From: Psychroserpens luteolus
GTDB taxonomy: Bacteria; Bacteroidota; Bacteroidia; Flavobacteriales; Flavobacteriaceae
Direction: 5' to 3'
Length of the DNA: 64,000 nt
NCBI RefSeq assembly: GCF_021032705.1
Contig: NZ_JAHVXI010000002.1
Span: 248,001-312,000 of the forward strand
The notes under the pieces were generated by a model. It was not told the DNA's origin. It worked only from the letters and a program-made list of their open reading frames with translations, and did not search any database. Numbering within the stretch: position 1 is the stretch's first letter; every line of letters starts with the position of its first letter. Below, piece after piece: positions 1-64,000 of the stretch. The position numbers were made by a program, and so were the translations under genes.

Positions 1-69
1 AAACGTTCCTTCACTACCAGTAAAACCTTGTACGATTATTTTTGAATCTTTATTAACTAAAACGCTCAT
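1..69 (-). CDS. sucD: Succinate-CoA ligase alpha subunit, N-terminal 23 codons (partial)
   Basis: Only the first 23 codons lie in the window; the gene runs off the left edge. The reading begins MSVLVNKDSKIIVQGFTGSE, the typical N-terminus of the CoA-binding Rossmann domain of succinyl-CoA synthetase alpha (TCA cycle, substrate-level ATP/GTP formation). The ATG at 69 is the only sensible start. It is preceded by its own -7 box at 138-145, so it may be transcribed separately from the lpx/efp run upstream. The identification rests on a short but very conserved stretch. Confidence 0.85.
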   Translation of the reverse strand, partial: MSVLVNKDSKIIVQGFTGSEGTF

Positions 70-137
70 TTGTGTTTGTTTTATATGATTTGTGTTTGTT
101 ATTTCTTAATGAATTTTAAAAAGAAAAATTCGCAGTG

Positions 138-145
138 CAAAAATA
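138..145 (-). promoter_or_regulatory. Predicted sucD promoter (-7 box TATTTTTG)
   Basis: On the minus strand 145-138 reads TATTTTTG, a perfect match to the Bacteroidota -7 consensus TAnnTTTG, about 70 bases before the sucD ATG. It lies inside a perfect inverted repeat, GCAAAAA-TAAG-TTTTTGC (137-154), which may be an operator or a weak terminator for the preceding gene. The 5' UTR also carries the direct repeat ATTTGTGTTTGTT twice, exactly 20 bases apart (68-80 and 88-100). No clear -33 TTG was found. Confidence 0.45.
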
Positions 146-173
146 AGTTTTTGCTTATGATTATTAAACCTTT

Positions 174-578
174 TTAAACTTTTATTTCAGCATATGAATT
201 TAAGCTTTCAGAACTATCATCTGCTAACTGACTTATCTCATACCCTTTATAAAGTTTACCATCTTTTACTTCCCATATAGAAATAAAATGTGCTAGAGCA
301 TCTTCTTTTTCTGGTCTTTCAATTGATGTGACATAAATAGTATATCGAGCAGTAATCATATTTTGATCTTCAAGCAGATGACTCACTCTATAATTGAATG
401 ATAAAAACGCTTTTCTTAAACCGTCTAACATGTTTTTAATTCCGTCGTAATCCAATGATGTAAATCCGTTACTACTATTCCAAAGTAATTTGCAGTCTTT
501 ATGAACTAAATCTATAGCATTTTCAGCTTTAGCTAAATCTAAATCGTAAAATGATTTGACGATTTCTTTTGCAGTCAT
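174..578 (-). CDS. NTF2/SnoaL-like fold protein
   Basis: A 134-residue protein with the length and pattern of the NTF2-like superfamily: an N-terminal helix that starts around 'EIVKSFYDL', followed by a cone-shaped beta sheet ending in a 'ISIWEVKDGKLYKGYEI' strand pair, where SnoaL-type proteins carry their WxxxDGKI signature. There is no signal peptide, so it should be cytoplasmic. The start ATG directly follows the stop of the upstream lpxD-like gene, so the two are very likely co-transcribed. Function within the superfamily (isomerase, dehydratase or simple ligand binder) cannot be told from the sequence. Confidence 0.65.
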   Translation of the reverse strand: MTAKEIVKSFYDLDLAKAENAIDLVHKDCKLLWNSSNGFTSLDYDGIKNMLDGLRKAFLSFNYRVSHLLEDQNMITARYTIYVTSIERPEKEDALAHFISIWEVKDGKLYKGYEISQLADDSSESLNSYAEIKV

Positions 579-1514
579 TTATATGTTTTTTAGTTTTTCT
601 AAAATTTCTGGAATCTTTCTGATGGCAGCAATTTCCTTATACTTACTTCTAAAGTCATCGGCAGGTACACCAAAATAACTTTTATGTCCTTCTAATGATT
701 TACTGACACCTGCTTTTGCTGAGATAACTGCCTTTGTTCCTATGGTAATTCCACTGGTAATACCAACTTGTCCCCAAATAGTCACTTCATCTTCAATGAT
801 CACACAACCAGCGATACCAACTTGAGATGCAATAAGACATTTTTTACCAATAACAGTATCATGCCCAACCTGAATTTGATTATCCAATTTTGAACCTTCA
901 CCTATGGTTGTATCTGCAGTTACACCTTTATCTATTGTACACAATGCACCTATATCGACATTATCTTCAACAACAACTCTACCACCAGAACGCAACTGAT
1001 CAAAGCCTTCAGGACGATTTTTATAATAGAATGCACTTGCGCCAAGTACAGCTCCAGCATGAATTGTGACATTATTTCCTATGACTGTATCATCGTAGAT
1101 ACTCACATTAGAATGAATGGTACAGTTATTACCAATAGTTACATTATGACCAATAAAGCAATTGGGTTGAATCACTGTATTCTCTCCAATTTTAGCTGTT
1201 TCAGAAATTAAAACATGAGCCGATTTGAATGGTTTGAAATGTGATGTCAAGGCATTAAAATCTCTAAACGGGTCGTCACTAATGAGCAGTGCTTTACCTT
1301 CAGGACATTCTACCTTTTTATTAATTAGAACAACTGTCGCTGCAGACTCTAGTGCTTTGTCGTAATATTTTGGATGATCTACAAAAACAATATCACCAGG
1401 TTCAACCACATGTATTTCGTTCATTCCCAAAACTGGAAAATCATCTGCGCCAACATATTCTGAATTGATAAGATTGGCAATCTCTTTAAGTGTATACGGT
1501 TTAGGAAATTTCAT
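579..1514 (-). CDS. lpxD: Second LpxD-like UDP-3-O-acylglucosamine N-acyltransferase
   Basis: A 311-residue left-handed beta-helix acyltransferase with an N-terminal LpxD-type uridine-binding region (about 1-100) and then hexapeptide repeats of the form [I/V]G-x4. The catalytic His of LpxD is kept at about H218 (QIQVGHDTVIG). It is shorter than the canonical LpxD at 4377-5405 and diverged from it, so this is an old paralogue and not a recent duplication. It sits three bases downstream of efp at the end of the lpx run. Likely role: N-acylation of a UDP-linked 3-acyl-glucosamine, either the lipid A precursor with another chain length or another amino sugar. The LpxD fold is certain; the exact substrate is not. 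Confidence 0.75.
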   Translation of the reverse strand: MKFPKPYTLKEIANLINSEYVGADDFPVLGMNEIHVVEPGDIVFVDHPKYYDKALESAATVVLINKKVECPEGKALLISDDPFRDFNALTSHFKPFKSAHVLISETAKIGENTVIQPNCFIGHNVTIGNNCTIHSNVSIYDDTVIGNNVTIHAGAVLGASAFYYKNRPEGFDQLRSGGRVVVEDNVDIGALCTIDKGVTADTTIGEGSKLDNQIQVGHDTVIGKKCLIASQVGIAGCVIIEDEVTIWGQVGITSGITIGTKAVISAKAGVSKSLEGHKSYFGVPADDFRSKYKEIAAIRKIPEILEKLKNI

Positions 1515-1517
1515 TCG

Positions 1518-2084
1518 TTATTCCTTGATACGTTCTTTATAAGTCCCTTTTTCAGTTTCAACTTTAATTTTATCACCTTCATTGATAAATAAAGGCACAT
1601 TAACTATGGCTCCTGTTTCTACTGTTGCTGGTTTTGTTGCGTTTGTTGCTGTATTTCCTTTAACACCAGGCTCTGTATGAGTCACCTCTAAAATCACACT
1701 TGCTGGCATATCAACAGAGAGCGGCAAATTGTCTTCAGTATTAATTAACACCGTTACAACTTCACCTTCTTTCATTAGATCTGGTCTATCCAGTGCAGCT
1801 TCTAGCAAACGTATTTGCGTATAATCTGATTCATTCATAAAATGATAAAACTCACCATCATTGTAGAGGTACTGAAATTTATGTGTTTCTACACGTACAT
1901 CATCAATTTTATGTCCTGCTGAAAACGTGTTATCTATCACTTTTCCTGTAGTCACACTTTTTAGCTTTGTTCTAACAAATGCAGGTCCTTTTCCAGGTTT
2001 CACATGTAAGAACTCTATAATTTTGAAGATATCGTGATTATATCTAATGCATAATCCGTTTCGTATATCTGATGTACTTGCCAT
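1518..2084 (-). CDS. efp: Translation elongation factor P
   Basis: Elongation factor P, 188 residues, the normal full length. It binds ribosomes stalled on polyproline stretches and promotes peptide bond formation. The N-terminal KOW-like domain contains the tip loop KPGKGPAFVR, with the conserved lysine at about K32 (equivalent to the modified Lys34 of E. coli). Two OB-type domains follow and the C-terminus ends in the usual 'GDKIKVETEKGTYKERI' pattern. No epmA/epmB genes are seen in the window. It is flanked by lpxA upstream (24 bases) and an lpxD-like gene downstream (3 bases), a common flavobacterial order. Confidence 0.96.
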   Translation of the reverse strand: MASTSDIRNGLCIRYNHDIFKIIEFLHVKPGKGPAFVRTKLKSVTTGKVIDNTFSAGHKIDDVRVETHKFQYLYNDGEFYHFMNESDYTQIRLLEAALDRPDLMKEGEVVTVLINTEDNLPLSVDMPASVILEVTHTEPGVKGNTATNATKPATVETGAIVNVPLFINEGDKIKVETEKGTYKERIKE

Positions 2085-2107
2085 AATTTATGTTGTATAA
2101 TTTTATA

Positions 2108-2893
2108 TTAATTTGATTTGAAATACCCTTTCATAATTCCGCGATGTGAATTCTTAATAAACTGTAGAATTTCATCTCTTTCGGGTGTTGCTTGCATTTC
2201 GGCCTCAATTAAGTCTGATGCCTGCGAGTTGTTATAATTTTTTTGATAAAGAATACGATAAATATCTTGAATTTCTCTAATTTTTTCAGTTGAAAAACCA
2301 CGTCTACGCAAACCTACAGAGTTAATACCTACATAAGATAAAGGTTCACGTGCAGCTTTTACAAATGGTGGTACATCTTTTCTAACTAAAGAACCTCCAG
2401 TTACAAAAGCGTGATTTCCTATAGAACAAAATTGATGTACAGCTGTCATTCCAGCAAGTACGACATAGTCACCAACAGTAATATGACCAGCTAATGTGCT
2501 ATTGTTTGAAAAGATACAATTATTACCAACTACACAATCATGTGCTACGTGGCAATAGGCCATAATCAAACAGTTATTACCAATAACAGTTTTCATTCTA
2601 TCTGTAGTTCCTCTGTTAATTGTAACACACTCTCTTATAGTAACATTATCACCTATTATTGTAAGTGTATCTTCATCGTTATATTTTAGATCTTGAGGCA
2701 CTGCTGAAATCACAGAACCAGGAAAAATATTACAGTTCTTTCCAATACGAGCACCTTCCATAATGGTCACATTACTTCCAATCCAAGTTCCTTCACCAAT
2801 AGTAACGTTACTATAAATGGTTGTAAAAGGTTCGATAACTACATTCTTGGCAATTTTTGCTCCAGGGTGTACGTATGCTAAAGGTTGGTTCAT
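2108..2893 (-). CDS. lpxA: UDP-N-acetylglucosamine O-acyltransferase
   Basis: LpxA, 261 residues, transfers a 3-hydroxyacyl chain from acyl carrier protein to UDP-GlcNAc, the first step of lipid A synthesis in the cytoplasm. The first two thirds are hexapeptide repeats forming a left-handed beta helix; the HVAHD motif (H115 and catalytic H118) and the 'LAGMTAVHQFC' segment are typical. The C-terminal helical domain is present. It lies 90 bases downstream of lpxC/fabZ and upstream of efp. The 90-base gap contains a 30-codon ORF (2890-2982) that starts one base after the fabZ stop and ends overlapping this ATG; it does not look clearly protein-like. Confidence 0.96.
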   Translation of the reverse strand: MNQPLAYVHPGAKIAKNVVIEPFTTIYSNVTIGEGTWIGSNVTIMEGARIGKNCNIFPGSVISAVPQDLKYNDEDTLTIIGDNVTIRECVTINRGTTDRMKTVIGNNCLIMAYCHVAHDCVVGNNCIFSNNSTLAGHITVGDYVVLAGMTAVHQFCSIGNHAFVTGGSLVRKDVPPFVKAAREPLSYVGINSVGLRRRGFSTEKIREIQDIYRILYQKNYNNSQASDLIEAEMQATPERDEILQFIKNSHRGIMKGYFKSN

Positions 2894-2983
2894 TTTTGTA
2901 ATTTTAATTTTTTATAGGTAAAAATGTGTTCGCCTATCAGATTATCCGAACAATGTAGTGCATTTATATTGGCTCGGTTCATT

Positions 2984-4390
2984 TTATTTTACTTTTGAAA
3001 TTTGCGCCATTAATTCTGCTTCTGCACAGAGTTTACCATTGGCATAGGCATATCCTTGCATATGACATATACCACGACGTATAGGTGTGATTAGGTCACA
3101 TTTAAAAATTAAAGTATCTCCAGGAACTACTTTTTGTTTAAATTTTACTTTATCTATTTTCATAAAGAATGTTAGATAATTTTCAGGGTCAGGAACAGTA
3201 CTCAGCACTAAAATTCCTCCTGTTTGAGCCATAGCTTCAACAATCAAAACACCAGGCATTACTGGAGCTCCAGGAAAATGACCTTTAAAGAATTCTTCGT
3301 TCATGGTTACATTTTTCATACCAATCACATGAGAATCTGACAATTCAAAAACCTTATCTAATAATAAAAATGGTTGTCTGTGAGGTAGCATGTCCATAAT
3401 TTGAATCACATCCATTAATGGCTCTTGATTCAAATCTATTTGCGGCACATTATTACGACGTTCATTCTTTATTATTTTAGATAATTTCTTTGCGAACTGG
3501 GTATTGATAAAATGACCAGGCTTATTAGCGATAACTTTTCCTCTTATTCTTGTTCCTACAAGCGCTAAATCGCCTACAACATCAAGAAGTTTATGTCTAG
3601 CTGCCTCATTAGGATGATGAAGTGTAAGATTATCTAATATCCCATTAGGTTTGATGGATAACGAATCTTTATTAAACGCAACTTTTAGTTTTTCGGTGGT
3701 TTCTGCAGATAATTCTTTATCTACATACACAATCGCATTATTGAGATCGCCTCCTTTTATAAGTCCGTGCTCTAACAACATTTCCAATTCATGTAAGAAG
3801 CTAAACGTTCTCGAATCTGAGATGTCTTCTTTAAAATCTGAAATATGATTAAGCGTGGCATTTTGAGTTCCTAGAACTTTAGTACCAAAGTCAACCATGG
3901 TTGTCACTTGATATTCTTTAGCTGGCATAACAATGACTTCACTTCCAGATTCTTCATCTGAATATGATATAACGTCTGACACTACGTACTCTTCTCTAAA
4001 ATCATCTTGTTCTGTAATGCCTGCTTTTTCTAGTGCTTCAACAAAAAATTTGGATGAGCCATCCATAATAGGAGGTTCAGATGCGTCGAGTTCAATAATT
4101 GCATTGTCAATATCTAAACCTACCAATGCAGCTAGCACATGCTCTGAAGTTTGGATAGTCACACCATTTTTTTCTAAGCAAGTTCCTCGTTGTGTATTTG
4201 TTACATAATTAGCATCTGCTTCAATAACTGGAGCACCTTCAAGGTCTACTCTTTTAAATGAAAATCCGTTATTTACAGGTGCTGGAGAAAAGGTTAGTGT
4301 TACATCTTTTCCAGTATGTAAGCCAACTCCTTTAAGAGACACCTCTTTCTCTATAGTTCTTTGCTTAACGTCTGTTTTAATAATTGCCAT
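2984..4390 (-). CDS. lpxC/fabZ: Bifunctional LpxC deacetylase / FabZ dehydratase fusion
   Basis: A 468-residue fusion typical of Bacteroidota. Residues 1 to about 315 are LpxC, the zinc-dependent UDP-3-O-acyl-GlcNAc deacetylase that commits the cell to lipid A: zinc ligands are visible at H84 (SEHVLAAL), H266 and D270 (HKLLD), with a catalytic His at about H293 (GHF). Residues about 325-468 are FabZ, the 3-hydroxyacyl-ACP dehydratase: active-site His in [11 protein letters not shown] (about H371) and Glu in VEAMAQ (about E385). The fusion ties fatty acid elongation to lipid A supply. Its ATG overlaps the end of lpxD by 14 bases, indicating tight coupling. Confidence 0.96.
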
Positions 4391-5405
4391 CTACTTTTTT
4401 TTCTATTTCATTTATAGTTTTAACGATCTTAGGTAAATTTTTGAAGTACACATAAGACTTATTCCAATCACCATAATTGAATGATGGAGATCCTTGAAGG
4501 ACTTCATTGTCTTTTACGTGTCTTCCTATTCCCGATTGTGCTTGAACTCTTACATTGTTACCTATAGTTATATGACCTGCAATACCTACTTGGCCACCAA
4601 TTTGACAATTTTCTCCAATCTTAGATGAACCTGCAATACCTGTTTGAGCTGCTATTACGGTATTTCTTCCTATTTCTACATTATGAGCAATTTGGATTTG
4701 GTTGTCCAACTTTACACCTCTTCGAATTATTGTAGAACCAAGAGTTGCTCTATCTATAGTGGTGGCAGCTCCAACATCAACATGATCTTCGATAATAACA
4801 TTTCCTGTTTGTGGTACTTTGCTGTATTCACCATTTTCATCTGGAACAAAACCAAAACCATCTGCGCCAATAATAACGCCTGCATTAATCACACAATGAT
4901 TACCGATTACAGATTCTGAATAGATTTTAGCTCCAGAAAACACAATTGTATTGTCTCCAATAGTAACATTATCTCCTATATAAGTATTTGGAAAAATTTT
5001 TACATTTTTTCCAATACTAACATTATCGCCTATGTAAGTGAATGCTCCTACATATATATCTTCACCTAATGTTGCAGATTCAGATATAAATGATGGCTGT
5101 TCAATTCCATGCTTATTGAGTTTTACCTGATTATAGTATTCTAAAAGTTTTGAAAAAGATTTATAGGCATCTTCAACCTTTATAAGTGTTGTCGTAATAT
5201 CATTTTCTGGCTCAAACGTTTTATTTACAATAGTAATTGACGCTTTAGTAGAGTATATATACGATTTATACTTAGGGTTTGCCAAAAAGGTCAAAGAGCC
5301 TTCTGTGCCTTCTTCAATTTTTGAAAGTTTAGAAACTTCTACCTCAGGATCTCCTACGATATCACCTTCTAAAATTCCAGCTATTTGTTGTGCTGTAAAG
5401 TTCAT
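4377..5405 (-). CDS. lpxD: UDP-3-O-(3-hydroxyacyl)glucosamine N-acyltransferase
   Basis: Canonical LpxD, 342 residues, adds the second hydroxyacyl chain from ACP to UDP-3-O-acyl-glucosamine in lipid A synthesis. The N-terminal uridine-binding domain (about 1-100) is followed by the hexapeptide beta helix; the catalytic His is at about H241 in [13 protein letters not shown] and the 'AAQTGIAGS' segment follows it. It is the first lpx gene of the run and overlaps lpxC/fabZ by 14 bases. The upstream HD gene ends 31 bases before the ATG, so the whole set may be read from the promoter at about 6690. Confidence 0.96.
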
Positions 5406-5436
5406 TCTCGCAAAAATATGAAAAATGTCTCAAAGT

Positions 5437-6657
5437 TTATTTAGGATAACAGATATAATATTTAGTAACTGGTTTTGATAAAGCTTTAATGCTAAATTGA
5501 TCTGAAGCTTTTGTGATATCTACAACTTTACCTGTCTTTTGCAAAATCTTTATGTTTTGGTTTTCTGACTGATATGCTTGGTTAGATATTTCATCAATAA
5601 AAACAAAGTATTTAGCATCATCCCTAGATATATTATACTTTTCAATTAAATCATCAATATGCATGTTTAGTGTAGATGGTTTAATAGGCTTGTTCTTTAA
5701 TTTAATCTTTAGCAAGTCTCTATTAATAATCATATCACAGAGGTTTTTTAAGATAAAATCATCATGATACTGCCATTGTTTCATTGCCCAAACGATATCT
5801 GAATCATCTAAACGAGAGAATGTTTCCAATGTATCATCAGTAAAGTTTTCAGCTGTTATTTCATTATTAAGAAAATAAGACAAAGCTTCACTCGACTTAA
5901 GTTGCACTCCAGAATTGCTAAGTTCTTTCGCCCGTTTTAAAACACGTACCAACAATTGTTCGGCTACCAAACCAGTTTTATGGAGATATACTTGCCAATA
6001 CATAAAACGTCTAGCAACCAAAAATTTCTCAACGCTATAGATTCCTTTTTCTTCAACAACAAGTCTATCATCAACAACATTAAGCATCGTGATAAGGCGT
6101 TCGCTATTAATATTCCCTTCTGCAACTCCAGTATAAAAACTATCCCGTTTTAAATAATCTGCCCTATCCATATCAAACTGGCTAGAAATCAATTCACATA
6201 AAAATGGACGATGATGCTTTCCTTCAAATATTTTAATCGCCAGCGTTAAACTTCCGTTAAATTCTTCATTGAGTTTACGCATGAAATGCTTCGAAATATC
6301 TTCATGTGAAATCCCATTTACGATACTATGCTCCATTGCATGCGAGAATGGTCCATGACCAATATCGTGCAATAGAATAGCTATATAAAGTGCTTTTTCT
6401 TCTTCTTCGGAAATCACAACTCCCTTAAAACGAAGCACATTAACCGCTTTTTGCATTAAATGCATACAGCCCATAGCATGATGAAAACGAGTATGGTGAG
6501 CTCCTGGATATACCAAATATGATAAACCCATTTGAGAAATTCGTCTGAGCCTCTGAAAATATTTATGTTCAATTAAATCGAAAATATCCGAGTTCGGAAT
6601 AGTAATAAATCCGTAAATTGGGTCGTTAAAGATTTTGAGTTTGTTGTTTGTCTTCAA
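5437..6657 (-). CDS. HD-domain phosphohydrolase
   Basis: About 406 residues, member of the HD superfamily close to dNTPase/SAMHD1-type proteins. Metal-binding residues are visible in order: H in 'HHTRFHHAMG', HD in 'LLHDIGHGPFSH', and D in 'DMDRADYL'. Probably a nucleotide phosphohydrolase, substrate unknown. Start choice: no ATG exists before residue 53 of the long frame; a TTG at 6687 would lie inside the predicted -7 box (6685-6692), so the TTG at 6657, giving the usual 'KTNNKLKIFNDPIYGFI' N-terminus, is preferred. It is divergent from porX and heads the lpx run. A defence role is possible for HD proteins but nothing nearby supports it. Confidence 0.88.
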   Translation of the reverse strand: MKTNNKLKIFNDPIYGFITIPNSDIFDLIEHKYFQRLRRISQMGLSYLVYPGAHHTRFHHAMGCMHLMQKAVNVLRFKGVVISEEEEKALYIAILLHDIGHGPFSHAMEHSIVNGISHEDISKHFMRKLNEEFNGSLTLAIKIFEGKHHRPFLCELISSQFDMDRADYLKRDSFYTGVAEGNINSERLITMLNVVDDRLVVEEKGIYSVEKFLVARRFMYWQVYLHKTGLVAEQLLVRVLKRAKELSNSGVQLKSSEALSYFLNNEITAENFTDDTLETFSRLDDSDIVWAMKQWQYHDDFILKNLCDMIINRDLLKIKLKNKPIKPSTLNMHIDDLIEKYNISRDDAKYFVFIDEISNQAYQSENQNIKILQKTGKVVDITKASDQFSIKALSKPVTKYYICYPK

Positions 6658-6684
6658 ACTGTGGACTTTTACATTAATATTAAA

Positions 6685-6692
6685 CAAATATA
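6685..6692 (-). promoter_or_regulatory. Predicted promoter of the HD-lpx run (-7 box TATATTTG)
   Basis: The minus strand 6692-6685 reads TATATTTG, a perfect TAnnTTTG box. It would place transcription start near 6677, downstream of the candidate TTG at 6687, and so argues for the TTG at 6657 as translation start. It lies only two bases from the divergent porX ATG, so its upstream (-33) region is inside the porX coding sequence. No clear TTG was found there. Confidence 0.5.
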
Positions 6693-6693
6693 C

Positions 6694-8247
6694 ATGAACA
6701 CTATAAATATTCTTTGGGTTGATGACGAAATTGATCTTTTAAAACCTCATATCATCTTTTTAGAACAAAAACAATACAAAGTTACGACCTGTCAAAGTGG
6801 TACCGAAGCAATCGAGATTATTGATGATACTAACTTTGATATTGTCTTTCTAGATGAAAACATGCCTGGCTTAACAGGTCTTGAAACACTAAATGAGATT
6901 AAAGAAAGGCGTGCCAACCTTCCTGTGGTAATGATTACTAAAAGTGAGGAAGAATATATTATGGAAGAGGCTATTGGAAATAAAATTGCCGATTATCTAA
7001 TTAAGCCAGTTAATCCGAATCAAATCTTATTGAGTTTAAAAAAGAATCTAGACCACTCAAGACTTGTTTCGGAAAAAACGACATCTAACTATCAGCAAGA
7101 GTTTAGAAAGATTGCTATGGATTTATCTATGGTAAATACTTTTGAAGAATGGAGTGATCTCTATCAAAAACTAATATACTGGGAATTACAACTGGAAGAC
7201 ATTGAAGATGTAGGAATGACAGAAATACTAGAATCTCAAAAAAATGAGGCCAATGTACAGTTTGGAAAGTTCATTGATAAAAATTATCCAACTTGGTTTG
7301 ATCATAAAGCTGATGCTCCTACATTATCACATAACCTCTTTAAAGATAAAGTTGTTCCTGAATTAAGCAAGAACCAACCAACGCTTTTAATTGTTATAGA
7401 TAATTTGCGTTATGACCAATGGAAAGCCTTTGAACCTATAGTAAATAATTACTATAAAAAAGATTCTGAAGTCCCTTTTTATAGTATACTGCCAACGGCT
7501 ACACAATATGCAAGAAATGCGATTTTTTCAGGTTTAATGCCTGCTGACATGGAAAAACTACATCCGAATTTATGGAAAAATGACATTGATGAAGGTGGAA
7601 AAAACATGCATGAAGCCGAATTCCTCGAAGGACAATTAAAACGTTTAGGCTTGCAACATCTCAAAACTGAATATCATAAAATTACCAATCTCAAATCGGG
7701 TAAAAAGCTTGTTGAGAATTTCAAAACTTTAAAGGATAATGATTTATCGGTTATAGTATACAACTTTGTAGACATGCTATCACATTCTAAAACAGAGATG
7801 GATGTGGTAAAAGAATTAGCTTCAAATGATAAAGCTTACCGCTCCCTTACTGTGAGTTGGTTTAAAAATTCCCCTTTATTAGAAATGATACAGCAAGCTC
7901 AAAATTTGGGATTCAAGCTTATTTTAACTACAGATCATGGTACCATAAATGTGAAGAACCCTTCAAAGGTAATTGGCGATCGAGATACGAGTTTGAACTT
8001 GCGTTATAAAACTGGGCGTAGTTTAACTTATGAAGACAGAGAAGTCTTGGTTGCAAAAGACCCAAAAGCTATTCATTTACCAGCTATTACTATGAGTAGT
8101 TCATTTATTTTTGCTAAAAGTGATTACTTTTTAGCTTACCCAAATAACTATAATCACTATGTAAGTTATTATAGAAACACGTACCAGCATGGTGGTGTTT
8201 CCTTGGAAGAAATGATAATCCCGTTTGTGGTAATGAATCCAAAATAG
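6694..8247 (+). CDS. porX: T9SS two-component response regulator PorX (REC + PglZ domain)
   Basis: 517 residues. The N-terminal receiver domain (1-120) has the acidic pocket D10/D11, phospho-acceptor D54 in 'FLDENMPG' and the 'IKP' lysine. The C-terminal PglZ/alkaline-phosphatase-like domain (about 200-517) carries 'LLIVIDNLRYDQW', 'TDHG' and 'YQHGG' segments that bind metal in this family. PorX is the response regulator of the PorX/PorY system that controls type IX secretion and gliding genes in Bacteroidota. ATG at 6694 is chosen over an upstream GTG at 6661, because it gives the standard 'MNTINILWVDDE' start. The pectate lyase at 13.1-17.7 kb, with a T9SS sorting tail, is a plausible client of the system it controls. 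Confidence 0.94.
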   Translation: MNTINILWVDDEIDLLKPHIIFLEQKQYKVTTCQSGTEAIEIIDDTNFDIVFLDENMPGLTGLETLNEIKERRANLPVVMITKSEEEYIMEEAIGNKIADYLIKPVNPNQILLSLKKNLDHSRLVSEKTTSNYQQEFRKIAMDLSMVNTFEEWSDLYQKLIYWELQLEDIEDVGMTEILESQKNEANVQFGKFIDKNYPTWFDHKADAPTLSHNLFKDKVVPELSKNQPTLLIVIDNLRYDQWKAFEPIVNNYYKKDSEVPFYSILPTATQYARNAIFSGLMPADMEKLHPNLWKNDIDEGGKNMHEAEFLEGQLKRLGLQHLKTEYHKITNLKSGKKLVENFKTLKDNDLSVIVYNFVDMLSHSKTEMDVVKELASNDKAYRSLTVSWFKNSPLLEMIQQAQNLGFKLILTTDHGTINVKNPSKVIGDRDTSLNLRYKTGRSLTYEDREVLVAKDPKAIHLPAITMSSSFIFAKSDYFLAYPNNYNHYVSYYRNTYQHGGVSLEEMIIPFVVMNPK

Positions 8248-8397
8248 GCGTAAGTTTTTTGAAGTCATTTATATGTTAATAAATCTATGTATTGCATAAA
8301 AATCCGATGAAATACACTTTTTTCTAGTTTTTTTCATTAATATTTCTTATTATTGCTCATCAAATTAGGCTGAATACTTTTTTGACACCCTATTATC

Positions 8398-8862
8398 ATG
8401 TCAAAACTATTGGAAATAACATATCATATTGAAGACATTAACGCTGTGTCACAGCAAATTTTAGAGCAATGTAGTTCTAAGACTATTCTGTTCTATGGTG
8501 ATATGGGTGTTGGTAAAACAACACTTATAAAAGCATTAGTAAAAGCCATAGGTAGTGAAGATGAAGTAAGCAGTCCAACATTTTCGATTGTTAATGAATA
8601 TGTAGCTAAAGGTTGTTCTATTTATCATTTTGATTTGTACAGAATTAATGATGAAGAAGAGGCCTTAAATTTTGGTTTTGAAGATTATTTATATACCCAA
8701 AATTGGGTGCTAATTGAATGGCCAGATAACGCTAAAAATTTGTTGCCTGAAGATGTAAATTGCATAGAAATTACACATAAAAATAAGATCTCAAGATCCC
8801 TCAAATTGAGCCAAAACACAACTTTAACCCAGAAAAACGCTATGGAGCAGTACAAAATTTAG
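8398..8862 (+). CDS. tsaE: tRNA threonylcarbamoyladenosine biosynthesis ATPase TsaE
   Basis: 154 residues, the usual TsaE size. It is the small ATPase that drives turnover of the TsaBDE complex, which makes the t6A37 modification in ANN-decoding tRNAs. Visible motifs: P-loop GDMGVGKTT, 'SSPTFSIVNEY' and the 'YHFDLYRI' strand, then 'LIEWP'. It follows porX by 150 bases. The C-terminus has a short Lys/Gln-rich extension. Assignment is secure from motif order and length. Confidence 0.93.
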   Translation: MSKLLEITYHIEDINAVSQQILEQCSSKTILFYGDMGVGKTTLIKALVKAIGSEDEVSSPTFSIVNEYVAKGCSIYHFDLYRINDEEEALNFGFEDYLYTQNWVLIEWPDNAKNLLPEDVNCIEITHKNKISRSLKLSQNTTLTQKNAMEQYKI

Positions 8863-8902
8863 AAAATAAATTGACAACCTAACACCACGTTATTGTTAGA
8901 GA

Positions 8903-8951
8903 TTACGGAAAAACCGTAACTATAGGTGATTATTAGAGCTGTTTTTAACAG
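8903..8951 (+). other. Two short inverted repeats upstream of the micro-protein gene
   Basis: The gap between tsaE and 9021 holds TTACGG-AAAAA-CCGTAA (8903-8919) and CTGTT-TTT-AACAG (8939-8951). Neither is followed by a clean T-tract, so they look more like operator or RNA-structure elements than a terminator. They lie 30-80 bases upstream of the -7 box at 8984-8991. Confidence 0.3.
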
Positions 8952-8983
8952 TCGGTTTAACTATTCAAAATGTAAGTGCTGCT

Positions 8984-8991
8984 TATATTTG
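8984..8991 (+). promoter_or_regulatory. Predicted -7 box TATATTTG for the 9021 micro-protein gene
   Basis: Perfect TAnnTTTG match 30 bases upstream of the ATG at 9021. No clear -33 TTG is visible at the expected spacing. Confidence 0.45.
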
Positions 8992-9020
8992 AGTAATTAA
9001 TTAATTTAATCCCTTATATT

Positions 9021-9164
9021 ATGAAGACTAAAAAGTACGTACTAGCAATCGCAATTTTCGGTGGAATGTTGTTCACAGCTCAAGCAACTGATTTAATCAA
9101 CTTAGATGGACAAGTTAAAACCGAAATGGAAAAGAAAAAGCGAAAACTCGTTAAAAACGGATAG
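9021..9164 (+). CDS. Small secreted or periplasmic protein (47 aa)
   Basis: A 47-codon ORF with a clean Sec signal peptide: KTKK at the N-terminus, then 'YVLAIAIFGGMLFTAQA' as the hydrophobic core ending in a signal peptidase I-type AQA site after about residue 22. The predicted mature part is about 25 residues and very basic at its end (EKKKRKLVKNG). It has its own -7 box (8984-8991). The last 59 bases overlap, in another frame, the start of the membrane protein gene at 9106. It may be a true micro-protein or the 5' remnant of a longer secreted-protein gene whose 3' part was replaced. Function unknown. Confidence 0.5.
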   Translation: MKTKKYVLAIAIFGGMLFTAQATDLINLDGQVKTEMEKKKRKLVKNG

Positions 9165-9657
9165 AAGTATATCTAGGAGTGCTGTTACTGGAACAATTAT
9201 TGGTACCTTAATCGCGTCTACTCCTATATTATTTTCTTTACACGAAAGTGTTCCAGATGAAAAAATCTGGAGCACTTTTTTGTTTACATATGATAGTAGT
9301 CTTTGGGAGAGTGCTCAGTATGCCATGTGGGTGTTTACTGGAAAATTCATTCCGCTAATGTTGTTGTTTATTTGGTTCTTCACAAATAGAAATTGGTGGT
9401 ATCATGCTTTACTTGTTCCTATAGCCATGTATATTTTTCAAATTATTGTGACTCTAAGTGCAGATGTTAAATATTTTGATGAATTCCAAATTGTATATAT
9501 GCTTCCAATAATGGCTATTGTAATTCCTTCAATTTATCTGATTAGGGCAAAAATGTTCAATAAAATTAATGATGCAGGCAAGACCATGCAAGAACTAGAA
9601 GAAGAGTTTATGATAAAACCTAAGGGACTTTGGGGAAAAGTCAAACAATATTTTTAA
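9106..9657 (+). CDS. Small multi-pass membrane protein, paralogue of the 10.2-11.4 kb pair
   Basis: 183 residues with a basic N-terminal tail (about 1-25) and about four hydrophobic segments (about 28-45, 72-92, 96-116, 125-145), then a cytoplasmic tail with 'EELEEEFM'. No known domain recognised. The segment 'LFIWFFTNRNWWYHALLVPI' matches the layout of 'CLIWYFTSKNWWRYSILVVI' in 10793-11377 and 'LSIWFVTNPYEWRFFIVLPI' in 10170-10781, so all three are one family. The ATG at 9106 is forced, because a TAG stop is directly upstream and no other start codon occurs before the first membrane segment. It overlaps the 9021 gene by 59 bases. A strong terminator follows. Confidence 0.7.
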   Translation: MDKLKPKWKRKSENSLKTDRSISRSAVTGTIIGTLIASTPILFSLHESVPDEKIWSTFLFTYDSSLWESAQYAMWVFTGKFIPLMLLFIWFFTNRNWWYHALLVPIAMYIFQIIVTLSADVKYFDEFQIVYMLPIMAIVIPSIYLIRAKMFNKINDAGKTMQELEEEFMIKPKGLWGKVKQYF

Positions 9658-9678
9658 TTTCCGTTTTATAAAAAATTG

Positions 9679-9710
9679 AAAGGCATAATTGATTAATTAT
9701 GCCTTTTGTT
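9679..9710 (+). terminator. Rho-independent terminator after the membrane protein gene
   Basis: Perfect 11-bp stem AAGGCATAATT / AATTATGCCTT with a GATT loop, followed by TTTGTTT. It isolates the 9021-9657 transcript from the HTH gene downstream. Confidence 0.8.
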
Positions 9711-9720
9711 TATAACTAAA

Positions 9721-9738
9721 TATAGAAAAAAATCTATA
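9721..9738. promoter_or_regulatory. Operator candidate TATAGA-N6-TCTATA (copy 1)
   Basis: Perfect 6-6-6 palindrome upstream of the HTH gene's -7 box (9766-9773), roughly at the -35 to -55 region. The same half-sites with the same spacing recur at 11380-11397 before the divergent membrane-protein pair; in both copies TCTATA is followed by AC. The obvious candidate ligand is the HTH protein encoded at 9814, which would make this an autoregulatory site. Confidence 0.5.
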
Positions 9739-9765
9739 ACTAAAACATTTTAATTAAAAAAAAAT

Positions 9766-9773
9766 TACATTTG
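9766..9773 (+). promoter_or_regulatory. Predicted -7 box TACATTTG for the HTH gene
   Basis: Perfect TAnnTTTG match 40 bases before the ATG at 9814, downstream of the TATAGA/TCTATA palindrome. Confidence 0.5.
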
Positions 9774-9813
9774 TGTTTATAATATCAATAGCACTCCAAA
9801 CCCCTTTATAATT

Positions 9814-10173
9814 ATGAGTAAAACGATACACCGCATCATGAAAGTAATCTCTGCCTTAAACATGAGCGCCAGACAATTTGATATTTCGATTGGTACAGCT
9901 AACGGTTATATATTACGCATGGAAAAAAATAATGCCTCGGTTGGCAGCGATGTCATTGAGCGTATTGTCAAGGAATATCCTCAGGTCAACCTTATTTGGC
10001 TGATTACAGGTAAGGGTGATATGTTTATTGAGGAGCAACCCAAGCCCAAAGTGCGCAGCAAAAAAGAAATTGAAGCTTACATAGATACAAAACTTAAAGC
10101 CCAATGGTCTGATGAAAAGAAAGCACTCTTAGATGAAATATTATTGGAAATTGAAAACGCAAAAAATAATTAA
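9814..10173 (+). CDS. Xre-like helix-turn-helix regulator
   Basis: 119 residues. The N-terminal 70 residues have the HTH layout of the Xre/Cro group common in Bacteroidota: 'IMKVISALNMSARQFDISIG' as helices 1-2, 'NASVGSDVIERIVKEYPQVN' as the following helices, and the closing 'WLITGKGDMF' signature. The C-terminal half is charged and helical (about 80-119), perhaps a dimerisation region. No peptidase S24 domain is present. Its 3' end overlaps that of the convergent gene at 10170 by 4 bases. With two copies of one palindrome at 9721 and 11380 it is likely the regulator of this small island. Confidence 0.8.
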   Translation: MSKTIHRIMKVISALNMSARQFDISIGTANGYILRMEKNNASVGSDVIERIVKEYPQVNLIWLITGKGDMFIEEQPKPKVRSKKEIEAYIDTKLKAQWSDEKKALLDEILLEIENAKNN

Positions 10174-10781
10174 AGAGTCAATTTATCTCTTAATTCTATA
10201 AGTTTTATAAGATATTCTTTATTATTCATCATCTCTTTTTGCTTTACTATTAACGACAAATCTTTCTTGACGGCTTTAAAACTTTCCGAGTTGAATGATG
10301 ATATTTTATTCAATTCAGTATTAATCTCTTCATTAATCTTTATTTTAAATGTTTCTTTTTTTATATAGAAACCAGTCCATCTCGAAAAAATAAACAAAAT
10401 AAGTATGTAAGGAAACGATAAAAATAAGCTTTCAAAAAAATTTATTTTATAATCATATCCCCATTTCAGGTTTGCTATTTGAACATAAACTTTATAAACC
10501 TCAATTATAATAGGCAAAACAATAAAAAAACGCCATTCGTAGGGATTAGTAACAAACCAAATAGATAAAATTGAAAGTGTAAAGACTTTAATATAAAATA
10601 TCCAAATACAATAATCAACATCTATTATAACTTCAGAATCTAATGACAAAAATTCTGAAGACCAAATATTATAATCTAATGGAATTAACTTATATGTAAA
10701 AAACAAAAATGGCAAAATTATAATAGTAAAAAGTACTATTATATCTCTCAAATATAATTTGTTTGTTGATATGCTTTTCAA
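10170..10781 (-). CDS. Small multi-pass membrane protein (paralogue 2)
   Basis: 203 residues, unknown family. About four hydrophobic segments in the first 130 residues, including 'LSIWFVTNPYEWRFFIVLPI', then a cytoplasmic helical tail of about 70 residues ending 'EYLIKLIELRDKL'. The neighbour at 10793 ends 'EYLKNLIKLRDEF', so tail and membrane core are both homologous. It is second in a two-gene minus-strand operon (11-base gap) and converges on the HTH gene. High AT content and many Ile/Phe codons are expected for such a membrane protein and do not by themselves show transfer. Confidence 0.7.
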   Translation of the reverse strand: MKSISTNKLYLRDIIVLFTIIILPFLFFTYKLIPLDYNIWSSEFLSLDSEVIIDVDYCIWIFYIKVFTLSILSIWFVTNPYEWRFFIVLPIIIEVYKVYVQIANLKWGYDYKINFFESLFLSFPYILILFIFSRWTGFYIKKETFKIKINEEINTELNKISSFNSESFKAVKKDLSLIVKQKEMMNNKEYLIKLIELRDKLTL

Positions 10782-10792
10782 AATTATACTAA

Positions 10793-11377
10793 TTAAATTT
10801 CATAAAACTCATCTCTTAACTTAATAAGGTTTTTTAAATACTCTATTGATTCTTCTTCTGAAAAATTTTCACTTTTTAGTTCAATGAATTTTTTATGCAA
10901 ACTGTCTAACTCTTGTTTTTTACCACTATTTATACTAAAAAACGTTTCATTAATCTCCTTATCAATTTCAGATCTAACCTGCTTAGCTAAGTTATATTGA
11001 TTTATTTTATGAGAAATAAAAATCATTATAAGAATAATTGGAAGAGTAATAGGTAAAGTTATAAAGTATTCAAAATCATCTACATTACTTTGATTTGAAT
11101 TAAATGTACTAAACAGCTTCATTAGCTCGATTGCAATAACTACTAATATTGAATATCTCCACCAGTTTTTTGATGTAAAATACCATATCAAACAATACGC
11201 TATAATTAAAATCTTCATTTTAGAATAATGAAATATTCCTTCTATACTATAAAAATCTAACTCTTCGATATCATCCAAATCAAAAATATAGGAATCCAAA
11301 TAATACCCAAAAGTAATGCCTAAAATGAGTACTACAATTAGGACTTCTTTTATTTTTATATTTTTAAAACGATACAT
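10793..11377 (-). CDS. Small multi-pass membrane protein (paralogue 3)
   Basis: 194 residues, same unknown family as 10170-10781 and 9106-9657. Membrane core with 'CLIWYFTSKNWWRYSILVVI', then a helical tail starting 'EIDKEINETF' (compare 'INEEINTELN' in the neighbour) and ending 'EYLKNLIKLRDEF'. The ATG at 11377 lies directly next to the palindrome at 11380-11397, so a repressor bound there would sit over the first transcribed bases. First gene of the minus-strand pair. No catalytic motif is visible; a sensor, anchor or immunity-type role are all open. Confidence 0.7.
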   Translation of the reverse strand: MYRFKNIKIKEVLIVVLILGITFGYYLDSYIFDLDDIEELDFYSIEGIFHYSKMKILIIAYCLIWYFTSKNWWRYSILVVIAIELMKLFSTFNSNQSNVDDFEYFITLPITLPIILIMIFISHKINQYNLAKQVRSEIDKEINETFFSINSGKKQELDSLHKKFIELKSENFSEEESIEYLKNLIKLRDEFYEI

Positions 11378-11379
11378 TA

Positions 11380-11397
11380 TATAGAAAATTATCTATA
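11380..11397. promoter_or_regulatory. Operator candidate TATAGA-N6-TCTATA (copy 2)
   Basis: Same palindrome as at 9721-9738, spacer AAATTA instead of AAAAAA. It ends two bases before the ATG of the membrane-protein pair and lies just downstream of a -7-like sequence TATATTCG (minus strand, 11406-11399, one mismatch). It also lies upstream of the alanine dehydrogenase-like gene on the plus strand, so effects on that gene cannot be excluded. Confidence 0.5.
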
Positions 11398-11468
11398 ACG
11401 AATATAAAACTAATTTTGTAAAAAATCGATTTTTATTTGTAATTTGAATTTCCAACTTAATAAACACA

Positions 11469-12668
11469 ATGAGCAAATCATTATCTCCTTTTACAAAGGC
11501 CCAATTATTACCTCAGGAAGAAACCCTTGAAGTCTTCAAAAAGAAAGGCGATCTATTTATAGGCATCCCAAAAGAAACTCATTTTCAAGAAAAACGCGTG
11601 TGTTTAACACCAGATGCAGTCTCTGCTCTGGTATCTAATGGTCATCGTGTTATGATCGAATCTGGTGCTGGTGAAGGCGCCAATTTTAAAGACAAAACCT
11701 ATAGCGATGCTGGTGCCGAAGTCACCAATGACACCGCAAAGGTATTCTCCTGCCCTATTTTATTAAAAGTTGAACCACCTTCTCTGGATGAAATAAAACT
11801 AATAAATCCGCAGACCATTTTAATCTCGGCATTACAACTAAAAACGCAAAACAAAAAATATTTTGAAGCACTAGCTTCCAAGCGAATTACAGCTTTAGCC
11901 TTTGAATTTATAAAAGATGATGATGGCGCTTATCCTGCTGTTCGCTCACTTAGTGAAATTGCTGGAACAGCCTCCATTTTAATAGCTTCTGAGCTATTAT
12001 CTAATGTGAATGGTGGAAACGGACTCATGTTTGGAAACATTAGTGGCGTCCCTCCTACTGAAGTGCTTATTATTGGTGCAGGTACTGTTGGTGAGTTTGC
12101 AGCAAGATCTGCTATTGGACTCGGCGCCAATGTAAAAATATTTGATAATTCAATAACAAAATTGCGTTGTGTACAATCAAATTTAGGTCGCACCATCTAT
12201 ACCTCAACAATGCAACCCAAGAATCTAGTTAAAGCCCTAAAGCGATGTGATGTGGCTATTGGTGCCATTAGAGGAAAAAACAGATCTCCTATTATTGTTA
12301 CTGAAGCTATGGTGAATACTATGAAAGCTGGTGCCGTTGTTATTGATGTAAGTATTGATATGGGTGGATGTTTTGAGACCAGCGAAGTCACGAACCACGA
12401 CAAACCAACATTTGTGCATAATGGTGTTATACATTATTGTGTGCCAAACATTCCTGCAAGATATTCACGATCAGCCTCAGTATCAATTAGTAACATCTTT
12501 ACACCTTACCTTTTAAAGATTGCAGAAGATGGTGGAATTGAAAATGCTATCCGTTTTGACCGTGGATTAAAAAATGGGTTGTATTTTTACCACGGAATTT
12601 TAACCAATAAATCAGTTGCAGATTGGTTTGACCTTGACTGTAGCGATGTAAACTTGTTAATTTTCTAA
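11469..12668 (+). CDS. ald: Alanine dehydrogenase-like NAD(P)-dependent enzyme
   Basis: 399 residues of the alanine dehydrogenase/transhydrogenase-alpha family. The substrate-side motifs 'IGIPKETHFQEKRVCLTP' (R43) and 'LLKVEPP' (K100), the nucleotide site GAGTVGEFA, and 'VIDVSIDMGGCFE' are all present. Alanine dehydrogenase converts L-alanine to pyruvate and ammonia. Unlike classical enzymes, the segment that should hold the catalytic His (YLHLA in M. tuberculosis) reads 'ALQLKT', with Gln at about 123. The N-terminus also has about 25 extra residues. This version may therefore have an altered mechanism or another substrate. Followed by a small DUF4258-like gene. Confidence 0.82.
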   Translation: MSKSLSPFTKAQLLPQEETLEVFKKKGDLFIGIPKETHFQEKRVCLTPDAVSALVSNGHRVMIESGAGEGANFKDKTYSDAGAEVTNDTAKVFSCPILLKVEPPSLDEIKLINPQTILISALQLKTQNKKYFEALASKRITALAFEFIKDDDGAYPAVRSLSEIAGTASILIASELLSNVNGGNGLMFGNISGVPPTEVLIIGAGTVGEFAARSAIGLGANVKIFDNSITKLRCVQSNLGRTIYTSTMQPKNLVKALKRCDVAIGAIRGKNRSPIIVTEAMVNTMKAGAVVIDVSIDMGGCFETSEVTNHDKPTFVHNGVIHYCVPNIPARYSRSASVSISNIFTPYLLKIAEDGGIENAIRFDRGLKNGLYFYHGILTNKSVADWFDLDCSDVNLLIF

Positions 12669-12689
12669 AAACAATTCAGTTAGTTACTT

Positions 12690-13064
12690 ATGAAATTAAT
12701 TCATCGAATAGGCTACTATTTGGGAGGTTTCTCAATTGGTCTTATTTTATTAGCTTTCTTTTTAAGTGGAAAGAAAACATCTTGTGCTTATGGTCCTAAT
12801 GCAAGAACCATAAAGAATATTAGTGAGAAAAAGTACCGACTCTACTCAGAAACTACTAAAAGCGCCATGAAAAATTATGATCTTGACTCACTCGATATTT
12901 CTAATTTGATAAAAACTGGAGATGTCAATTTTTCTGAAAGCGATACCAAAGCAAAAGGTTGTAAAACCTATCTTATCGAAAACGAATTAGAAGATAAAAC
13001 TGTAGAGTTAACGATTAAAAATTGTGACTCATCTGCAACCATCCAATCGTTAATAATCAAATAA
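12690..13064 (+). CDS. DUF4258-like membrane-anchored protein
   Basis: 124 residues with one N-terminal membrane segment ('IGYYLGGFSIGLILLAFFLS') and a periplasmic or cytoplasmic soluble part of about 95 residues. In related flavobacteria a protein annotated as DUF4258 with this 'GLILLAFFLSGKKTSC.YGP' start follows the alanine dehydrogenase gene; the family link comes from memory of that pattern and not from a search. It lies 21 bases after ald and is probably co-transcribed. Function unknown. Confidence 0.65.
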   Translation: MKLIHRIGYYLGGFSIGLILLAFFLSGKKTSCAYGPNARTIKNISEKKYRLYSETTKSAMKNYDLDSLDISNLIKTGDVNFSESDTKAKGCKTYLIENELEDKTVELTIKNCDSSATIQSLIIK

Positions 13065-13096
13065 AAAACCATTGCCAGTAAATACTAACAATGGTT
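13062..13096 (-). terminator. Terminator between convergent genes
   Basis: AACCATTG (13067-13074) and CAATGGTT (13089-13096) form an 8-bp stem with a 14-base loop. On the minus strand the stem is followed by TTTTTTAT, so it best serves the pectate lyase gene ending at 13127; on the plus strand the T-tract is poor. Confidence 0.6.
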
Positions 13097-13126
13097 ATAT
13101 TAATTAAATTCAAAAAACTAACTGAT

Positions 13127-16100
13127 TTATCTGATTGGTACTTTCTTTGTCAAGCTAGTATCATCATAAATCAATTTAACTATATATATACCTCTTGCAT
13201 AAGAAGACGTATTAATTCCTCTTGTCATCTGAGATTGATTTTGTAATTCTGATGCATTAAATGTTTCATTGTAAAGCACTTTTCCTGATAAATCATACAA
13301 CAGAATTCCTGTAGCATTAACCGAATTCAAGCCATCAATTTTAACTTTTAATATATCATTTATTGGGTCTTGAAATACTATAAATTCGAAATCATCAGAT
13401 TCTCCAGGTATTTCAATAGTGGTATTACATTCTTCAACAAAAACCATAACTGTAGCTTCATCACTATCCAATACATTATACACTAAAACAGAGTACTCTG
13501 TATCTTCAGTTGGAGATACTTCTATACTTTGCGTTGTTTCTCCTGTGCTCCATAAGTATTCATCTCCACCACTAGCTGTTAGCGTCACTGTTTCTTCTGA
13601 ACAAATCGTTAAGTCTTCACCAGCAAAGGCTTCCACTGTTTCTACCACGTTCACTACAACAGCTTTTGTGTCTTCACAATTATTAATAAAACCTGTTACT
13701 TCATAAGTGGTTGTCACTGTTGGACTAACGGCAATATTAGGTTGTGTTGCTCCATTATTCCATAGATAAGAATTAGCTCCTGAAGCCGAAAGCGTAATAA
13801 ATTCGCCTTCTAGAATTGTGACATCATCACCATTTGATATCACTACATTCGGGTTTGGGCTTACAGATACCATTACATCAGCTTCATCAGAATAATTACC
13901 AATAAAAACAGTTACTGTATATGTTTGCGTATTTGCAGGATTAACTGTAATACTTTGTGTAGTTTCACCAGTACTCCATAAATAACTATCACCTTCAGAA
14001 GCTGTTAAGGTTGTTTCATAACCTTGACAAATAGATTGATCGGCTCCTGCACTTGCTATAAATTCGAAAGGCTCAACCGTAACGATTACATCATCTGTAA
14101 ATTCACACCCATTAGAAAACCCTGTAACTGAATAGGTTGTTGTAACTATAGGCGCAACCGAAATACTTGAAGTAGTCTCTCCTGTACTCCATACATATGT
14201 TTCTGCTCCTGAAGCAGTTAATGTAGTAGATTCACCTTCTACTATCGTACTATCATTTCCAGCATTTGTGTTTGGCAACTCATTTACAGTAACTGTAACA
14301 CTATCATCATCTGATGCGGTTTGATTCACATTATAAGCTGTTACAGTATACACTGTTGTCGTATTTGGAGACACATTAATACTAGCAGTAGTTTCACCTG
14401 TATTCCAAAGATATGTTGCTCCTCCAGAGGCTGTTAATGTAGTCGTTTCACCATTACAAATCTCTATATCATTTCCGGCGTTAGCTGTAACTGTCTCAGA
14501 TTGCACAGATACAGTAACACTTGCAGAGGCTTCACATCCATTAGAATAACCTGTCACAGTATAAGTCGTGGTTATATTAGGAGTTACATCAATACTTGAA
14601 GTCGTTTCTCCTGTCTCCCATAAATAGGTGTCTGCTCCTGTAGCTGTTAATGTTGTTGTCTCTCCTTCATTTATTGTTACATTGTTTCCTGCATCTACGT
14701 TTGGTAACGGATTAACAGTTACAATAACTTCATCTGTACTAGAGCAATTATTTTCAAATACTTCTACTGAATATGTTGTCGTTGCAGTTGGACTTACAGT
14801 AATGCTTGAAGTTGTTGCTCCTGTATTCCACAAATATGATGTTCCGCCCGAAGCGGTTAATGTTGTTGCATTTCCGAAGCAAATTGCAGTATCATTTCCA
14901 GCATTGGCAACTGGTAAATCATTAACTGTAACAATAACGCTGTCATCATCTGAAATTGTTCCTGCATTATTAAAAGCTGTTATAGTATACACTGTTGTCG
15001 TATTTGGAGACACATTAATACTAGCAGTAGTTTCACCTGTATTCCAAAGATATGTTGCTCCTCCAGAGGCTGTTAATGTAGTCGTTTCACCATTACAAAT
15101 CTCTATATCATTTCCGGCGTTAGCTGTAACTGTCTCAGATTGCACAGATACAGTAACACTTGCAGAGGCTTCACATCCATTAGAATAACCTGTCACAGTA
15201 TAAGTCGTGGTTATATTAGGAGTTACATCAATACTTGAAGTCGTTTCTCCTGTCTCCCATAAATAGGTGTCTGCTCCTGTAGCTGTTAATGTTGTTGTCT
15301 CTCCTTCATTTATTGTTACATTGTTTCCTGCATCTACGTTTGGTAACGGATTAACAGTTACAATAACTTCATCTGTACTAGAGCAATTATTTTCAAATAC
15401 TTCTACTGAATATGTTGTTGTTGCAGTTGGACTTACGGTAATGCTTGAAGTCGTTGCTCCTGTATTCCACAAGTATGATGTTCCGCCCGAAGCGGTTAAT
15501 GTTGTTGTATTTCCGAAGCAAATAGTAGTATCATTTCCAGCATTTGCAACTGGTATCTCATTAACTGTAACAATAACACTATCGTCACTTGTATTATTTC
15601 CAGAAGCACTATATGCTGTTACTGTATATGTTGTAGTAGTCGTTGGTGATACGACTATACTAGCAGTCGTTGCTCCTGTATTCCATAAATAAGTTGTTCC
15701 TCCCGTTGCTGTAAGTGTAACAGATTCTCCATTACAAATCTCCATGTCGTTTCCAGCATTGGCATCGACACTGTCATCTTGCAAAAAAACGGTAACTGTA
15801 TCTGTACTTTCACAAGTATTAGTAGTACCAGTAACTGAATATGAGGTGTCCGACGTAGGCGTAACTGTTATTGATTGTGTTGTTTCTCCTGTACTCCATA
15901 AATAAGAGTCAGCTCCTGTTGCTGTTAATGTAACGCTTTCACCCATAAAAATGGTTTCATCTGTTCCTGCATCTACATTCGGAACTTGATTTACAGTTAC
16001 AACCACTGTATCAGTACTAGAACATCCATTTTGAGTAACTTCTACTGAATAGGTTGTAGTTACATTAGGATTTACGGTAATTGAAGCACTGGTAGCTCCT

Positions 16101-17725
16101 GTATTCCATTGATAAGATGTTCCGCCTGATGCTGTTAAGGTTACAGCTGTACCTTCACATGTTTCTACATCATTACCAGCATTTGCTGTTGGAATGTTAT
16201 TTACGGTAATTGTAATATCGGCTTGAGTCGTACTTCCATCAGAATGCGAACCAGTAACAGTATAAGTTGTCGTTTCGGTTGGAGTAACTGTAATACTTGC
16301 CGCAGTCTCACCGTTAACGCTCCATGTATATGAATCTGCTCCAGATGCCGTTAATATAACATCTTCACCTTCACATATAGTATCGTTATTTGCACTAACT
16401 GTCACTTGACTACCTTGAACATCTAAAGTCATTCCATTTAAGTAGTATTCAAGATTTGTATAACCATCTGGCTGTACAATATTTCTATCTGATGCATTAT
16501 TTGGATTTAATCCATTGTTGTTTTCCCAAAAATCTGGCATTCCGTCATTATCACTATCAGAAGGCGCTGTACCTCCTTGAATTGTAGGGTAAGCACCAGA
16601 AGTTGCCAATCCACCATTACCATTGGTATATTGATTAATTAATCTGGTATCTACATCATCTCTTGCAGGGAAACTTGCACCTACGTTATCTAACAATTCC
16701 GATTCTAATTGATCTGCAGGTATTGCTTGAATACCAGATGAGGCATAAGGTGTAGATTGAAGATAAGAAGATAGTGCTGAATTATTTAGCGACGTACCTT
16801 GTGCTAATATATTTCCGCTTATATAAGCATAAGTTTGCGATGTCTGACCAGCTCCTGCAGTTGTTCCTTCTACAACAGCACCACCATTAATAGTTGTTTG
16901 ACTTGATTTTTTGTACTTGTTGTTAAGTACTGTAAATTTTGCTCCCATACTTGGTACAGTTGCATAACGGAATCCATATATCAAATTATTGATTAATTCA
17001 AAATCAAATGTATTAGGTATTGGATATCCTTTTCTTGTATTTCTTTCACTGTTGTGAGCGTATAAATTTCTGTAGTATGTTAAATTGGTTGTTCTCTCAG
17101 CAGCTAATGACCCATAACCACACTCTGCCATGATTGAGTTTTGAATAGTAACATTGGTTACACTACCATTTGGTAACGCTCTAATATCAAAATTCTCATC
17201 TGAAGCCCAACTCAAAGAACAATGATCTATAATTAAGTCTTCATGATGTTGGCCACTCCAGGCTGTAATGTTTAATGCATCTGCTCCGTTAGGTGCTGAT
17301 GGTCCTGGTCTAAATCTAATATATCTAATGATTGCATTTGATGCTTCGATTTCTACCATTCCTCCTCTAATCAAAATTCCATCACCAGGAGCTGTTTGTC
17401 CAGCTAAGGTAAAATTACCATTAGTGACATATATGTTACTCGTAAGATTGATAGTACCACCTACTTCGAAAACAATAGTTCTTGGTCCAGACGCTAGCAA
17501 GGCGTTTCTTAAACTTCCTGGTCCCGTATTGTTTAAATTTGTGACTTTAATCACTGCACCACCTCGTCCACCAGATGCATATTTACCAAAACCTTCTGCA
17601 GTTGGAAATGCTTTAGTTTGGGCAAAACTATTAAAAGAGAGGATAAAAAGTAGTGTTGTAAATAGGCTATAAAAATGTTTTGTTGAGATTCCATAGGAAT
17701 CCCATTTAAAAGTTGGGGATATCAT
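13127..17725 (-). CDS. Secreted PL1-type pectate lyase with 14 Ig-like modules and T9SS sorting domain
   Basis: 1532 residues. An N-terminal signal peptide ends around 'SFNSFAQ'. Residues about 38-400 are a PL1-type pectate lyase parallel beta helix ('AFPTAEGFGKYASGGRGG', 'IIDHCSLSWASDENFDI', 'YYRNLYAHNSERN'), expected to cleave pectin-like polyuronides. A calcium-binding 'DSDNDGMPDFWE' segment follows (about residue 390). Then come 14 modules of about 71 residues (roughly 13420-16410), each with [VA]xAGxD...LTASG..YLW.TG.TT.SI.V.P..T..Y.V. The last about 80 residues are a type A T9SS C-terminal sorting domain ('GKVLYNETF', 'YARGIYIVKLIY'). Substrate is inferred from family only. Two blocks of three modules are nearly identical (see repeat 14330-15607). 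Confidence 0.9.
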   Translation of the reverse strand: MISPTFKWDSYGISTKHFYSLFTTLLFILSFNSFAQTKAFPTAEGFGKYASGGRGGAVIKVTNLNNTGPGSLRNALLASGPRTIVFEVGGTINLTSNIYVTNGNFTLAGQTAPGDGILIRGGMVEIEASNAIIRYIRFRPGPSAPNGADALNITAWSGQHHEDLIIDHCSLSWASDENFDIRALPNGSVTNVTIQNSIMAECGYGSLAAERTTNLTYYRNLYAHNSERNTRKGYPIPNTFDFELINNLIYGFRYATVPSMGAKFTVLNNKYKKSSQTTINGGAVVEGTTAGAGQTSQTYAYISGNILAQGTSLNNSALSSYLQSTPYASSGIQAIPADQLESELLDNVGASFPARDDVDTRLINQYTNGNGGLATSGAYPTIQGGTAPSDSDNDGMPDFWENNNGLNPNNASDRNIVQPDGYTNLEYYLNGMTLDVQGSQVTVSANNDTICEGEDVILTASGADSYTWSVNGETAASITVTPTETTTYTVTGSHSDGSTTQADITITVNNIPTANAGNDVETCEGTAVTLTASGGTSYQWNTGATSASITVNPNVTTTYSVEVTQNGCSSTDTVVVTVNQVPNVDAGTDETIFMGESVTLTATGADSYLWSTGETTQSITVTPTSDTSYSVTGTTNTCESTDTVTVFLQDDSVDANAGNDMEICNGESVTLTATGGTTYLWNTGATTASIVVSPTTTTTYTVTAYSASGNNTSDDSVIVTVNEIPVANAGNDTTICFGNTTTLTASGGTSYLWNTGATTSSITVSPTATTTYSVEVFENNCSSTDEVIVTVNPLPNVDAGNNVTINEGETTTLTATGADTYLWETGETTSSIDVTPNITTTYTVTGYSNGCEASASVTVSVQSETVTANAGNDIEICNGETTTLTASGGATYLWNTGETTASINVSPNTTTVYTITAFNNAGTISDDDSVIVTVNDLPVANAGNDTAICFGNATTLTASGGTSYLWNTGATTSSITVSPTATTTYSVEVFENNCSSTDEVIVTVNPLPNVDAGNNVTINEGETTTLTATGADTYLWETGETTSSIDVTPNITTTYTVTGYSNGCEASASVTVSVQSETVTANAGNDIEICNGETTTLTASGGATYLWNTGETTASINVSPNTTTVYTVTAYNVNQTASDDDSVTVTVNELPNTNAGNDSTIVEGESTTLTASGAETYVWSTGETTSSISVAPIVTTTYSVTGFSNGCEFTDDVIVTVEPFEFIASAGADQSICQGYETTLTASEGDSYLWSTGETTQSITVNPANTQTYTVTVFIGNYSDEADVMVSVSPNPNVVISNGDDVTILEGEFITLSASGANSYLWNNGATQPNIAVSPTVTTTYEVTGFINNCEDTKAVVVNVVETVEAFAGEDLTICSEETVTLTASGGDEYLWSTGETTQSIEVSPTEDTEYSVLVYNVLDSDEATVMVFVEECNTTIEIPGESDDFEFIVFQDPINDILKVKIDGLNSVNATGILLYDLSGKVLYNETFNASELQNQSQMTRGINTSSYARGIYIVKLIYDDTSLTKKVPIR
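14330..15607 (-). repeat. Two tandem 639-bp near-identical repeats inside the lyase gene
   Basis: About 14330-14968 and 14969-15607 match at an offset of exactly 639 bases (213 codons, three Ig-like modules), with long stretches identical at the DNA level, silent sites included. The preceding module triplet (3' of 15607 on the plus strand) shows the same A-B-C module order but is diverged. This is a recent tandem duplication or gene conversion on top of an older triplet repeat. Limits are approximate. Confidence 0.85.
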
Positions 17726-18109
17726 TTGCTATTAATTTTGGGGCTTAATTGCTAGAGCAATCTATAATTTTTTTTGAGTACAACCGTTTAAAGTATTAAT
17801 TTTTCGTTAAAAAGCTTTTCAAAGTAAATATTTACTTACAACAAACAGAAAATTCCTATAATATGTATGTTTTGTTAGATGAAATGCAATTTTTATTTTT
17901 ATATACGGTCAAATAGCAAATAAAAGATGTTCGATTATGAAACTTTAACGTTTGTAGGAACTTACTTCCCTATATTTGTCAGATTTACTTACAAATGAAA
18001 TATCAAGTCATCCAAAAAAAAAGCATAACATCGTTTGATTGATTCCTTTATATAATTTATTTGTACTATTGCCCTATACCAAATCATACTAGATCATAAA
18101 TTTTTTCCT
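17726..18109. promoter_or_regulatory. 384-base intergenic region with promoter candidates for the polysaccharide locus
   Basis: No gene seen here. Plus strand: TTTG (17951-17954)-N16-TATATTTG (17971-17978), a perfect -7 box that would give a 5' UTR of about 125 bases; and TTTG (18034-18037)-N18-TTTATTTG (18056-18063), one mismatch, giving about 40 bases. Both would drive the locus starting at 18110. No clear promoter for the divergent lyase gene was found on the minus strand. Confidence 0.4.
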
Positions 18110-19447
18110 TTGCAACCAAAATTTAATTTAAAGACAGCTCTACACAAACTATTAGGTAATGCTACCATAGTTAATGTTCTAGTTGCTGGTTTTTCAACAT
18201 TTCTTGTCTCAGGAATGGGATTCTTTAAAGAAATGGTTATTGCAGATAGATTTGGTTTATCTGAACTCATAGATACATTCTTAATTGCTGTACTAGTCCC
18301 AGCTTTTATTAGCGGAGTCTTTTTAGGGTCTTTTCACAGTGTATTTATTCCAAATTATGTTAGTGAATTAAAAACTGGTAAACGTATTGGTGCTTTTCAA
18401 AGCACCAGTTTTATAGTCACTATTGGTGTTGCTCTGGTATTTTTAATCATTGCATTTTTATTTACAGACGTCTATCTTGAAACACTATATAAAGGTCACA
18501 CCGAAAACTACTATACACTTGTAAAAACACAATTCTATTATGTAGCGCCTTGTATTTTATTTTGGGGCTTTACCTCAGTAATTAATGGACTACTTACTAT
18601 TGACAACGAGTTTAGATACTCATCGATGAGTGCTATATTTACACCTATCTCGATTATAGTTTGTGTCGTATTCTTTAGAGAAGAGCTTAATACATTGGTA
18701 TTAGCCATTGGAACTTTAATGGGTAGTGTTCTCGGATTTTTATTTGTGTTATCTATAGCACTTAAAAGAGGCGTTATCTTTTTGAATCGTCCAGATTTTA
18801 AATCTGAAAACATAAAAACATTATTCGGACAACTACCTGCAAAACTATCGGCTAGTTTATTAAGTGGTGTAAATCCTCTAATTGATCAGTACTTTTCGGC
18901 TCAACTTATTGTTGGATCTATTGCTGCTCTCAATTATGGAATAAAAATCCCTGCCTTTACGATAAGTATTGTTGGTATCGCCATTGGTAATGTGCTTCTG
19001 CCCTATTTTTCGAAAAATGCTGTCGACAATAAGATAGAAACGTTTAAAAAGCTAAAAAAGATTTTAAGATTTGTAATTATTGGCAGTAGTACCGTAATGG
19101 TTATAGTCATTCTTCTATCCAAGCCTATTATTACACTAATATTTGAAGGTAATGCTTTTGAAAGTGACGATACCGTTATTGTTTCTCGAATTCAACAAAT
19201 GTATTTACTTCAAATCCCATCATATATTGCTGGTCTTATTATGGTGAAGTTTTTAACCTCTATTAATAAGAATAATTTTATGGTTTTAACATCCATAATA
19301 AATCTAATTTTTAATATTGTACTTAACTATATTCTTATTAAAAGTATGGGCGTATATGGATTAGCACTTGCAACTTCTATAGTTGCCACAATTAATGGTA
19401 TCATTTTATATGCCTACATCAATCATCTAGATAAAAAGAATGTTTAG
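18110..19447 (+). CDS. MurJ/MviN-type lipid-linked oligosaccharide flippase
   Basis: 445 residues, about 12-14 hydrophobic segments. The N-terminal stretch 'GMGFFKEMVIADRFGLSELI' followed by 'VLVPAFISGVFLGSFHSVFIP' matches the MurJ/MviN signature (R-E-x-xIA-x-x-F-G ... P). As first gene of a polysaccharide operon it probably flips the lipid-linked repeat unit (Wzx role) and is not the housekeeping MurJ, which would be elsewhere. The start is a TTG at 18110; no ATG occurs before about residue 35, within the first membrane segment. The end overlaps the next gene by 8 bases. Confidence 0.8.
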   Translation: MQPKFNLKTALHKLLGNATIVNVLVAGFSTFLVSGMGFFKEMVIADRFGLSELIDTFLIAVLVPAFISGVFLGSFHSVFIPNYVSELKTGKRIGAFQSTSFIVTIGVALVFLIIAFLFTDVYLETLYKGHTENYYTLVKTQFYYVAPCILFWGFTSVINGLLTIDNEFRYSSMSAIFTPISIIVCVVFFREELNTLVLAIGTLMGSVLGFLFVLSIALKRGVIFLNRPDFKSENIKTLFGQLPAKLSASLLSGVNPLIDQYFSAQLIVGSIAALNYGIKIPAFTISIVGIAIGNVLLPYFSKNAVDNKIETFKKLKKILRFVIIGSSTVMVIVILLSKPIITLIFEGNAFESDDTVIVSRIQQMYLLQIPSYIAGLIMVKFLTSINKNNFMVLTSIINLIFNIVLNYILIKSMGVYGLALATSIVATINGIILYAYINHLDKKNV

Positions 19448-20321
19448 TATTATTACACCTACATATAATAGAGCACATACACTAAACAGAGTCTATGACT
19501 CTCTTAAAAATCAAGATTTCAAAGATTTTTATTGGATTATTATTGATGATTGTAGTACAGATAATACTCAAGAATTAGTGCATCAATGGATGAGTTCTGG
19601 TGACATAAACATTACATATCACAAGCTAAACAAGAATCAAGGTAAATCTGCCGCAGTGAATTTTGGATTAGAATATTGTAACCAGCCCTACACCATTATT
19701 GCAGATAGTGACGATTCGTTTAGTGAGAATACACTATCTGATCTAAAACAACTATGGGAATCAATTAGCGGCAATGAAAATAAAGTGGCCTCAATTTGGA
19801 CATTAACTAAGAATGAAAACGGAACTATAGTTGGAGACAAATTCCCTCAAGACTACTGGCAAGTTAACTTTAAAGAACGCGTATTAAATCATCATATTGA
19901 TGGTGAAAAATGGGCCTGTTGGAGAACTTCTATTCTATCAAAGCAAAAAATGTATACTAGTGACAAATGTCATATTCAGGAGAGTCATACCTGGAATACA
20001 ATAAATAAGAATTTTGATTTTTTATGTGTGAATATAGCTCACAGATGTTATTTTAGCTCTGAAGACGGTTTAATTGCGTCTAAAAAATCAAAAAAAGATC
20101 TAGCTATGGTTTACTATTATGGTGGATATTATGGTCTAAAAGATGTTTCAGTATCTGAAATCCTAAAGCACAAATACTATCGTAATTTAGCATTTGATTA
20201 CTTTAAATCAAGGGTCTTGTTCTCTGATAAAAATTTAAAGCTTGACAGCTTGAAATCTATAGCAAGCGGTTTCATATTTTTGACACGCCTTCCTAAACGT
20301 ATAGTGAAAAAGCTTATATGA
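19440..20321 (+). CDS. Family 2 glycosyltransferase
   Basis: 293 residues with a GT-A fold: 'FSIITPTYNRAHTLNRVYDS' at the N-terminus, 'IIDDCSTDNT' for nucleotide binding, and 'IIADSDDSF' as the DxD-like metal/sugar-nucleotide site at about residue 97. Inverting GT2 enzymes of this type add a sugar from a nucleotide donor to the lipid-linked glycan on the cytoplasmic face. No membrane segment except perhaps a basic amphipathic C-terminus ('RLPKRIVKKLI'). Overlaps both neighbours by a few bases, so it is translationally coupled. Confidence 0.88.
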   Translation: MFSIITPTYNRAHTLNRVYDSLKNQDFKDFYWIIIDDCSTDNTQELVHQWMSSGDINITYHKLNKNQGKSAAVNFGLEYCNQPYTIIADSDDSFSENTLSDLKQLWESISGNENKVASIWTLTKNENGTIVGDKFPQDYWQVNFKERVLNHHIDGEKWACWRTSILSKQKMYTSDKCHIQESHTWNTINKNFDFLCVNIAHRCYFSSEDGLIASKKSKKDLAMVYYYGGYYGLKDVSVSEILKHKYYRNLAFDYFKSRVLFSDKNLKLDSLKSIASGFIFLTRLPKRIVKKLI

Positions 20322-21442
20322 AGTTACTACGATACATTATACTTATGCTTTTACTGTGGGAGATTTCAAGTTTCTCACTTGAGGTCTTTGGCGAAACTGC
20401 TGGAAGCTATACCAGTCACCTTGCCAACATCTTACTTATTGGTTATTATTTCCTTAGTAAGAAACGAAAATTACTATTCCCTTTTCTCATCTTAGGGCTT
20501 TTATATTTCATGATCTCTGGCTTGGTCGAAGTTCCTGATGCTAAGGCTTTTATTAATGAATTTATTAAATACCTTATCTTAATCGTTGGTGGTGCTGAAG
20601 TCGCCCGAGATACAAGCTTAAAAGATTTGTGCTTTATTCTCCTAATTGGATCCCTAAGTATATTGGTGCATTCGCTTTTCTTTGTTGATGGCTATGGAAG
20701 GTATAGCGGCTTTTATTTAGATCCGAATGCTGCAGCTTTTGTAAGTTTAATAGGTTACTGCCTAACTTATAAACTTCAAAATAGACAGATCCGATTAATT
20801 TTATTATTTGCTTTTACCTTTACAGGTGTTATCACTTTTTCGAGGTTTTTCTTAATAATGTGGTTGTTTATAAGCATTCTCGCCGTATTTTCAAATCGGA
20901 AAAATGCACAAGGTCTCTTTATTGGTTTTGGAGCATTGGTGCTTCTTGTTAGCGTTGCTGCTATTCTTCAAGTAAACACAGCTCGTTTTTCAATTATAGA
21001 AAGTTTATTCGAAAGTGAAATTCAAACCACCGCATTTACCGAAGACTCTAGAACAAAACAATGGACGTCCTATCTCGATGATATATATGATAATCCAATA
21101 TTTGGAAATGGATATAAGAGTTTTATGGGATCTTCCGGAAGGCAAGGTGTGCACAACACCTACTTGATGGTGATAGGTGAATCTGGTGTTGTTCCATTTT
21201 TATTGCTCATTGCGATTTATGTGTCTATGTTTTTTAAAAGTTTACCTTTTTTTAAATCTGAGATACATCTTACTTTAATGGCAATCTCTTTAGTGGGAAT
21301 GCTCATGGTAATTCATAATTATTTTTCAAACGATTTCTTAATCTTTATTTCAATGTGGTTACTTATTAAATTAGGTACTTCAACCCAAACCATAATGAAT
21401 GAAGAAGCAGATACTGATACGCCATTAATAAGACCACTATAA
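20318..21442 (+). CDS. O-antigen polymerase/ligase-like membrane protein (Wzy/WaaL type)
   Basis: 374 residues with about 10 membrane segments. Features of the O-antigen ligase/polymerase family are visible: the periplasmic-loop segment 'RYSGFYLDPNAAAFVSLIGY' and the later 'NPIFGNGYKSFMGSSGRQG.HNTYL' loop, where a conserved Arg and His act in glycan transfer. In a Wzx/Wza/Wzc locus the natural role is polymerisation of repeat units at the periplasmic face (Wzy). Whether it polymerises or ligates to lipid A cannot be told. Two bases separate it from the MBOAT gene. Confidence 0.8.
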   Translation: MKLLRYIILMLLLWEISSFSLEVFGETAGSYTSHLANILLIGYYFLSKKRKLLFPFLILGLLYFMISGLVEVPDAKAFINEFIKYLILIVGGAEVARDTSLKDLCFILLIGSLSILVHSLFFVDGYGRYSGFYLDPNAAAFVSLIGYCLTYKLQNRQIRLILLFAFTFTGVITFSRFFLIMWLFISILAVFSNRKNAQGLFIGFGALVLLVSVAAILQVNTARFSIIESLFESEIQTTAFTEDSRTKQWTSYLDDIYDNPIFGNGYKSFMGSSGRQGVHNTYLMVIGESGVVPFLLLIAIYVSMFFKSLPFFKSEIHLTLMAISLVGMLMVIHNYFSNDFLIFISMWLLIKLGTSTQTIMNEEADTDTPLIRPL

Positions 21443-21443
21443 A

Positions 21444-22853
21444 ATGCTGTTCAACTCCATTGAATTTTTAATATTTTTCCCAGTAGTCTTTGCGATTTAT
21501 TGGATGCTAAAGAAGAGTGTTTCTAAACAAAACATATTGCTGTTAATTTCTAGCTACGTGTTCTACGGATGGTGGGATTGGAGATTTCTTTCTCTTATTG
21601 TATATAGCTCTTTTATCGATTATTTAACAGGATTAAAAATTGAAAATTCTCCAACAAAGACACTTAAGAAGAGATGGTTATTAGTAAGTCTTATCTCTAA
21701 TTTAGGGCTATTGGCTGTCTTCAAGTATTATAACTTTTTTGCAGATTCATTTGCGCAATCTATGGCAAGTTTAGGATGGCAAGTTGATGATCTCACCCTA
21801 AACATCATATTACCTGTAGGTATTAGCTTTTATACCTTTCAAACATTGAGCTATACTATTGATATCTATAGAGATAAATTAAAACCTACTAAAGACATTG
21901 TAGTCTTTTTTACATATGTAAGCTTATTTCCACAACTCGTTGCAGGACCAATTGAACGTGCTTCTAATTTAATACCACAGATAAAAAACAAACGCATATT
22001 TAAAGCATCTCAGTTTAATGATGGCATTTTTCAAATTATTGTTGGGTTGTTTAGAAAAATAGTGATTGCAGATAACCTAGCTATTTATGTAGACACAGTA
22101 TATGAAAATCCAGACCTACACAACGGGTCTTCATTGCTAATTGCAACGCTATTTTATGCATTTCAAATTTATTACGATTTTTCTGGGTATTCAGATATTG
22201 CTATTGGTAGTGCTAAACTCTTAGGGTTTAATTTTAACCAAAATTTTAATTTCCCTTACTTCTCTAAATCAATTACAGAATTCTGGAGACGTTGGCATAT
22301 ATCATTATCATCATGGCTTAAAGATTATCTTTATATCTCTTTAGGCGGAAATAGAAAAGGTATTAAGATCACGTATCGAAATCTATTGATAACCATGCTA
22401 CTCGGAGGATTATGGCATGGAAGTTCTTGGAATTTTGTGATTTGGGGAGCCATACATGGGATAGCACTAGCTATAGAAAAATTTACGTTTTCAAAACTGA
22501 ACATTAAAAACTTTAATGCCTTAGGAAGCCTGTGGACTTTTACTGTGGTGCTCTTATCATGGGTGTTTTTTAGAGCACAAGACTTATCGTCTTCAATGTT
22601 GATCATCAAACGTATCTTGAGTTTCGATTTTGGAGCGCCTTTCATAGGAAATATGAATACGGTTATTATTGCTATTCTCATGCTGTTTTTAGGACTAAGT
22701 TTTGATGTGTTTATTTTCAGAAAGAAAGTAGCATTAGAATATTATGGAAGCTCACTTAAAACTGGATCTCTAGCCGTTTTTGTATCTATTGTTATAATGA
22801 TTATCACTTTATTTTACTCAACGTCTAATAATTTTATTTACTTTCAATTTTAA
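21444..22853 (+). CDS. MBOAT-family O-acyltransferase (AlgI-like)
   Basis: 469 residues, polytopic. The MBOAT signature is clear: 'YYDFSGYSDIAIG', 'FPYFSKSITEFWRRWHISLS', 'SLGGNRKG', and the catalytic His in 'GGLWHGSSWNFVIWGAIHG' (about residue 318-336). AlgI-type proteins pass an acyl (usually acetyl) group across the inner membrane to a periplasmic partner that O-acylates the glycan. The next gene encodes an SGNH-like protein which would be that partner. So the polysaccharide of this locus is probably O-acylated. Confidence 0.93.
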   Translation: MLFNSIEFLIFFPVVFAIYWMLKKSVSKQNILLLISSYVFYGWWDWRFLSLIVYSSFIDYLTGLKIENSPTKTLKKRWLLVSLISNLGLLAVFKYYNFFADSFAQSMASLGWQVDDLTLNIILPVGISFYTFQTLSYTIDIYRDKLKPTKDIVVFFTYVSLFPQLVAGPIERASNLIPQIKNKRIFKASQFNDGIFQIIVGLFRKIVIADNLAIYVDTVYENPDLHNGSSLLIATLFYAFQIYYDFSGYSDIAIGSAKLLGFNFNQNFNFPYFSKSITEFWRRWHISLSSWLKDYLYISLGGNRKGIKITYRNLLITMLLGGLWHGSSWNFVIWGAIHGIALAIEKFTFSKLNIKNFNALGSLWTFTVVLLSWVFFRAQDLSSSMLIIKRILSFDFGAPFIGNMNTVIIAILMLFLGLSFDVFIFRKKVALEYYGSSLKTGSLAVFVSIVIMIITLFYSTSNNFIYFQF

Positions 22854-22868
22854 AAGCATGATAAACCA

Positions 22869-23798
22869 ATGAAATCAGCACTAAAACTTGTTCTAATTAT
22901 TTTACTCCTTACCTATGGTATAGACAAGGTCGTCTATGTGGTATTGAATACAATTAGCGACAAGGTAATGTCTGGACAATCCATTGGAAAATTGAATCAG
23001 TTCATGACCGTTAAGGACTCTATAGATCTTATTGCCTTTGGAACGTCGAGATCAAACCATCATATAGATGTAAAAAAATTGAAGCCCGCAAGTTATAATG
23101 TGGGCATGGATGGTAGTGCTATAGCCTATGCGGCAACGTTAATTCAGTTATTGCCAAAAGACAAAGCTCAAGTGATCGTTTTTAATATCGACCCAAACAA
23201 AGTTTTTGTAGATGACTACGATGCTTCAGATATTAAAGGGCTAATTACAAAGTACAACCGTAATCCAACTATAAAAGAAGCGATCTCAGACGCAAGCCAA
23301 GATAATAGTCTTCAACACTTCTTGTGGTCATTAGATTATAATAGTAAAGCCTTAGGTATTGTAAAAAATTATATATCACCAAAGTATGATCATAAATTGT
23401 ATTACGGATTTGACCCTTTACACATTACAGATGCTCAAACAGAATTATTTAAGAAGTCGCTGCTAAAAAAATCCAATTACAATTGTGATGCCGCTAAAAA
23501 AATAAACCCTACAGTTTGGAAGTACCTTAACCAAATAAATGATTTTTGTAAAGCCAACAACAAGACTTTAGTTATGCTTACCACACCAACATATGCTCCT
23601 GAATGTAAAGTTCAGTACACAACCTTAGAAACCGAATTAAAAACTATAGGTGTTGCTTATAAAGACTATTCTGGGTTCTTTTTAGAACAAAATGACTTGA
23701 GCTATTGGAGAGATAAAACACACATGTCGTCTAAAGGAGCCGACATTTTCACTGAATTTCTGAGAAAAAAATTACAAAAAGACAGTATTATTAATTAG
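22869..23798 (+). CDS. SGNH-like periplasmic acyltransferase partner of MBOAT
   Basis: 309 residues with an N-terminal membrane anchor ('LKLVLIILLLTYGIDKVVYVVL'). SGNH-type blocks are visible: block I Ser in 'AFGTSRSNHHI' (about residue 59), a Gly block in 'YNVGMDGSAI', and a terminal block 'WRDKTHMSSKGADIF' with the D-x-x-H pair. Such proteins (compare DltD and AlgJ/AlgX) take the acyl group exported by an MBOAT protein and attach it to polymer. The gene starts 15 bases after the MBOAT gene. Similarity is at motif level only, so the family name is less certain than the pairing. Confidence 0.65.
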   Translation: MKSALKLVLIILLLTYGIDKVVYVVLNTISDKVMSGQSIGKLNQFMTVKDSIDLIAFGTSRSNHHIDVKKLKPASYNVGMDGSAIAYAATLIQLLPKDKAQVIVFNIDPNKVFVDDYDASDIKGLITKYNRNPTIKEAISDASQDNSLQHFLWSLDYNSKALGIVKNYISPKYDHKLYYGFDPLHITDAQTELFKKSLLKKSNYNCDAAKKINPTVWKYLNQINDFCKANNKTLVMLTTPTYAPECKVQYTTLETELKTIGVAYKDYSGFFLEQNDLSYWRDKTHMSSKGADIFTEFLRKKLQKDSIIN

Positions 23799-23813
23799 AA
23801 CAATAACAAGTTA

Positions 23814-24866
23814 GTGACAATCATTCATATATCAAGTAGCCTAGGTGGTGGTGGTGCCGAACAAATGGTCCTCCAATTAGCGAAGTGTTCAAATGCTCAC
23901 TTCAAAACAGTGGTCATTTCGATTTCTGATGACAATACACTCGAACCTAAATTTCAAGAGCATAATATTGAATATCACTTTTTGAATATTACCTCTTTCA
24001 AAAATTCAAGTTTAAAAAAAGGAATTAGCAAACTTCATACAATTATCAAAGATCTTGATGCCGTTGTATTTCACTGTCATCAATACCATAGCGCTATTCT
24101 TGCTACGCTCTACAATACATTTTACACAAAAAAACCTATTGTATTTACCTTACATTCTAGTACCATTGAAATATATAGAAGAAAACTAATTCTTTTTGCA
24201 ACTAAAGCCTTCCGAAGAAAAGATATTGTATTTAGTTCTAATGCTAAACAATGGTATTTAAAAAATAGCGCTATTATTCCTAATGGCGTAGATTTTGACG
24301 AACTTGCTATGGTTTCCTCAAGAGAAATAGATCCAAATCAAATATTTAAGTTTCTATATCTCGGAAGATTGAGTGATGAAAAGAATCCGCTCTATATGAT
24401 TAGTGCAGCAAAGAAGTTAATTGATAACGGGCTCACAAATTTTAGTTTTGATGTTGTAGGTGAAGGACGCCTGAAAGACGAATTAGTTGCCAATATAAGG
24501 ACTGAGAGTCTAGAAAAACATTTTAATCTTTTAGGGTTTAAAAGTAATATTAAGCCTTATTTACAATCGGCAAACAGCTTGATATTACCTTCTAATTGGG
24601 AAGGTATGCCAATGGTAATTATTGAAGCTGCAGCCGCTAAATTACCTATCATCTCCACTCCTGTTGGTAGTATTCCTGATTTTCTTAATAATGATAATGC
24701 CTATGTATCTGGCTTAGATGAATTTCATAATGCTATGATTGACTGCATTAAAAACTATGAGCAAGCCTTACAAAAAGCCGAGTTATTATATACCGAACTA
24801 AGATCAAGTTATGATATAGATGCCGTTTACAAAGCGCATTTAAACATATATAAATCAGTACTCTAG
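23814..24866 (+). CDS. Family 4 glycosyltransferase
   Basis: 350 residues, GT-B fold. N-terminal 'HISSSLGGGGAEQMVLQLAK' is the usual acceptor-side Gly-rich loop; the C-terminal donor domain starts around 'FKFLYLGRLSDEKNP' and carries the E-x7-E motif 'EGMPMVIIEAAAAKLPI' with both Glu present. Retaining enzyme acting on lipid-linked glycan in the cytoplasm. The start is a GTG at 23814; the following residues 'MTIIHISSS' fit the family. Last gene before a short gap with a new promoter. Confidence 0.9.
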   Translation: MTIIHISSSLGGGGAEQMVLQLAKCSNAHFKTVVISISDDNTLEPKFQEHNIEYHFLNITSFKNSSLKKGISKLHTIIKDLDAVVFHCHQYHSAILATLYNTFYTKKPIVFTLHSSTIEIYRRKLILFATKAFRRKDIVFSSNAKQWYLKNSAIIPNGVDFDELAMVSSREIDPNQIFKFLYLGRLSDEKNPLYMISAAKKLIDNGLTNFSFDVVGEGRLKDELVANIRTESLEKHFNLLGFKSNIKPYLQSANSLILPSNWEGMPMVIIEAAAAKLPIISTPVGSIPDFLNNDNAYVSGLDEFHNAMIDCIKNYEQALQKAELLYTELRSSYDIDAVYKAHLNIYKSVL

Positions 24867-24938
24867 AAAATAGGTTTTCATTTCGTAGTCTAAAACGACA
24901 TTTAATAGTCTTTTTTAAGTAGAAGTGGATTTAATATC

Positions 24939-24946
24939 TATTTTTG
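24939..24946 (+). promoter_or_regulatory. Predicted -7 box TATTTTTG before asnB
   Basis: Perfect TAnnTTTG match 38 bases upstream of the asnB ATG in the 117-base gap 24867-24983, the only gap of note in the 18-32 kb run. It suggests an internal promoter for the asnB-to-ATP-grasp part of the locus. Confidence 0.4.
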
Positions 24947-24983
24947 TTCAGAACATAAAACACCCAAAAACAAGCATAAATTT

Positions 24984-26834
24984 ATGTGTGGAATATACGG
25001 AACAACCTTAAAGTATAATGAATCACAAGTTAAGGACAAACTAAAGCGTACTGCGTTTAGAGGTCCAGACAAAATGGGTTGGCAATTTTATAATCATAAT
25101 GATCATAATATCACATTTGGTCATAACAGGTTATCTATCATTGATCTTGACCCAAGATCAGATCAACCATTTACTTATAATGAGCACATCCATATTGTGT
25201 TTAATGGTGAAGTATATAATTTCCAGTCTATAAAGGAAATACTTTCTCAAAAAGGATATACATTTAGAACGACCAGCGATACAGAAGTGTTATGTGCAGC
25301 TTATCTAGAATATGGTCAAGATTGTGTCAAACATTTCAATGGCATGTTTGCCTTTGTGATTTATGATGAGAAAAAACAGCTCTTTTTTGGAGCTAGAGAT
25401 CGTCTAGGGCAAAAACCATTCTATTATTACCACAACGGAAAAGACTTTGAGTTTGCGAGTCAGATTTCGTCTATTCAACTCCATATGGACGGCCTTACTA
25501 TTTCTGAAAAAGCAATCTCATACTACCTAGCATGGGGAAATATTCCAGATCCGCAATCTATTTTTAATGAAGTAAAGAAACTAAAAGCTGGCCATTTATT
25601 TACGTTTGATTTAAACACTGGCGATTTTAATTCAACACCCTATTGGGATATAGATTATAAAAACGAAAGACCATTTAAAGGTTCATATGAAGATGCAAAG
25701 CAAGAACTTGATGACATATTGAAAGATGCTGTGTCTACGCGATTATTTGCCGATGTACCTGTTGGCGTATTTCTTTCAGGAGGTGTAGATTCCTCATTAA
25801 TTACAGCAAAAGCCACACAAACATCTTCCTCAAAAATTAAAACGTTTTCTGTGAAATTCAATGAAAAAGGGTTTGATGAGAGCGCATATGCACAGAAGGT
25901 TGCTGATCATTTACAAACCGATCATCATATTATAGAATGTAATTATGATGAAGGTATTGATCTTATCCAAAACTTCAACGAGTTTTATGATGAGCCATTC
26001 TCAGATTCGTCTGCTATCCCATCAATGCTTTTGGCAAAATATACCAGAAAACATGTAACAGTAGCACTTTCTGGCGATGCAGGTGATGAGAGTTTTATTG
26101 GGTATCATCGGTATAATTGGACTCGAAAAGGCAGTAAAATTTATAAACTCCCACAGTCATTTAGAAAATTATCGGCTATGGGATTAAATCTGATTCCGTA
26201 TTACAAACTCAAGGTAATCGCTAAAGCTATCCAATATAAAGATTCTAATGAAGCCTATTTGAGTGCCATGACTGGAGTAGATCAATCATTTATCAAAACA
26301 GATTACAACAATCGGGAGGTGGATGAACTTAAGTATTTAATGCACGACCATAAAAATTTGGTGGAACGTATTTCAAACTTTGACACCAAAACTTATCTCA
26401 ATTTCGATATTAACACTAAAGTAGACAGAGCGACCATGGCATTTTCGTTAGAAGCGCGTGCGCCTCTCCTAGACCATCGTGTTGTTGAGTTTGCGAATTC
26501 TCTTCCAACCGAATTTAAATTTCAAAAAGGAAATATGAAACGCATCCTAAAAGATGTGTTGTATCAATCTGTTCCTAAAGAGATTTTTGATAGACCAAAG
26601 TCTGGGTTTACAATGCCATTTGCTCGTTGGTTTAAAGAAGACCTTAAAGATTTTGTTTTGAGTGAACTTAATGATGATGCTTTGAGATCCATACCTTGTA
26701 TTGATATTGAAAAAGTACAATTTATGATTGGGCAGCATATGGATGGAAGCTGGAACAGATATCCCCTAATATGGAAATTATTAGTATTAAAGCAATGGCT
26801 TAATAACAACGGAAAAGGACTGTCTATTGTATAA
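24984..26834 (+). CDS. asnB: Glutamine-dependent asparagine synthase-type amidotransferase
   Basis: 616 residues. The Ntn glutaminase domain begins with the catalytic Cys right after Met (MCGIYG) and has 'RGPDKMGW' and 'FNGEVYNF'; the C-terminal synthetase domain has the PP-loop SGGVDSS (about residue 263) and 'LSGDAGDESFIGYHRY'. It makes AMP-activated carboxylates react with ammonia from glutamine. Within glycan loci such enzymes often amidate a sugar uronic acid or a linked amino acid instead of aspartate; that role is inferred from position. Own promoter candidate upstream; 7 bases to the next gene. Confidence 0.92.
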   Translation: MCGIYGTTLKYNESQVKDKLKRTAFRGPDKMGWQFYNHNDHNITFGHNRLSIIDLDPRSDQPFTYNEHIHIVFNGEVYNFQSIKEILSQKGYTFRTTSDTEVLCAAYLEYGQDCVKHFNGMFAFVIYDEKKQLFFGARDRLGQKPFYYYHNGKDFEFASQISSIQLHMDGLTISEKAISYYLAWGNIPDPQSIFNEVKKLKAGHLFTFDLNTGDFNSTPYWDIDYKNERPFKGSYEDAKQELDDILKDAVSTRLFADVPVGVFLSGGVDSSLITAKATQTSSSKIKTFSVKFNEKGFDESAYAQKVADHLQTDHHIIECNYDEGIDLIQNFNEFYDEPFSDSSAIPSMLLAKYTRKHVTVALSGDAGDESFIGYHRYNWTRKGSKIYKLPQSFRKLSAMGLNLIPYYKLKVIAKAIQYKDSNEAYLSAMTGVDQSFIKTDYNNREVDELKYLMHDHKNLVERISNFDTKTYLNFDINTKVDRATMAFSLEARAPLLDHRVVEFANSLPTEFKFQKGNMKRILKDVLYQSVPKEIFDRPKSGFTMPFARWFKEDLKDFVLSELNDDALRSIPCIDIEKVQFMIGQHMDGSWNRYPLIWKLLVLKQWLNNNGKGLSIV

Positions 26835-26841
26835 TAACGCG

Positions 26842-27918
26842 ATGGAGAAAACAATCAAAATCTTATTCATTCTACCATCATTAAAAGCTGGAGGAGCAGA
26901 ACGCGTTGTATCGTTCATTGCTCAAAATCTTGACAAAACTAAATTTGAACCTATTCTGTTAATCATTGGCTTTGAGAAGGATGCGGCATTTTCAGTAACA
27001 GGCGTCGAAACACATTTTTTAAATAAAAATCGCGTATTGCAAGGCGTTACCGGAATTTTCTCTAAATTAAGATCCATCAAACCTCAAATTGTAATGACCT
27101 CCATTGCGCACCTGACTTCGGTTACCACTATACAAGCTTTATATTTTAGAAAAACAAAGTTTGTAGCTCGTGAGGCCAATATCAAAAAGATCACTAAAAT
27201 TTATCATAATAATACGACTTTACCTTTTGGTAAAACACTAAGTAAAATAAGCTATAAACTTTTGAATGCAATTATTTGTCAATCAAAAGATATGGCTGAT
27301 GAATTGATAGAGTTGCGTCCAAAAACTGCACATAAAGTTCATATTATCAACAATCCTATCACAAAGGTATTGTCTTCGGAAATAGAAACAAATGATAACC
27401 CAATTCCACAATATATTACCGTGGGACGATTACACAATGAAAAAGGTCATAATAGAATTTTAGAAGCCTTGAATGCATTAGATTTTGATTTTATGTATAC
27501 TATTATTGGAAGTGGTCCACATAAACAACTTATTAAGGATAAAGTAGAAGAATTAAACCTTACTGAAAAAGTGAAATGGATAGATTTTACAAATACTGTA
27601 GAAAATCACCTTAGACAGAGTACTGTATTTATCCAAGGTTCTTATGCAGAAGGGTTCCCTAATGCGCTTTTAGAAAGTTGTGCGGTTGGGACACCAGTCA
27701 TTGCTTATAATGCACCTGGCGGCACATCTGAAATTGTAGTAGATGGCGTTAACGGGTTTTTAGTAAATTCTGAAAATGAATTAAAAGAAAAACTTAATCA
27801 GCTTAGAAAGCAGCCATTAGATAGATTACAAATCATCAAATCTGTGACCGACAAATTCAGTAAAGAACAAATTATTGGGCAATACGAAAAGGTGTTCACT
27901 AACTTAATTAAAAGCTGA
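26842..27918 (+). CDS. Family 4 glycosyltransferase
   Basis: 358 residues. 'ILFILPSLKAGGAERVVSFI' at the N-terminus and 'YITVGRLHNEKGHNRILEAL' at the donor domain, then E-x7-E as 'AEGFPNALLESCAVGTPV' with both Glu kept. GT-B, retaining. An upstream in-frame TTG at 26827 overlaps the asnB stop; the ATG at 26842 is preferred because it starts exactly at the family N-terminus. The stop overlaps the next ATG (TGATG), so translation is coupled. Confidence 0.9.
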   Translation: MEKTIKILFILPSLKAGGAERVVSFIAQNLDKTKFEPILLIIGFEKDAAFSVTGVETHFLNKNRVLQGVTGIFSKLRSIKPQIVMTSIAHLTSVTTIQALYFRKTKFVAREANIKKITKIYHNNTTLPFGKTLSKISYKLLNAIICQSKDMADELIELRPKTAHKVHIINNPITKVLSSEIETNDNPIPQYITVGRLHNEKGHNRILEALNALDFDFMYTIIGSGPHKQLIKDKVEELNLTEKVKWIDFTNTVENHLRQSTVFIQGSYAEGFPNALLESCAVGTPVIAYNAPGGTSEIVVDGVNGFLVNSENELKEKLNQLRKQPLDRLQIIKSVTDKFSKEQIIGQYEKVFTNLIKS

Positions 27919-29027
27919 TGCAAAAGAAAGAAACCATAGATTGGCTCTTTGTGCTTCCTGATGATTTAATTGGTGGTGGTGCACAACAAGTGTTATTTAC
28001 AATTATCAACTTTTTTATTGCACAAGGAAAAAACTGTATGGTTGTTTTTTTAGTAAATAAAAAGCACCATGGTTGGGAATCTCTCGAAGACAAGTGCGCT
28101 ATCGTATATTTAGATAACAGTTCTGTTTACAAAGGTTTTTTTAGTGCTGCAAAATATATTAGAAGACTAAAAAAAACGAATCATATTGAACATGCCATTA
28201 GTTCGCAAGCGCTGGTAAACGGTTTACTTGGCTTTTTGAAATATGTTAATATTCTAAAACATACTAAACTAGTTTTAAGAGAATCAACTTCTATTTTTCT
28301 AAGATTTAAAGGATTCAAGCTCCTACTCTACAAAACAGCATATCGAATGGGTTACAAGCAAGCCAACCTCATTATTTGTCAAACACCGTTAATGAAAGAG
28401 CAACTCTTAGAGGCCTTGCCGTGGCTAAAGAAAAATGACAAAGTGGTTGTAATACCAAACCCAGTCAATTTAGATGAAATTTCAACAAAGGCAAAGGAAA
28501 CCTTCGATTTTGAAATTGATAATTTCTTAGTAGCTGCTGGACGTTTTATTCCTGAAAAAGGTTTTGATATTCTTATTGATGCCTTCAATTTACTTGAAGA
28601 CAAAACATTGAAATTGGTGATTCTTGGTGTAGGCACAACTGAAGAAGAACAAAAACTTATAGATCAAATTGAATACCTAAATTTACAGGAGCGCGTTATT
28701 TTATATGGTTATGTAAACAATGTATATCCTATTTTTAATAAGGCACGCTTGTGTGTGGTATCCTCAAGAATTGAAGGTTTTCCTAATGTATTATTACAAA
28801 TGATGTCTCAAAATGATAGGGTTGTAAGTACAAGATGCGCTGGTGAAATTTCTAATATAAAAGGGATAATAACCTGTAAAACACATAGTGTTGATGCCTT
28901 AAAAGAAGCACTAGATAAAGGTTTAATGAGTTCAAATAACCAAAGAGAATTGTATTTTAATGATTATATAAAATCAAGGTCAATAGATAGTTTTATTAAC
29001 ACCATGCTAAATCAAATTAACAATTAG
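27918..29027 (+). CDS. Family 4 glycosyltransferase with Gln in the E-x7-E motif
   Basis: 369 residues, GT-B fold: 'LPDDLIGGGAQQVLFTIINF' in the acceptor domain and 'VAAGRFIPEKGFDILIDAF' at the donor domain. The nucleotide-ribose motif reads 'EGFPNVLLQMM', so the second Glu of E-x7-E is Gln. The same change occurs in the next enzyme. The rest of the fold is intact and the length normal, so it is probably still active on an unusual donor or with altered ribose contact. Coupled to both neighbours. Confidence 0.86.
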   Translation: MQKKETIDWLFVLPDDLIGGGAQQVLFTIINFFIAQGKNCMVVFLVNKKHHGWESLEDKCAIVYLDNSSVYKGFFSAAKYIRRLKKTNHIEHAISSQALVNGLLGFLKYVNILKHTKLVLRESTSIFLRFKGFKLLLYKTAYRMGYKQANLIICQTPLMKEQLLEALPWLKKNDKVVVIPNPVNLDEISTKAKETFDFEIDNFLVAAGRFIPEKGFDILIDAFNLLEDKTLKLVILGVGTTEEEQKLIDQIEYLNLQERVILYGYVNNVYPIFNKARLCVVSSRIEGFPNVLLQMMSQNDRVVSTRCAGEISNIKGIITCKTHSVDALKEALDKGLMSSNNQRELYFNDYIKSRSIDSFINTMLNQINN

Positions 29028-29028
29028 T

Positions 29029-30174
29029 ATGCAAAAAATCATTCGCATCACAACAGTTCCTTCATCATTAAGAACACTCTTAAAAGGTCAATCGCGCTTT
29101 ATGAGTGATCATTATGACGTTATTGGTGTTTCAGGAGATGGTGACGCTTTAGCAGAAGTAAGGCAAAATGAAGGCATCAAAACCCATGTTGTAGAGATGA
29201 CTAGGACCATTACACCTTTAAAAGATCTAAAAGCAACATATCAACTCTATAAATTTTTTAAATCTGAAAAGCCCTTTATTGTTCATACGCATACGCCCAA
29301 AGCCGGAACATTAGGCATGTTAGCTGCAAAACTAGCTCGTGTACCACATAGACTGCATACTATTGCTGGTCTCCCTTTATTGGAAACTAAAGGCACTAAG
29401 AGGACGTTATTAGATGCCGTTGAAAAATTCACTTATAGCTGTTCTACTAAAATTCTACCCAATTCATTCGGATTAGAAAAGATCATTATTGAGAACAAAT
29501 ACACAACTCCAGAAAAATTATTGGTTATTGCTAATGGAAGCTCTAATGGCATTGATACCAAGCACTATGACACAGCACATGTTTCAGAAGAAACAAAAAC
29601 AGAACTTAGACAGGAGCTTGGCATTTCTAAAGATGATATAGTTTTTATATTTATCGGACGAATAGTTAGAGACAAAGGTATTAATGAGTTAGTGAATGCC
29701 TTTAACCGACTCTCAAAAAAGCAACTCAAATGTAAACTGATTTTGGTTGGACCAAGAGAGAATCATCTAGACCCTTTATTACCAGAAACTGAAGTACTTA
29801 TTAAAGAAAACAATCAAATATTAGCAGTTGGCATGCAAAAGGACATTAGACCATATGTAGCTATTTCAGATGTATTAACATTTCCAAGTTATAGAGAAGG
29901 TTTTCCTAATGTAGTACTGCAGTGTAGCTGCATGTATTTACCTTGTATCGTTTCAGACATAAATGGTTGTAATGAGGTTATTGAGGATAAAGTTAATGGA
30001 TTAGTCATACCTGTAAAGAATGAATTGGCCTTAGAAAATGCGATGCAGTTTATGATTGACAATCCTAAAAAAAGAAAGGATATGATCAACCATACAAGAT
30101 CTAGAATTTTGGAGCGTTATGAGCAAGAATTTGTGTGGAGTGAAATTTTAAAATATTATAATAGTTTAGGTTAA
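29029..30174 (+). CDS. Family 4 glycosyltransferase (CapM/PglA-like)
   Basis: 381 residues. 'IIRITTVPSSLRTLLKGQSRFM' and 'IVHTHTPKAGTLGMLAAKLA' are the CapM/PglA-type N-terminal features; the donor domain holds 'FIGRIVRDKGINELVNAF' and 'REGFPNVVLQCSCMYLPC', again with Gln replacing the second Glu of E-x7-E. Enzymes of this branch usually add the second sugar to an undecaprenyl-PP-linked 4-amino sugar, matching its place directly before the phosphoglycosyl transferase. It overlaps that gene by one base. Confidence 0.88.
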   Translation: MQKIIRITTVPSSLRTLLKGQSRFMSDHYDVIGVSGDGDALAEVRQNEGIKTHVVEMTRTITPLKDLKATYQLYKFFKSEKPFIVHTHTPKAGTLGMLAAKLARVPHRLHTIAGLPLLETKGTKRTLLDAVEKFTYSCSTKILPNSFGLEKIIIENKYTTPEKLLVIANGSSNGIDTKHYDTAHVSEETKTELRQELGISKDDIVFIFIGRIVRDKGINELVNAFNRLSKKQLKCKLILVGPRENHLDPLLPETEVLIKENNQILAVGMQKDIRPYVAISDVLTFPSYREGFPNVVLQCSCMYLPCIVSDINGCNEVIEDKVNGLVIPVKNELALENAMQFMIDNPKKRKDMINHTRSRILERYEQEFVWSEILKYYNSLG

Positions 30175-30812
30175 TGGGACTATACAAACATATTGTTAAG
30201 CCATTTTTTGATATTCTCTCAGCTAGTATTGGGTTTATTTTACTATTTCCAATATTTTCTATTACTTGGTTAGTTCTTATGATTAAAAATAATGGAAAAG
30301 CTTTTTTCTATCAAGAACGACCTGGTAAAAATGAACGCATCTTTAAAATTATCAAGTTTAAGACCATGAACGATAAAACTGATGCTAATGGTCAACTCCT
30401 CCCTCCTTCTCAGCGCTTAACTAAGGCCGGGATTTTTGTTCGCAAATACTCATTAGATGAAATACCTCAGTTATTAAATGTCATTAAAGGCGATATGAGT
30501 ATTATTGGACCTAGACCGTTATTGATTAGGTATTTATCGCGATACAATGATTTTCAAAAACAACGACATCATATTAAACCTGGTATTACTGGCTGGGCTC
30601 AAGTAAATGGCAGAAATGCAATTAGTTGGGAACAAAAATTTGAATATGATGTTTGGTATGTAAAAAACATGTCGTTTATATTAGATATAAAAATTCTATT
30701 TTTAACAGTATATAAAGTATTTAAAAAAGACGGAATTTACAGTGTAGAAAATGATATCGTTCCTGATTTTATGGGAACAGAAACCAATCAAAACTCAACT
30801 CATGGCAATTAA
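30174..30812 (+). CDS. PglC-type phosphoglycosyl transferase
   Basis: 212 residues, the small monotopic initiating transferase. N-terminal re-entrant hydrophobic helix ('FDILSASIGFILLFPIFSIT'), then 'FFYQERPGKNERIFKIIKFKTM', the catalytic D-E pair in 'YSLDEIPQLLNVIKGDMS' and 'IGPRPLL', 'PGITGWAQVNGRN'. It moves a sugar-1-phosphate, probably a diacetamido-trideoxyhexose, to undecaprenyl phosphate and so starts the repeat unit. Length matches PglC and not the longer WbaP/WcaJ forms. Overlaps the ATP-grasp gene by 11 bases. Confidence 0.94.
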   Translation: MGLYKHIVKPFFDILSASIGFILLFPIFSITWLVLMIKNNGKAFFYQERPGKNERIFKIIKFKTMNDKTDANGQLLPPSQRLTKAGIFVRKYSLDEIPQLLNVIKGDMSIIGPRPLLIRYLSRYNDFQKQRHHIKPGITGWAQVNGRNAISWEQKFEYDVWYVKNMSFILDIKILFLTVYKVFKKDGIYSVENDIVPDFMGTETNQNSTHGN

Positions 30813-31833
30813 CCTATTATTTACTTGTGCAGGCCGACGCAATTATCTCATCAATTACTTCAAAGAAGCAATTAAAGATGAAGGTCGCATAATTGCTGCC
30901 GATATGAGCCTGACTGCGCCTGCAATGGTAGATGCAGATTTGGCGATTTTAGTGCCAAGTATTTATGACGACACCTATATGGATGAGCTTAAGAAGATTA
31001 TTATAGATCATCATATCACCGCTGTTATATCATTAAATGATTTAGAACTTCCGTTGCTTTCAAAACATAAAACAGAAATAGAAGCCACTGGAACAAAAAT
31101 TATTGTCTCTAATGAAAAGGTAATCGACATCGCATTTGATAAAATTGAAACATTTAATTTTTTAAAATCTATCGGGCTACAAACACCACAAACATATACT
31201 AACCTTAAACAAGCATTAACGGCTATTAAAGATGGTGCGCTAGATTATCCTTTAGTGGTTAAGCCACGTTGGGGAAGTGCCTCAATAGGTATCGATTTTC
31301 CAGAGTCGAGAGAAGAATTAGAATTGGCATTTAAACTTCAACATATAAAACTAAAAAAGTCCATATTAAATACGGCAAGCGAGCAAGATATTGATAATGC
31401 AATTCTCATTCAAGAGAAATTGGATGGTAGAGAATTTGGAATGGATATCGTGAATGATTTTGATGGTGAATACTATGGAACCTTCGTAAGGGAAAAACTA
31501 AATATGCGATCTGGAGAAACCGATAAGGCTGTATCTGTAATCGACAAAAAATTTGAAGCCATTGGAAAAAAAATATCAGAACATCTCAAGCATATTGGAA
31601 GTTTGGATTGCGACGTGTTTATTGCTAACAATCAACTTTACACCTTAGAGCTAAATCCTAGATTTGGAGGAGGTTACCCGTTCTCACATGAAGCAGGAAT
31701 TAATACAGCTTCAATTTATATTGAATGGCTTAAAGGGAATAAAAATGTGGAACAATTTAATAATTACAAAGCTGGCGTAACATTTTCAAAATGTGATAGA
31801 ATGCTAGAAATAAAAAGCTCTAATCAAAAATAA
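30802..31833 (+). CDS. ATP-grasp ligase
   Basis: 343 residues with an N-terminal pre-ATP-grasp Rossmann part ('LLFTCAGRRNYLINYF'), lid and P-loop-like 'PLVVKPRWGSASIGI', and metal site 'CDVFIANNQLYTLELNPRFGGGYPF'. Related to carbamoyl-phosphate-synthase-like short proteins found next to PglC in Bacteroidota. It should join an acid (amino acid or sugar acid) to an amine through an acyl phosphate, perhaps on the 4-amino sugar. The ATG at 30802 is chosen over an upstream start inside the previous gene because family proteins begin at 'INLLFTCAGRR'. Its end overlaps the convergent gene by 14 bases. Confidence 0.87.
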   Translation: MAINLLFTCAGRRNYLINYFKEAIKDEGRIIAADMSLTAPAMVDADLAILVPSIYDDTYMDELKKIIIDHHITAVISLNDLELPLLSKHKTEIEATGTKIIVSNEKVIDIAFDKIETFNFLKSIGLQTPQTYTNLKQALTAIKDGALDYPLVVKPRWGSASIGIDFPESREELELAFKLQHIKLKKSILNTASEQDIDNAILIQEKLDGREFGMDIVNDFDGEYYGTFVREKLNMRSGETDKAVSVIDKKFEAIGKKISEHLKHIGSLDCDVFIANNQLYTLELNPRFGGGYPFSHEAGINTASIYIEWLKGNKNVEQFNNYKAGVTFSKCDRMLEIKSSNQK

Positions 31834-33067
31834 TTTTTTGAGACCTTTTAGATCCAGAAATAACAAACTCATTTTTAACCTTGTTCTTGAAAACCTTTAT
31901 ATTTTTAATAGATTCAGGATTTGCAAACATAAACGTATACACAAATTGTCGTAGAAAGCGATACATGTCTAATTCAAAATCTATAGACTCATAGTCTTCA
32001 GACGGATCAAAATCATTCATTTTTTCAAACCTATAGTTTTCATAGGCTTTATCGTCTTTTTCCTTGTGACCTCCTGTGATAAAAAACTTATATTTTCTAT
32101 ACAATTCATTAACCTTCTTTTCTCTTAAATACAATTTCAATTTATAATATGAAACAGCATATTGAGCCCTCAGTCTAGACATTATAGATTTAGAATCGTA
32201 CAAAATATGATAATGAAAATCATAAACAAGGTTACTCCACTTGTGCTTATAGCTGAAATCTCCTTTTGAAAAATCAGAAATTCTATAATTATTTTCAAAG
32301 CACCATTCCAACAATTTTATAATAGATGTTTTACCTATACTGAATTTGTAATAATCTGGATCAAAGACAGTAATGGTCTCAAAAAGTATATCTTCTGCGT
32401 GAAAATTAAGTGTAATTCCTATTGGAGTATTAGTGTTACTTATGACTAATAACGAGGCTTTCTTTTCTTGCAACATTCTAAATACCAGGTCTTTGTAATA
32501 ACCCCACTTTTTTGCACTCAAATGGTGGTAGTTCGTTTGTTTATCAGCAAAACGCCTACTTAGCAAGGCATAAAAATGCTTGAAAAGCGCATCAAATTCT
32601 GTTTGAGAAATGCCACCATGTATAAACGAATAATCAATATCAAAACAGGTTTCTAATCGACGTTGATTAGAACGAAATTCTCTTCTGTTTTTTGAGCTGA
32701 ATTGGGAATTTATATAGTCATCTTGAGAATTAAAGGAAGTGATATCCATTAAAAACCCACGATACTGAAATACTGTCTTGAGTCGTAATGACGAATTAGA
32801 AGCTGCATTGAATTCTTCTAGATTAAAATACGATGGCACATCATAAATTAAAAATGTCTTGCCTTTATAATCACTCTTAGTCAAATCTAAGTCGTAATAT
32901 AAACCCTTAGTTAAATTTCTACCAGCATTTACATAAATACCATTTGGTGAATTCTTTACAAACTTCAAGCCTTTAATAAATTCAAAAGCCACTAAATCCT
33001 TTCCCCCATTAAAGTGCTTGGACCACGTGTTTTCAAAAATTGAAGATGTAAATGGGTTGGTTTTCAT
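31820..33067 (-). CDS. GNAT/FemAB-like acyltransferase (CelD/BcsL type)
   Basis: 415 residues. The middle region has the acetyltransferase_6-like layout seen in CelD/BcsL proteins: 'SSKNRREFRSNQRRLE', 'ASLLVISNTNTPIGITLNF', and the closing 'DFSKGDFSYKHKWSN' which is the strongest family mark. No signal peptide or membrane helix. Such proteins modify sugars or envelope polymers using acyl-CoA or aminoacyl-tRNA. It is the only minus-strand gene in the locus, with its own promoter, so it may be expressed differently from the main operon. Confidence 0.8.
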   Translation of the reverse strand: MKTNPFTSSIFENTWSKHFNGGKDLVAFEFIKGLKFVKNSPNGIYVNAGRNLTKGLYYDLDLTKSDYKGKTFLIYDVPSYFNLEEFNAASNSSLRLKTVFQYRGFLMDITSFNSQDDYINSQFSSKNRREFRSNQRRLETCFDIDYSFIHGGISQTEFDALFKHFYALLSRRFADKQTNYHHLSAKKWGYYKDLVFRMLQEKKASLLVISNTNTPIGITLNFHAEDILFETITVFDPDYYKFSIGKTSIIKLLEWCFENNYRISDFSKGDFSYKHKWSNLVYDFHYHILYDSKSIMSRLRAQYAVSYYKLKLYLREKKVNELYRKYKFFITGGHKEKDDKAYENYRFEKMNDFDPSEDYESIDFELDMYRFLRQFVYTFMFANPESIKNIKVFKNKVKNEFVISGSKRSQKIIFD

Positions 33068-33087
33068 TGAATTACAAATACGAGATG

Positions 33088-33119
33088 CAAAAGTAACATT
33101 TTTATAAAGTTATAATCAA
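33088..33119 (-). promoter_or_regulatory. Predicted promoter TTG-N21-TACTTTTG for the FemAB-like gene
   Basis: Minus strand: TTG at 33119-33117, 21-base spacer, then TACTTTTG at 33095-33088, a full match to the Bacteroidota vegetative consensus, about 20 bases upstream of the ATG at 33067. Confidence 0.6.
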
Positions 33120-33152
33120 TTAAGAGAATTAAAAAATACTGTTAATTTTATT

Positions 33153-33160
33153 TACATTTG
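33153..33160 (+). promoter_or_regulatory. Predicted -7 box TACATTTG for the deacetylase gene
   Basis: Perfect TAnnTTTG box 20 bases before the ATG at 33181, divergent from the FemAB-like promoter in a 113-base gap. No good -33 TTG is seen. Confidence 0.45.
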
Positions 33161-33180
33161 ATGCGAATTTAAATCATGCT

Positions 33181-34185
33181 ATGAACGGTCATTTTGTTAT
33201 TTCTTTAGATTATGAAATTCATTGGGGAGTTTTTGATAAGAAATCTGTTGATGAATACAGAGAAAATCTCGCTAATGTTGGAAAAGTGATAGACAGACTT
33301 TTAGAGATGAGCGATGCTTATGGTGTAAAAATCACGTTCTCTACCGTTGGTTTTTTATTTGCTAAAGACAAAAATGATTTATTAAACCACCTCCCAAAGC
33401 ATAAACCCACATATCTTCATAAAAAATTTAGCCCGTATCCACTTATTGATTCTATTGGTGATAATGAAGACAATGATCCCTTCCATTATGCTATCTCTGG
33501 AATCAAAAAAATTAGAGATAATGGTAATCATGAAATAGGCACTCATACATTTTGCCATTTCTACTGTCATGAACACGGCCAAACTGTTGAGCAATTTGAT
33601 GAAGATCTGAAAGCAGCAATAGCCATTGCACAACCCTTGGATATAGATATTAAGAGCATAGTATTCCCTAGAAACATGATTGAAGCCGACAAGCCAATAG
33701 ATAAGCCGTATTTAGATGTCTGCCACAAACATGGTATTACATCGTTTAGAGGTAAAGAAAAAGCATATATCTATAATATTCATACCACCAAATCCTATCA
33801 TGGTTGGTACATATTTAAATTTTTAAGACTCTTAGATTCCTATATCAATGTAACAGGAGCTAATACCTATAATGTAAAAGAGATCAACCAAAATAAAGAT
33901 GTACTTAACCTTCCATCTAGTAGATTATTTAGAGCGTATAGTAGCAAACTCAAATTTTTAGAACCGCTAAAAGTTAGACGAATTAAAAAAGCAATGACTC
34001 ACGCTGCTAAGAATAATGAACTTTATCACTTGTGGTGGCATCCCCATAACTTTGGAACTCAAATGGATGACAATTTTAGAAACCTCGAAGAGGTCTTTAA
34101 AACATATCAAAAGCTCAATGAGAAATATAATTTTGAGAGTGAGACTATGACTGGTTTAGCTACTAAAATAAAGTCTACTTCTTAA
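33181..34185 (+). CDS. NodB-like polysaccharide deacetylase
   Basis: 334 residues, CE4-type fold. It opens with the first catalytic motif 'FVISLDYEIHWG' (Asp plus following acidic residue) and has the zinc motif 'HEIGTHTFCHFYCHE', a long H-x-GTHT-x2-H variant. A downstream 'WHPHNFG' supplies the C-terminal His. It would remove N- or O-acetyl groups from amino sugars. No signal peptide, so it acts in the cytoplasm on lipid-linked precursor or sugar nucleotide, unlike secreted chitin deacetylases. Confidence 0.85.
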   Translation: MNGHFVISLDYEIHWGVFDKKSVDEYRENLANVGKVIDRLLEMSDAYGVKITFSTVGFLFAKDKNDLLNHLPKHKPTYLHKKFSPYPLIDSIGDNEDNDPFHYAISGIKKIRDNGNHEIGTHTFCHFYCHEHGQTVEQFDEDLKAAIAIAQPLDIDIKSIVFPRNMIEADKPIDKPYLDVCHKHGITSFRGKEKAYIYNIHTTKSYHGWYIFKFLRLLDSYINVTGANTYNVKEINQNKDVLNLPSSRLFRAYSSKLKFLEPLKVRRIKKAMTHAAKNNELYHLWWHPHNFGTQMDDNFRNLEEVFKTYQKLNEKYNFESETMTGLATKIKSTS

Positions 34186-34306
34186 GATTAAACTTTTCTT
34201 GTAAAACCTACAATTCTAAGTTAACGTGAAAAATTGTTTTTTATCGTGTTTATTTGGTTGGTTTTATGGTATTAATGCATATTTAACATGAAATTTTTCT
34301 GATTCT

Positions 34307-34323
34307 TACCTATAAACTAGGTA
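34307..34323. promoter_or_regulatory. Inverted repeat TACCTA-N5-TAGGTA
   Basis: Perfect 6-bp half-sites around TAAAC in the 216-base gap before the aminotransferase operon, about 80 bases before its ATG. Possible regulator site; no clear promoter box could be placed next to it. Nothing else was recognised in this gap. Confidence 0.3.
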
Positions 34324-34401
34324 GTAATTCAATAAAATTTCACCCAAATCCCTCACTAAACAAGACGTTGTATAGTAATAAACTTACTTAACAGGTTGAT
34401 T

Positions 34402-35526
34402 ATGGAATCAAAAATTTGGTTGTCATCCCCTCATATGAGCGGAAAAGAACAATCTTATATTAACAATGCTTTTGAAACCAATTGGATAGCTCCTTTAGGA
34501 CCCAATGTTAATGGTTTTGAAAGCGATATTCAAAACTATCTCAAAGAAGATAGTCATGTTGCTGCCTTAAGTTCTGGCACAGCTGCCATTCATATCGGTC
34601 TTATTTTATTAAAAGTTGGTCAAGGTGATGAAGTCATTTGTCAAACAAAGACATTTTCTGCTTCAGCAAATCCAATAGTCTATCAAGGAGCCACGCCAAT
34701 TTTTGTTGATAGTGAGCGTGACACATGGAATATGTGCCCCGAACAATTGGAAATTGCTATTAAAGATCGCATTGATAAAGGAAAAAAACCAAAGGCTATA
34801 ATTGCTGTACATCTATATGGCATGCCTTACAATGTTGAAGAAATTCATCATGTAGCCAATACTTATAATATTCCAATTTTAGAAGATAGTGCCGAGGCTC
34901 TTGGCAGTACTTATAAATCGGTTAAGTGTGGCACATTTGGTGATATCGCAGTGTTATCATTTAATGGAAACAAGATTATTACAACTTCTGGTGGAGGCGC
35001 TATTGTTACCAAAAATGTTGAACTCAAAGAGAAAGCTGTTTTTTTGGCTACTCAAGCCAGAGATAAGGCTGTAGAATATTTGCATTCTTCTATTGGCTAT
35101 AATTATAGGTTATCAAATGTATTAGCTGGTATAGGGAGAGGTCAAATGGAAGTTTTAGATAGTCGTGTAGATGCGCGTAGACAAAATTTTAATACATATA
35201 GAGAACACTTAAAAGATATAGAAGAACTTCAGTTTTTTGATGAACCTGAAGGGTGTTTTTCTAATCGCTGGTTATCATGTCTTTTAACGTCTTCTGAAAC
35301 CATGAGAGAGTCTATCAGATTAGCACTAGAAAAAGTAAATATAGAAACCAGACCGCTTTGGAAACCAATGCATCAACAACCTGTTTTTAAAGATGCTCCC
35401 AAATATCTTAATGGTGTTTCCGACGATTTATTTGAAAAAGGATTATGTTTACCTAGTGGCTCCAACTTGACTGAAAATGAAATAAATAGAGTAACATCAG
35501 CAATAAAAACGTATTTTAGAGCATGA
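34402..35526 (+). CDS. DegT/DnrJ/EryC1/StrS aminotransferase (PglE-like)
   Basis: 374 residues, PLP-dependent. The Schiff-base Lys lies in 'SFNGNKIITTSGGGA' (about residue 190), with 'LSSGTAAIHI' for phosphate binding and 'LEDSAEALGS' for the ring. It aminates a 4-keto-6-deoxy UDP-sugar. With the following 4,6-dehydratase this forms the pair PglF + PglE, giving UDP-4-amino-4,6-dideoxy-GlcNAc or a related sugar. ATG at 34402 is preferred over the TTG two codons upstream. The stop overlaps the next start (ATGA). Confidence 0.92.
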   Translation: MESKIWLSSPHMSGKEQSYINNAFETNWIAPLGPNVNGFESDIQNYLKEDSHVAALSSGTAAIHIGLILLKVGQGDEVICQTKTFSASANPIVYQGATPIFVDSERDTWNMCPEQLEIAIKDRIDKGKKPKAIIAVHLYGMPYNVEEIHHVANTYNIPILEDSAEALGSTYKSVKCGTFGDIAVLSFNGNKIITTSGGGAIVTKNVELKEKAVFLATQARDKAVEYLHSSIGYNYRLSNVLAGIGRGQMEVLDSRVDARRQNFNTYREHLKDIEELQFFDEPEGCFSNRWLSCLLTSSETMRESIRLALEKVNIETRPLWKPMHQQPVFKDAPKYLNGVSDDLFEKGLCLPSGSNLTENEINRVTSAIKTYFRA

Positions 35527-37415
35527 TTAAACGTCTACTACAAAATATTTCACATAGATATGCATCCAAATGGTTGGTAATGCTTTTCGATTTAAATATC
35601 GTAGCGTTTACCTTTATTGCTGCCTATATTATACGATTCAATTTCAATCTAGATTTTGATTTTGTAGTCATGTTCAAACAAATTCCGTTTGTATTTTTAG
35701 CTGCTCTTATTAGCTTTTTACTTGTTGGATCTTACAAAGGTGTTGTAAGATTTACTGGTTTTAAAGATGTCATCAATATAATTATAGGCGTTAATATTCT
35801 AGCGACTATTTTAATTGTATCTACCTTTTTCAGTAGACGATTAAATTATGAAAGTATTTTTAATATTTCAGGATCTATAATCTATATTCATTTACTTCTC
35901 AATATTCTATTTCTTGTTGGATTTAAACTGTTTATAAAATCCATGTACAATAAGTTGATGCAGGATATTAAAACACAAAAACGTGTTTTAATATTTGGAG
36001 CAGGAAATTCTGGTATGATTACCTATGACGCTATAACGAATGATCCAAAGAATAGTCACGTCATTATAGGTTTTATTGATGATAATGAACGAAAAATAGG
36101 TAAAAAGATAAATACATTATCTGTGTATAGTTTAGATAAAATTACTCCAAAGTTTATTGAAAAATATAGAGTTGAGGAGGTTATTATTTCTATTCAAAAT
36201 ATTGAGTCGGCCAGATTATTACAAATATCAGGACTCTTATTTGAACTTGGTTTAAAAGTAAAAATTGTACCTCCAGTTCAAAACTGGATCGATGGTGACT
36301 TAAGTGTTGGTCAAATAAAAGAGGTCAATATTGAAGATCTCCTAGGCCGTGATCCTATTTCAATAACTAACCCTGCCCTTTTAGATGAATATGAAAATCA
36401 GATTATTTTAATCACAGGAGCAGCAGGTTCTATTGGTAGTGAGATAGCCAGGAAAGCCACAAACTATAATTATAAAAAACTGATTCTTTTAGACTCTGCA
36501 GAATCACCACTTTATGAATTACAACAGGAATTTGTTCAAAAAGACGTAAAGAAGTTCACAGCTATTGTTGCCGACGTGAGAGATTTTAGACGTATGGAAC
36601 AATTGTTTCAGATTCATAAACCTAAAATTGTATTTCATGCGGCAGCCTACAAACATGTCCCTTTAATGGAAAACAATCCTTACGAAGCTGTTAGCGTAAA
36701 TATTGGTGGCACAAGACACATTGCCAGTTTATCTGTAAAACATGGCGTAAACAAGTTCGTACTCATTTCTACAGATAAAGCTGTAAACCCTACAAACGTT
36801 ATGGGAGCAACCAAACGTATTGCTGAGCTCTATGTCAATTGCTTACAGGGAAAAGGAAAGACAAAATTTATAACAACTCGATTTGGTAACGTATTAGGCT
36901 CTAATGGTTCTGTGATTCCATTGTTCAAAAAGCAAATAGAAAATGGAGGCCCATTAACTGTAACACATAAAGACATTACGCGTTATTTCATGACCATTTC
37001 AGAAGCTTGTCAGTTAGTATTAGAGGCTGCGACCATGGGTAATGGTGGGGAAATTTTTGTGTTTGACATGGGAGAGTCTGTGAAAATTTATGACCTCGCC
37101 AAGAATATGGTTATCCTTTCTGGGTTGAGATATCCTGAAGATATTAAGATTAAAATAACGGGCTTACGTCCAGGTGAAAAAATTTATGAAGAATTACTAG
37201 CCGATGGTGAAAATACAAGACCAACTTATCATGAAAAGATTATGATTGCTAAAACTAAAGCTATCGACACTTTGACCATAAGTGATAAGATTGCAACTTT
37301 ATGTACTTTAAATTCTAAGTCTCAAAATCTTGAAATTGTTTCTTTAATCAAAGAAATTATTCCAGAATACATTTCTAACAACTCTAAATACGAAGTCTTA
37401 GATTCAAAAAAATAA
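35523..37415 (+). CDS. Membrane-bound UDP-sugar 4,6-dehydratase (PglF/WbpM-like)
   Basis: 630 residues, the long form. Four N-terminal membrane helices (about 15-150), a first Rossmann-like region ('VLIFGAGNSG', about 155), and the catalytic SDR domain with 'ITGAAGSIGSEI' (about 298), 'HAAAYKHVPLMENNP' and 'STDKAVNPTNVMGATKR', where Thr-Asp-Lys with Met replace the usual Tyr-x3-Lys as in PglF/WbpM. It converts UDP-GlcNAc to the 4-keto-6-deoxy sugar that the preceding aminotransferase uses. Inverting or retaining outcome at C5 cannot be read from the sequence. Confidence 0.93.
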   Translation: MIKRLLQNISHRYASKWLVMLFDLNIVAFTFIAAYIIRFNFNLDFDFVVMFKQIPFVFLAALISFLLVGSYKGVVRFTGFKDVINIIIGVNILATILIVSTFFSRRLNYESIFNISGSIIYIHLLLNILFLVGFKLFIKSMYNKLMQDIKTQKRVLIFGAGNSGMITYDAITNDPKNSHVIIGFIDDNERKIGKKINTLSVYSLDKITPKFIEKYRVEEVIISIQNIESARLLQISGLLFELGLKVKIVPPVQNWIDGDLSVGQIKEVNIEDLLGRDPISITNPALLDEYENQIILITGAAGSIGSEIARKATNYNYKKLILLDSAESPLYELQQEFVQKDVKKFTAIVADVRDFRRMEQLFQIHKPKIVFHAAAYKHVPLMENNPYEAVSVNIGGTRHIASLSVKHGVNKFVLISTDKAVNPTNVMGATKRIAELYVNCLQGKGKTKFITTRFGNVLGSNGSVIPLFKKQIENGGPLTVTHKDITRYFMTISEACQLVLEAATMGNGGEIFVFDMGESVKIYDLAKNMVILSGLRYPEDIKIKITGLRPGEKIYEELLADGENTRPTYHEKIMIAKTKAIDTLTISDKIATLCTLNSKSQNLEIVSLIKEIIPEYISNNSKYEVLDSKK

Positions 37416-37436
37416 ATCTGACCAAATCAAAATATT

Positions 37437-38234
37437 ATGCATCAAAATATGAGTAACACTTTAAAATTATTTCTTTTATTTTCTTTTGTAATACTATCAT
37501 CTTGCGGTACAAGAAAAGAGCTTGTATATTTTCAAGATGAGCCAATTACAGATGTAAGTTTGAGTGAATTGGATAATAATTTTCAAATTAGATATAAACC
37601 AAATGATATATTAACCATTGATGTGTCTGCTGAAATTCCAGAATCTGTAGCTGCGTTTAATTTACCTGCAGTTGCTTATAATACTTCTGGAGGTGCTGCT
37701 AATCAACCAACCGTTTTAAGGCAAACATATTTATTAGATCCTGAAGGCAATATAGAATTCCCAGTACTTGGAACTATAAAAATGGGCGGACTTACACGCG
37801 TGGAAGCAACGGCTATGCTCAAAGAAAAGATTGGCGAATATGTAAAGGAGTTTATTGTGAATATACGACTTATCAATTTTACAGTGACGGTTCTTGGAGA
37901 AGTTAATAGACCTGGAGCATATACTGTTGAAGGTGAACGTATTTCTTTGACGCAAGCATTAGGTTTGGCAGGAGATTTAACAATCTATGGAAAAAGAGAT
38001 AACGTATTTTTAATTCGCGAGGTTGATGGAAAGAAAAAATATGCAAAATATGATTTGACTTCTATAAACGTTGTTAACTCTCCTGTGTATTATTTAACAC
38101 AGAATGACGTCATTTATGTAGAGCCAAATAGTGCAAGAATTAAAACCTCTTCGTATACGCCAAATACAGGTGTTTTAATTTCTGCAATCTCAACACTTGC
38201 AACAGTAGCTGCAATTTTTATTTTCAGAAACTAA
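37437..38234 (+). CDS. wza: Outer-membrane polysaccharide export lipoprotein (Wza-like)
   Basis: 265 residues. A lipoprotein signal ends at the lipobox 'LSSC', so the mature protein is anchored by the following Cys (about residue 23). The polysaccharide export domain ('YKPNDILTIDVS') and a SLBB domain ('FTVTVLGEVNRPGAYTV') follow, then a C-terminal hydrophobic helix ('VLISAISTLATVAAIFIF') that may cross the outer membrane. It forms the export channel paired with the Wzc-like protein next door. A second ATG four codons downstream (37449) is an equal start candidate. Confidence 0.93.
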   Translation: MHQNMSNTLKLFLLFSFVILSSCGTRKELVYFQDEPITDVSLSELDNNFQIRYKPNDILTIDVSAEIPESVAAFNLPAVAYNTSGGAANQPTVLRQTYLLDPEGNIEFPVLGTIKMGGLTRVEATAMLKEKIGEYVKEFIVNIRLINFTVTVLGEVNRPGAYTVEGERISLTQALGLAGDLTIYGKRDNVFLIREVDGKKKYAKYDLTSINVVNSPVYYLTQNDVIYVEPNSARIKTSSYTPNTGVLISAISTLATVAAIFIFRN

Positions 38235-38252
38235 TAATAGATTTATAGTATT

Positions 38253-40595
38253 ATGTCTCAAGATTCCCTAACAAATAAAGACACTATAGTAAACTTGGTT
38301 GAGTTATACCTATCTAAATGGAAACTCATCGCTTTTTGTCTATTAATAGCATTAGCTGCGGCATTTGTAAAAATTAGATATAGTACATTTATGTACCAAG
38401 CCAATGCTACAATAAAATTAAAAGAAGATGAAAACTCTAGAAGTTTATCTGAAATATCTTCTTTGCAAAATGGAGGACTTTCATCTACACTTCCTAATGT
38501 TGTGGATGAAATAGAAGTAATCAAATCACGATCTATACTTACTCAAGTCGTTAAAGATCTAAAGTTAAATATTAGCTACTATGTCAGTGGAAAAGTAAAA
38601 AAAGAAGAAATCTACTCCAACCCTCCTGTTAATATAAATTTCTTCTTGAGTGATTCTGTATTAGCCGATGTGCACAAATCACTATACATAAAAATTATAT
38701 CTGCGCAACAATATGAATTGTCAAAAGTAAACACGAATAAGCTTTTAGAATTTGATGATGGAGAAACCACAACACATAGTTTTGGTGATCGTGTCAAAGG
38801 GTCTTTTGGCGACTTTGTTATTACACCAAATATTGATGCATATGGCTCTCAACCAGGCTCCTTTATTGAAATACATATTAGACCAATTCACAGTGTTGTT
38901 GAAGCTTATTTATCTAAGGTTAAGATAGGAACTACAGATAAATCTAATGTTATAAAACTATCCTTAAACGAAAGCATTAAAGAAAAGGCGCGTTTAATAT
39001 TAGACGAGGTCATTAAGAAATACAATGCAGATGTCATTAATGATAAAGAGCTTATTGTAAAGGCCACTTCAGATTTTATCACTAACCGTTTAAATGTTGT
39101 TTCAAACGAATTAGAACAGGTCGATTTTACAGCTGAAAAATTACAAAAAGACAACAGGTTAACTGCCTTATCCTCTCAGTCTAATATCTTTCTAGAAAGT
39201 GAACGTCAAACGGAAGCAAAGATTAATCAAACTAGCAATCAATTGCAATTGGTTGAATTTATGAGCGACCGTCTAAACAATAACGATTCTGGTACAGATT
39301 TACTACCTGCAGACATTGGTATAACTGATAGTAATGTGGCACAGATTACTCAAAATCATAATGATTTAGTACTACGACGTGATCGTATTCTTAAAAACTC
39401 TAGTGAGAAAAACCCAACGGTTATCAAACTAAATGATCAAATTAGAGCTCTAAAAAACAATCTCAATCAAAGTTTAAACAATATTAAAGATGCTAATCAA
39501 ATTACCTTAAATAACTTAAACAGAGAAGATTCTAGAATTCGTGGGCAAATTTATTCTGCACCGGGAAAAGAGCGTCAATTTAGAGACATCAAACGTCAGC
39601 AAGATATCAAAGAGTCCCTTTACCTCTATTTATTAGAAAAACGTGAAGAAACAGCAATTACACTTGGCATGTCAACAGCAAACGCAAAAGTTATTGATTA
39701 TGCCTATACAAATGACGATCCTGTAGCACCTAAGAAGAAAATTATTTACCTAACCGCTATATTAATTGGTCTCATCATCCCAGTATCATTTATTTATGCT
39801 AAAGATCTAATTGATACTAAAGTTCACAGTAAAGAAGATGTATTGCGCTTAGTTAAAGCACCTTTTATTGGAGACATACCCAAGGCTGACACCAAAACTA
39901 AAGTGGTAAACAAAGTTGATTATTCTCCTAAAGCTGAAGCCTTTCGAATCATTAGAACAAATGTTAATTTCATGCTTCAAAAAGTAGATAAAAAATGTAA
40001 AACTGTTTTTGTAACCTCTACTACAGCTCAAGAAGGAAAATCACATACAACGACCAATCTGGCAAGTTCATTCTCCTTTTCTGAGAAAAAGACATTACTT
40101 ATAGAAACAGATATTAGAGTACCCAGAGTTAATGATTACTTGAAAATAAAAAGTAATAAAGGACTTACCGATTTCATTTCTGATAAATCATTAAGCATCA
40201 AAGATGTTACCGTTAGTGTTAAGGACAACGAATTTTTAGATGTGATTCCTTCAGGAACCATACCTCCTAATCCTGCAGAGTTATTAATGAGTGATCGCAT
40301 AAAGTATCTCTTCGAAAATGTTAAAGAACAATACGATTATATTATTGTTGACACAGCTGCTGTTGGATTAGTAACAGATACCCTTTTGATTAGTGATCAT
40401 GCAGATCTTTTTATTTATGTTATTAGTGCTAACAATATTGACAAGCGCCAATTGCATATCGCACAAACCATGTATGAAGAAAAGCGTTTACCGCGTATGG
40501 TAACATTACTTAACGGAACAGTGAAAAAGAAAGGCTATGGCTATGGCTATGGAAATAATCCTACACGAAAGAAAAAATGGTACAAACCCTTCTAA
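38253..40595 (+). CDS. wzc: Polysaccharide co-polymerase / tyrosine autokinase (Wzc-like)
   Basis: 780 residues. N-terminal Wzz domain between two membrane helices (about 27-43 and 492-510) with a long periplasmic coiled coil, then a cytoplasmic BY-kinase domain: Walker A 'TAQEGKSHTTTNLA' (about 595), Walker A' 'LLIETDIRVPR' (first Asp replaced by Glu), Walker B 'YIIVDTAAVGLVTD'. The C-terminal tyrosine cluster is short, 'GYGYGYG', then a basic end. It controls chain length and export together with Wza by cycles of autophosphorylation. No cognate phosphatase (Wzb/PHP type) was seen in the window. Followed by a strong terminator that ends the locus. Confidence 0.94.
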   Translation: MSQDSLTNKDTIVNLVELYLSKWKLIAFCLLIALAAAFVKIRYSTFMYQANATIKLKEDENSRSLSEISSLQNGGLSSTLPNVVDEIEVIKSRSILTQVVKDLKLNISYYVSGKVKKEEIYSNPPVNINFFLSDSVLADVHKSLYIKIISAQQYELSKVNTNKLLEFDDGETTTHSFGDRVKGSFGDFVITPNIDAYGSQPGSFIEIHIRPIHSVVEAYLSKVKIGTTDKSNVIKLSLNESIKEKARLILDEVIKKYNADVINDKELIVKATSDFITNRLNVVSNELEQVDFTAEKLQKDNRLTALSSQSNIFLESERQTEAKINQTSNQLQLVEFMSDRLNNNDSGTDLLPADIGITDSNVAQITQNHNDLVLRRDRILKNSSEKNPTVIKLNDQIRALKNNLNQSLNNIKDANQITLNNLNREDSRIRGQIYSAPGKERQFRDIKRQQDIKESLYLYLLEKREETAITLGMSTANAKVIDYAYTNDDPVAPKKKIIYLTAILIGLIIPVSFIYAKDLIDTKVHSKEDVLRLVKAPFIGDIPKADTKTKVVNKVDYSPKAEAFRIIRTNVNFMLQKVDKKCKTVFVTSTTAQEGKSHTTTNLASSFSFSEKKTLLIETDIRVPRVNDYLKIKSNKGLTDFISDKSLSIKDVTVSVKDNEFLDVIPSGTIPPNPAELLMSDRIKYLFENVKEQYDYIIVDTAAVGLVTDTLLISDHADLFIYVISANNIDKRQLHIAQTMYEEKRLPRMVTLLNGTVKKKGYGYGYGNNPTRKKKWYKPF

Positions 40596-40616
40596 TTTAA
40601 TGATAACCTAACGAAA

Positions 40617-40643
40617 AGATCCGCATTGCTTGCGGATTTTTTT
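40617..40643 (+). terminator. Rho-independent terminator at the end of the polysaccharide locus
   Basis: ATCCGCA (40619-40625), loop TTGCT, TGCGGAT (40631-40637), then a run of seven T. On the minus strand it also has a short T-rich tail and may serve the convergent proline dehydrogenase gene. Confidence 0.85.
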
Positions 40644-40647
40644 ATGC

Positions 40648-41820
40648 TTACAGTCGTCTGCGCTTTTTTTCTTGCTTCAACAAATTAAGCTCTCTACTTG
40701 TTTGCCCAGCAACTGAGGTATTCTCTTCAGCACGACGTATTAAATAAGGCATAACGTCTTTTACTGGCCCGAATGGCACATACTTAGCTACATTATAACC
40801 TTGTTCTGCCAAATTAAAACTAATATGATCGCTCATTCCATAGAGTTGACCAAACCAAACATTATTATCTTTTTTATCAATACCCAAATCCCTCATGAGA
40901 TCCATTGCTATATAACAACTCTCTTCGTTATGAGTCCCTATAAACAAAGAGATATCATCTAAGTTATTTAAAATATATCTCATGCACGTATTGAAATTTT
41001 CATCAGTAATTTCCTTGGTTTCACAAATCGGAGATTTATAGCCCTTCTCCTCTGCTCGATTGCGTTCCTTTTCCATGTAAGCACCTCGTACGATTTTAAA
41101 TCCAACTTTAAAATTGCCGTTTTTTGCACGTTCGTGAATTGCTTTTAAATACTCTAAACGATCCCATCTATAAGTCTGTAAGGTATTATACACAATGGGC
41201 TTTTCTGTATTATACTTGCGCATCATATCTTCACAAAGCTCATCTGCTGCATCTTGCATCCAGCTTTCTTCGCCGTCAATCAGTACTTCAACATCTTTTT
41301 CTTTAGCTAATTGGCAAACCATATCAAATCGGTCTACTATTCTATTCCATTCTTCATGTTCCTCTTGCGTGAATATTTGTCCTTCTCCTTTCTTTTGATA
41401 CAAATAAAAGCGCCCAAAACCTGTAGGTTTAAATACTACAATTGGCATCGCTTCCTTTTCATCTGCAAATTTGATAATCTTTATAATCTTATCTCTCGCT
41501 TCATCAAAAGTTGATTCCTCTTCCTTCCCTTCTACCGAATAATCTAAAACCGAACTCACGCCTTTAGTATACATCTTATCGATTACAGGCAAACAATCTT
41601 CTTCATTTACACCGCCACAAAAATGGTCAAATACTGTTGAACGAATTAAACCTTCAACAGGCAATTTGGCTTTTAAAGCAAAATTAGTAGCCGCTGTACC
41701 AATTCTTACCAAAGGCTCATGAGAAATCATTTTAAAAAGAAAATAGGCGCGTTCTAGTTGGGAGTCGTTTTTTAGTGCAAAAGCAACTTCAGTATTATCA
41801 AAAAGAGTATTTGTATCCAT
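40648..41820 (-). CDS. Proline dehydrogenase
   Basis: 390 residues, FAD-dependent TIM-barrel PRODH. Typical segments: 'VFDHFCGGVNEEDC', 'EVLIDGEESWMQD', 'FKIVRGAYMEKERNRAEEKG' around the substrate-binding arginines, and 'GTHNEES', with a final 'PYLIRRAEENTSV' arginine pair that binds the proline carboxylate. It oxidises proline to pyrroline-5-carboxylate at the membrane, giving electrons to quinone. This is a stand-alone enzyme and not the PutA fusion. Convergent with wzc across the terminator. Confidence 0.93.
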   Translation of the reverse strand: MDTNTLFDNTEVAFALKNDSQLERAYFLFKMISHEPLVRIGTAATNFALKAKLPVEGLIRSTVFDHFCGGVNEEDCLPVIDKMYTKGVSSVLDYSVEGKEEESTFDEARDKIIKIIKFADEKEAMPIVVFKPTGFGRFYLYQKKGEGQIFTQEEHEEWNRIVDRFDMVCQLAKEKDVEVLIDGEESWMQDAADELCEDMMRKYNTEKPIVYNTLQTYRWDRLEYLKAIHERAKNGNFKVGFKIVRGAYMEKERNRAEEKGYKSPICETKEITDENFNTCMRYILNNLDDISLFIGTHNEESCYIAMDLMRDLGIDKKDNNVWFGQLYGMSDHISFNLAEQGYNVAKYVPFGPVKDVMPYLIRRAEENTSVAGQTSRELNLLKQEKKRRRL

Positions 41821-41903
41821 TTGTGAAAAATATATAACAAAAATAATTATTCGGTAGTTATTATGTTACTAAAAGTCGCTAATTTTCCACTTTCAAAATA
41901 TGT

Positions 41904-42980
41904 ATGAATTCTATAACAACCAAAACCTATACTGTTCATTTCAATACCAAGGCTTACCAAGAGCTTAATACTTATATTGATACTCATAACTTCTCAAAGA
42001 TTTTTATCCTTGTAGACAATAACACACATGAACATTGTCTATCAAAGTTTATGTCAAAACTCAATACACCTATAATTATAGAGGTAATTGAAATTGATGC
42101 TGGCGAACAATTTAAAACCATAGAAACTTGCGTTGGTGTATGGAATGCTTTATCTGAACTTGGTGCAGATCGTAAAAGCCTACTACTCAATCTTGGTGGT
42201 GGTGTCGTGACGGATCTTGGCGGATTTGTAGCCTGCACATTCAAACGCGGTATTAAATATATTAATATCCCAACGTCATTATTGGCTATGGTTGATGCAT
42301 CTGTCGGTGGAAAAACAGGTGTTGATCTTGGTACTTTAAAAAATCAAGTTGGCGTTATTAGTTCTGGTGACATGGTGATCATTGATACATCCTATTTAGA
42401 CACACTACCACAAAATCAAATGAAATCTGGTTTGGCTGAAATGCTAAAGCACGGACTTATAAAAGACAAAAACTACTTTGATAAGCTTACCGATTTATCT
42501 CAGCTCACGCTGGAGGATTTAGACGTTTTAATTCATGAATCTGTAGTCATTAAAAAAGATATAGTGACGAGTGACCCTCTAGAACAAGGTGAACGCAAAC
42601 ATCTTAATTTTGGTCATACACTTGGCCATGCCATAGAATCCTATTTTTTAAGTCATCCTGAAAAAGAAGAGTTACTCCATGGCGAAGCTATTGCTATAGG
42701 TATGGTTTTAGAATGTTTTATTTCTTCGGAATTATTGGGCTTTCCAAAACAAGATTTAGAATACATCGCTGAAACTATTAATAACATCTATAAGCATGTT
42801 GAAATCTCAACGTCTGACTATGATGCGATTATCGATTTATTAAAGTACGATAAGAAAAATGAACATGGTAATATCAATTTTGTATTACTAACTGAAATTG
42901 GGCGTCCAAAGATTGATTGTTTAGTAGATAATGATTTGATTGTAAGGGGTTTTGAGTTCTATGCTAAATCATTAAAATAG
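41904..42980 (+). CDS. aroB: 3-dehydroquinate synthase
   Basis: 358 residues, normal length. NAD-binding 'LGGGVVTDLGGFVACTFKRG', 'PTSLLAMVDASVGGKTGV', and zinc ligands in 'MLKHGLI', 'LNFGHTLGHAIE' and 'LHGEAIAIGM'. Second step of the shikimate pathway. Divergent from proline dehydrogenase with an 83-base gap, otherwise no operon partner. No feature suggests anything but the housekeeping enzyme. Confidence 0.96.
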   Translation: MNSITTKTYTVHFNTKAYQELNTYIDTHNFSKIFILVDNNTHEHCLSKFMSKLNTPIIIEVIEIDAGEQFKTIETCVGVWNALSELGADRKSLLLNLGGGVVTDLGGFVACTFKRGIKYINIPTSLLAMVDASVGGKTGVDLGTLKNQVGVISSGDMVIIDTSYLDTLPQNQMKSGLAEMLKHGLIKDKNYFDKLTDLSQLTLEDLDVLIHESVVIKKDIVTSDPLEQGERKHLNFGHTLGHAIESYFLSHPEKEELLHGEAIAIGMVLECFISSELLGFPKQDLEYIAETINNIYKHVEISTSDYDAIIDLLKYDKKNEHGNINFVLLTEIGRPKIDCLVDNDLIVRGFEFYAKSLK

Positions 42981-42990
42981 AATCTTAAAT

Positions 42991-43131
42991 CTGATATATT
43001 TAGCATATCTCATAATCTTTACACATGTTTTATATTCTAATGAACTCATTAATTTTACCACTTACGTAGCAATTAGTATTAGTTTAGGCCTATTATGGCT
43101 TGGATACATCTTTTACAAAAAACCACGGTAA
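42991..43131 (+). CDS. Possible 46-aa membrane micro-protein with non-canonical start
   Basis: Downstream of aroB one frame reads through to 43131 with a convincing membrane-protein composition, for example 'YVAISISLGLLWLGYIFYKK' followed by a Pro-Arg end, and a first hydrophobic stretch 'IYLAYLIIFTHVLY'. A TAA at 42973-42975 closes the frame upstream and no ATG, GTG or TTG exists in it; the only start-like codon is CTG at 42991. It is either a micro-protein using a rare start, a gene whose ATG was lost by mutation, or chance. Confidence 0.35.
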   Translation: MIYLAYLIIFTHVLYSNELINFTTYVAISISLGLLWLGYIFYKKPR

Positions 43132-43146
43132 TAAATAATATACGTT

Positions 43147-43854
43147 ATGAAAACAATTTTAATGCGATTTCTACTAGTATTCAATGTGCTTTTATTGATG
43201 TCTTGCACAAATAAAACAAAAACTAAAACATCAACAGATTTAAACAATGAGAATGTAAATCTAATTGCTGTTTTGGACACCATATGGAGAACTGAGCAGG
43301 AACCTATAAGATTGCGAGACTCCCTAATGGATATTTATGGTGTAGAGTCAAAAGAAGCTCGAGTACAACAAGACATCTATAAGAAGAATCATATCATAAA
43401 TGAAAAAAAAGTAATTGATATTCTAGACAAGTACGGTTGGCCTACAAGAGAAATGATTGGAGGCGAACAAGGTAATCTAACACTCTGCAATGTGATTCAA
43501 CATTCTGATAATGAGATTAGAATTAAATACCTTCCCATGATGACACAGGCCGTAAAAGATAAAAAACTAGAACCTCGTTTTTTAGTAAGAGCTGCAGATA
43601 GGATTGCTACAGAAAAGGGAGAGTTACAAATTTACGGTGGTCAAATGAAATTTTATCCTGAAACCAAAACCTTCAATGTATGGCCTGTTTATGATCCCAA
43701 AAATATTGACAAAAGAAGATCTGAAATTGGTCTCGAACCCATCGCTGAATTTTTAAGAAACCGTTTTAACTTTGAATGGAATCTTGAAGAACAGTTAGAG
43801 AGAACAGCAGAATTTGTAAGACAACAGCAAAAGAATACAGATACGAACAATTGA
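43147..43854 (+). CDS. DUF6624-like lipoprotein
   Basis: 235 residues. Lipoprotein signal ends 'LLLMSC' (Cys at about 20). The soluble part contains 'ILDKYGWPTREMIGGEQGNLT', 'VIQHSDNEIRIKYLPMM', and 'ATEKGELQIYGGQM', the pattern of DUF6624 proteins (W-P-x8-G ... Q-H-x-D ... R-I...G..Q.YG.Q). Family assigned from memory of this pattern. Function unknown; expected in the periplasm attached to a membrane. First of a group of small genes reaching to 48.0 kb. Confidence 0.65.
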   Translation: MKTILMRFLLVFNVLLLMSCTNKTKTKTSTDLNNENVNLIAVLDTIWRTEQEPIRLRDSLMDIYGVESKEARVQQDIYKKNHIINEKKVIDILDKYGWPTREMIGGEQGNLTLCNVIQHSDNEIRIKYLPMMTQAVKDKKLEPRFLVRAADRIATEKGELQIYGGQMKFYPETKTFNVWPVYDPKNIDKRRSEIGLEPIAEFLRNRFNFEWNLEEQLERTAEFVRQQQKNTDTNN

Positions 43855-43947
43855 CATCTATCTAATCATCATTTTAAACTACTCAAGTATCAAAACATAG
43901 TATCCCCTTTTTCACTAACTTTAGTCTCAAGATATAAAACGGGCTAA

Positions 43948-44556
43948 ATGCTTAACTTCAACTTTAAAGACAATTATATTTTAGAAGACGATGTTGTAAA
44001 ACTGAGTCCGCTAAAAATTGAACATGTTCATGATTTGATTGATATCGCTAATGAAAGTGATATATGGAAATATTCATTTATAAAAGGTGATGGCGTTAAA
44101 AATCTTACGGCATATATTCAGTCTACTATAAACAATCGAAAAGCTGAAAAAGACTATCCTTTTATCGTTTTTGATAAAATCAAAAATAAATTTGCAGGAA
44201 GCACAAGGTACTGTGAAATTACTCCAATATTAAAAGCTATCAGGCTAGGTTATACTTGGTATGGAAAAGAATTTAGAGGTACTGGATTAAATAAGCATTG
44301 TAAATACCTACTTTTTAAATTTGCATTTGAAAATATGGGTGCTGAAAGAATTGGATTAGGAGCTTATGTTGAAAATGACATTAGTATTGCTGCCATGGAA
44401 AGTGTTGGTTGTAAAAAAGAAGGTGTTTTACGTAGCATTTTTCCAGCTATAGATGGAATAGGTCGTACAGATGCCGTTTTGATGAGTATTTTAAAAACAG
44501 ATTGGGAATCTTCGGTTAAATCCCAATTACAAAAAAGATTAAATCTAATCACATGA
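43948..44556 (+). CDS. GNAT N-acetyltransferase (RimJ/RimL type)
   Basis: 202 residues. GNAT fold with the acetyl-CoA P-loop region around 'GKEFRGTGLNKHCKYLLF' (Q/RxxGxG/A variant R-G-T-G-L-N) and the late 'DISIAAMESVGCKKEGVLR' helix-strand typical of RimJ/RimL relatives that acetylate protein N-termini or small molecules. Cytoplasmic. The stop overlaps the next ATG (ATGA), so it is coupled to the metallo-hydrolase gene. Confidence 0.88.
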   Translation: MLNFNFKDNYILEDDVVKLSPLKIEHVHDLIDIANESDIWKYSFIKGDGVKNLTAYIQSTINNRKAEKDYPFIVFDKIKNKFAGSTRYCEITPILKAIRLGYTWYGKEFRGTGLNKHCKYLLFKFAFENMGAERIGLGAYVENDISIAAMESVGCKKEGVLRSIFPAIDGIGRTDAVLMSILKTDWESSVKSQLQKRLNLIT

Positions 44557-45443
44557 GATTAAATAAATATATTCTAATTATATACAGCATTTGCTTAATT
44601 GCTTGTCAGACCAATACTTCTAAACAAGACTCAAGTTCTACTGGTTATTTAAAGCATCAAACAGCTGTTCTGGATTCAGATACTAAAAACACACTTAAAT
44701 TAGCTTATACTGGAAATATGGGTGTTTGTTTAGAGTATGATGATAAAACCGTTATCATTGATGGTTTACATGAGTATTATGATAAACCATATGTCTATCC
44801 TCCAGAATCTATGGTCAATCAATTAATAAAAGGAGAATTCAAAAATTTTTCCAAAATAGAGTTTTGTCTCTTTACGCATCTTCATGGTGATCATTTTAGT
44901 GGAAGATATGCAAAACGATATCTTGAATCTAGTGATGAAGCCTATGTTATAGGCTCATCTCAGTTAATGAAAGATGTTGTTACGCTTCGCACAAAATTAG
45001 ATAGTATGTCTAGTCGGTTTTTTCCTGTTCCATATAATAAAAAAGCACATTCTTTTAATGCCACAGGAATTAAAATTGAAGCAATTCAGTGCGATCATAC
45101 CAATCCACAACGACACAATAAAACTCAGAACATTGCTTATTTAGTCAATCTTGGTGGTTATAACATTTTGCATGTTGGTGATACCGATTGGAGTTTAACT
45201 CGTGAGCCTGCTAAAACTTTAGACATTAAAAACAAAACACTAGATATAGCAATCCTGCCCTATTGGCTACTCTTGGACGATAGTGATAGTAGTCAAGTGA
45301 ACGATATCCTTGCTCCAAAACATATTATCGCTACACATATTCCGCCAGATTTTAGTAAACGTAATCAAAATGAACTACAAGAGCGATTCCCAAATATTAC
45401 GTTGTTAATGGACTTAGGTGAAGTACATTATTTTTCAAAATAA
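44553..45443 (+). CDS. MBL-fold metallo-hydrolase lipoprotein
   Basis: 296 residues. Lipoprotein signal with lipobox 'LIAC' (Cys about 18), then a metallo-beta-lactamase fold: 'TGNMGVCLEYDDKTVIIDGL', metal site 'FTHLHGDHFSG' (THxHxDH), 'QCDHTN' and 'ILHVGDTDWS', with a C-terminal 'IIATHIPP' His. Expected in the periplasm or outer-membrane face as a zinc hydrolase of unknown substrate. No signs of a classical antibiotic beta-lactamase. Confidence 0.85.
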   Translation: MRLNKYILIIYSICLIACQTNTSKQDSSSTGYLKHQTAVLDSDTKNTLKLAYTGNMGVCLEYDDKTVIIDGLHEYYDKPYVYPPESMVNQLIKGEFKNFSKIEFCLFTHLHGDHFSGRYAKRYLESSDEAYVIGSSQLMKDVVTLRTKLDSMSSRFFPVPYNKKAHSFNATGIKIEAIQCDHTNPQRHNKTQNIAYLVNLGGYNILHVGDTDWSLTREPAKTLDIKNKTLDIAILPYWLLLDDSDSSQVNDILAPKHIIATHIPPDFSKRNQNELQERFPNITLLMDLGEVHYFSK

Positions 45444-45550
45444 TAAGATGTCAACCCTATTTAAGCTTTTGTTAAACTCGTAAATATCTATTTATCTTTT
45501 GCTATATTGTTGAAGAAGCAAAATCAGTCAAAACCTATACATACTTATCT

Positions 45551-46570
45551 ATGAAGAAGTTCTTAATACTTGCCCTCTTCTCATTAATAATCGCTAGTTG
45601 TCAATCTGAACCTAAGAAGAAGTTATCAGATTTAAATCTCTATTTTGAATCGGATATTGAAATTGACAGTGTATTTATTTCCAATATAGCACAAGACAGA
45701 GAATTTCAGTTTTTACCATTTTCAAATGTTATGAATATTGATTTAAATGATAGTATCAATGATTTATACAATATCAATTTTTATACAAAAAACGGATTGA
45801 TAATGAATCAAATGTGGTTAGACGGACAACAGTTACAAATTAAAGGTCGCATTTCAAAAAAAATAGAAATAGATACTGTTATAGGATCTAGCCTGTACTA
45901 CAAAGCCAAAGACTTTAGTAAGCGATATAAAAAAATGTCATCAAATTCATCAGAAATTAGTACTTCGGAAAACGAATTTTTGTTGCAAGAATTAGATGCA
46001 CATATAGAAAATCCATTTTCAATTCATGTGGCCTCACAGTTTTTGATGAAAAATATGCAAAACAAAGACGAGTTACAAAAAGCCTATGCTATATTAAATC
46101 GTCAACCCAAACAGATTAAAAATCATTTGTATAATGACTTTAAAAAAATCGAAAATCTCTTAACTGTAAATGCCATTGATATTTCCAATTATAAATTTTT
46201 AAATACTAATAATGAGCTCTCTGATATTACATTTTCTGAAGGAAAAATCCATCTTATAGATTTCTGGTTTGTAGATTGCAAACCTTGTGTAAAAGACCAT
46301 AAATACATATCAAAGCAACTGGATAAATTAAAAGCCAATAACATTGAACTTATTGGTGTATCCATAGATAGAGACCACTCAAAGTGGATGAACTACCTTG
46401 ACAGTAACTCTTATAATTGGGCAAATTTTAGAGATGTCGATAATTATGATGACAGACTGACTAAAAACATGTATATCAGCACATTTCCAACCTATATGCT
46501 TGTTGATGATCAAGGTAATATTATCAAAAACACGAATAACTATAAAGATATTGAAGAGCAATTAAAATGA
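45551..46570 (+). CDS. TlpA/ResA-like thioredoxin-fold lipoprotein
   Basis: 339 residues. Lipoprotein signal ends 'LIIASC' (Cys about 17). An N-terminal DUF4369-like beta domain (about 25-200) is followed by a thioredoxin domain with 'LIDFWFVDCKPCVKDHKYI' (redox CxxC = CKPC, about 243-246), 'IGVSIDRDHSKW' and the cis-Pro segment 'ISTFPTYMLVDDQGNI'. A periplasmic thiol-disulfide oxidoreductase. It overlaps the following YD-repeat gene by 4 bases, so the two are coupled. Confidence 0.88.
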   Translation: MKKFLILALFSLIIASCQSEPKKKLSDLNLYFESDIEIDSVFISNIAQDREFQFLPFSNVMNIDLNDSINDLYNINFYTKNGLIMNQMWLDGQQLQIKGRISKKIEIDTVIGSSLYYKAKDFSKRYKKMSSNSSEISTSENEFLLQELDAHIENPFSIHVASQFLMKNMQNKDELQKAYAILNRQPKQIKNHLYNDFKKIENLLTVNAIDISNYKFLNTNNELSDITFSEGKIHLIDFWFVDCKPCVKDHKYISKQLDKLKANNIELIGVSIDRDHSKWMNYLDSNSYNWANFRDVDNYDDRLTKNMYISTFPTYMLVDDQGNIIKNTNNYKDIEEQLK

Positions 46571-47499
46571 AAAAAATCATAAGCTTTCTATGCATTCTAA
46601 CGGTCCAATGGTCTTTTTCGCAAGTTGGCAATGACAAAAAAATCATTGCCAAAAACCAATTAAAGTCATCATTTGAAAAACATTGCTTTACAGGCTCTAA
46701 TAGCGGCTGCACATCCTTTTTTAAAGCATATGACAGACGCGGAAATGTTATTGAATGGAACATGGGACGTATTGGCACATTTTATAGGAGTACATATGAT
46801 AAAAATGACAATAAAATTGCACTGCAATGGATTGACAAAATAGATACCACAGATGTTACATTATTTAAATACGCCTATGATAAGTATGGCAATTTAATTA
46901 AAGATGAAGATGGCGTTTATAAAAATGATTATGACAAAAGAGGGAATTTAATTCAAATTACCAGTGAGACTAAAAATGGCACTAATGCCATTAAGAGAAA
47001 AACAGTGTTGCAAGTTTGGTCAGACTTTAATAAGCTCTTAAGCAAGACAACTAAAATAGAAATTATTAGTGAGTCTAGTCAACCAACGCTAAAAGATTTA
47101 TATGTTAAAACTTATAAATACGACGGCAATCAAAACTTAATAAAAGAACTCCATTTTTCAAATTATCAAGTTAAAAACACCATCACCTATAGCTATGATA
47201 ATTCCAATAGACTAATTGAAAAAATAGAAATCAATCCTTCTCGTTTAGAACAATTGAACAACATGACCTTTGGACATAGAGCCCCTTTAACAGCTATAAC
47301 AACAAGAATGTCCTATAACACTAACGGAAGCATTAAGGAAAAATACACCTATTTTAGCGACCCTTGTATGAGTCTTGATAATCATTTTTTATACAAACAT
47401 CATTATCTGGACAATGGTTTGTTGAGTCAAGTAGATGTTTATGAAAATGATGAGCAACGCTTTTCTATTAGTTACGACTATGAATATTTCAATAAATAA
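46567..47499 (+). CDS. Secreted protein with YD/RHS-type repeats
   Basis: 310 residues with a Sec signal peptide ending 'VQWSFSQ' (about residue 19). The body holds repeated YD-like units such as 'YAYDKYGNLIKDEDG', 'YKNDYDKRGNLIQI', 'YKYDGNQNLIKELHF' and 'YSYDNSNRLIEKIE'. There is no RHS core box or toxin tip, and the length is far below Rhs/TcC toxins; this is the short single-domain kind common in Bacteroidota. Probably periplasmic or surface; role unknown. Confidence 0.75.
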   Translation: MKKIISFLCILTVQWSFSQVGNDKKIIAKNQLKSSFEKHCFTGSNSGCTSFFKAYDRRGNVIEWNMGRIGTFYRSTYDKNDNKIALQWIDKIDTTDVTLFKYAYDKYGNLIKDEDGVYKNDYDKRGNLIQITSETKNGTNAIKRKTVLQVWSDFNKLLSKTTKIEIISESSQPTLKDLYVKTYKYDGNQNLIKELHFSNYQVKNTITYSYDNSNRLIEKIEINPSRLEQLNNMTFGHRAPLTAITTRMSYNTNGSIKEKYTYFSDPCMSLDNHFLYKHHYLDNGLLSQVDVYENDEQRFSISYDYEYFNK

Positions 47500-47508
47500 G
47501 AAAGTCAC

Positions 47509-48021
47509 GTGCTAAAAAAAGTAAAGAAAGAAGATTTAAAGTCAGACTTAGAAGACGCAACAATGCGCTTGCTCCAACTGGCAAGGCAAACGTGCTGGAA
47601 TACGATATCGAGTAATGCTGTTTATATCATTTCTGAAATAGAAAAAAACCCTAAAGACATACATATAAATACTCTAAAAAGTCGAAAAAAGAAAAACGAT
47701 AAAAAAACAGTAAAGTCCTTAGAACAAATCACTCAAGATTTAAACAATATTTACGATAATCTTTACGACATCAATCTTTATGTATACAAAAGCACTACTC
47801 GTTATACCATAATAGAGATTCAATATTTCCCAAAATCTTCCCTTGAGGCTTCTTTTTTAAAAACGGTAAAGGAAGAACGACCGATGCTACACTCCAAAAT
47901 CACTTTTCCGATATATCGCAAAAATAATTCTGAAAAATTTGATGTTAATTGGGAATTACAAGGTCTTAGATATAAATGGAATATGTTTTGGCATCGCTTA
48001 CTGGTTACTAAGAAAATATAA
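47509..48021 (+). CDS. Hypothetical protein
   Basis: 170 residues, no recognised family, no signal peptide. The first third is helical and charged ('KVKKEDLKSDLEDATMRLLQLARQ'), the middle Lys/Asn rich, and the last third looks like an alternating beta region. GTG start at 47509; no ATG precedes 'TMRLL'. It follows the YD-repeat gene by 9 bases and is probably the last gene of that operon. Confidence 0.55.
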   Translation: MLKKVKKEDLKSDLEDATMRLLQLARQTCWNTISSNAVYIISEIEKNPKDIHINTLKSRKKKNDKKTVKSLEQITQDLNNIYDNLYDINLYVYKSTTRYTIIEIQYFPKSSLEASFLKTVKEERPMLHSKITFPIYRKNNSEKFDVNWELQGLRYKWNMFWHRLLVTKKI

Positions 48022-48142
48022 AGATTTATAAACATGAGTTTTAAATAAGGATAGTTAATAACTCTGCATAAATCTCTTTCAAAAAACAACAACAATTTCC
48101 TATTTTGCAGTTCTGTTTAATCCAAAAAAACTGCCATTATAA

Positions 48143-50458
48143 ATGAAGGTCTGTATTGCCGAAAAACCTAGTGTCGCTCGAGAAATAGCACAAGTTCTTG
48201 GTGCCAATACCAAGCGCGATGGTTATTACGAAGGGAATGGCTATGCAGTGACCTATACGTTTGGGCATCTATGCACACTCATGGAGCCCAACGACTACAA
48301 GCCCTATTGGAAAAGCTGGGATTTGAATAACTTGCCCATGCTTCCAGAAAAGTTCAAAACCAAAGTGGTGAGCAATTCAGGTATAGAAAAACAGTTTAAT
48401 ATTGTAAAATCTCTTTTTGATAAAGCCGACGTTGTCATTAACTGTGGTGATGCTGGTCAAGAAGGAGAACTCATTCAGCGTTGGGTGTTAGATCAAGCCA
48501 ACTACAAAGGAAAAGTGCAACGCCTTTGGATTTCATCATTAACAACAGAAGCTATTAAAGAAGGTTTTGAAAGCCTCAAAGATTCAGAAACTTATGACAA
48601 TCTATATTATGCAGGGTTTTCTCGTGCCATTGGTGATTGGCTTTTAGGCATGAATGCAACGCGCTTGTATACAGTAAAACATGGTGGTTATAAGCAAGTA
48701 CTCTCTGTTGGTCGTGTACAAACACCAACCTTAAGTATGGTTGTAAATCGCTTTAAAGAAATTGAAAATTTTAAGCCACAACCGTATTGGGAATTACAAA
48801 CGCTATATCGAGACACATTATTTGCTTATGAGGAAGGTCGCTTTCTAAATATGAGCGATGGTGAAGTTTTAGCTAATAAAGTCAAGGAGCATGATTTTGA
48901 AATTGTTTCCATTACTAAAAAGAAAGGTAAAGAATACGCACCAAAGCTTTTTGATTTAACAGGATTACAAGTGTACTGCAATACTAAATTTGGATTTTCA
49001 GCTGATGAAACTTTAAAGATTGTACAAAAACTCTACGAACAAAAAGTAGTGACTTACCCAAGGGTTGATACGACGTTTTTACCAACAGACATTTATCCAA
49101 AAGTGCCTGGTATACTTCAGAAACTGACTAATTATTCTGAATTGACCCAATCGCTTTTAGGTACAAAAATAAAGAAGTCGGCTAAAGTATTCAACGATAA
49201 AAAAGTAACCGATCACCATGCGATTATTCCAACCGGAATTCAAATCAACCTGCAATACAATCAGCAACAAGTCTATGATATTATTGTCAAGCGTTTCATA
49301 GCTGTATTCTATCCAGACTGTGACGTTTCTAATACAACTGTTATTGGAAAAGCAGATGATGTCAATTTTAAAACTACTGGAAAAGAAATTTTAAAAGAAG
49401 GCTGGAAAGTCGTGTTTAAATTCGGAAAGACCTCTTCCTCCTCTAGCAATCAGCCTAAGGATATACTCCCAACATTTGAAAAAGGCGAAAAAGGACCTCA
49501 CCAACCTTCATTTTTAGAAAAACAAACCAAACCTCCAAATCAGTTTACCGAAGCCTCTCTCCTACGTGCTATGGAAACAGCTGGAAAACAAGTAGACGAT
49601 GATGAGCTGCGTGATTTAATGAAAGAAAATGGTATTGGTAGACCATCAACACGCGCCAATATAATTGAGACCCTGTTTAAGCGTCAATATATCAAACGCA
49701 ATAAAAAGCAAATCTTACCAACAGTAACAGGAATAGCGCTTATAGATACGATTCAAAATGAATTACTGAAATCGGCTGAACTCACCGGACTCTGGGAAAA
49801 GCAGCTCAAAGACATTGAAAAAGGAGACTTTAGTGCCAGTTTGTTTATCAAGAATATGAAAAAAATGGTTGATGAGCTCGTGTATGAAGTCCGCAGTGAA
49901 TCGTCGCGTGCGAATATCTCTCAAGCCATTGTTATTAAACAACGACAGGCAAAAGCAAACCAAACCAAAGCTGCAGGTATTTCCTCAGAGCAATGTCCTA
50001 AATGTAAAAAGGGTCATATCCTCAAAGGAAAATCGGCCTATGGCTGTAGTCATTTTAAATCGGGTTGCGATTTTGTAATGCCTTTTAAAATCTACGGAAA
50101 AAAGATTTCCGAAAAACAATTTGTCCGTTTATTACAAAAAGGATCTACTGTTAACCTTAAAGGATTCAAATCTGATAATGGAGTCTCAGAAGGCTTACTT
50201 CGTTTTGATGCGTCTTTTAAATTAATTTTGGAAGCCAAGAAAGGAGCTGTTAAAGTTTCCGAAGAAAAAAAATCAGATGACGCTAAATGTCCGAAATGTC
50301 AAAATGGGACTATTATCAAAGGAAAAACGGCTTATGGCTGCAGTGCCTACAAATTGGGCTGCGATTTTAGAATGTCGTTTGATACTATTCGCTCCAAAGC
50401 TAAAGACAAACAGCTAACTAAGGATTTAGTGTATTCAATTTTAAAAGGAGATATTTAA
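48143..50458 (+). CDS. topB: DNA topoisomerase III
   Basis: 771 residues, type IA topoisomerase. The TOPRIM domain has 'VCIAEKPSVAREIAQVLGA' and the acidic 'CGDAGQEGELI' (D-x-D replaced by DAGQEGE as usual in TopB); the catalytic tyrosine is Y305 in 'VVTYPRVDTTFL'. 'ASLLRAMETAGKQVDDDEL' and 'GIGRPSTRANIIETL' follow. Two C-terminal zinc ribbons of CPKC...GC...GC form are present ('CPKCKKGHILKGK' and 'CPKCQNGTIIKGK'). It decatenates and resolves recombination intermediates. Nothing indicates a plasmid or conjugative element. Two bases separate it from the next gene. Confidence 0.95.
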   Translation: MKVCIAEKPSVAREIAQVLGANTKRDGYYEGNGYAVTYTFGHLCTLMEPNDYKPYWKSWDLNNLPMLPEKFKTKVVSNSGIEKQFNIVKSLFDKADVVINCGDAGQEGELIQRWVLDQANYKGKVQRLWISSLTTEAIKEGFESLKDSETYDNLYYAGFSRAIGDWLLGMNATRLYTVKHGGYKQVLSVGRVQTPTLSMVVNRFKEIENFKPQPYWELQTLYRDTLFAYEEGRFLNMSDGEVLANKVKEHDFEIVSITKKKGKEYAPKLFDLTGLQVYCNTKFGFSADETLKIVQKLYEQKVVTYPRVDTTFLPTDIYPKVPGILQKLTNYSELTQSLLGTKIKKSAKVFNDKKVTDHHAIIPTGIQINLQYNQQQVYDIIVKRFIAVFYPDCDVSNTTVIGKADDVNFKTTGKEILKEGWKVVFKFGKTSSSSSNQPKDILPTFEKGEKGPHQPSFLEKQTKPPNQFTEASLLRAMETAGKQVDDDELRDLMKENGIGRPSTRANIIETLFKRQYIKRNKKQILPTVTGIALIDTIQNELLKSAELTGLWEKQLKDIEKGDFSASLFIKNMKKMVDELVYEVRSESSRANISQAIVIKQRQAKANQTKAAGISSEQCPKCKKGHILKGKSAYGCSHFKSGCDFVMPFKIYGKKISEKQFVRLLQKGSTVNLKGFKSDNGVSEGLLRFDASFKLILEAKKGAVKVSEEKKSDDAKCPKCQNGTIIKGKTAYGCSAYKLGCDFRMSFDTIRSKAKDKQLTKDLVYSILKGDI

Positions 50459-50459
50459 T

Positions 50460-51032
50460 ATGGAGCATTACCATTTTAAACTCTTTAAGCCTTATGGGTA
50501 TTTGAGTCAGTTTAAAACAAATGCTAGGCATGAACGCAATAAAAAATTCTTAGGAGAATTATACGATTTCCCAGAAGGCACGATGGCTATTGGACGACTA
50601 GATAAAGATTCTGAAGGTTTGCTTCTACTTACTACAGATGGAAAAATAAGCTACGAGATTACCAGCTCAAAAACCGATAAAGAATATTATGTACAAGTAG
50701 ATGGAGACATTACAGATGAAGCCATAGTTGAATTGCAGCAAGGTGTAACCATTACTCATAAAAATGAATCATACCTAACAAAACCTTGCAAAGTTTTTAA
50801 ATTAGAAGCTACTCCTAATCTTCCTCAACGCGTTAAAAAGATTCGTGATGAACGCCACGGCAAAACCTCATGGATTTCAATTACTATTAATGAAGGAAAG
50901 TTTAGGCAAGTACGCAAAATGACTGCACAAGTAGGTTTTCCTACATTGCGATTGGTAAGAGTAAGAATTGGGAGTATTACTTTAAAAGACCTAGAGATGG
51001 GAGAAGTTAATAAGCTAATAGCTATCCCATAA
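50460..51032 (+). CDS. rRNA pseudouridine synthase (RluE type)
   Basis: 190 residues, RsuA/RluE group. Starts with 'FKLFKPYGYLSQF' and has the catalytic Asp in 'AIGRLDKDSEGLLLLT' (D48), then 'KTSWISITINEGKFRQVRKM'. There is no S4 domain, as in RluE. It would isomerise a uridine in 23S rRNA. It is probably co-transcribed with topB (2-base gap) and is followed by a terminator. Confidence 0.9.
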   Translation: MEHYHFKLFKPYGYLSQFKTNARHERNKKFLGELYDFPEGTMAIGRLDKDSEGLLLLTTDGKISYEITSSKTDKEYYVQVDGDITDEAIVELQQGVTITHKNESYLTKPCKVFKLEATPNLPQRVKKIRDERHGKTSWISITINEGKFRQVRKMTAQVGFPTLRLVRVRIGSITLKDLEMGEVNKLIAIP

Positions 51033-51066
51033 AAAAAGCCAATGAAGAATCATTAGCTTTTTAATA
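51033..51066 (+). terminator. Rho-independent terminator after the topB operon
   Basis: AAAAAGC-C-AATGA / TCATT-A-GCTTTTT, a stem with one internal mismatch and an AGAA loop, ending in a T-run. It lies between convergent genes and its A-run gives a T-run on the other strand too, so it can act both ways. Confidence 0.7.
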
Positions 51067-51087
51067 TTTTTTAATTATTCTGTCAAA

Positions 51088-51549
51088 TTAGATTAACTTC
51101 ACACGAACCGCATTCATACCACGATTCCCTTTCTCTAATTCGAACTGTACTTTATCATTTTCTTGAATCTCATCAATTAATCCACTCACGTGGCAGAAAT
51201 ACTTTTCCTGATCTTCTGTATCGATAATAAAACCAAAACCTTTAGAATTATCAAAGAAAGATACTTTCCCTTTTCTAATTGGATCGTACTCTTCTTCCTC
51301 AACGTCTTCTTTTTTAGGTACGCCAAGTACAATGTTTTTTGCTTTTACTTTAATTTTGTTTGCTGGATCTGGTGGTGTATCTGTTAAATTGCCAAACTGA
51401 TCTACGTAAGCAAACGGAATACTATCAACACCTCCCTTTTCTTCCTTTTCGAGCTTACGAGCTTCCATTTTTTTACGCTTTTCTTCGCGTTTCTTTAAAC
51501 GTTTTTTTTCTTTTTCACTTTTGTTAAATGTCTGTTGCGACTTTGCCAT
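51088..51549 (-). CDS. Cold-shock-domain protein with long basic N-terminal extension
   Basis: 153 residues. The C-terminal 65 residues are a cold-shock domain with RNP1 'KGFGFI' and RNP2 'YFCHVS' (Cys in place of the usual Val). The first about 40 residues are almost all Lys/Glu/Arg ('EKEKKRLKKREEKRKKMEAR'), giving a charged helix, followed by a linker. It binds single-stranded RNA or DNA; the tail may aid RNA or ribosome contact. The 5' region contains two adjacent inverted repeats (51576-51605). Confidence 0.88.
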   Translation of the reverse strand: MAKSQQTFNKSEKEKKRLKKREEKRKKMEARKLEKEEKGGVDSIPFAYVDQFGNLTDTPPDPANKIKVKAKNIVLGVPKKEDVEEEEYDPIRKGKVSFFDNSKGFGFIIDTEDQEKYFCHVSGLIDEIQENDKVQFELEKGNRGMNAVRVKLI

Positions 51550-51575
51550 TCTTTATTTTGAAATCTAGTATTATA

Positions 51576-51605
51576 AGGTGCACAATACACCTCTTTACGT
51601 AAAGA
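51576..51605 (-). promoter_or_regulatory. 5' hairpin and palindrome in front of the cold-shock gene
   Basis: AGGTG-N7-CACCT (51576-51592) and the perfect palindrome TCTTTACGTAAAGA (51592-51605) lie next to each other. A -7-like box TATCTTTA (minus strand 51607-51600, one mismatch) overlaps the palindrome, so the first repeat would form a stem-loop at the very 5' end of the mRNA. This could act in mRNA stability or cold response. Confidence 0.35.
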
Positions 51606-51664
51606 TAGCAGTAATAATTGAATATCTAAAGTAAATATGAAATAAGTTAACCTAAAGTTAAAAC

Positions 51665-51696
51665 TTGCAAAATTAATAGTATTACTATTATATTTG
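51665..51696 (+). promoter_or_regulatory. Promoter of the type I secretion operon with an embedded palindromic operator
   Basis: TTG (51665-51667)-N21-TATATTTG (51689-51696), a full Bacteroidota consensus promoter 18 bases before the tetR-family ATG. Its spacer contains TAATAGTA-T-TACTATTA (51674-51690), an odd-length palindrome with perfect 8-bp half-sites overlapping the first two bases of the -7 box. A dimer bound there would block RNA polymerase. The first gene of the operon encodes a TetR-type protein, the natural ligand. Confidence 0.65.
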
Positions 51697-51714
51697 CATG
51701 TAATTTATAAATAA

Positions 51715-52395
51715 ATGAAAAGTTTACTATCAAATTTAAAGATTGACATCAACGATAAGATCTATTTAAAAGATCCTCAATCATCAGATCTCGGGAAGCG
51801 CATTATAGCGAACAGCATCAAGCTCATTGATGATATAGGTTTTGACAGTTTTACCTTCAAAAAGCTAGGAAATGCCATTGGTTCTAACGAAAGCTCTATA
51901 TATCGCTACTTCGACAGCAAGCATAAACTGCTACTCTATCTTACCTCTTGGTATTGGGCTTGGCTAGAATATCAGCTAGTATTCTCAACGGCCAATATGT
52001 CTAATCCAAACGAAAAGTTAGAAAAGGCAATTAATATATTAACACGTACAATAGAAGCAGATTCAACATTTGAGCATATAGACGAAGTTGTACTAAGTCG
52101 TGTAGTCATTAATGAATACTCAAAATCATATTTAACCAAAGAGGTTGACGAAGAAAATAAAGATGGGTATTTCTCTATCTATAAACGTCTTGTCACTCGA
52201 TTACGTGATATGATTATTGGAGTTAATAAAGATTATAAATTCCCTCATAGTCTTGCTAGCACTGTTTTAGAAGGCGCTTTACATCAGCACTTTTTAAAAG
52301 ATCATTTCAAGTCGCTTACAGACTGTGATCATAAAATACAACCTTCAGATTATTTTACACATTTAGTTTTTAATGCCTTAACAACTAACAAATGA
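51715..52395 (+). CDS. TetR-family transcriptional regulator
   Basis: 226 residues. The N-terminal HTH is at about 22-70 ('LGKRIIANSIKLIDDIGFDS', 'FTFKKLGNAIGSNESSIYRYF' pattern: turn and recognition helix ending in IYRYF). The C-terminal ligand-binding part is helical with an aromatic 'LTSWYWAWLEYQL'. It probably represses its own operon through the palindrome at 51674-51690. Overlaps the ABC gene by 4 bases. The inducer is unknown. Confidence 0.88.
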   Translation: MKSLLSNLKIDINDKIYLKDPQSSDLGKRIIANSIKLIDDIGFDSFTFKKLGNAIGSNESSIYRYFDSKHKLLLYLTSWYWAWLEYQLVFSTANMSNPNEKLEKAINILTRTIEADSTFEHIDEVVLSRVVINEYSKSYLTKEVDEENKDGYFSIYKRLVTRLRDMIIGVNKDYKFPHSLASTVLEGALHQHFLKDHFKSLTDCDHKIQPSDYFTHLVFNALTTNK

Positions 52396-54050
52396 CAAAA
52401 ACAATATTGACGTCTTGGCAACGCTTAATAGGTCTTTTAAAACTAGACCGCAAAGATATTAAGCAGGTGTTTTACTATGCCATTTTTGCAGGATTAGTGA
52501 ACCTTTCACTACCATTAGGGATTCAAGCAATCATCAACCTTATACAAGGAGCACAAATCAGTAGCTCATGGATTGTACTAGTTATTTTAGTTACGCTAGG
52601 TGTGGCATTTGCAGGAATTTTACAACTCATGCAAATGCGTATCATAGAAAACGTACAACAAAAAATATTCACTAGATCTTCATTTGAATTCTCATATCGA
52701 TTTCCGAAGATAAAAATGAGTGAATTACGTAATTACTATCCACCAGAATTGGCGAATAGGTTTTTTGACACATTAACAGTACAAAAAGGGTTGTCCAAAA
52801 TATTGATAGACTTTCCTGCTGCATTGCTTCAAATTATTTTTGGGTTAATGCTACTGTCATTTTATCACCCTTTTTTCATTATCTATGGGATTTTACTCAT
52901 TCTTTTAATCTACGTCGTATTTAAGTTTTCGGCGCAACGAGGTCTGGACACAAGTTTAGATGAGTCTAAACAAAAGTATAAGGTAGCACATTGGATACAA
53001 GAGGTAGCGCGTTCTATATTAAGTTTCAAACTATCAGGAAAAACGAATCTAGCCCTTAACAAAAACGACCAATTAGTGTCTGATTATTTAGACGCCAGAG
53101 AAGGTCATTTCAGAGTTCTGGTGCAACAATTCATAAAGCTTATAGGCTTTAAAGTCCTTGTTACTGCTGGATTACTAGTTATTGGAGGTTTTTTAGTATT
53201 AAGCCAAGAAATGAATATTGGGCAGTTTGTTGCTGCAGAAATCATCATTCTATTGGTCATAAATTCTGTTGAAAAACTAATTTTAGGCTTAGAATCCTTT
53301 TATGATGTACTTACTTCAATTGAAAAACTCGGACAAGTAGTTGATAAAGAACTAGAACCACAAGATGGAGACCTTGTGAGTTCTGAAAACTCAATACTTA
53401 AAGTCGAATTGGATCGTGTGAGTTATACTGTTCCTGAAAAACCAAACCCAATCATTGAAGATATTTCATTACAGATCGATCCAAAAGATCGAATTTTAAT
53501 ACATGGTTCCCATGGCTCTGGAAAGTCTACCTTATTGAAGCTAATAGCTGGAATCAATAAGCCATCTAAAGGAGGTATTTACGTCAATGATATTGCTTTA
53601 AGTGGTATAAAGCTTAATGATTATAGAAGTTTAGTAGGTCAATCTCTAGCAGAGGAATCTCCTTTTGAAGGCAGCATAAGAGACAATCTAACCTTTGGTG
53701 ATGAGACCATTTCTCAAGAGGAGATCAATACTGTTTTAGAACAAACAAACTTGGTAGAATTTGTCAAATCGCAGCCAAATGGTTTAAGAACCATCTTATA
53801 TCCAGAAGGAAAGCGTTTGTCGTCAACAGTTTCAAAGAAAATTGTGTTAGCGCGAAGCATACTTAAAAAACCAAAACTCTTGTTACTTAAAGATCCTTTA
53901 GAGCAATTTGAACAGCCTGAAGCCTTAAAAATCATAGATTTCATAACAGATAAACGAAATCCGTGGGCATTAGTTGTAGTGAGCTATAACATGGATTGGA
54001 AAACTAAATGCACAAGAATTATCAATTTAGAAAATGGTAAAATTGTTTAA
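52392..54050 (+). CDS. ABC-type transporter, membrane domain fused to a degenerate ATPase domain
   Basis: 552 residues: a six-helix exporter-type membrane domain (about 20-310) and a nucleotide-binding domain (about 335-552). The Walker A 'GSHGSGKST' (K378) and Q-loop 'VGQSLAEESPFEGSIRDNL' are intact. The other catalytic elements are not: the signature LSGGQ reads LSSTV (476-480), Walker B DE reads K500-D501 (LLLLKDP), the D-loop SALD is lost, and the H-loop His is Tyr (about Y532). There is no N-terminal C39 peptidase domain. It likely binds ATP but may not hydrolyse it normally. It is followed by HlyD and TolC, so it is a type I secretion or efflux module. Confidence 0.85.
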   Translation: MTKTILTSWQRLIGLLKLDRKDIKQVFYYAIFAGLVNLSLPLGIQAIINLIQGAQISSSWIVLVILVTLGVAFAGILQLMQMRIIENVQQKIFTRSSFEFSYRFPKIKMSELRNYYPPELANRFFDTLTVQKGLSKILIDFPAALLQIIFGLMLLSFYHPFFIIYGILLILLIYVVFKFSAQRGLDTSLDESKQKYKVAHWIQEVARSILSFKLSGKTNLALNKNDQLVSDYLDAREGHFRVLVQQFIKLIGFKVLVTAGLLVIGGFLVLSQEMNIGQFVAAEIIILLVINSVEKLILGLESFYDVLTSIEKLGQVVDKELEPQDGDLVSSENSILKVELDRVSYTVPEKPNPIIEDISLQIDPKDRILIHGSHGSGKSTLLKLIAGINKPSKGGIYVNDIALSGIKLNDYRSLVGQSLAEESPFEGSIRDNLTFGDETISQEEINTVLEQTNLVEFVKSQPNGLRTILYPEGKRLSSTVSKKIVLARSILKKPKLLLLKDPLEQFEQPEALKIIDFITDKRNPWALVVVSYNMDWKTKCTRIINLENGKIV

Positions 54051-54062
54051 ACCAGAAAGACG

Positions 54063-55418
54063 ATGCTAAATATTTCTCATAATAAACTCAATAAAAAAGT
54101 TGATTTATCACCATATAAATCGGTACAAAAGGTATTTCACAAAAGACATTTTAAGCATTTCAATCGCTTTTTAATTGCTTTTGCGATTACCGTTGTTGTC
54201 ATCATGTTTTTGCCATGGACACAAAACATAAATAGTCGTGGTAATATAACGACCTTAACACCAGACCAACGACCACAAACTATTCAATCTCCAATTCCGG
54301 GACGTATAGAAAAATGGTATGTAAGAGAAGGTGATGAAGTAAAAAAAGGAGATACAATTTTATTTATTTCAGAAATAAAGAATGAGTATTTTGATCCTAA
54401 CCTAGTTAATCGTACAGGGCAACAAATTAAAGCTAAAGAAGCTTCTGTTGTATCATATGGTTCAAAAGTAAATGCGCTTAACAACCAAATTGGTGCTTTA
54501 AGTAGAGAGCGTAAATTAAAATTAGAGCAAGCCCAAAATAAATTACTGCAAGCAAAACTAAAAGTACAGAATGATAGCATTGATTTAGAAGCAGTAAAAA
54601 TTAATTTAGGAATAGCTGAGCGTCAAATTGGAGCCATACAAAAATTATATGATGAAGGTCTAAAGTCATTGACAGAGCTCGAAGAAAAGCGTTCAAAATT
54701 TCAAGAATCGCAGGCAAAGTTAATCTCTCAGAAAAACAAATTACTTGCGGCCAAAAACGAAGTGATTAATTCAAGAGTCGAAATTAATCGTGTACAGGCA
54801 GAATATGCAGACAAGATTTCTAAAGCACAGAGTGATAAATTCACGGCAGAGTCTAATCAATTTGATGCTGAAGCTCAAGTCACAAAACTAGAAAGTGATT
54901 TCACGAGTTATGAAATTAGGAATGACCTCTATTATATTCGAGCGCCTCAAGACGGTTTTATAAACAAAGCCATTAAAGGCGGAATTGGAGAAACATTTAA
55001 AGAAGGGGAAGAACTAGTAGGTATTATGCCTTCTAATTATGATATCGCAGTAGAAATGTTTGTAGATCCAATAGACTTACCTTTAGTTCACAAAGGCGAA
55101 AAAGTTCGTGTACAGTTTGATGGCTGGCCTGCTATTGTATTTAGTGGTTGGCCAAATATATCCTATGGTACTTATGGCGCAAAAGTAGTAGCCATAGAAC
55201 GATTTATAAGTGACAATGGCAAATTTAGAGTCTTACTCGCTCCAGATGAAGAAGACCATCCATGGCCAGATGCCATACGCGTTGGTTCTGGTGCAAAAAC
55301 AATTGCATTATTAGAAGATGTTCCTATCTGGTTCGAATTATGGCGAAAACTGAATGGCTTCCCTCCTAACTATTATCAACCTGAAACTGATTCGAAACCT
55401 AAAACAGCTAAAAAATAA
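54063..55418 (+). CDS. HlyD-family periplasmic adaptor
   Basis: 451 residues. One N-terminal membrane helix ('FLIAFAITVVVIMFLPWTQ', about 40-58), a lipoyl-like half-motif 'SPIPGRIEKWYVREGDEVKKGD', a long alpha-helical hairpin (about 120-300, many Gln/Lys/Glu) and the second lipoyl half 'RAPQDGFINKAI', then a beta-barrel region. It links the inner-membrane ABC protein to the outer-membrane TolC channel. Unusual features are the long extended C-terminal part with 'EDHPWPDAIRVG' and 'PIWFELWRKLNGFPPNYY'. Overlaps the TolC gene by one base. Confidence 0.92.
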   Translation: MLNISHNKLNKKVDLSPYKSVQKVFHKRHFKHFNRFLIAFAITVVVIMFLPWTQNINSRGNITTLTPDQRPQTIQSPIPGRIEKWYVREGDEVKKGDTILFISEIKNEYFDPNLVNRTGQQIKAKEASVVSYGSKVNALNNQIGALSRERKLKLEQAQNKLLQAKLKVQNDSIDLEAVKINLGIAERQIGAIQKLYDEGLKSLTELEEKRSKFQESQAKLISQKNKLLAAKNEVINSRVEINRVQAEYADKISKAQSDKFTAESNQFDAEAQVTKLESDFTSYEIRNDLYYIRAPQDGFINKAIKGGIGETFKEGEELVGIMPSNYDIAVEMFVDPIDLPLVHKGEKVRVQFDGWPAIVFSGWPNISYGTYGAKVVAIERFISDNGKFRVLLAPDEEDHPWPDAIRVGSGAKTIALLEDVPIWFELWRKLNGFPPNYYQPETDSKPKTAKK

Positions 55419-56830
55419 TGACCATTATGACGAAACATTTTAGTGCATTATGTCTTCTTATGGTATCGCTTTGCTTTTCACAAAATGATGAGCCAACAAT
55501 ACTTAGTTTTAGTGAATATTTAGGCTATGTAAAAAAATATCATCCCATAGCAAAACAAGCCGAACTAACTTTACAAATTGGGCAAGCCAACTTAATGAAA
55601 GCACGAGGTAGTTTTGATCCAAAAATTGAAGTTGATAACGAGCGTAAGACATTTAAAAATATAGAATACTATGATCAACTCAATGCAACATTTAAGATCC
55701 CAACTTGGTATGGTATTGAACTCAAAGGGAGCTTTGAGCAAACTGATGGTGTATTTTTAAACCCACAGAACTCTTTACCAGATGATGGTTTATATAGTGC
55801 TGGCATTTCAGCCTCACTGGGACAAGGTCTGTTTATTAACAAACGAATGGCCGACTTAAAGAAGGCCAAATTTTTTAGAGAACAAACAAAAGCAGATCGA
55901 GAGATATTAGTCAACCAGATCTTGTTTGATGCTTCATTAGCCTATTTTAATTGGCTACAAACTTACAATGAAACCAAACTTTATGAGCAGTTTTTGGAAA
56001 ATGCTAGAGTGCGATTTCAAGGTGTTAAACGCAGTGCTGAAAATGGAGATAAAGCAGCTATAGATTCTGTTGAAGCTGGTATAACAGTAAAGAATAGAGC
56101 TTTAGGTCTAGAACAGTCCAAAGTAAAATTTATGAAGGCTTCATTAGAACTATCGACATTTTTATGGCTTAATAATGACATTCCCATAGAACTACAACCC
56201 AGTGTTATTCCAGACACAACTATTGAAAATACTGTTGATGATGTTCTGGAAATTTCTGGTTTACCGCTAACAGATTTTGTTTTAGAAAATCATCCAAAAT
56301 TGCGGTCATTAGCATTTAAATATGAGGGATTAGAAGTCGATAAGCGACTTAAAGCAAATAAGCTTTTACCAAAAATTGATGTACAATATAACTTTTTAAC
56401 TGAAACTCCAGATATTGCAAGATCATTTAATACGAACCAATATAAAGGCGGATTTAGTATAGCCTTCCCTCTATTTTTAAGAAAAGAACGAGGTGACTTA
56501 AGATTGGCTAAAGCTAAGCTTCAAGATTTACAATTTGAAATTGATAATGCGAAAATTACGATTCAAAACAAAGTTTTGGCTTTATATAGAGAGTTAGAAT
56601 CGTTTCAAACACAAAACTTGCTCATAGATGACATCGTTTTAGATTATACAACTATGCTCAATGCCGAAGAACGAAAGTTTAGTTTTGGAGAAAGTTCTTT
56701 ATTTCTAATTAATTCTCGAGAAAAAAGTTTGATTGATTCACAGTTAAAAGCCATTTCACTGCAAAATAAGTATTTGAAGACAAAAGCAAAGCTCTTTAAT
56801 AGTCTATCAAGAGATATTCAGAATCTTTAA
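55418..56830 (+). CDS. TolC-family outer-membrane channel protein
   Basis: 470 residues. Signal peptide ends about 'VSLCFSQ'. The body has the two-fold outer-membrane efflux repeat with 'AKQAELTLQIGQANLMKARG', 'FDASLAYFNWLQTYNETKLY' and the second half 'HPKLRSLAFKYEGLEVDKRL', 'ENKL..KIDVQYNF'-like strands. It supplies the outer channel of the type I system. A second ATG three codons in (55427) is also possible. Stops directly next to the convergent gene (56830/56831), with no terminator seen. Confidence 0.92.
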   Translation: MTIMTKHFSALCLLMVSLCFSQNDEPTILSFSEYLGYVKKYHPIAKQAELTLQIGQANLMKARGSFDPKIEVDNERKTFKNIEYYDQLNATFKIPTWYGIELKGSFEQTDGVFLNPQNSLPDDGLYSAGISASLGQGLFINKRMADLKKAKFFREQTKADREILVNQILFDASLAYFNWLQTYNETKLYEQFLENARVRFQGVKRSAENGDKAAIDSVEAGITVKNRALGLEQSKVKFMKASLELSTFLWLNNDIPIELQPSVIPDTTIENTVDDVLEISGLPLTDFVLENHPKLRSLAFKYEGLEVDKRLKANKLLPKIDVQYNFLTETPDIARSFNTNQYKGGFSIAFPLFLRKERGDLRLAKAKLQDLQFEIDNAKITIQNKVLALYRELESFQTQNLLIDDIVLDYTTMLNAEERKFSFGESSLFLINSREKSLIDSQLKAISLQNKYLKTKAKLFNSLSRDIQNL

Positions 56831-57556
56831 TTAATTATTATCTGCTTTTTCACTTTTAGATTCTTCTTCATTTAGAGGTTTTTGCTTAATCACATTAACT
56901 GTGGCTCTAACACCTGTTAGAAGATTCCATTTTTTTGAAGAGACTAAGTTTCCATTATCGTCATATACGATAAACTCAGCCGTATTAGGACCAGAATCGC
57001 CTTGGTTTAAAGCCAAGAACACAATTTTATTAACACCTGGAGTTAAAGCTACGTCAAAGCCTTTATAACCACCAGTAAGTAATAATGAAGGAACTATAAT
57101 TTCATCATTAACAAATACACGAACCAAATCACCATCTGGGTATTCGTGATCACGACAAACAATCTTAACAAAGGCACCATTACTTTTGATATCACCTAAG
57201 AACACATCGGCCATGGTTTCAATAGCTAAACCTTGCTCAACAGCTACTTTCTTAAAACGCTTTTCAAAGATTTCTCCAGGATTTCTCAAACCATTATCAT
57301 GAATCATTGAGAATTCCTTTTTAGACTTCTTAATAGCTGCTTTACTTTCAGTTGGAATACCAGCTACATTCTTTTTAGGCTTGGTAATTCCAATTTTAGA
57401 TTCAGGTTTAATAATAAGTTTAGGTGTAGTGTCCTTTTTTTTGGTTTCAACAGCAGGTATTCTAATAGATTTCTTCTCGTTCTTATCTGGTTGCTGCGCA
57501 AACAGAGAACAAGTACATAAAGCAAATAAGAAAAAAAATAGCTGTCTTTTCATCAC
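56831..57556 (-). CDS. Secreted protein of unknown function
   Basis: 241 residues. Sec signal peptide ending 'CTCSLFAQQ' (about residue 21), then a basic Lys/Pro/Thr-rich linker (about 22-85) and a compact beta-rich domain (about 100-225) with 'VFVNDEIIVPSLLLTGGYKG' and 'LALNQGDSGPNTAEFIVYD', which looks like a jelly-roll or Ig-like sandwich. No known family recognised. The gap upstream (57557-57638) has no clear box. Role unknown; probably periplasmic. Confidence 0.65.
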   Translation of the reverse strand: MMKRQLFFFLFALCTCSLFAQQPDKNEKKSIRIPAVETKKKDTTPKLIIKPESKIGITKPKKNVAGIPTESKAAIKKSKKEFSMIHDNGLRNPGEIFEKRFKKVAVEQGLAIETMADVFLGDIKSNGAFVKIVCRDHEYPDGDLVRVFVNDEIIVPSLLLTGGYKGFDVALTPGVNKIVFLALNQGDSGPNTAEFIVYDDNGNLVSSKKWNLLTGVRATVNVIKQKPLNEEESKSEKADNN

Positions 57557-57638
57557 ATTTCTTTTAGTATAGTCGTTTCAAAAACCATACCTAACAATAA
57601 AAGTAACGACTTTATAGCGTAAACATTTTAATTTTACG

Positions 57639-59150
57639 TTAAAACTTTCCGTTGAAACTTAAACGCAATTTACGCGTATATTCTTCTAATAACCAGTCTT
57701 TATAGTTTTTTGTACTGTTCATAATACAATAACAATACTGTTTAATACGATAACAGATATCATCGTGTAATAATTTTGCTAACTCTCTCGCCTCAAAAAC
57801 ATCTTCACTATTTGCGATAACTAAAGCTGAATGCTGTGCAATACTATTTTCAATAGCCTGCATAGACTTCTTACCTTCTCTAATCACCTTTTTGTATTCT
57901 TCTTTTATATCAAAATCGTCATTAGGGTTTTTGGTAAAACGCTTTCTTAACGACTCTGGCATTTTATATACAAACTCACGTTCTATGTCTTCATCATTAC
58001 GAAGATTCTCTAAATAGAAATCTGGATTTTTAAAGATATGTTGCCAATCAACTGGTTGACTCCATGGTCCAAATCGCACTGCATTATTTCCTAAGTCAAT
58101 AACCGTAAACTTACTTTTATCACCATGAATTCTCGACCCTCTACCAATCATTTGAAAATATAAGGTTAACGAACGTGTTGCCCTATTTAGGATAATAGAC
58201 TCTACAGATGGTTCGTCAAAACCTGTCGTCAAAATACTTACAGAAGTCAATATTCCATTAGGTGTATTTTTAAACCACTTTAAAATTTCTTTACGATCCT
58301 GTTTGCTTGATGTGTTATCCAAATGGCGAATATCATATCCAGCTCTTTTGAAGGTGTAGTAAACTTCTTTTGAGGTATTAATACCATTATTAAAAATTAA
58401 GGTTTTCTTACCTTTAGATAATTCTTCATAGGCAAACAATAGCTTACCTTGCATCGCTGCATTAGTATATAATGCTTCGGAAGATTTTACAGTATAATCT
58501 CCATTGATACCAATTTTTAGGGTATTAAGAGAAACATCATAATTATAAATTTCGGCTGAAGCCAAAAACCCGTTTTTAATTAATGTCGAAATATTATCTC
58601 CAACGATCAACTCCTTATAGTTGTCTTTCATTGGCAATTTAATATTACTACTTAAAGGTGTTGCTGTAACTCCAAGAATGAAACAATTGTCAAAAAATTT
58701 AAACAACTTTCTAAACGAATTGTAGTGTGCTTCGTCAATAATGACAAGACCAATATCTTCTAGGTTAAGTTTACCATCATTTAATCGGTTGTTCAACGTC
58801 TCAACCATAGCCACAAAACACTGGTACTGGTCTTGATCTGGTAATTCTTTAACCTTACTGTTGATAATTTTATTATTAACACCAAAACCATGCAAAACTT
58901 TAGACGTTTGTTTACATAGTTCAATTCGGTGTGTAAGAATGACCACCTTTTTTTGGTGTTTCTTTATATACTGTCTAACAATTTCAGAAAAAATAACCGT
59001 TTTACCTCCTCCTGTTGGTAACTGATACAAGAGATTGTAATTATCAGGTGCAGCCTCAAAGACATCAAATATGCGATTTAGATCAGCAATTTGGTAATCA
59101 TAAAGACGCTTTTTTGTTTCCTTTTTTGTTATTTGAAGGGTTTCGGACAT
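57639..59150 (-). CDS. DEAD/DEAH-box superfamily 2 helicase
   Basis: 503 residues. SF2 motifs in order: Q-like region 'LYDYQIADLNRIF', Walker A 'LPTGGGKTVIFSEI', Ia 'VILTHRIELCKQT', II 'IIDEAHYNS', III 'GVTATP', then the RecA2 domain with 'TLIFNNGINTS', 'ILTTGFDEPSVESIILNRAT' and VI 'QMIGRGSRIHGDKSKF'. The C-terminal about 130 residues are helical. Similar to SSL2/RadD-like helicases of DNA repair. No nuclease, methylase or other defence gene is adjacent. Confidence 0.88.
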   Translation of the reverse strand: MSETLQITKKETKKRLYDYQIADLNRIFDVFEAAPDNYNLLYQLPTGGGKTVIFSEIVRQYIKKHQKKVVILTHRIELCKQTSKVLHGFGVNNKIINSKVKELPDQDQYQCFVAMVETLNNRLNDGKLNLEDIGLVIIDEAHYNSFRKLFKFFDNCFILGVTATPLSSNIKLPMKDNYKELIVGDNISTLIKNGFLASAEIYNYDVSLNTLKIGINGDYTVKSSEALYTNAAMQGKLLFAYEELSKGKKTLIFNNGINTSKEVYYTFKRAGYDIRHLDNTSSKQDRKEILKWFKNTPNGILTSVSILTTGFDEPSVESIILNRATRSLTLYFQMIGRGSRIHGDKSKFTVIDLGNNAVRFGPWSQPVDWQHIFKNPDFYLENLRNDEDIEREFVYKMPESLRKRFTKNPNDDFDIKEEYKKVIREGKKSMQAIENSIAQHSALVIANSEDVFEARELAKLLHDDICYRIKQYCYCIMNSTKNYKDWLLEEYTRKLRLSFNGKF

Positions 59151-59180
59151 AAATTAATAGCTTCAGAAAATCAATTCTTG

Positions 59181-59188
59181 CAAAATTA
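59181..59188 (-). promoter_or_regulatory. Predicted -7 box TAATTTTG for the helicase gene
   Basis: Minus strand 59188-59181 is a perfect TAnnTTTG box about 30 bases before the helicase ATG at 59150. No -33 TTG found. Confidence 0.4.
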
Positions 59189-59294
59189 AGCTTTTATAAG
59201 AGTTATTTAGGCATATTGTTAAAAACAATTGAAAAGTAATTCCTACCCTATCCTGTTAAAAAATGTTAAATTACTACTATGTAATGCAAAGTAC

Positions 59295-59321
59295 TGTAAC
59301 ATTTTTATAATTCTGTCGTCT
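59295..59321 (+). promoter_or_regulatory. ECF-type promoter TGTAAC-N16-CGTCT
   Basis: TGTAAC at 59295-59300, 16-base spacer, CGTCT at 59317-59321. This matches the general ECF sigma-factor layout (an AAC-type -35 and a CGTC-type -10) and not the vegetative TTG/TAnnTTTG pattern. Start of transcription would fall near 59327, 30 bases before the first micro-ORF. No ECF sigma or anti-sigma gene is in the window. Confidence 0.55.
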
Positions 59322-59356
59322 TTCTAGTATAACATCAATCATTAAAACCAATTATT

Positions 59357-59443
59357 ATGAGAACTTTAAACAACAATCAATTATCAAGTACTTCAACTGA
59401 AACTAAAATTTATACTTGGAATCAAAAAAGACGATATAGATAA
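59357..59443 (+). CDS. Micro-ORF 1 of tandem array (28 aa)
   Basis: 28 codons: MRTLNNNQLSSTST, then ETKIYTWNQKRRYR. Polar N-terminal half and basic, aromatic C-terminal end; no signal peptide or membrane helix. Nearly identical to micro-ORF 2: the first 47 bases are the same, and of eight differences in the last 13 codons four are synonymous and four conservative (K/R, I/M, T/N, Q/K), with no frameshift or early stop. That pattern supports translation. Follows the ECF-type promoter. Function unknown. Confidence 0.6.
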   Translation: MRTLNNNQLSSTSTETKIYTWNQKRRYR

Positions 59444-59487
59444 TTATATCTATTTCAAAATCATCAATCAAAAAAAAATCAATTATC

Positions 59488-59574
59488 ATGAGAACTTTAA
59501 ACAACAATCAATTATCAAGTACTTCAACTGAAACAAGAATGTACAATTGGAACAAAAAAAGACGCTATAGATAA
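59488..59574 (+). CDS. Micro-ORF 2 of tandem array (28 aa)
   Basis: 28 codons, the same MRTLNNNQLSSTST start, ending ETRMYNWNKKRRYR; the second copy of micro-ORF 1 at a distance of 131 bases. W21, R25, R26, Y27 and R28 are invariant. The bases before its ATG (ATTATC) and ATGAGAAC at the start are the same as at the exbD start (59849-59862), a possible trace of how the unit arose. Function unknown. Confidence 0.6.
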   Translation: MRTLNNNQLSSTSTETRMYNWNKKRRYR

Positions 59575-59615
59575 CTATAGGAATTAAAATTCATCAATCA
59601 AAACATCAATCTACC

Positions 59616-59684
59616 ATGAAAGCTTTAACAAAAATTATCAACACATCACATACAACAAATGACGACTTAGAAACGTTACGTTAA
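59616..59684 (+). CDS. Micro-ORF 3 of tandem array (22 aa)
   Basis: 22 codons, MKALTKIINTSHTT then NDDLETLR. It shares only the leader repeat and the M-[RK]-x-L start with copies 1 and 2, and its C-terminus is acidic before the final Arg. It may be a diverged copy or a separate small peptide. Less certain than the first two because no second copy is available for comparison. Confidence 0.4.
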   Translation: MKALTKIINTSHTTNDDLETLR

Positions 59685-59752
59685 TAGTGATAACAACAAC
59701 ATTATTCATCAATCAAAATGCATATTGAGTTTATTCTCAATATAATATCCGG

Positions 59753-59787
59753 AAAAACCAGCATACTTTTAGTATTCTGGTTTTTTT
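59753..59787 (+). terminator. Strong terminator closing the micro-ORF transcript
   Basis: AAACCAG-C-ATAC / GTAT-T-CTGGTTT with a TTTTA loop and one internal mismatch, followed by a T-run. A second 8-bp hairpin, ATATTGAG-TTTATT-CTCAATAT, lies just before it at 59722-59743. Together they end a transcript of about 460 bases and separate it from exbD. Confidence 0.8.
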
Positions 59788-59854
59788 GGTTTTAAGAAAA
59801 TGGTATCGTTTTTGAGGCTTGTGACGTATAACAATAATCTTAAAAACTATTATC

Positions 59855-60424
59855 ATGAGAACATCAAGACGACAATCTCCTCAAGTTAATGCAGGCTCAA
59901 TGGCTGACATTGCTTTTTTACTTCTTATCTTTTTCTTAGTTACTGCTGCTATACCAGAAAAGGACGAAGGTATCACTCGAAAACTTCCACCTCCTTGTCC
60001 GCCTAATACAATTTGCGATGACGGAACCATCAAACAACGCAATGTTTTAGAAGTTAAAATTAACTCTAAAAATGAGTTGTGGGTAGAAAATGAGATTATT
60101 GATATTGAAGAACTCAAGGACATTGCAATCGCTTTTCTTGACAACAATGGTGATAATACATGTAATTATTGTAATGGTTTAAAAGATAATAATTCATCTG
60201 ACAACCCAAGCAAAGCAGTAATATCCTTAAATAATGACAAGCTTACGTCCTACAAATTCTACATCCAAGTTCAGGACGAATTAACTAAAGCCTATTATGA
60301 ATTGCGAAATAATTATTCTGAAACCATTATCAAAAAACCATCTAATAAACTCACAAAAAAAGAATTAAAACAGGTCAAGGACGCCTATCCATTTATACTG
60401 TCTGAAGCAGAAATCAAGAATTAA
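59855..60424 (+). CDS. exbD: ExbD/TolR-type proton channel subunit
   Basis: 189 residues. One N-terminal membrane helix with the functional Asp in 'GSMADIAFLLLIFFLVT' (about D19), a proline-rich 'KLPPPCPPN' linker and a periplasmic domain with 'CNYCNGLKDNNSSDNPSKAV', as in other flavobacterial ExbD. ExbD pairs with ExbB to use the proton gradient for TonB-dependent uptake. No exbB, second exbD or tonB is in the window, so this copy stands alone. Its stop overlaps the convergent 3D-domain gene by 4 bases. Separated from the micro-ORFs by a terminator. Confidence 0.92.
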   Translation: MRTSRRQSPQVNAGSMADIAFLLLIFFLVTAAIPEKDEGITRKLPPPCPPNTICDDGTIKQRNVLEVKINSKNELWVENEIIDIEELKDIAIAFLDNNGDNTCNYCNGLKDNNSSDNPSKAVISLNNDKLTSYKFYIQVQDELTKAYYELRNNYSETIIKKPSNKLTKKELKQVKDAYPFILSEAEIKN

Positions 60425-60849
60425 TTCAAAGAGTCTAACTCAATTTCAATTCTATAACTGATGTTAACTTTGCGTCTGCCCCATTCCTTAGCAGCTTTAA
60501 CATCAGTTCCCATATAGATATCTATTCGTTTCCTCCAACGTCTGTTCATTTTATCCTTGACTAAATACGTCCCTTCAACCCCTTCAATCTTCACAGGTGT
60601 ATTATGTACCAAACCATTTTTAAGCAAATCTCTTGAAACAGCGATATAACGCAAACCTGGTTTTAAGCTATCACCAAAAGCCGTAATATGCGGATTTGAG
60701 CTAGTTTGATATGCCAAAGAATTGTAGGCCGTTGCTGTGACTTCAATGGTTTTCCATTCATAAGGATTAGGCGGTTCACTTTTACAGCTGACCAATAATA
60801 CACAGACTAACATTAAAACATAGACAGTATAAGACGCAGAGGAATTCAT
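60421..60849 (-). CDS. 3D-domain lipoprotein (RlpA/MltA-like barrel)
   Basis: 142 residues. Lipoprotein signal ends 'VCVLLVSC' (Cys about 22). The rest is a double-psi-beta-barrel 3D domain: 'VTATAYNSLAYQTSSNP', 'YIAVSRDLL', and the three Asp-type signature 'VKDKMNRRWRKRIDIYMG', closing with 'AKEWGRRKVNI'. Domains of this type are found in lytic transglycosylase-like and peptidoglycan-binding proteins. Expected in the periplasm or outer membrane inner leaflet. Confidence 0.85.
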   Translation of the reverse strand: MNSSASYTVYVLMLVCVLLVSCKSEPPNPYEWKTIEVTATAYNSLAYQTSSNPHITAFGDSLKPGLRYIAVSRDLLKNGLVHNTPVKIEGVEGTYLVKDKMNRRWRKRIDIYMGTDVKAAKEWGRRKVNISYRIEIELDSLN

Positions 60850-60901
60850 ATTTTAAATATAAGATTTTGTAACTTCACAATCGAAACGAAATCCAACTTT
60901 T

Positions 60902-62209
60902 ATGAAATCATTATATCTCTCCTTTTGTATTTTAATTATGGCGTCTTCTTGCAAAACCGATTCTAAAACTGATAGCAAAACAACTAGTAAAAATGATTCT
61001 ATAGCACTTATTGAACGTGCTAAAGCCATTCATGATCGCGTAATTACCTTAGATACACATTGTGACATCAATGTAAAGAATTTTACAGATTCCATCAATT
61101 ACACACAAAATTTAGAATCTCAGGTTAATTTACCTAAAATGAAAGCTGGAGGTTTAGATGTAGCTTGGTTTATTGTATATACTGGTCAAGATACACTTAC
61201 AGATGAAGGCTACAAAAAAGCATACGAGAATGCCATGTCAAAATTTAATGCTATACATAAATTAGTTGAAGATATCGCGCCAAACCAAATCGAACTTGCG
61301 TTGAACTCTGATGATGTGCGCCGTATTTCAAAAACTGGGAAAAAAGTAGCAATGATTGGTATTGAAAATGGATATCCAGTAGGAACAGATATTTCTAACG
61401 TAGAGAAATTCTACAATCTTGGAGCACGATACATGTCTTTGTCTCACAACGGACACAGTCAATTATGCGATAGCAATACAGGTGAAGAAGATGATATATG
61501 GTTACATAATGGTTTGAGCGATTTAGGAAAGGAAGTGATTAAAGAAATGAATCGCTTAGGCATCATGATTGATGTGTCTCATCCTTCAAAAGAGTCTATG
61601 CGCCAAATGATCGAACTTAGTAAGGCGCCAATAATTGCATCCCATTCATCAGCAAGAGCTTTATGTGATCATAGTAGAAATCTTGATGATGAACAGCTAG
61701 AATGGATGAAAGAAAATGGAGGCGTTATTCAAACAGTGGCGTTTCAAGCCTATACTAATACCGAAAAGAACGATGCTAGAAACAAAGCCATAAAAGATAT
61801 TAGAAAAGAGATTGCAACATCCTTAAATACTAAATGGTATGAATGGAGTGAAATGAAAACATTAACTGACGACGAAAAAGAAGCATTTTACGAGGTAAGA
61901 TCAAAAATTGTAACATTAGCAGATGAAAAGGCGAGTCAAATGAGTGACTTTCCTCCTAAAGTAAATGTTGCTGACTTTGTAGACCATATCGATTACATGG
62001 TTGAAAAGATCGGACTCAAACATGTTGGTATTAGCAGTGATTTTGATGGTGGTGGTGGTGTTGAAGGTTGGAGTGATGCTTCAGAAACCTTTAATGTAAC
62101 TTTAGAATTAGTAAAACGTGGATACACCGAAGACGAAATTGAAATGCTATGGAGTGGTAATTTGCTTAGAGTCTTGGATGAAGTTGAAGCAATTGCCAAA
62201 AAAAGTTAG
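60902..62209 (+). CDS. Membrane dipeptidase (peptidase M19) lipoprotein
   Basis: 435 residues. Lipoprotein signal with lipobox 'MASSC' (Cys about 17), a short Thr/Ser/Lys linker, then an M19 amidohydrolase barrel: metal ligands in 'VITLDTHCDIN', 'IGIENGYPVG', 'MIDVSHPSK', 'PIIASHSSARALCDHSRN', and 'VGISSDFDGGGG'. It hydrolyses dipeptides (often with D-residues at the C-side) in the periplasm. Length is slightly above usual because of the anchor. Single gene with no clear promoter box. Confidence 0.93.
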   Translation: MKSLYLSFCILIMASSCKTDSKTDSKTTSKNDSIALIERAKAIHDRVITLDTHCDINVKNFTDSINYTQNLESQVNLPKMKAGGLDVAWFIVYTGQDTLTDEGYKKAYENAMSKFNAIHKLVEDIAPNQIELALNSDDVRRISKTGKKVAMIGIENGYPVGTDISNVEKFYNLGARYMSLSHNGHSQLCDSNTGEEDDIWLHNGLSDLGKEVIKEMNRLGIMIDVSHPSKESMRQMIELSKAPIIASHSSARALCDHSRNLDDEQLEWMKENGGVIQTVAFQAYTNTEKNDARNKAIKDIRKEIATSLNTKWYEWSEMKTLTDDEKEAFYEVRSKIVTLADEKASQMSDFPPKVNVADFVDHIDYMVEKIGLKHVGISSDFDGGGGVEGWSDASETFNVTLELVKRGYTEDEIEMLWSGNLLRVLDEVEAIAKKS

Positions 62210-62225
62210 TAATCAAATAAAAAAG

Positions 62226-62537
62226 TTATAAGGCGTTTTTAAAATCGATATATCGCATTACAACAGTCACTACAAATAATAAGAAGAGTATGGAATTTGC
62301 AATGATCCCAAATATCTTTTTAACAGAATTAGGGTCTTTTAATCCTTTCATACTAAACACAAAACCTATAATTGAAGACACAAACACTAAGATCATTAGG
62401 AAACCACTAACATATCTATAAAAATCTAGTGAGATCTTTTCATTAGCAGCTAAAAATTGTAACAACAAAAATAGTAGAAACGTTACAATTGTAATAATTG
62501 CGAATTGAAAGCCTTTCTTTGAGTGTGATGATGTCAT
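62226..62537 (-). CDS. Small membrane protein (DUF-type, three to four helices)
   Basis: 103 residues with hydrophobic segments at about 12-30, 42-63 and 75-95. The central 'SSIIGFVFSMKGLKDPNSVKK' resembles small uncharacterised proteins of Bacteroidota with GXXFXXKG loops. It lies 9 bases downstream of the E1 dehydrogenase and is probably in its operon. Function unknown. Confidence 0.65.
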   Translation of the reverse strand: MTSSHSKKGFQFAIITIVTFLLFLLLQFLAANEKISLDFYRYVSGFLMILVFVSSIIGFVFSMKGLKDPNSVKKIFGIIANSILFLLFVVTVVMRYIDFKNAL

Positions 62538-62546
62538 GACTGTAAT

Positions 62547-64000
62547 TTAATAAGCTAAAAGCTCTTTTAGTGCATTTTCAAAACGTCCTTTAGCCATGTA
62601 TTGTTCTTCCAATTGATTAATAAACGGAATTGGCGTTTCCATACTAGCAACGCGTCTTACTGGTGCATCCAAGTGTTCAAAAGAATGTTCCATAATTAAC
62701 GATGAAATATCACTAGCAATACCTCCAAATAATGAATCTTCTTGTAAAATAATGGCCTTTCCTGTTTTCTTGACAGAATCCAAAATAGCATCTAGATCTA
62801 ATGGCTGAAGGCTTCTCAAATCAATCATATCAGCACTAATATCAGCATTATTATCTAGTGTCTCTAAAGCCCAATGCACACCAGCACCATAACTAATAAT
62901 TGTCACATCATTACCTTCTCTTAGCATAGAAGCCTTTCCTAAAGGTAGTGTGTAATAATCTGTAGGCACTTGTTGACGAATACTTCTGTACAACGCTTTA
63001 TGTTCAAAGAACAATACAGGGTTTGGATCTTCAATGGCTGCTGCTAATAATCCTTTTGCGTCATAAGGAAATGCTGGATATACGACTTTTAAACCTGGTG
63101 TTTTAGTAAACCAAGCTTCATTAGTTTGTGAATGAAATGGTCCAGCGGCGACACCTCCACCACAAGGCATTCTAACAACAACATCAGCCTGTTGATTCCA
63201 GCGATAATGTGATTTTGCTAAATAGTTCACTACAGGATTAAAACCAGAAGTCACAAAATCTGCAAATTGCATTTCCATGACAGCCTTCATTCCCGCAATA
63301 GATAATCCCATAGCAGCTTCTACAATAGCAGACTCACAAATTGGTGTATTTCGAACGCGATCCTTACCAAACTGCTTGACAAAACCTTCGGTGATTTTAA
63401 ATACGCCACCATATTCTGCAATATCTTGTCCCATAATAACCAAATCATCATACTTCTCCATCGACTGTTTTAAACCTTTAGAAATAGCATCAATAAGTCT
63501 AAGTTCTTCTGTTTTTGATTTAGGCTCAACCGCTTTAAAATCAAAAGCTTTATAAACATCTTTAAGTTCTGTCTCTATATTTGGTACAATAGGCGCTTCA
63601 TCAAATGCCATTTGTAAATGCTCATGAATCTCATGCATTATCCCTTCCTTGATTGCAACTTCCTGCTTTTCGGTTAAAATCTTCTCATCTTTTAAATAGG
63701 CTTGAAAATTTTCTAAAGGATCTTTCTTAGCCCATTCTTGCATCAACGTTTTAGGTACGTATTTTGTTCCACTTGCCTCTTCATGACCTCGCATTCTAAA
63801 TGTTTTGAATTCGACCAGAATTGGTCTAGGACGTTTACGAATACTTGCTGCAAGCTTTTGCATTTTTGTATAGACTTCAATAATATTATTACCATCAAGA
63901 ATAAAAGATTCCATACCATAACCCTTACCTCTATCAGCAATATCTTTACATCTGTATTGTTCATTAGTAGGTGTAGACAAACCATACCCATTATTCTCTA
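62547..64000 (-). CDS. Fused E1 alpha/beta 2-oxoacid (branched-chain) dehydrogenase, 5' end outside the window
   Basis: The gene continues past the right edge; 484 codons are visible. The first about 150 residues are the C-terminal part of E1 alpha: 'ENNGYGLSTPTNEQYRCK' at the edge, then 'FRMRGHEEASGTKYVP' (phosphorylation-loop region). From about residue 165 onward it is a complete E1 beta: 'VIMGQDIAEYGGVFKITEGF', 'AIVEAAMGLSIAGMKAVMEMQF', 'RMPCGGGVAAGPFHSQTNE', ending '...KGRFENALKELLAY'. Thiamine-PP-dependent decarboxylation of branched-chain 2-oxoacids, giving primers for iso-fatty acids. An internal TTG at 63980 is not the true start, since the frame stays open with conserved residues. 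Confidence 0.93.
   Translation of the reverse strand, partial: ENNGYGLSTPTNEQYRCKDIADRGKGYGMESFILDGNNIIEVYTKMQKLAASIRKRPRPILVEFKTFRMRGHEEASGTKYVPKTLMQEWAKKDPLENFQAYLKDEKILTEKQEVAIKEGIMHEIHEHLQMAFDEAPIVPNIETELKDVYKAFDFKAVEPKSKTEELRLIDAISKGLKQSMEKYDDLVIMGQDIAEYGGVFKITEGFVKQFGKDRVRNTPICESAIVEAAMGLSIAGMKAVMEMQFADFVTSGFNPVVNYLAKSHYRWNQQADVVVRMPCGGGVAAGPFHSQTNEAWFTKTPGLKVVYPAFPYDAKGLLAAAIEDPNPVLFFEHKALYRSIRQQVPTDYYTLPLGKASMLREGNDVTIISYGAGVHWALETLDNNADISADMIDLRSLQPLDLDAILDSVKKTGKAIILQEDSLFGGIASDISSLIMEHSFEHLDAPVRRVASMETPIPFINQLEEQYMAKGRFENALKELLAY

What the first reader, a model, noticed from the sequence alone, without database searches (positions are those of the whole stretch)
59290..59790. Tandem array of conserved micro-ORFs as a stand-alone transcript
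Two near-identical 28-codon ORFs (59357-59443, 59488-59574) and a 22-codon ORF (59616-59684) each follow a CATCAATCA-type leader, between a promoter-like sequence and a strong terminator. Direct reading: the copies share 47 identical bases, then differ in eight codons, four silent and four conservative, without frame loss. Inference: the peptides are translated and under selection. Basic W-x3-RRYR ends hint at RNA, membrane or partner binding. Alternatives are an attenuator-like RNA or a stress-induced peptide family.
Basis: partly seen in the sequence, partly recalled or inferred. Interest (0 to 1): 0.85.

Follow-up and report, generated by a model that had tools for sequence, protein, structure and literature searches.

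The report
Stress-driven arrays of tiny bacterial proteins
A short stretch of a marine bacterium's genome holds a promoter and a row of genes for proteins of only 22 to 28 amino acids; related rows occur in many relatives and look like an overlooked output of a stress response, though what the tiny proteins do is still unknown.

Summary
The 28-codon ORFs (family P1) recur in 136 of 397 sampled Flavobacteriaceae; in order and phylum samples only this family matched. Of 201 distinct DNA copies in 169 loci, 200 are intact and one has an in-frame deletion. dN/dS is 0.22 overall, 0.08 at the C-terminus; five other frames give 0.47-2.07. The 22-codon ORF is another family, P2 (dN/dS 0.14); other genera have P3 (43-45 aa) there, never both. 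No conserved RNA pairing was found. The promoter is of ECF-sigma type: TGTAAC-N16-CGTC in 108 of 128 arrays, with an upstream 19-base dyad. An extended form marks a regulon in 23 of 23 Psychroserpens genomes; similar boxes precede an ECF sigma gene in 15 of 15 readable orthologues. The promoter also occurs in 65 genomes without P1. Of 39 exact sites examined, 33 of them in such genomes, 33 lead to micro-ORFs ending in W-x3-(K/R)-x-(Y/F); controls 0 of 39 and 2 of 1963. Best reading: stress-induced basic micro-proteins, partner unknown; translation inferred, not measured.

The parts
59254..59269 (+). direct repeat TGTTAA-N4-TGTTAA (10-base period), possible activator site
   Evidence: a GTTAA pair 10 or 11 bases apart in 100 of 110 aligned arrays
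59275..59293 (+). dyad TACTATGTAATGCAAAGTA, possible operator
   Evidence: consensus; the pattern TACTNTGTNATRCANAGTA occurs once each in 16 of 23 Psychroserpens genomes, 15 at the array and one at a contig end with TGTAAC behind it
59295..59321 (+). ECF-sigma-type promoter TGTAAC-N16-CGTCT
   Evidence: TGTAAC-N16-CGTC in 108 of 128 arrays, spacer 16 in all 108 although 14-18 was allowed
59333..59341 (+). first CATCAATCA leader element; the others are at 59462-59470, 59592-59600 and 59707-59715
59357..59443 (+). P1 copy 1, 28 codons plus stop
59488..59574 (+). P1 copy 2, 28 codons plus stop
59616..59684 (+). P2, 22 codons plus stop, separate family
59753..59785 (+). terminator-like hairpin followed by T
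   Evidence: inverted repeat, folds in the whole transcript, found in my terminator scan; not listed by the stock scan

Best explanation
A micro-protein operon that is one output of an ECF-sigma (probably cell-envelope) stress regulon in Flavobacteriaceae. Shown by sequence: a conserved ECF-type promoter with an upstream dyad and direct repeat stands before one short unit that carries one to four P1 genes (28 aa; net charge +5 and +6 here), then usually one P2 or P3 gene, then a terminator-like hairpin; the reading frames are under strong purifying selection. Inferred: an ECF sigma, probably the one whose own gene carries TGTAAC-N17-CGTC, switches the unit on together with ABC transporters, a DUF456 protein and other membrane genes; tandem copies raise the dose; the peptides stay in the cytoplasm (no signal sequence seen by eye). 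Guessed from charge and conservation alone: the basic-aromatic end W-x3-(K/R)-x-(Y/F) folds on an anionic partner, most likely RNA or the ribosome, second the inner face of the membrane, and so changes cell physiology during stress.
For: Coding: dN/dS 0.216 over 2940 pairs, C-terminus 0.083, five other frames 0.469-2.067; 200 of 201 DNA copies intact; P2 0.141, P3 0.260, class B 0.135, each against 0.82-1.74 in shifted frames; no conserved pairing. Promoter. Regulon: 108 sites in 23 of 23 genomes against 6 for the reversed pattern, my sum, with ABC transporter parts, DUF456, ankyrin and small membrane proteins behind those that I read. Autoregulated ECF sigma: 15 of 15 readable of 20. Single unit: no such promoter between copies in 58 multi-copy arrays. 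Copies beside signalling genes of three other kinds in 11 of 129 arrays, counted by eye. Same promoter before other basic micro-ORFs: 33 of 39 sites. Charge.
Against: No transcription, translation or induction was measured. 20 of 128 arrays lack the exact boxes; four of these have close variants by eye. The short box pattern alone is hardly above its control in the own genome (10 against 6). The sigma gene has a 17-base spacer, the arrays 16, so another ECF sigma may be the right one. Three of 39 promoter sites lead to 141-188 aa proteins with a signal-like start instead of micro-ORFs. AlphaFold2 gives low confidence: a helix at 17-25 for P1 (pLDDT 69), one long helix for P3 (pLDDT 75). Nothing tests the partner. 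The ending rule was set after I had seen the sequences.
Confidence: 0.6

Rival explanations
1. The peptides are exported: a leaderless bacteriocin-like or signalling peptide set.
For: Short cationic peptides in tandem; a few copies stand between a LytTR-type two-component system or a sigma-54 regulator and ABC transporter genes (L043, L045, L098, L134).
Against: At the main locus the neighbours are a helicase and an ExbD-like gene. 22 of 23 genomes of the genus have P1 and the C-terminus has dN/dS 0.083, unlike the patchy, fast-changing bacteriocins (recalled). No signal or export motif seen by eye.
Confidence: 0.12
2. The peptides act on signalling: they bind a histidine kinase, anti-sigma factor or sigma factor and feed back on the stress response.
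For: A 31-aa P1 variant is the first cistron before a kinase and regulator operon in the own genome; P1 lies beside signalling genes in 11 of 129 arrays, by eye.
Against: The other 118 arrays were not seen beside such genes, and those signalling genes belong to unrelated types.
Confidence: 0.12
3. The RNA is the active product (regulatory or sponge RNA) and the ORFs are incidental or only protect it.
For: Short stand-alone unit with a hairpin end; repeated CATCAATCA elements; the transcript folds better than 99 of 100 shuffles (z -2.36); synonymous change is low in the first nine codons (pS 0.216).
Against: Codon-level selection in P1, P2, P3 and class B; no conserved pair in 24 aligned copies; no Rfam match in the window.
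Confidence: 0.06
4. Leader peptides that control transcription or translation of downstream genes (attenuation or stalling).
For: In a minority of loci P1 is the first cistron before kinase, ABC transporter or other genes; the basic C-terminus resembles stalling motifs (recalled).
Against: At the main locus the unit ends in a terminator-like hairpin and its downstream neighbour differs between genera; 22 of 198 frames run one to five residues further; no run of a regulatory amino acid.
Confidence: 0.05

Closest known systems
SM6 (CGT-box, ECF-type) promoters of Flavobacterium psychrophilum (PMC9723704; passages read)
   Same: CGT in the -10 region; SM6 targets include an ECF sigma/anti-sigma pair, an ABC ATPase, a rhodanese and a small RNA (Rfp11), and our regulon has an ECF sigma, ABC parts and a rhodanese.
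   Different: The paper reports no micro-protein array in the passages that I saw; the two Flavobacterium-like genomes of genus g146 lack the array promoter. I could not compare the full motif or Rfp11 itself.
FbpA, FbpB, FbpC of Bacillus subtilis (PMC7430163; passages read)
   Same: Small basic stress-regulated proteins thought to help an RNA.
   Different: Fur-regulated, FbpB 48 aa, not in tandem arrays (recalled); the review says that RNA binding has not been shown even there. No sequence comparison was made.
Sigma-E-dependent small RNAs of enterobacteria (MicA, RybB; recalled, no call)
   Same: Short transcripts as an arm of an ECF envelope-stress response.
   Different: There the RNA pairs with target mRNAs; here codons, not pairing, are conserved.
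Phenol-soluble modulins and multi-peptide leaderless bacteriocins (recalled, no call)
   Same: Tandem genes for short peptides without leader.
   Different: Those are amphipathic, exported and membrane-active; P1 is polar with a basic end, and the main locus has no exporter beside it.

Membership tests
ECF-sigma regulon member | -35 TGTAAC and -10 CGTC boxes at a fixed spacing | tested here: met
   108 of 128 arrays, spacer 16 in all 108
ECF-sigma regulon member | the same boxes before other genes and before the sigma gene itself | tested here: met
   108 sites against 6 control in 23 genomes; 15 of 15 readable sigma orthologues, with spacer 17
ECF-sigma regulon member | transcription lost without the sigma factor | not testable with these tools
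   needs a mutant
Conserved small-protein (sORF) family | protein-level purifying selection | tested here: met
Conserved small-protein (sORF) family | measured translation | not testable with these tools
   needs ribosome profiling or mass spectrometry
Known protein family (Pfam, NCBIfam, PHROGs) | match to a curated profile | tested here: not met
   window peptides: none in Pfam or NCBIfam; P1 profile members in PHROGs best 0.26; P3 best 0.018 and 0.12; class B none and 0.015; all single-member chance-level matches. P2 was scanned only as the window sequence
Structured RNA family | Rfam match or conserved base pairs | tested here: not met
   whole transcript z -2.36
Attenuator leader peptide | regulated gene downstream in the same transcript, reached by read-through | tested here: not met
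   terminator-like hairpin before the next gene at this locus; in a minority of other loci P1 does precede genes
Leaderless bacteriocin | export or immunity genes beside the peptide genes | tested here: not met
   main locus: helicase and ExbD-like gene; a few other loci have ABC genes
Small basic RNA-chaperone-like proteins (FbpABC type) | RNA binding or cooperation with an sRNA | not testable with these tools
   only net charge (+5, +6) speaks for it

The most novel reading that the evidence does not exclude
Nearly half of the sampled Flavobacteriaceae carry an undescribed stress-response module: a near-invariant dyad plus ECF promoter whose payload is a swappable tandem array of 22-45 aa cationic micro-proteins. 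The payload changes between genera (P1, P2, P3, class B and others) while the promoter and the end W-x3-(K/R)-x-(Y/F) persist, so the end would be the recognition code for one conserved partner; the same peptides are also recruited by two-component and sigma-54 systems.
Probability: 0.45. Interest if true: 0.87.

Novelty: new variant of a known kind. Interest (0 to 1): 0.77.

Why it matters
Genes this short are commonly passed over by annotation, so a conserved arm of the stress response in a large family of mostly marine bacteria may be missing from its gene lists. The promoter finds arrays even where the peptides have changed beyond sequence recognition, which gives a handle for finding micro-proteins. 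Knock-out and tagging in a culturable relative could test it directly.

Tried and rejected
Rejected: structured RNA; phage origin (PHROGs; viral contigs: 70 and 64 stretches matched a pattern, none was a relative); sigma-70 promoter; attenuator at this locus.

Inconclusive: homology of P2 with the start of P3 (hhalign P-value 0.0014 over 11 columns, probability 18%), P1 with P3 (0.1), P1 with P2 (0.024 over six columns), P1 with class B (0.017), P3 with class B (0.029). AlphaFold2 models of P1 and P3 were too uncertain for a fold search, and none was run. PDB sequence searches gave chance-level matches only: P1 1.5, P3 1.5, class B 0.15. GTTAA repeats: the kinase locus has an 11-base period, the arrays mostly 10, and the paper on RprY of Porphyromonas gingivalis (PMC3646045, term search only) yielded no binding motif; the name RprXY-like for the kinase and regulator is recalled, not tested. 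Literature: peptide strings in 0 papers; topic searches showed nothing on this array in titles or starts of abstracts. The library holds no preprints and few subscription papers.

One array was dropped for short upstream sequence. The 40 stretches were chosen by me from exact promoter matches in a cut-off listing, in genomes with no P1 or weak P1; two were too short and were dropped. In one search the ending rule was set after seeing the sequences. Pairs in the dN/dS sums are not independent. In one search the tally 29 of 57 is at E up to 10; 25 of 57 have E below 0.001, the rest look like chance.

Full report
OBSERVATION. Two ORFs of 28 codons share 47 leading bases and 79 of 87 bases in all; eight codons differ, four silently. 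A 22-codon ORF follows. Four CATCAATCA elements punctuate the unit and a hairpin with a T run closes it. The flanking genes are a helicase on the opposite strand and an ExbD-like gene downstream.

IS IT REAL? A protein search of 57 relatives found P1 at E below 0.001 in 25, among them 22 of 23 genomes of the same genus; those matches cover 27 or 28 of the 28 residues without an internal stop. A profile found P1 in 136 of 397 genomes of the bacterial family, 94 of 237 genera. In samples of the order (296) and the phylum (395) the 6 and 4 genomes that matched all belong to that family. Named relatives include Psychroserpens (by its near-identical hits and the search by genus, the likely genus of the window), Winogradskyella, Lacinutrix, Seonamhaeicola, Algibacter, Mangrovimonas, Flavivirga and Aquimarina.

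CODING. From 129 arrays I took 198 reading frames. 176 are exactly 28 aa; 22 run on by one, three or five residues. W21, N22 and R25 are the same in all 198, while synonymous codons vary (N22: AAC 101, AAT 97). dN/dS summed over 2940 pairs is 0.216: 0.135 for residues 1-9, 0.388 for 10-20, 0.083 for 21-28; the five other frames give 0.469 to 2.067. A DNA-profile search that does not ask for an open frame found 201 distinct copies in 169 loci, 200 intact and one (L136) with an in-frame deletion that keeps both ends (loci counted). RNAalifold finds no conserved pair in 24 aligned copies. Against this, the whole transcript folds better than 99 of 100 shuffles (z -2.36), in part through its end hairpin. 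Low synonymous change in the first nine codons (pS 0.216 against 0.484 at the end) suggests an extra demand near the start, probably for translation initiation (inference).

THE REST OF THE UNIT. The 22-codon ORF (P2) is a family of its own: 61 distinct sequences, dN/dS 0.141 against 1.11 and 0.82 in the other frames. Where P2 is missing, a 43-45 aa ORF (P3), often ending W-K-G-x-K-R-Y-A-H, stands in its place in many arrays. Of 129 arrays 61 have P2, 42 P3, none both, 26 neither; of 113 arrays with the ECF-type promoter 60 have P2, 41 P3, 12 neither. P3 has dN/dS 0.260 against 0.925 and 1.007, on 63 pairs. P3 matched in 61 of 397 genomes of the family, a few of these at chance level. P2 and the start of P3 may be related (weak). 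Arrays hold one P1 copy (71), two (49), three (7) or four (2). No promoter of this type lies between copies in 58 multi-copy arrays.

PROMOTER AND REGULON. TGTAAC-N16-CGTC precedes the first ORF in 108 of 128 arrays; 14-18 was allowed and the spacer was 16 each time. In 110 aligned arrays a dyad, consensus TAcTaTGTtaTgCAtAGTA, stands just upstream, and in 100 of them a GTTAA pair 10 or 11 bases apart. The dyad pattern occurs once in each of 16 of 23 Psychroserpens genomes: 15 at the array, one at a contig end where TGTAAC follows. The bare boxes are hardly above control in the own genome (10 against 6); the extended pattern with TATAA is: 108 sites in 23 of 23 genomes, the arrays included, against 6 for the reversed pattern, by my sum. 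Behind the sites that I read are MacB-like permeases and ABC ATPases (by eye), DUF456 and ankyrin proteins (Pfam), an 84-aa membrane protein without a family and an aspartyl-protease-like protein (by eye). An ECF sigma gene (Pfam), found in 20 of 23 genomes, has TGTAAC-N17-CGTC before it in 15 of 15 readable orthologues; 5 of 20 could not be read by my script. In Flavobacterium psychrophilum a CGT-box motif, SM6, has been ascribed to an ECF sigma, with partly similar targets (PMC9723704, passages).

OTHER CONTEXTS. In the own genome a 31-aa P1 variant lies before a histidine kinase and an OmpR-type regulator (L033). Elsewhere P1 lies between a LytTR-type system and ABC genes (L043, L045), between a sigma-54 regulator and MacAB-like genes with a promoter that looks like sigma-54 (by eye; L098, L134), or inside a TetR-led group (L037). 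Together 11 of 129 arrays lie beside signalling genes (by eye). Recruitment by unrelated regulators argues for a common effector role (inference).

A WIDER CLASS. The pattern AGTACTGTAAC-N16-CGTCT, one mismatch allowed, occurs in 182 of 382 genomes of the family; the reversed control hits 14 by my count. 117 of the 133 P1 genomes in that set have it, and 65 genomes have it without P1. I fetched 40 stretches at exact matches in genomes with no P1 or weak P1. Of 39 usable sites 33 are followed by a micro-ORF of 20-55 aa that ends in W-x3-(K/R)-x-(Y/F), 26 by two or more; controls gave 0 of 39 on the reverse strand and 2 of 1963 in random window stretches. By genome, that is 28 of 33 sites without P1 and 5 of 6 with weak P1 (my split). 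The six misses are two sites before a 188-aa protein with a signal-like start (L307), one before a 141-aa one (L339), a four-fold array of a 29-aa peptide without W (L315), and two with micro-ORFs just outside my rule (L323, L342). The rule was set after I had seen the sequences. The commonest class (B, 36-37 aa, TESK...SKR..W...RNY.R) has dN/dS 0.135 against 1.74 and 1.12 on 389 pairs. The family libraries and the PDB gave nothing above chance for P1, P3 and class B, nor for the window's own P2. Whether the classes share descent is open.

MECHANISM. Shown: protein-level selection, fixed ECF-type promoter, array structure. Inferred: induction by an ECF sigma under envelope stress, high dose through tandem copies, cytoplasmic location. 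Guess: binding of an anionic partner, RNA or ribosome before membrane, through the conserved basic-aromatic end. AlphaFold2 sees at most a short helix at residues 17-25 of P1, at low confidence, in keeping with a peptide that folds on its partner.

VERDICT. The finding belongs to a wide, apparently undescribed set of ECF-driven micro-protein arrays in Flavobacteriaceae. Small stress proteins as such are a known kind; arrays with exchangeable payloads behind one conserved promoter did not turn up in the literature that I could search.

Noticed in passing
L033:2010-2102 (own genome, C11:673009): A 31-aa P1 variant lies about 110 bases before a histidine kinase and OmpR-type regulator, with CTAGGTTAA repeats and a TAGATTTG box upstream.
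   Followed up: partly
L035:4213-5703: A unit of promoter plus three P1 ORFs is repeated three times in tandem in one relative, near genes of HerA-like ATPase type (by eye).
   Followed up: no
L307 (two sites), L339: The array promoter stands before 188-aa and 141-aa proteins with signal-like starts instead of micro-ORFs.
   Followed up: no
L098:3800-4400, L134:3800-4420: P1 arrays with a sigma-54-like promoter (by eye) between an NtrC-type regulator and MacAB-like genes.
   Followed up: partly
L311, L312, L324, L332, L336, L337, L344: A further micro-ORF type with FGW or similar in the middle (37-43 aa) often opens class B arrays.
   Followed up: no
window 59707-59786: A fourth CATCAATCA element is followed by ATG and an open frame that runs into the terminator hairpin; perhaps a decayed copy.
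   Followed up: no
window 59842-59867: The start region of the ExbD-like gene resembles the start region of the P1 copies (85% over 26 bases).
   Followed up: no
G021 (same genus): The one of 23 genomes of the genus without a P1 match; it keeps the ECF sigma gene with its boxes and one regulon site.
   Followed up: no
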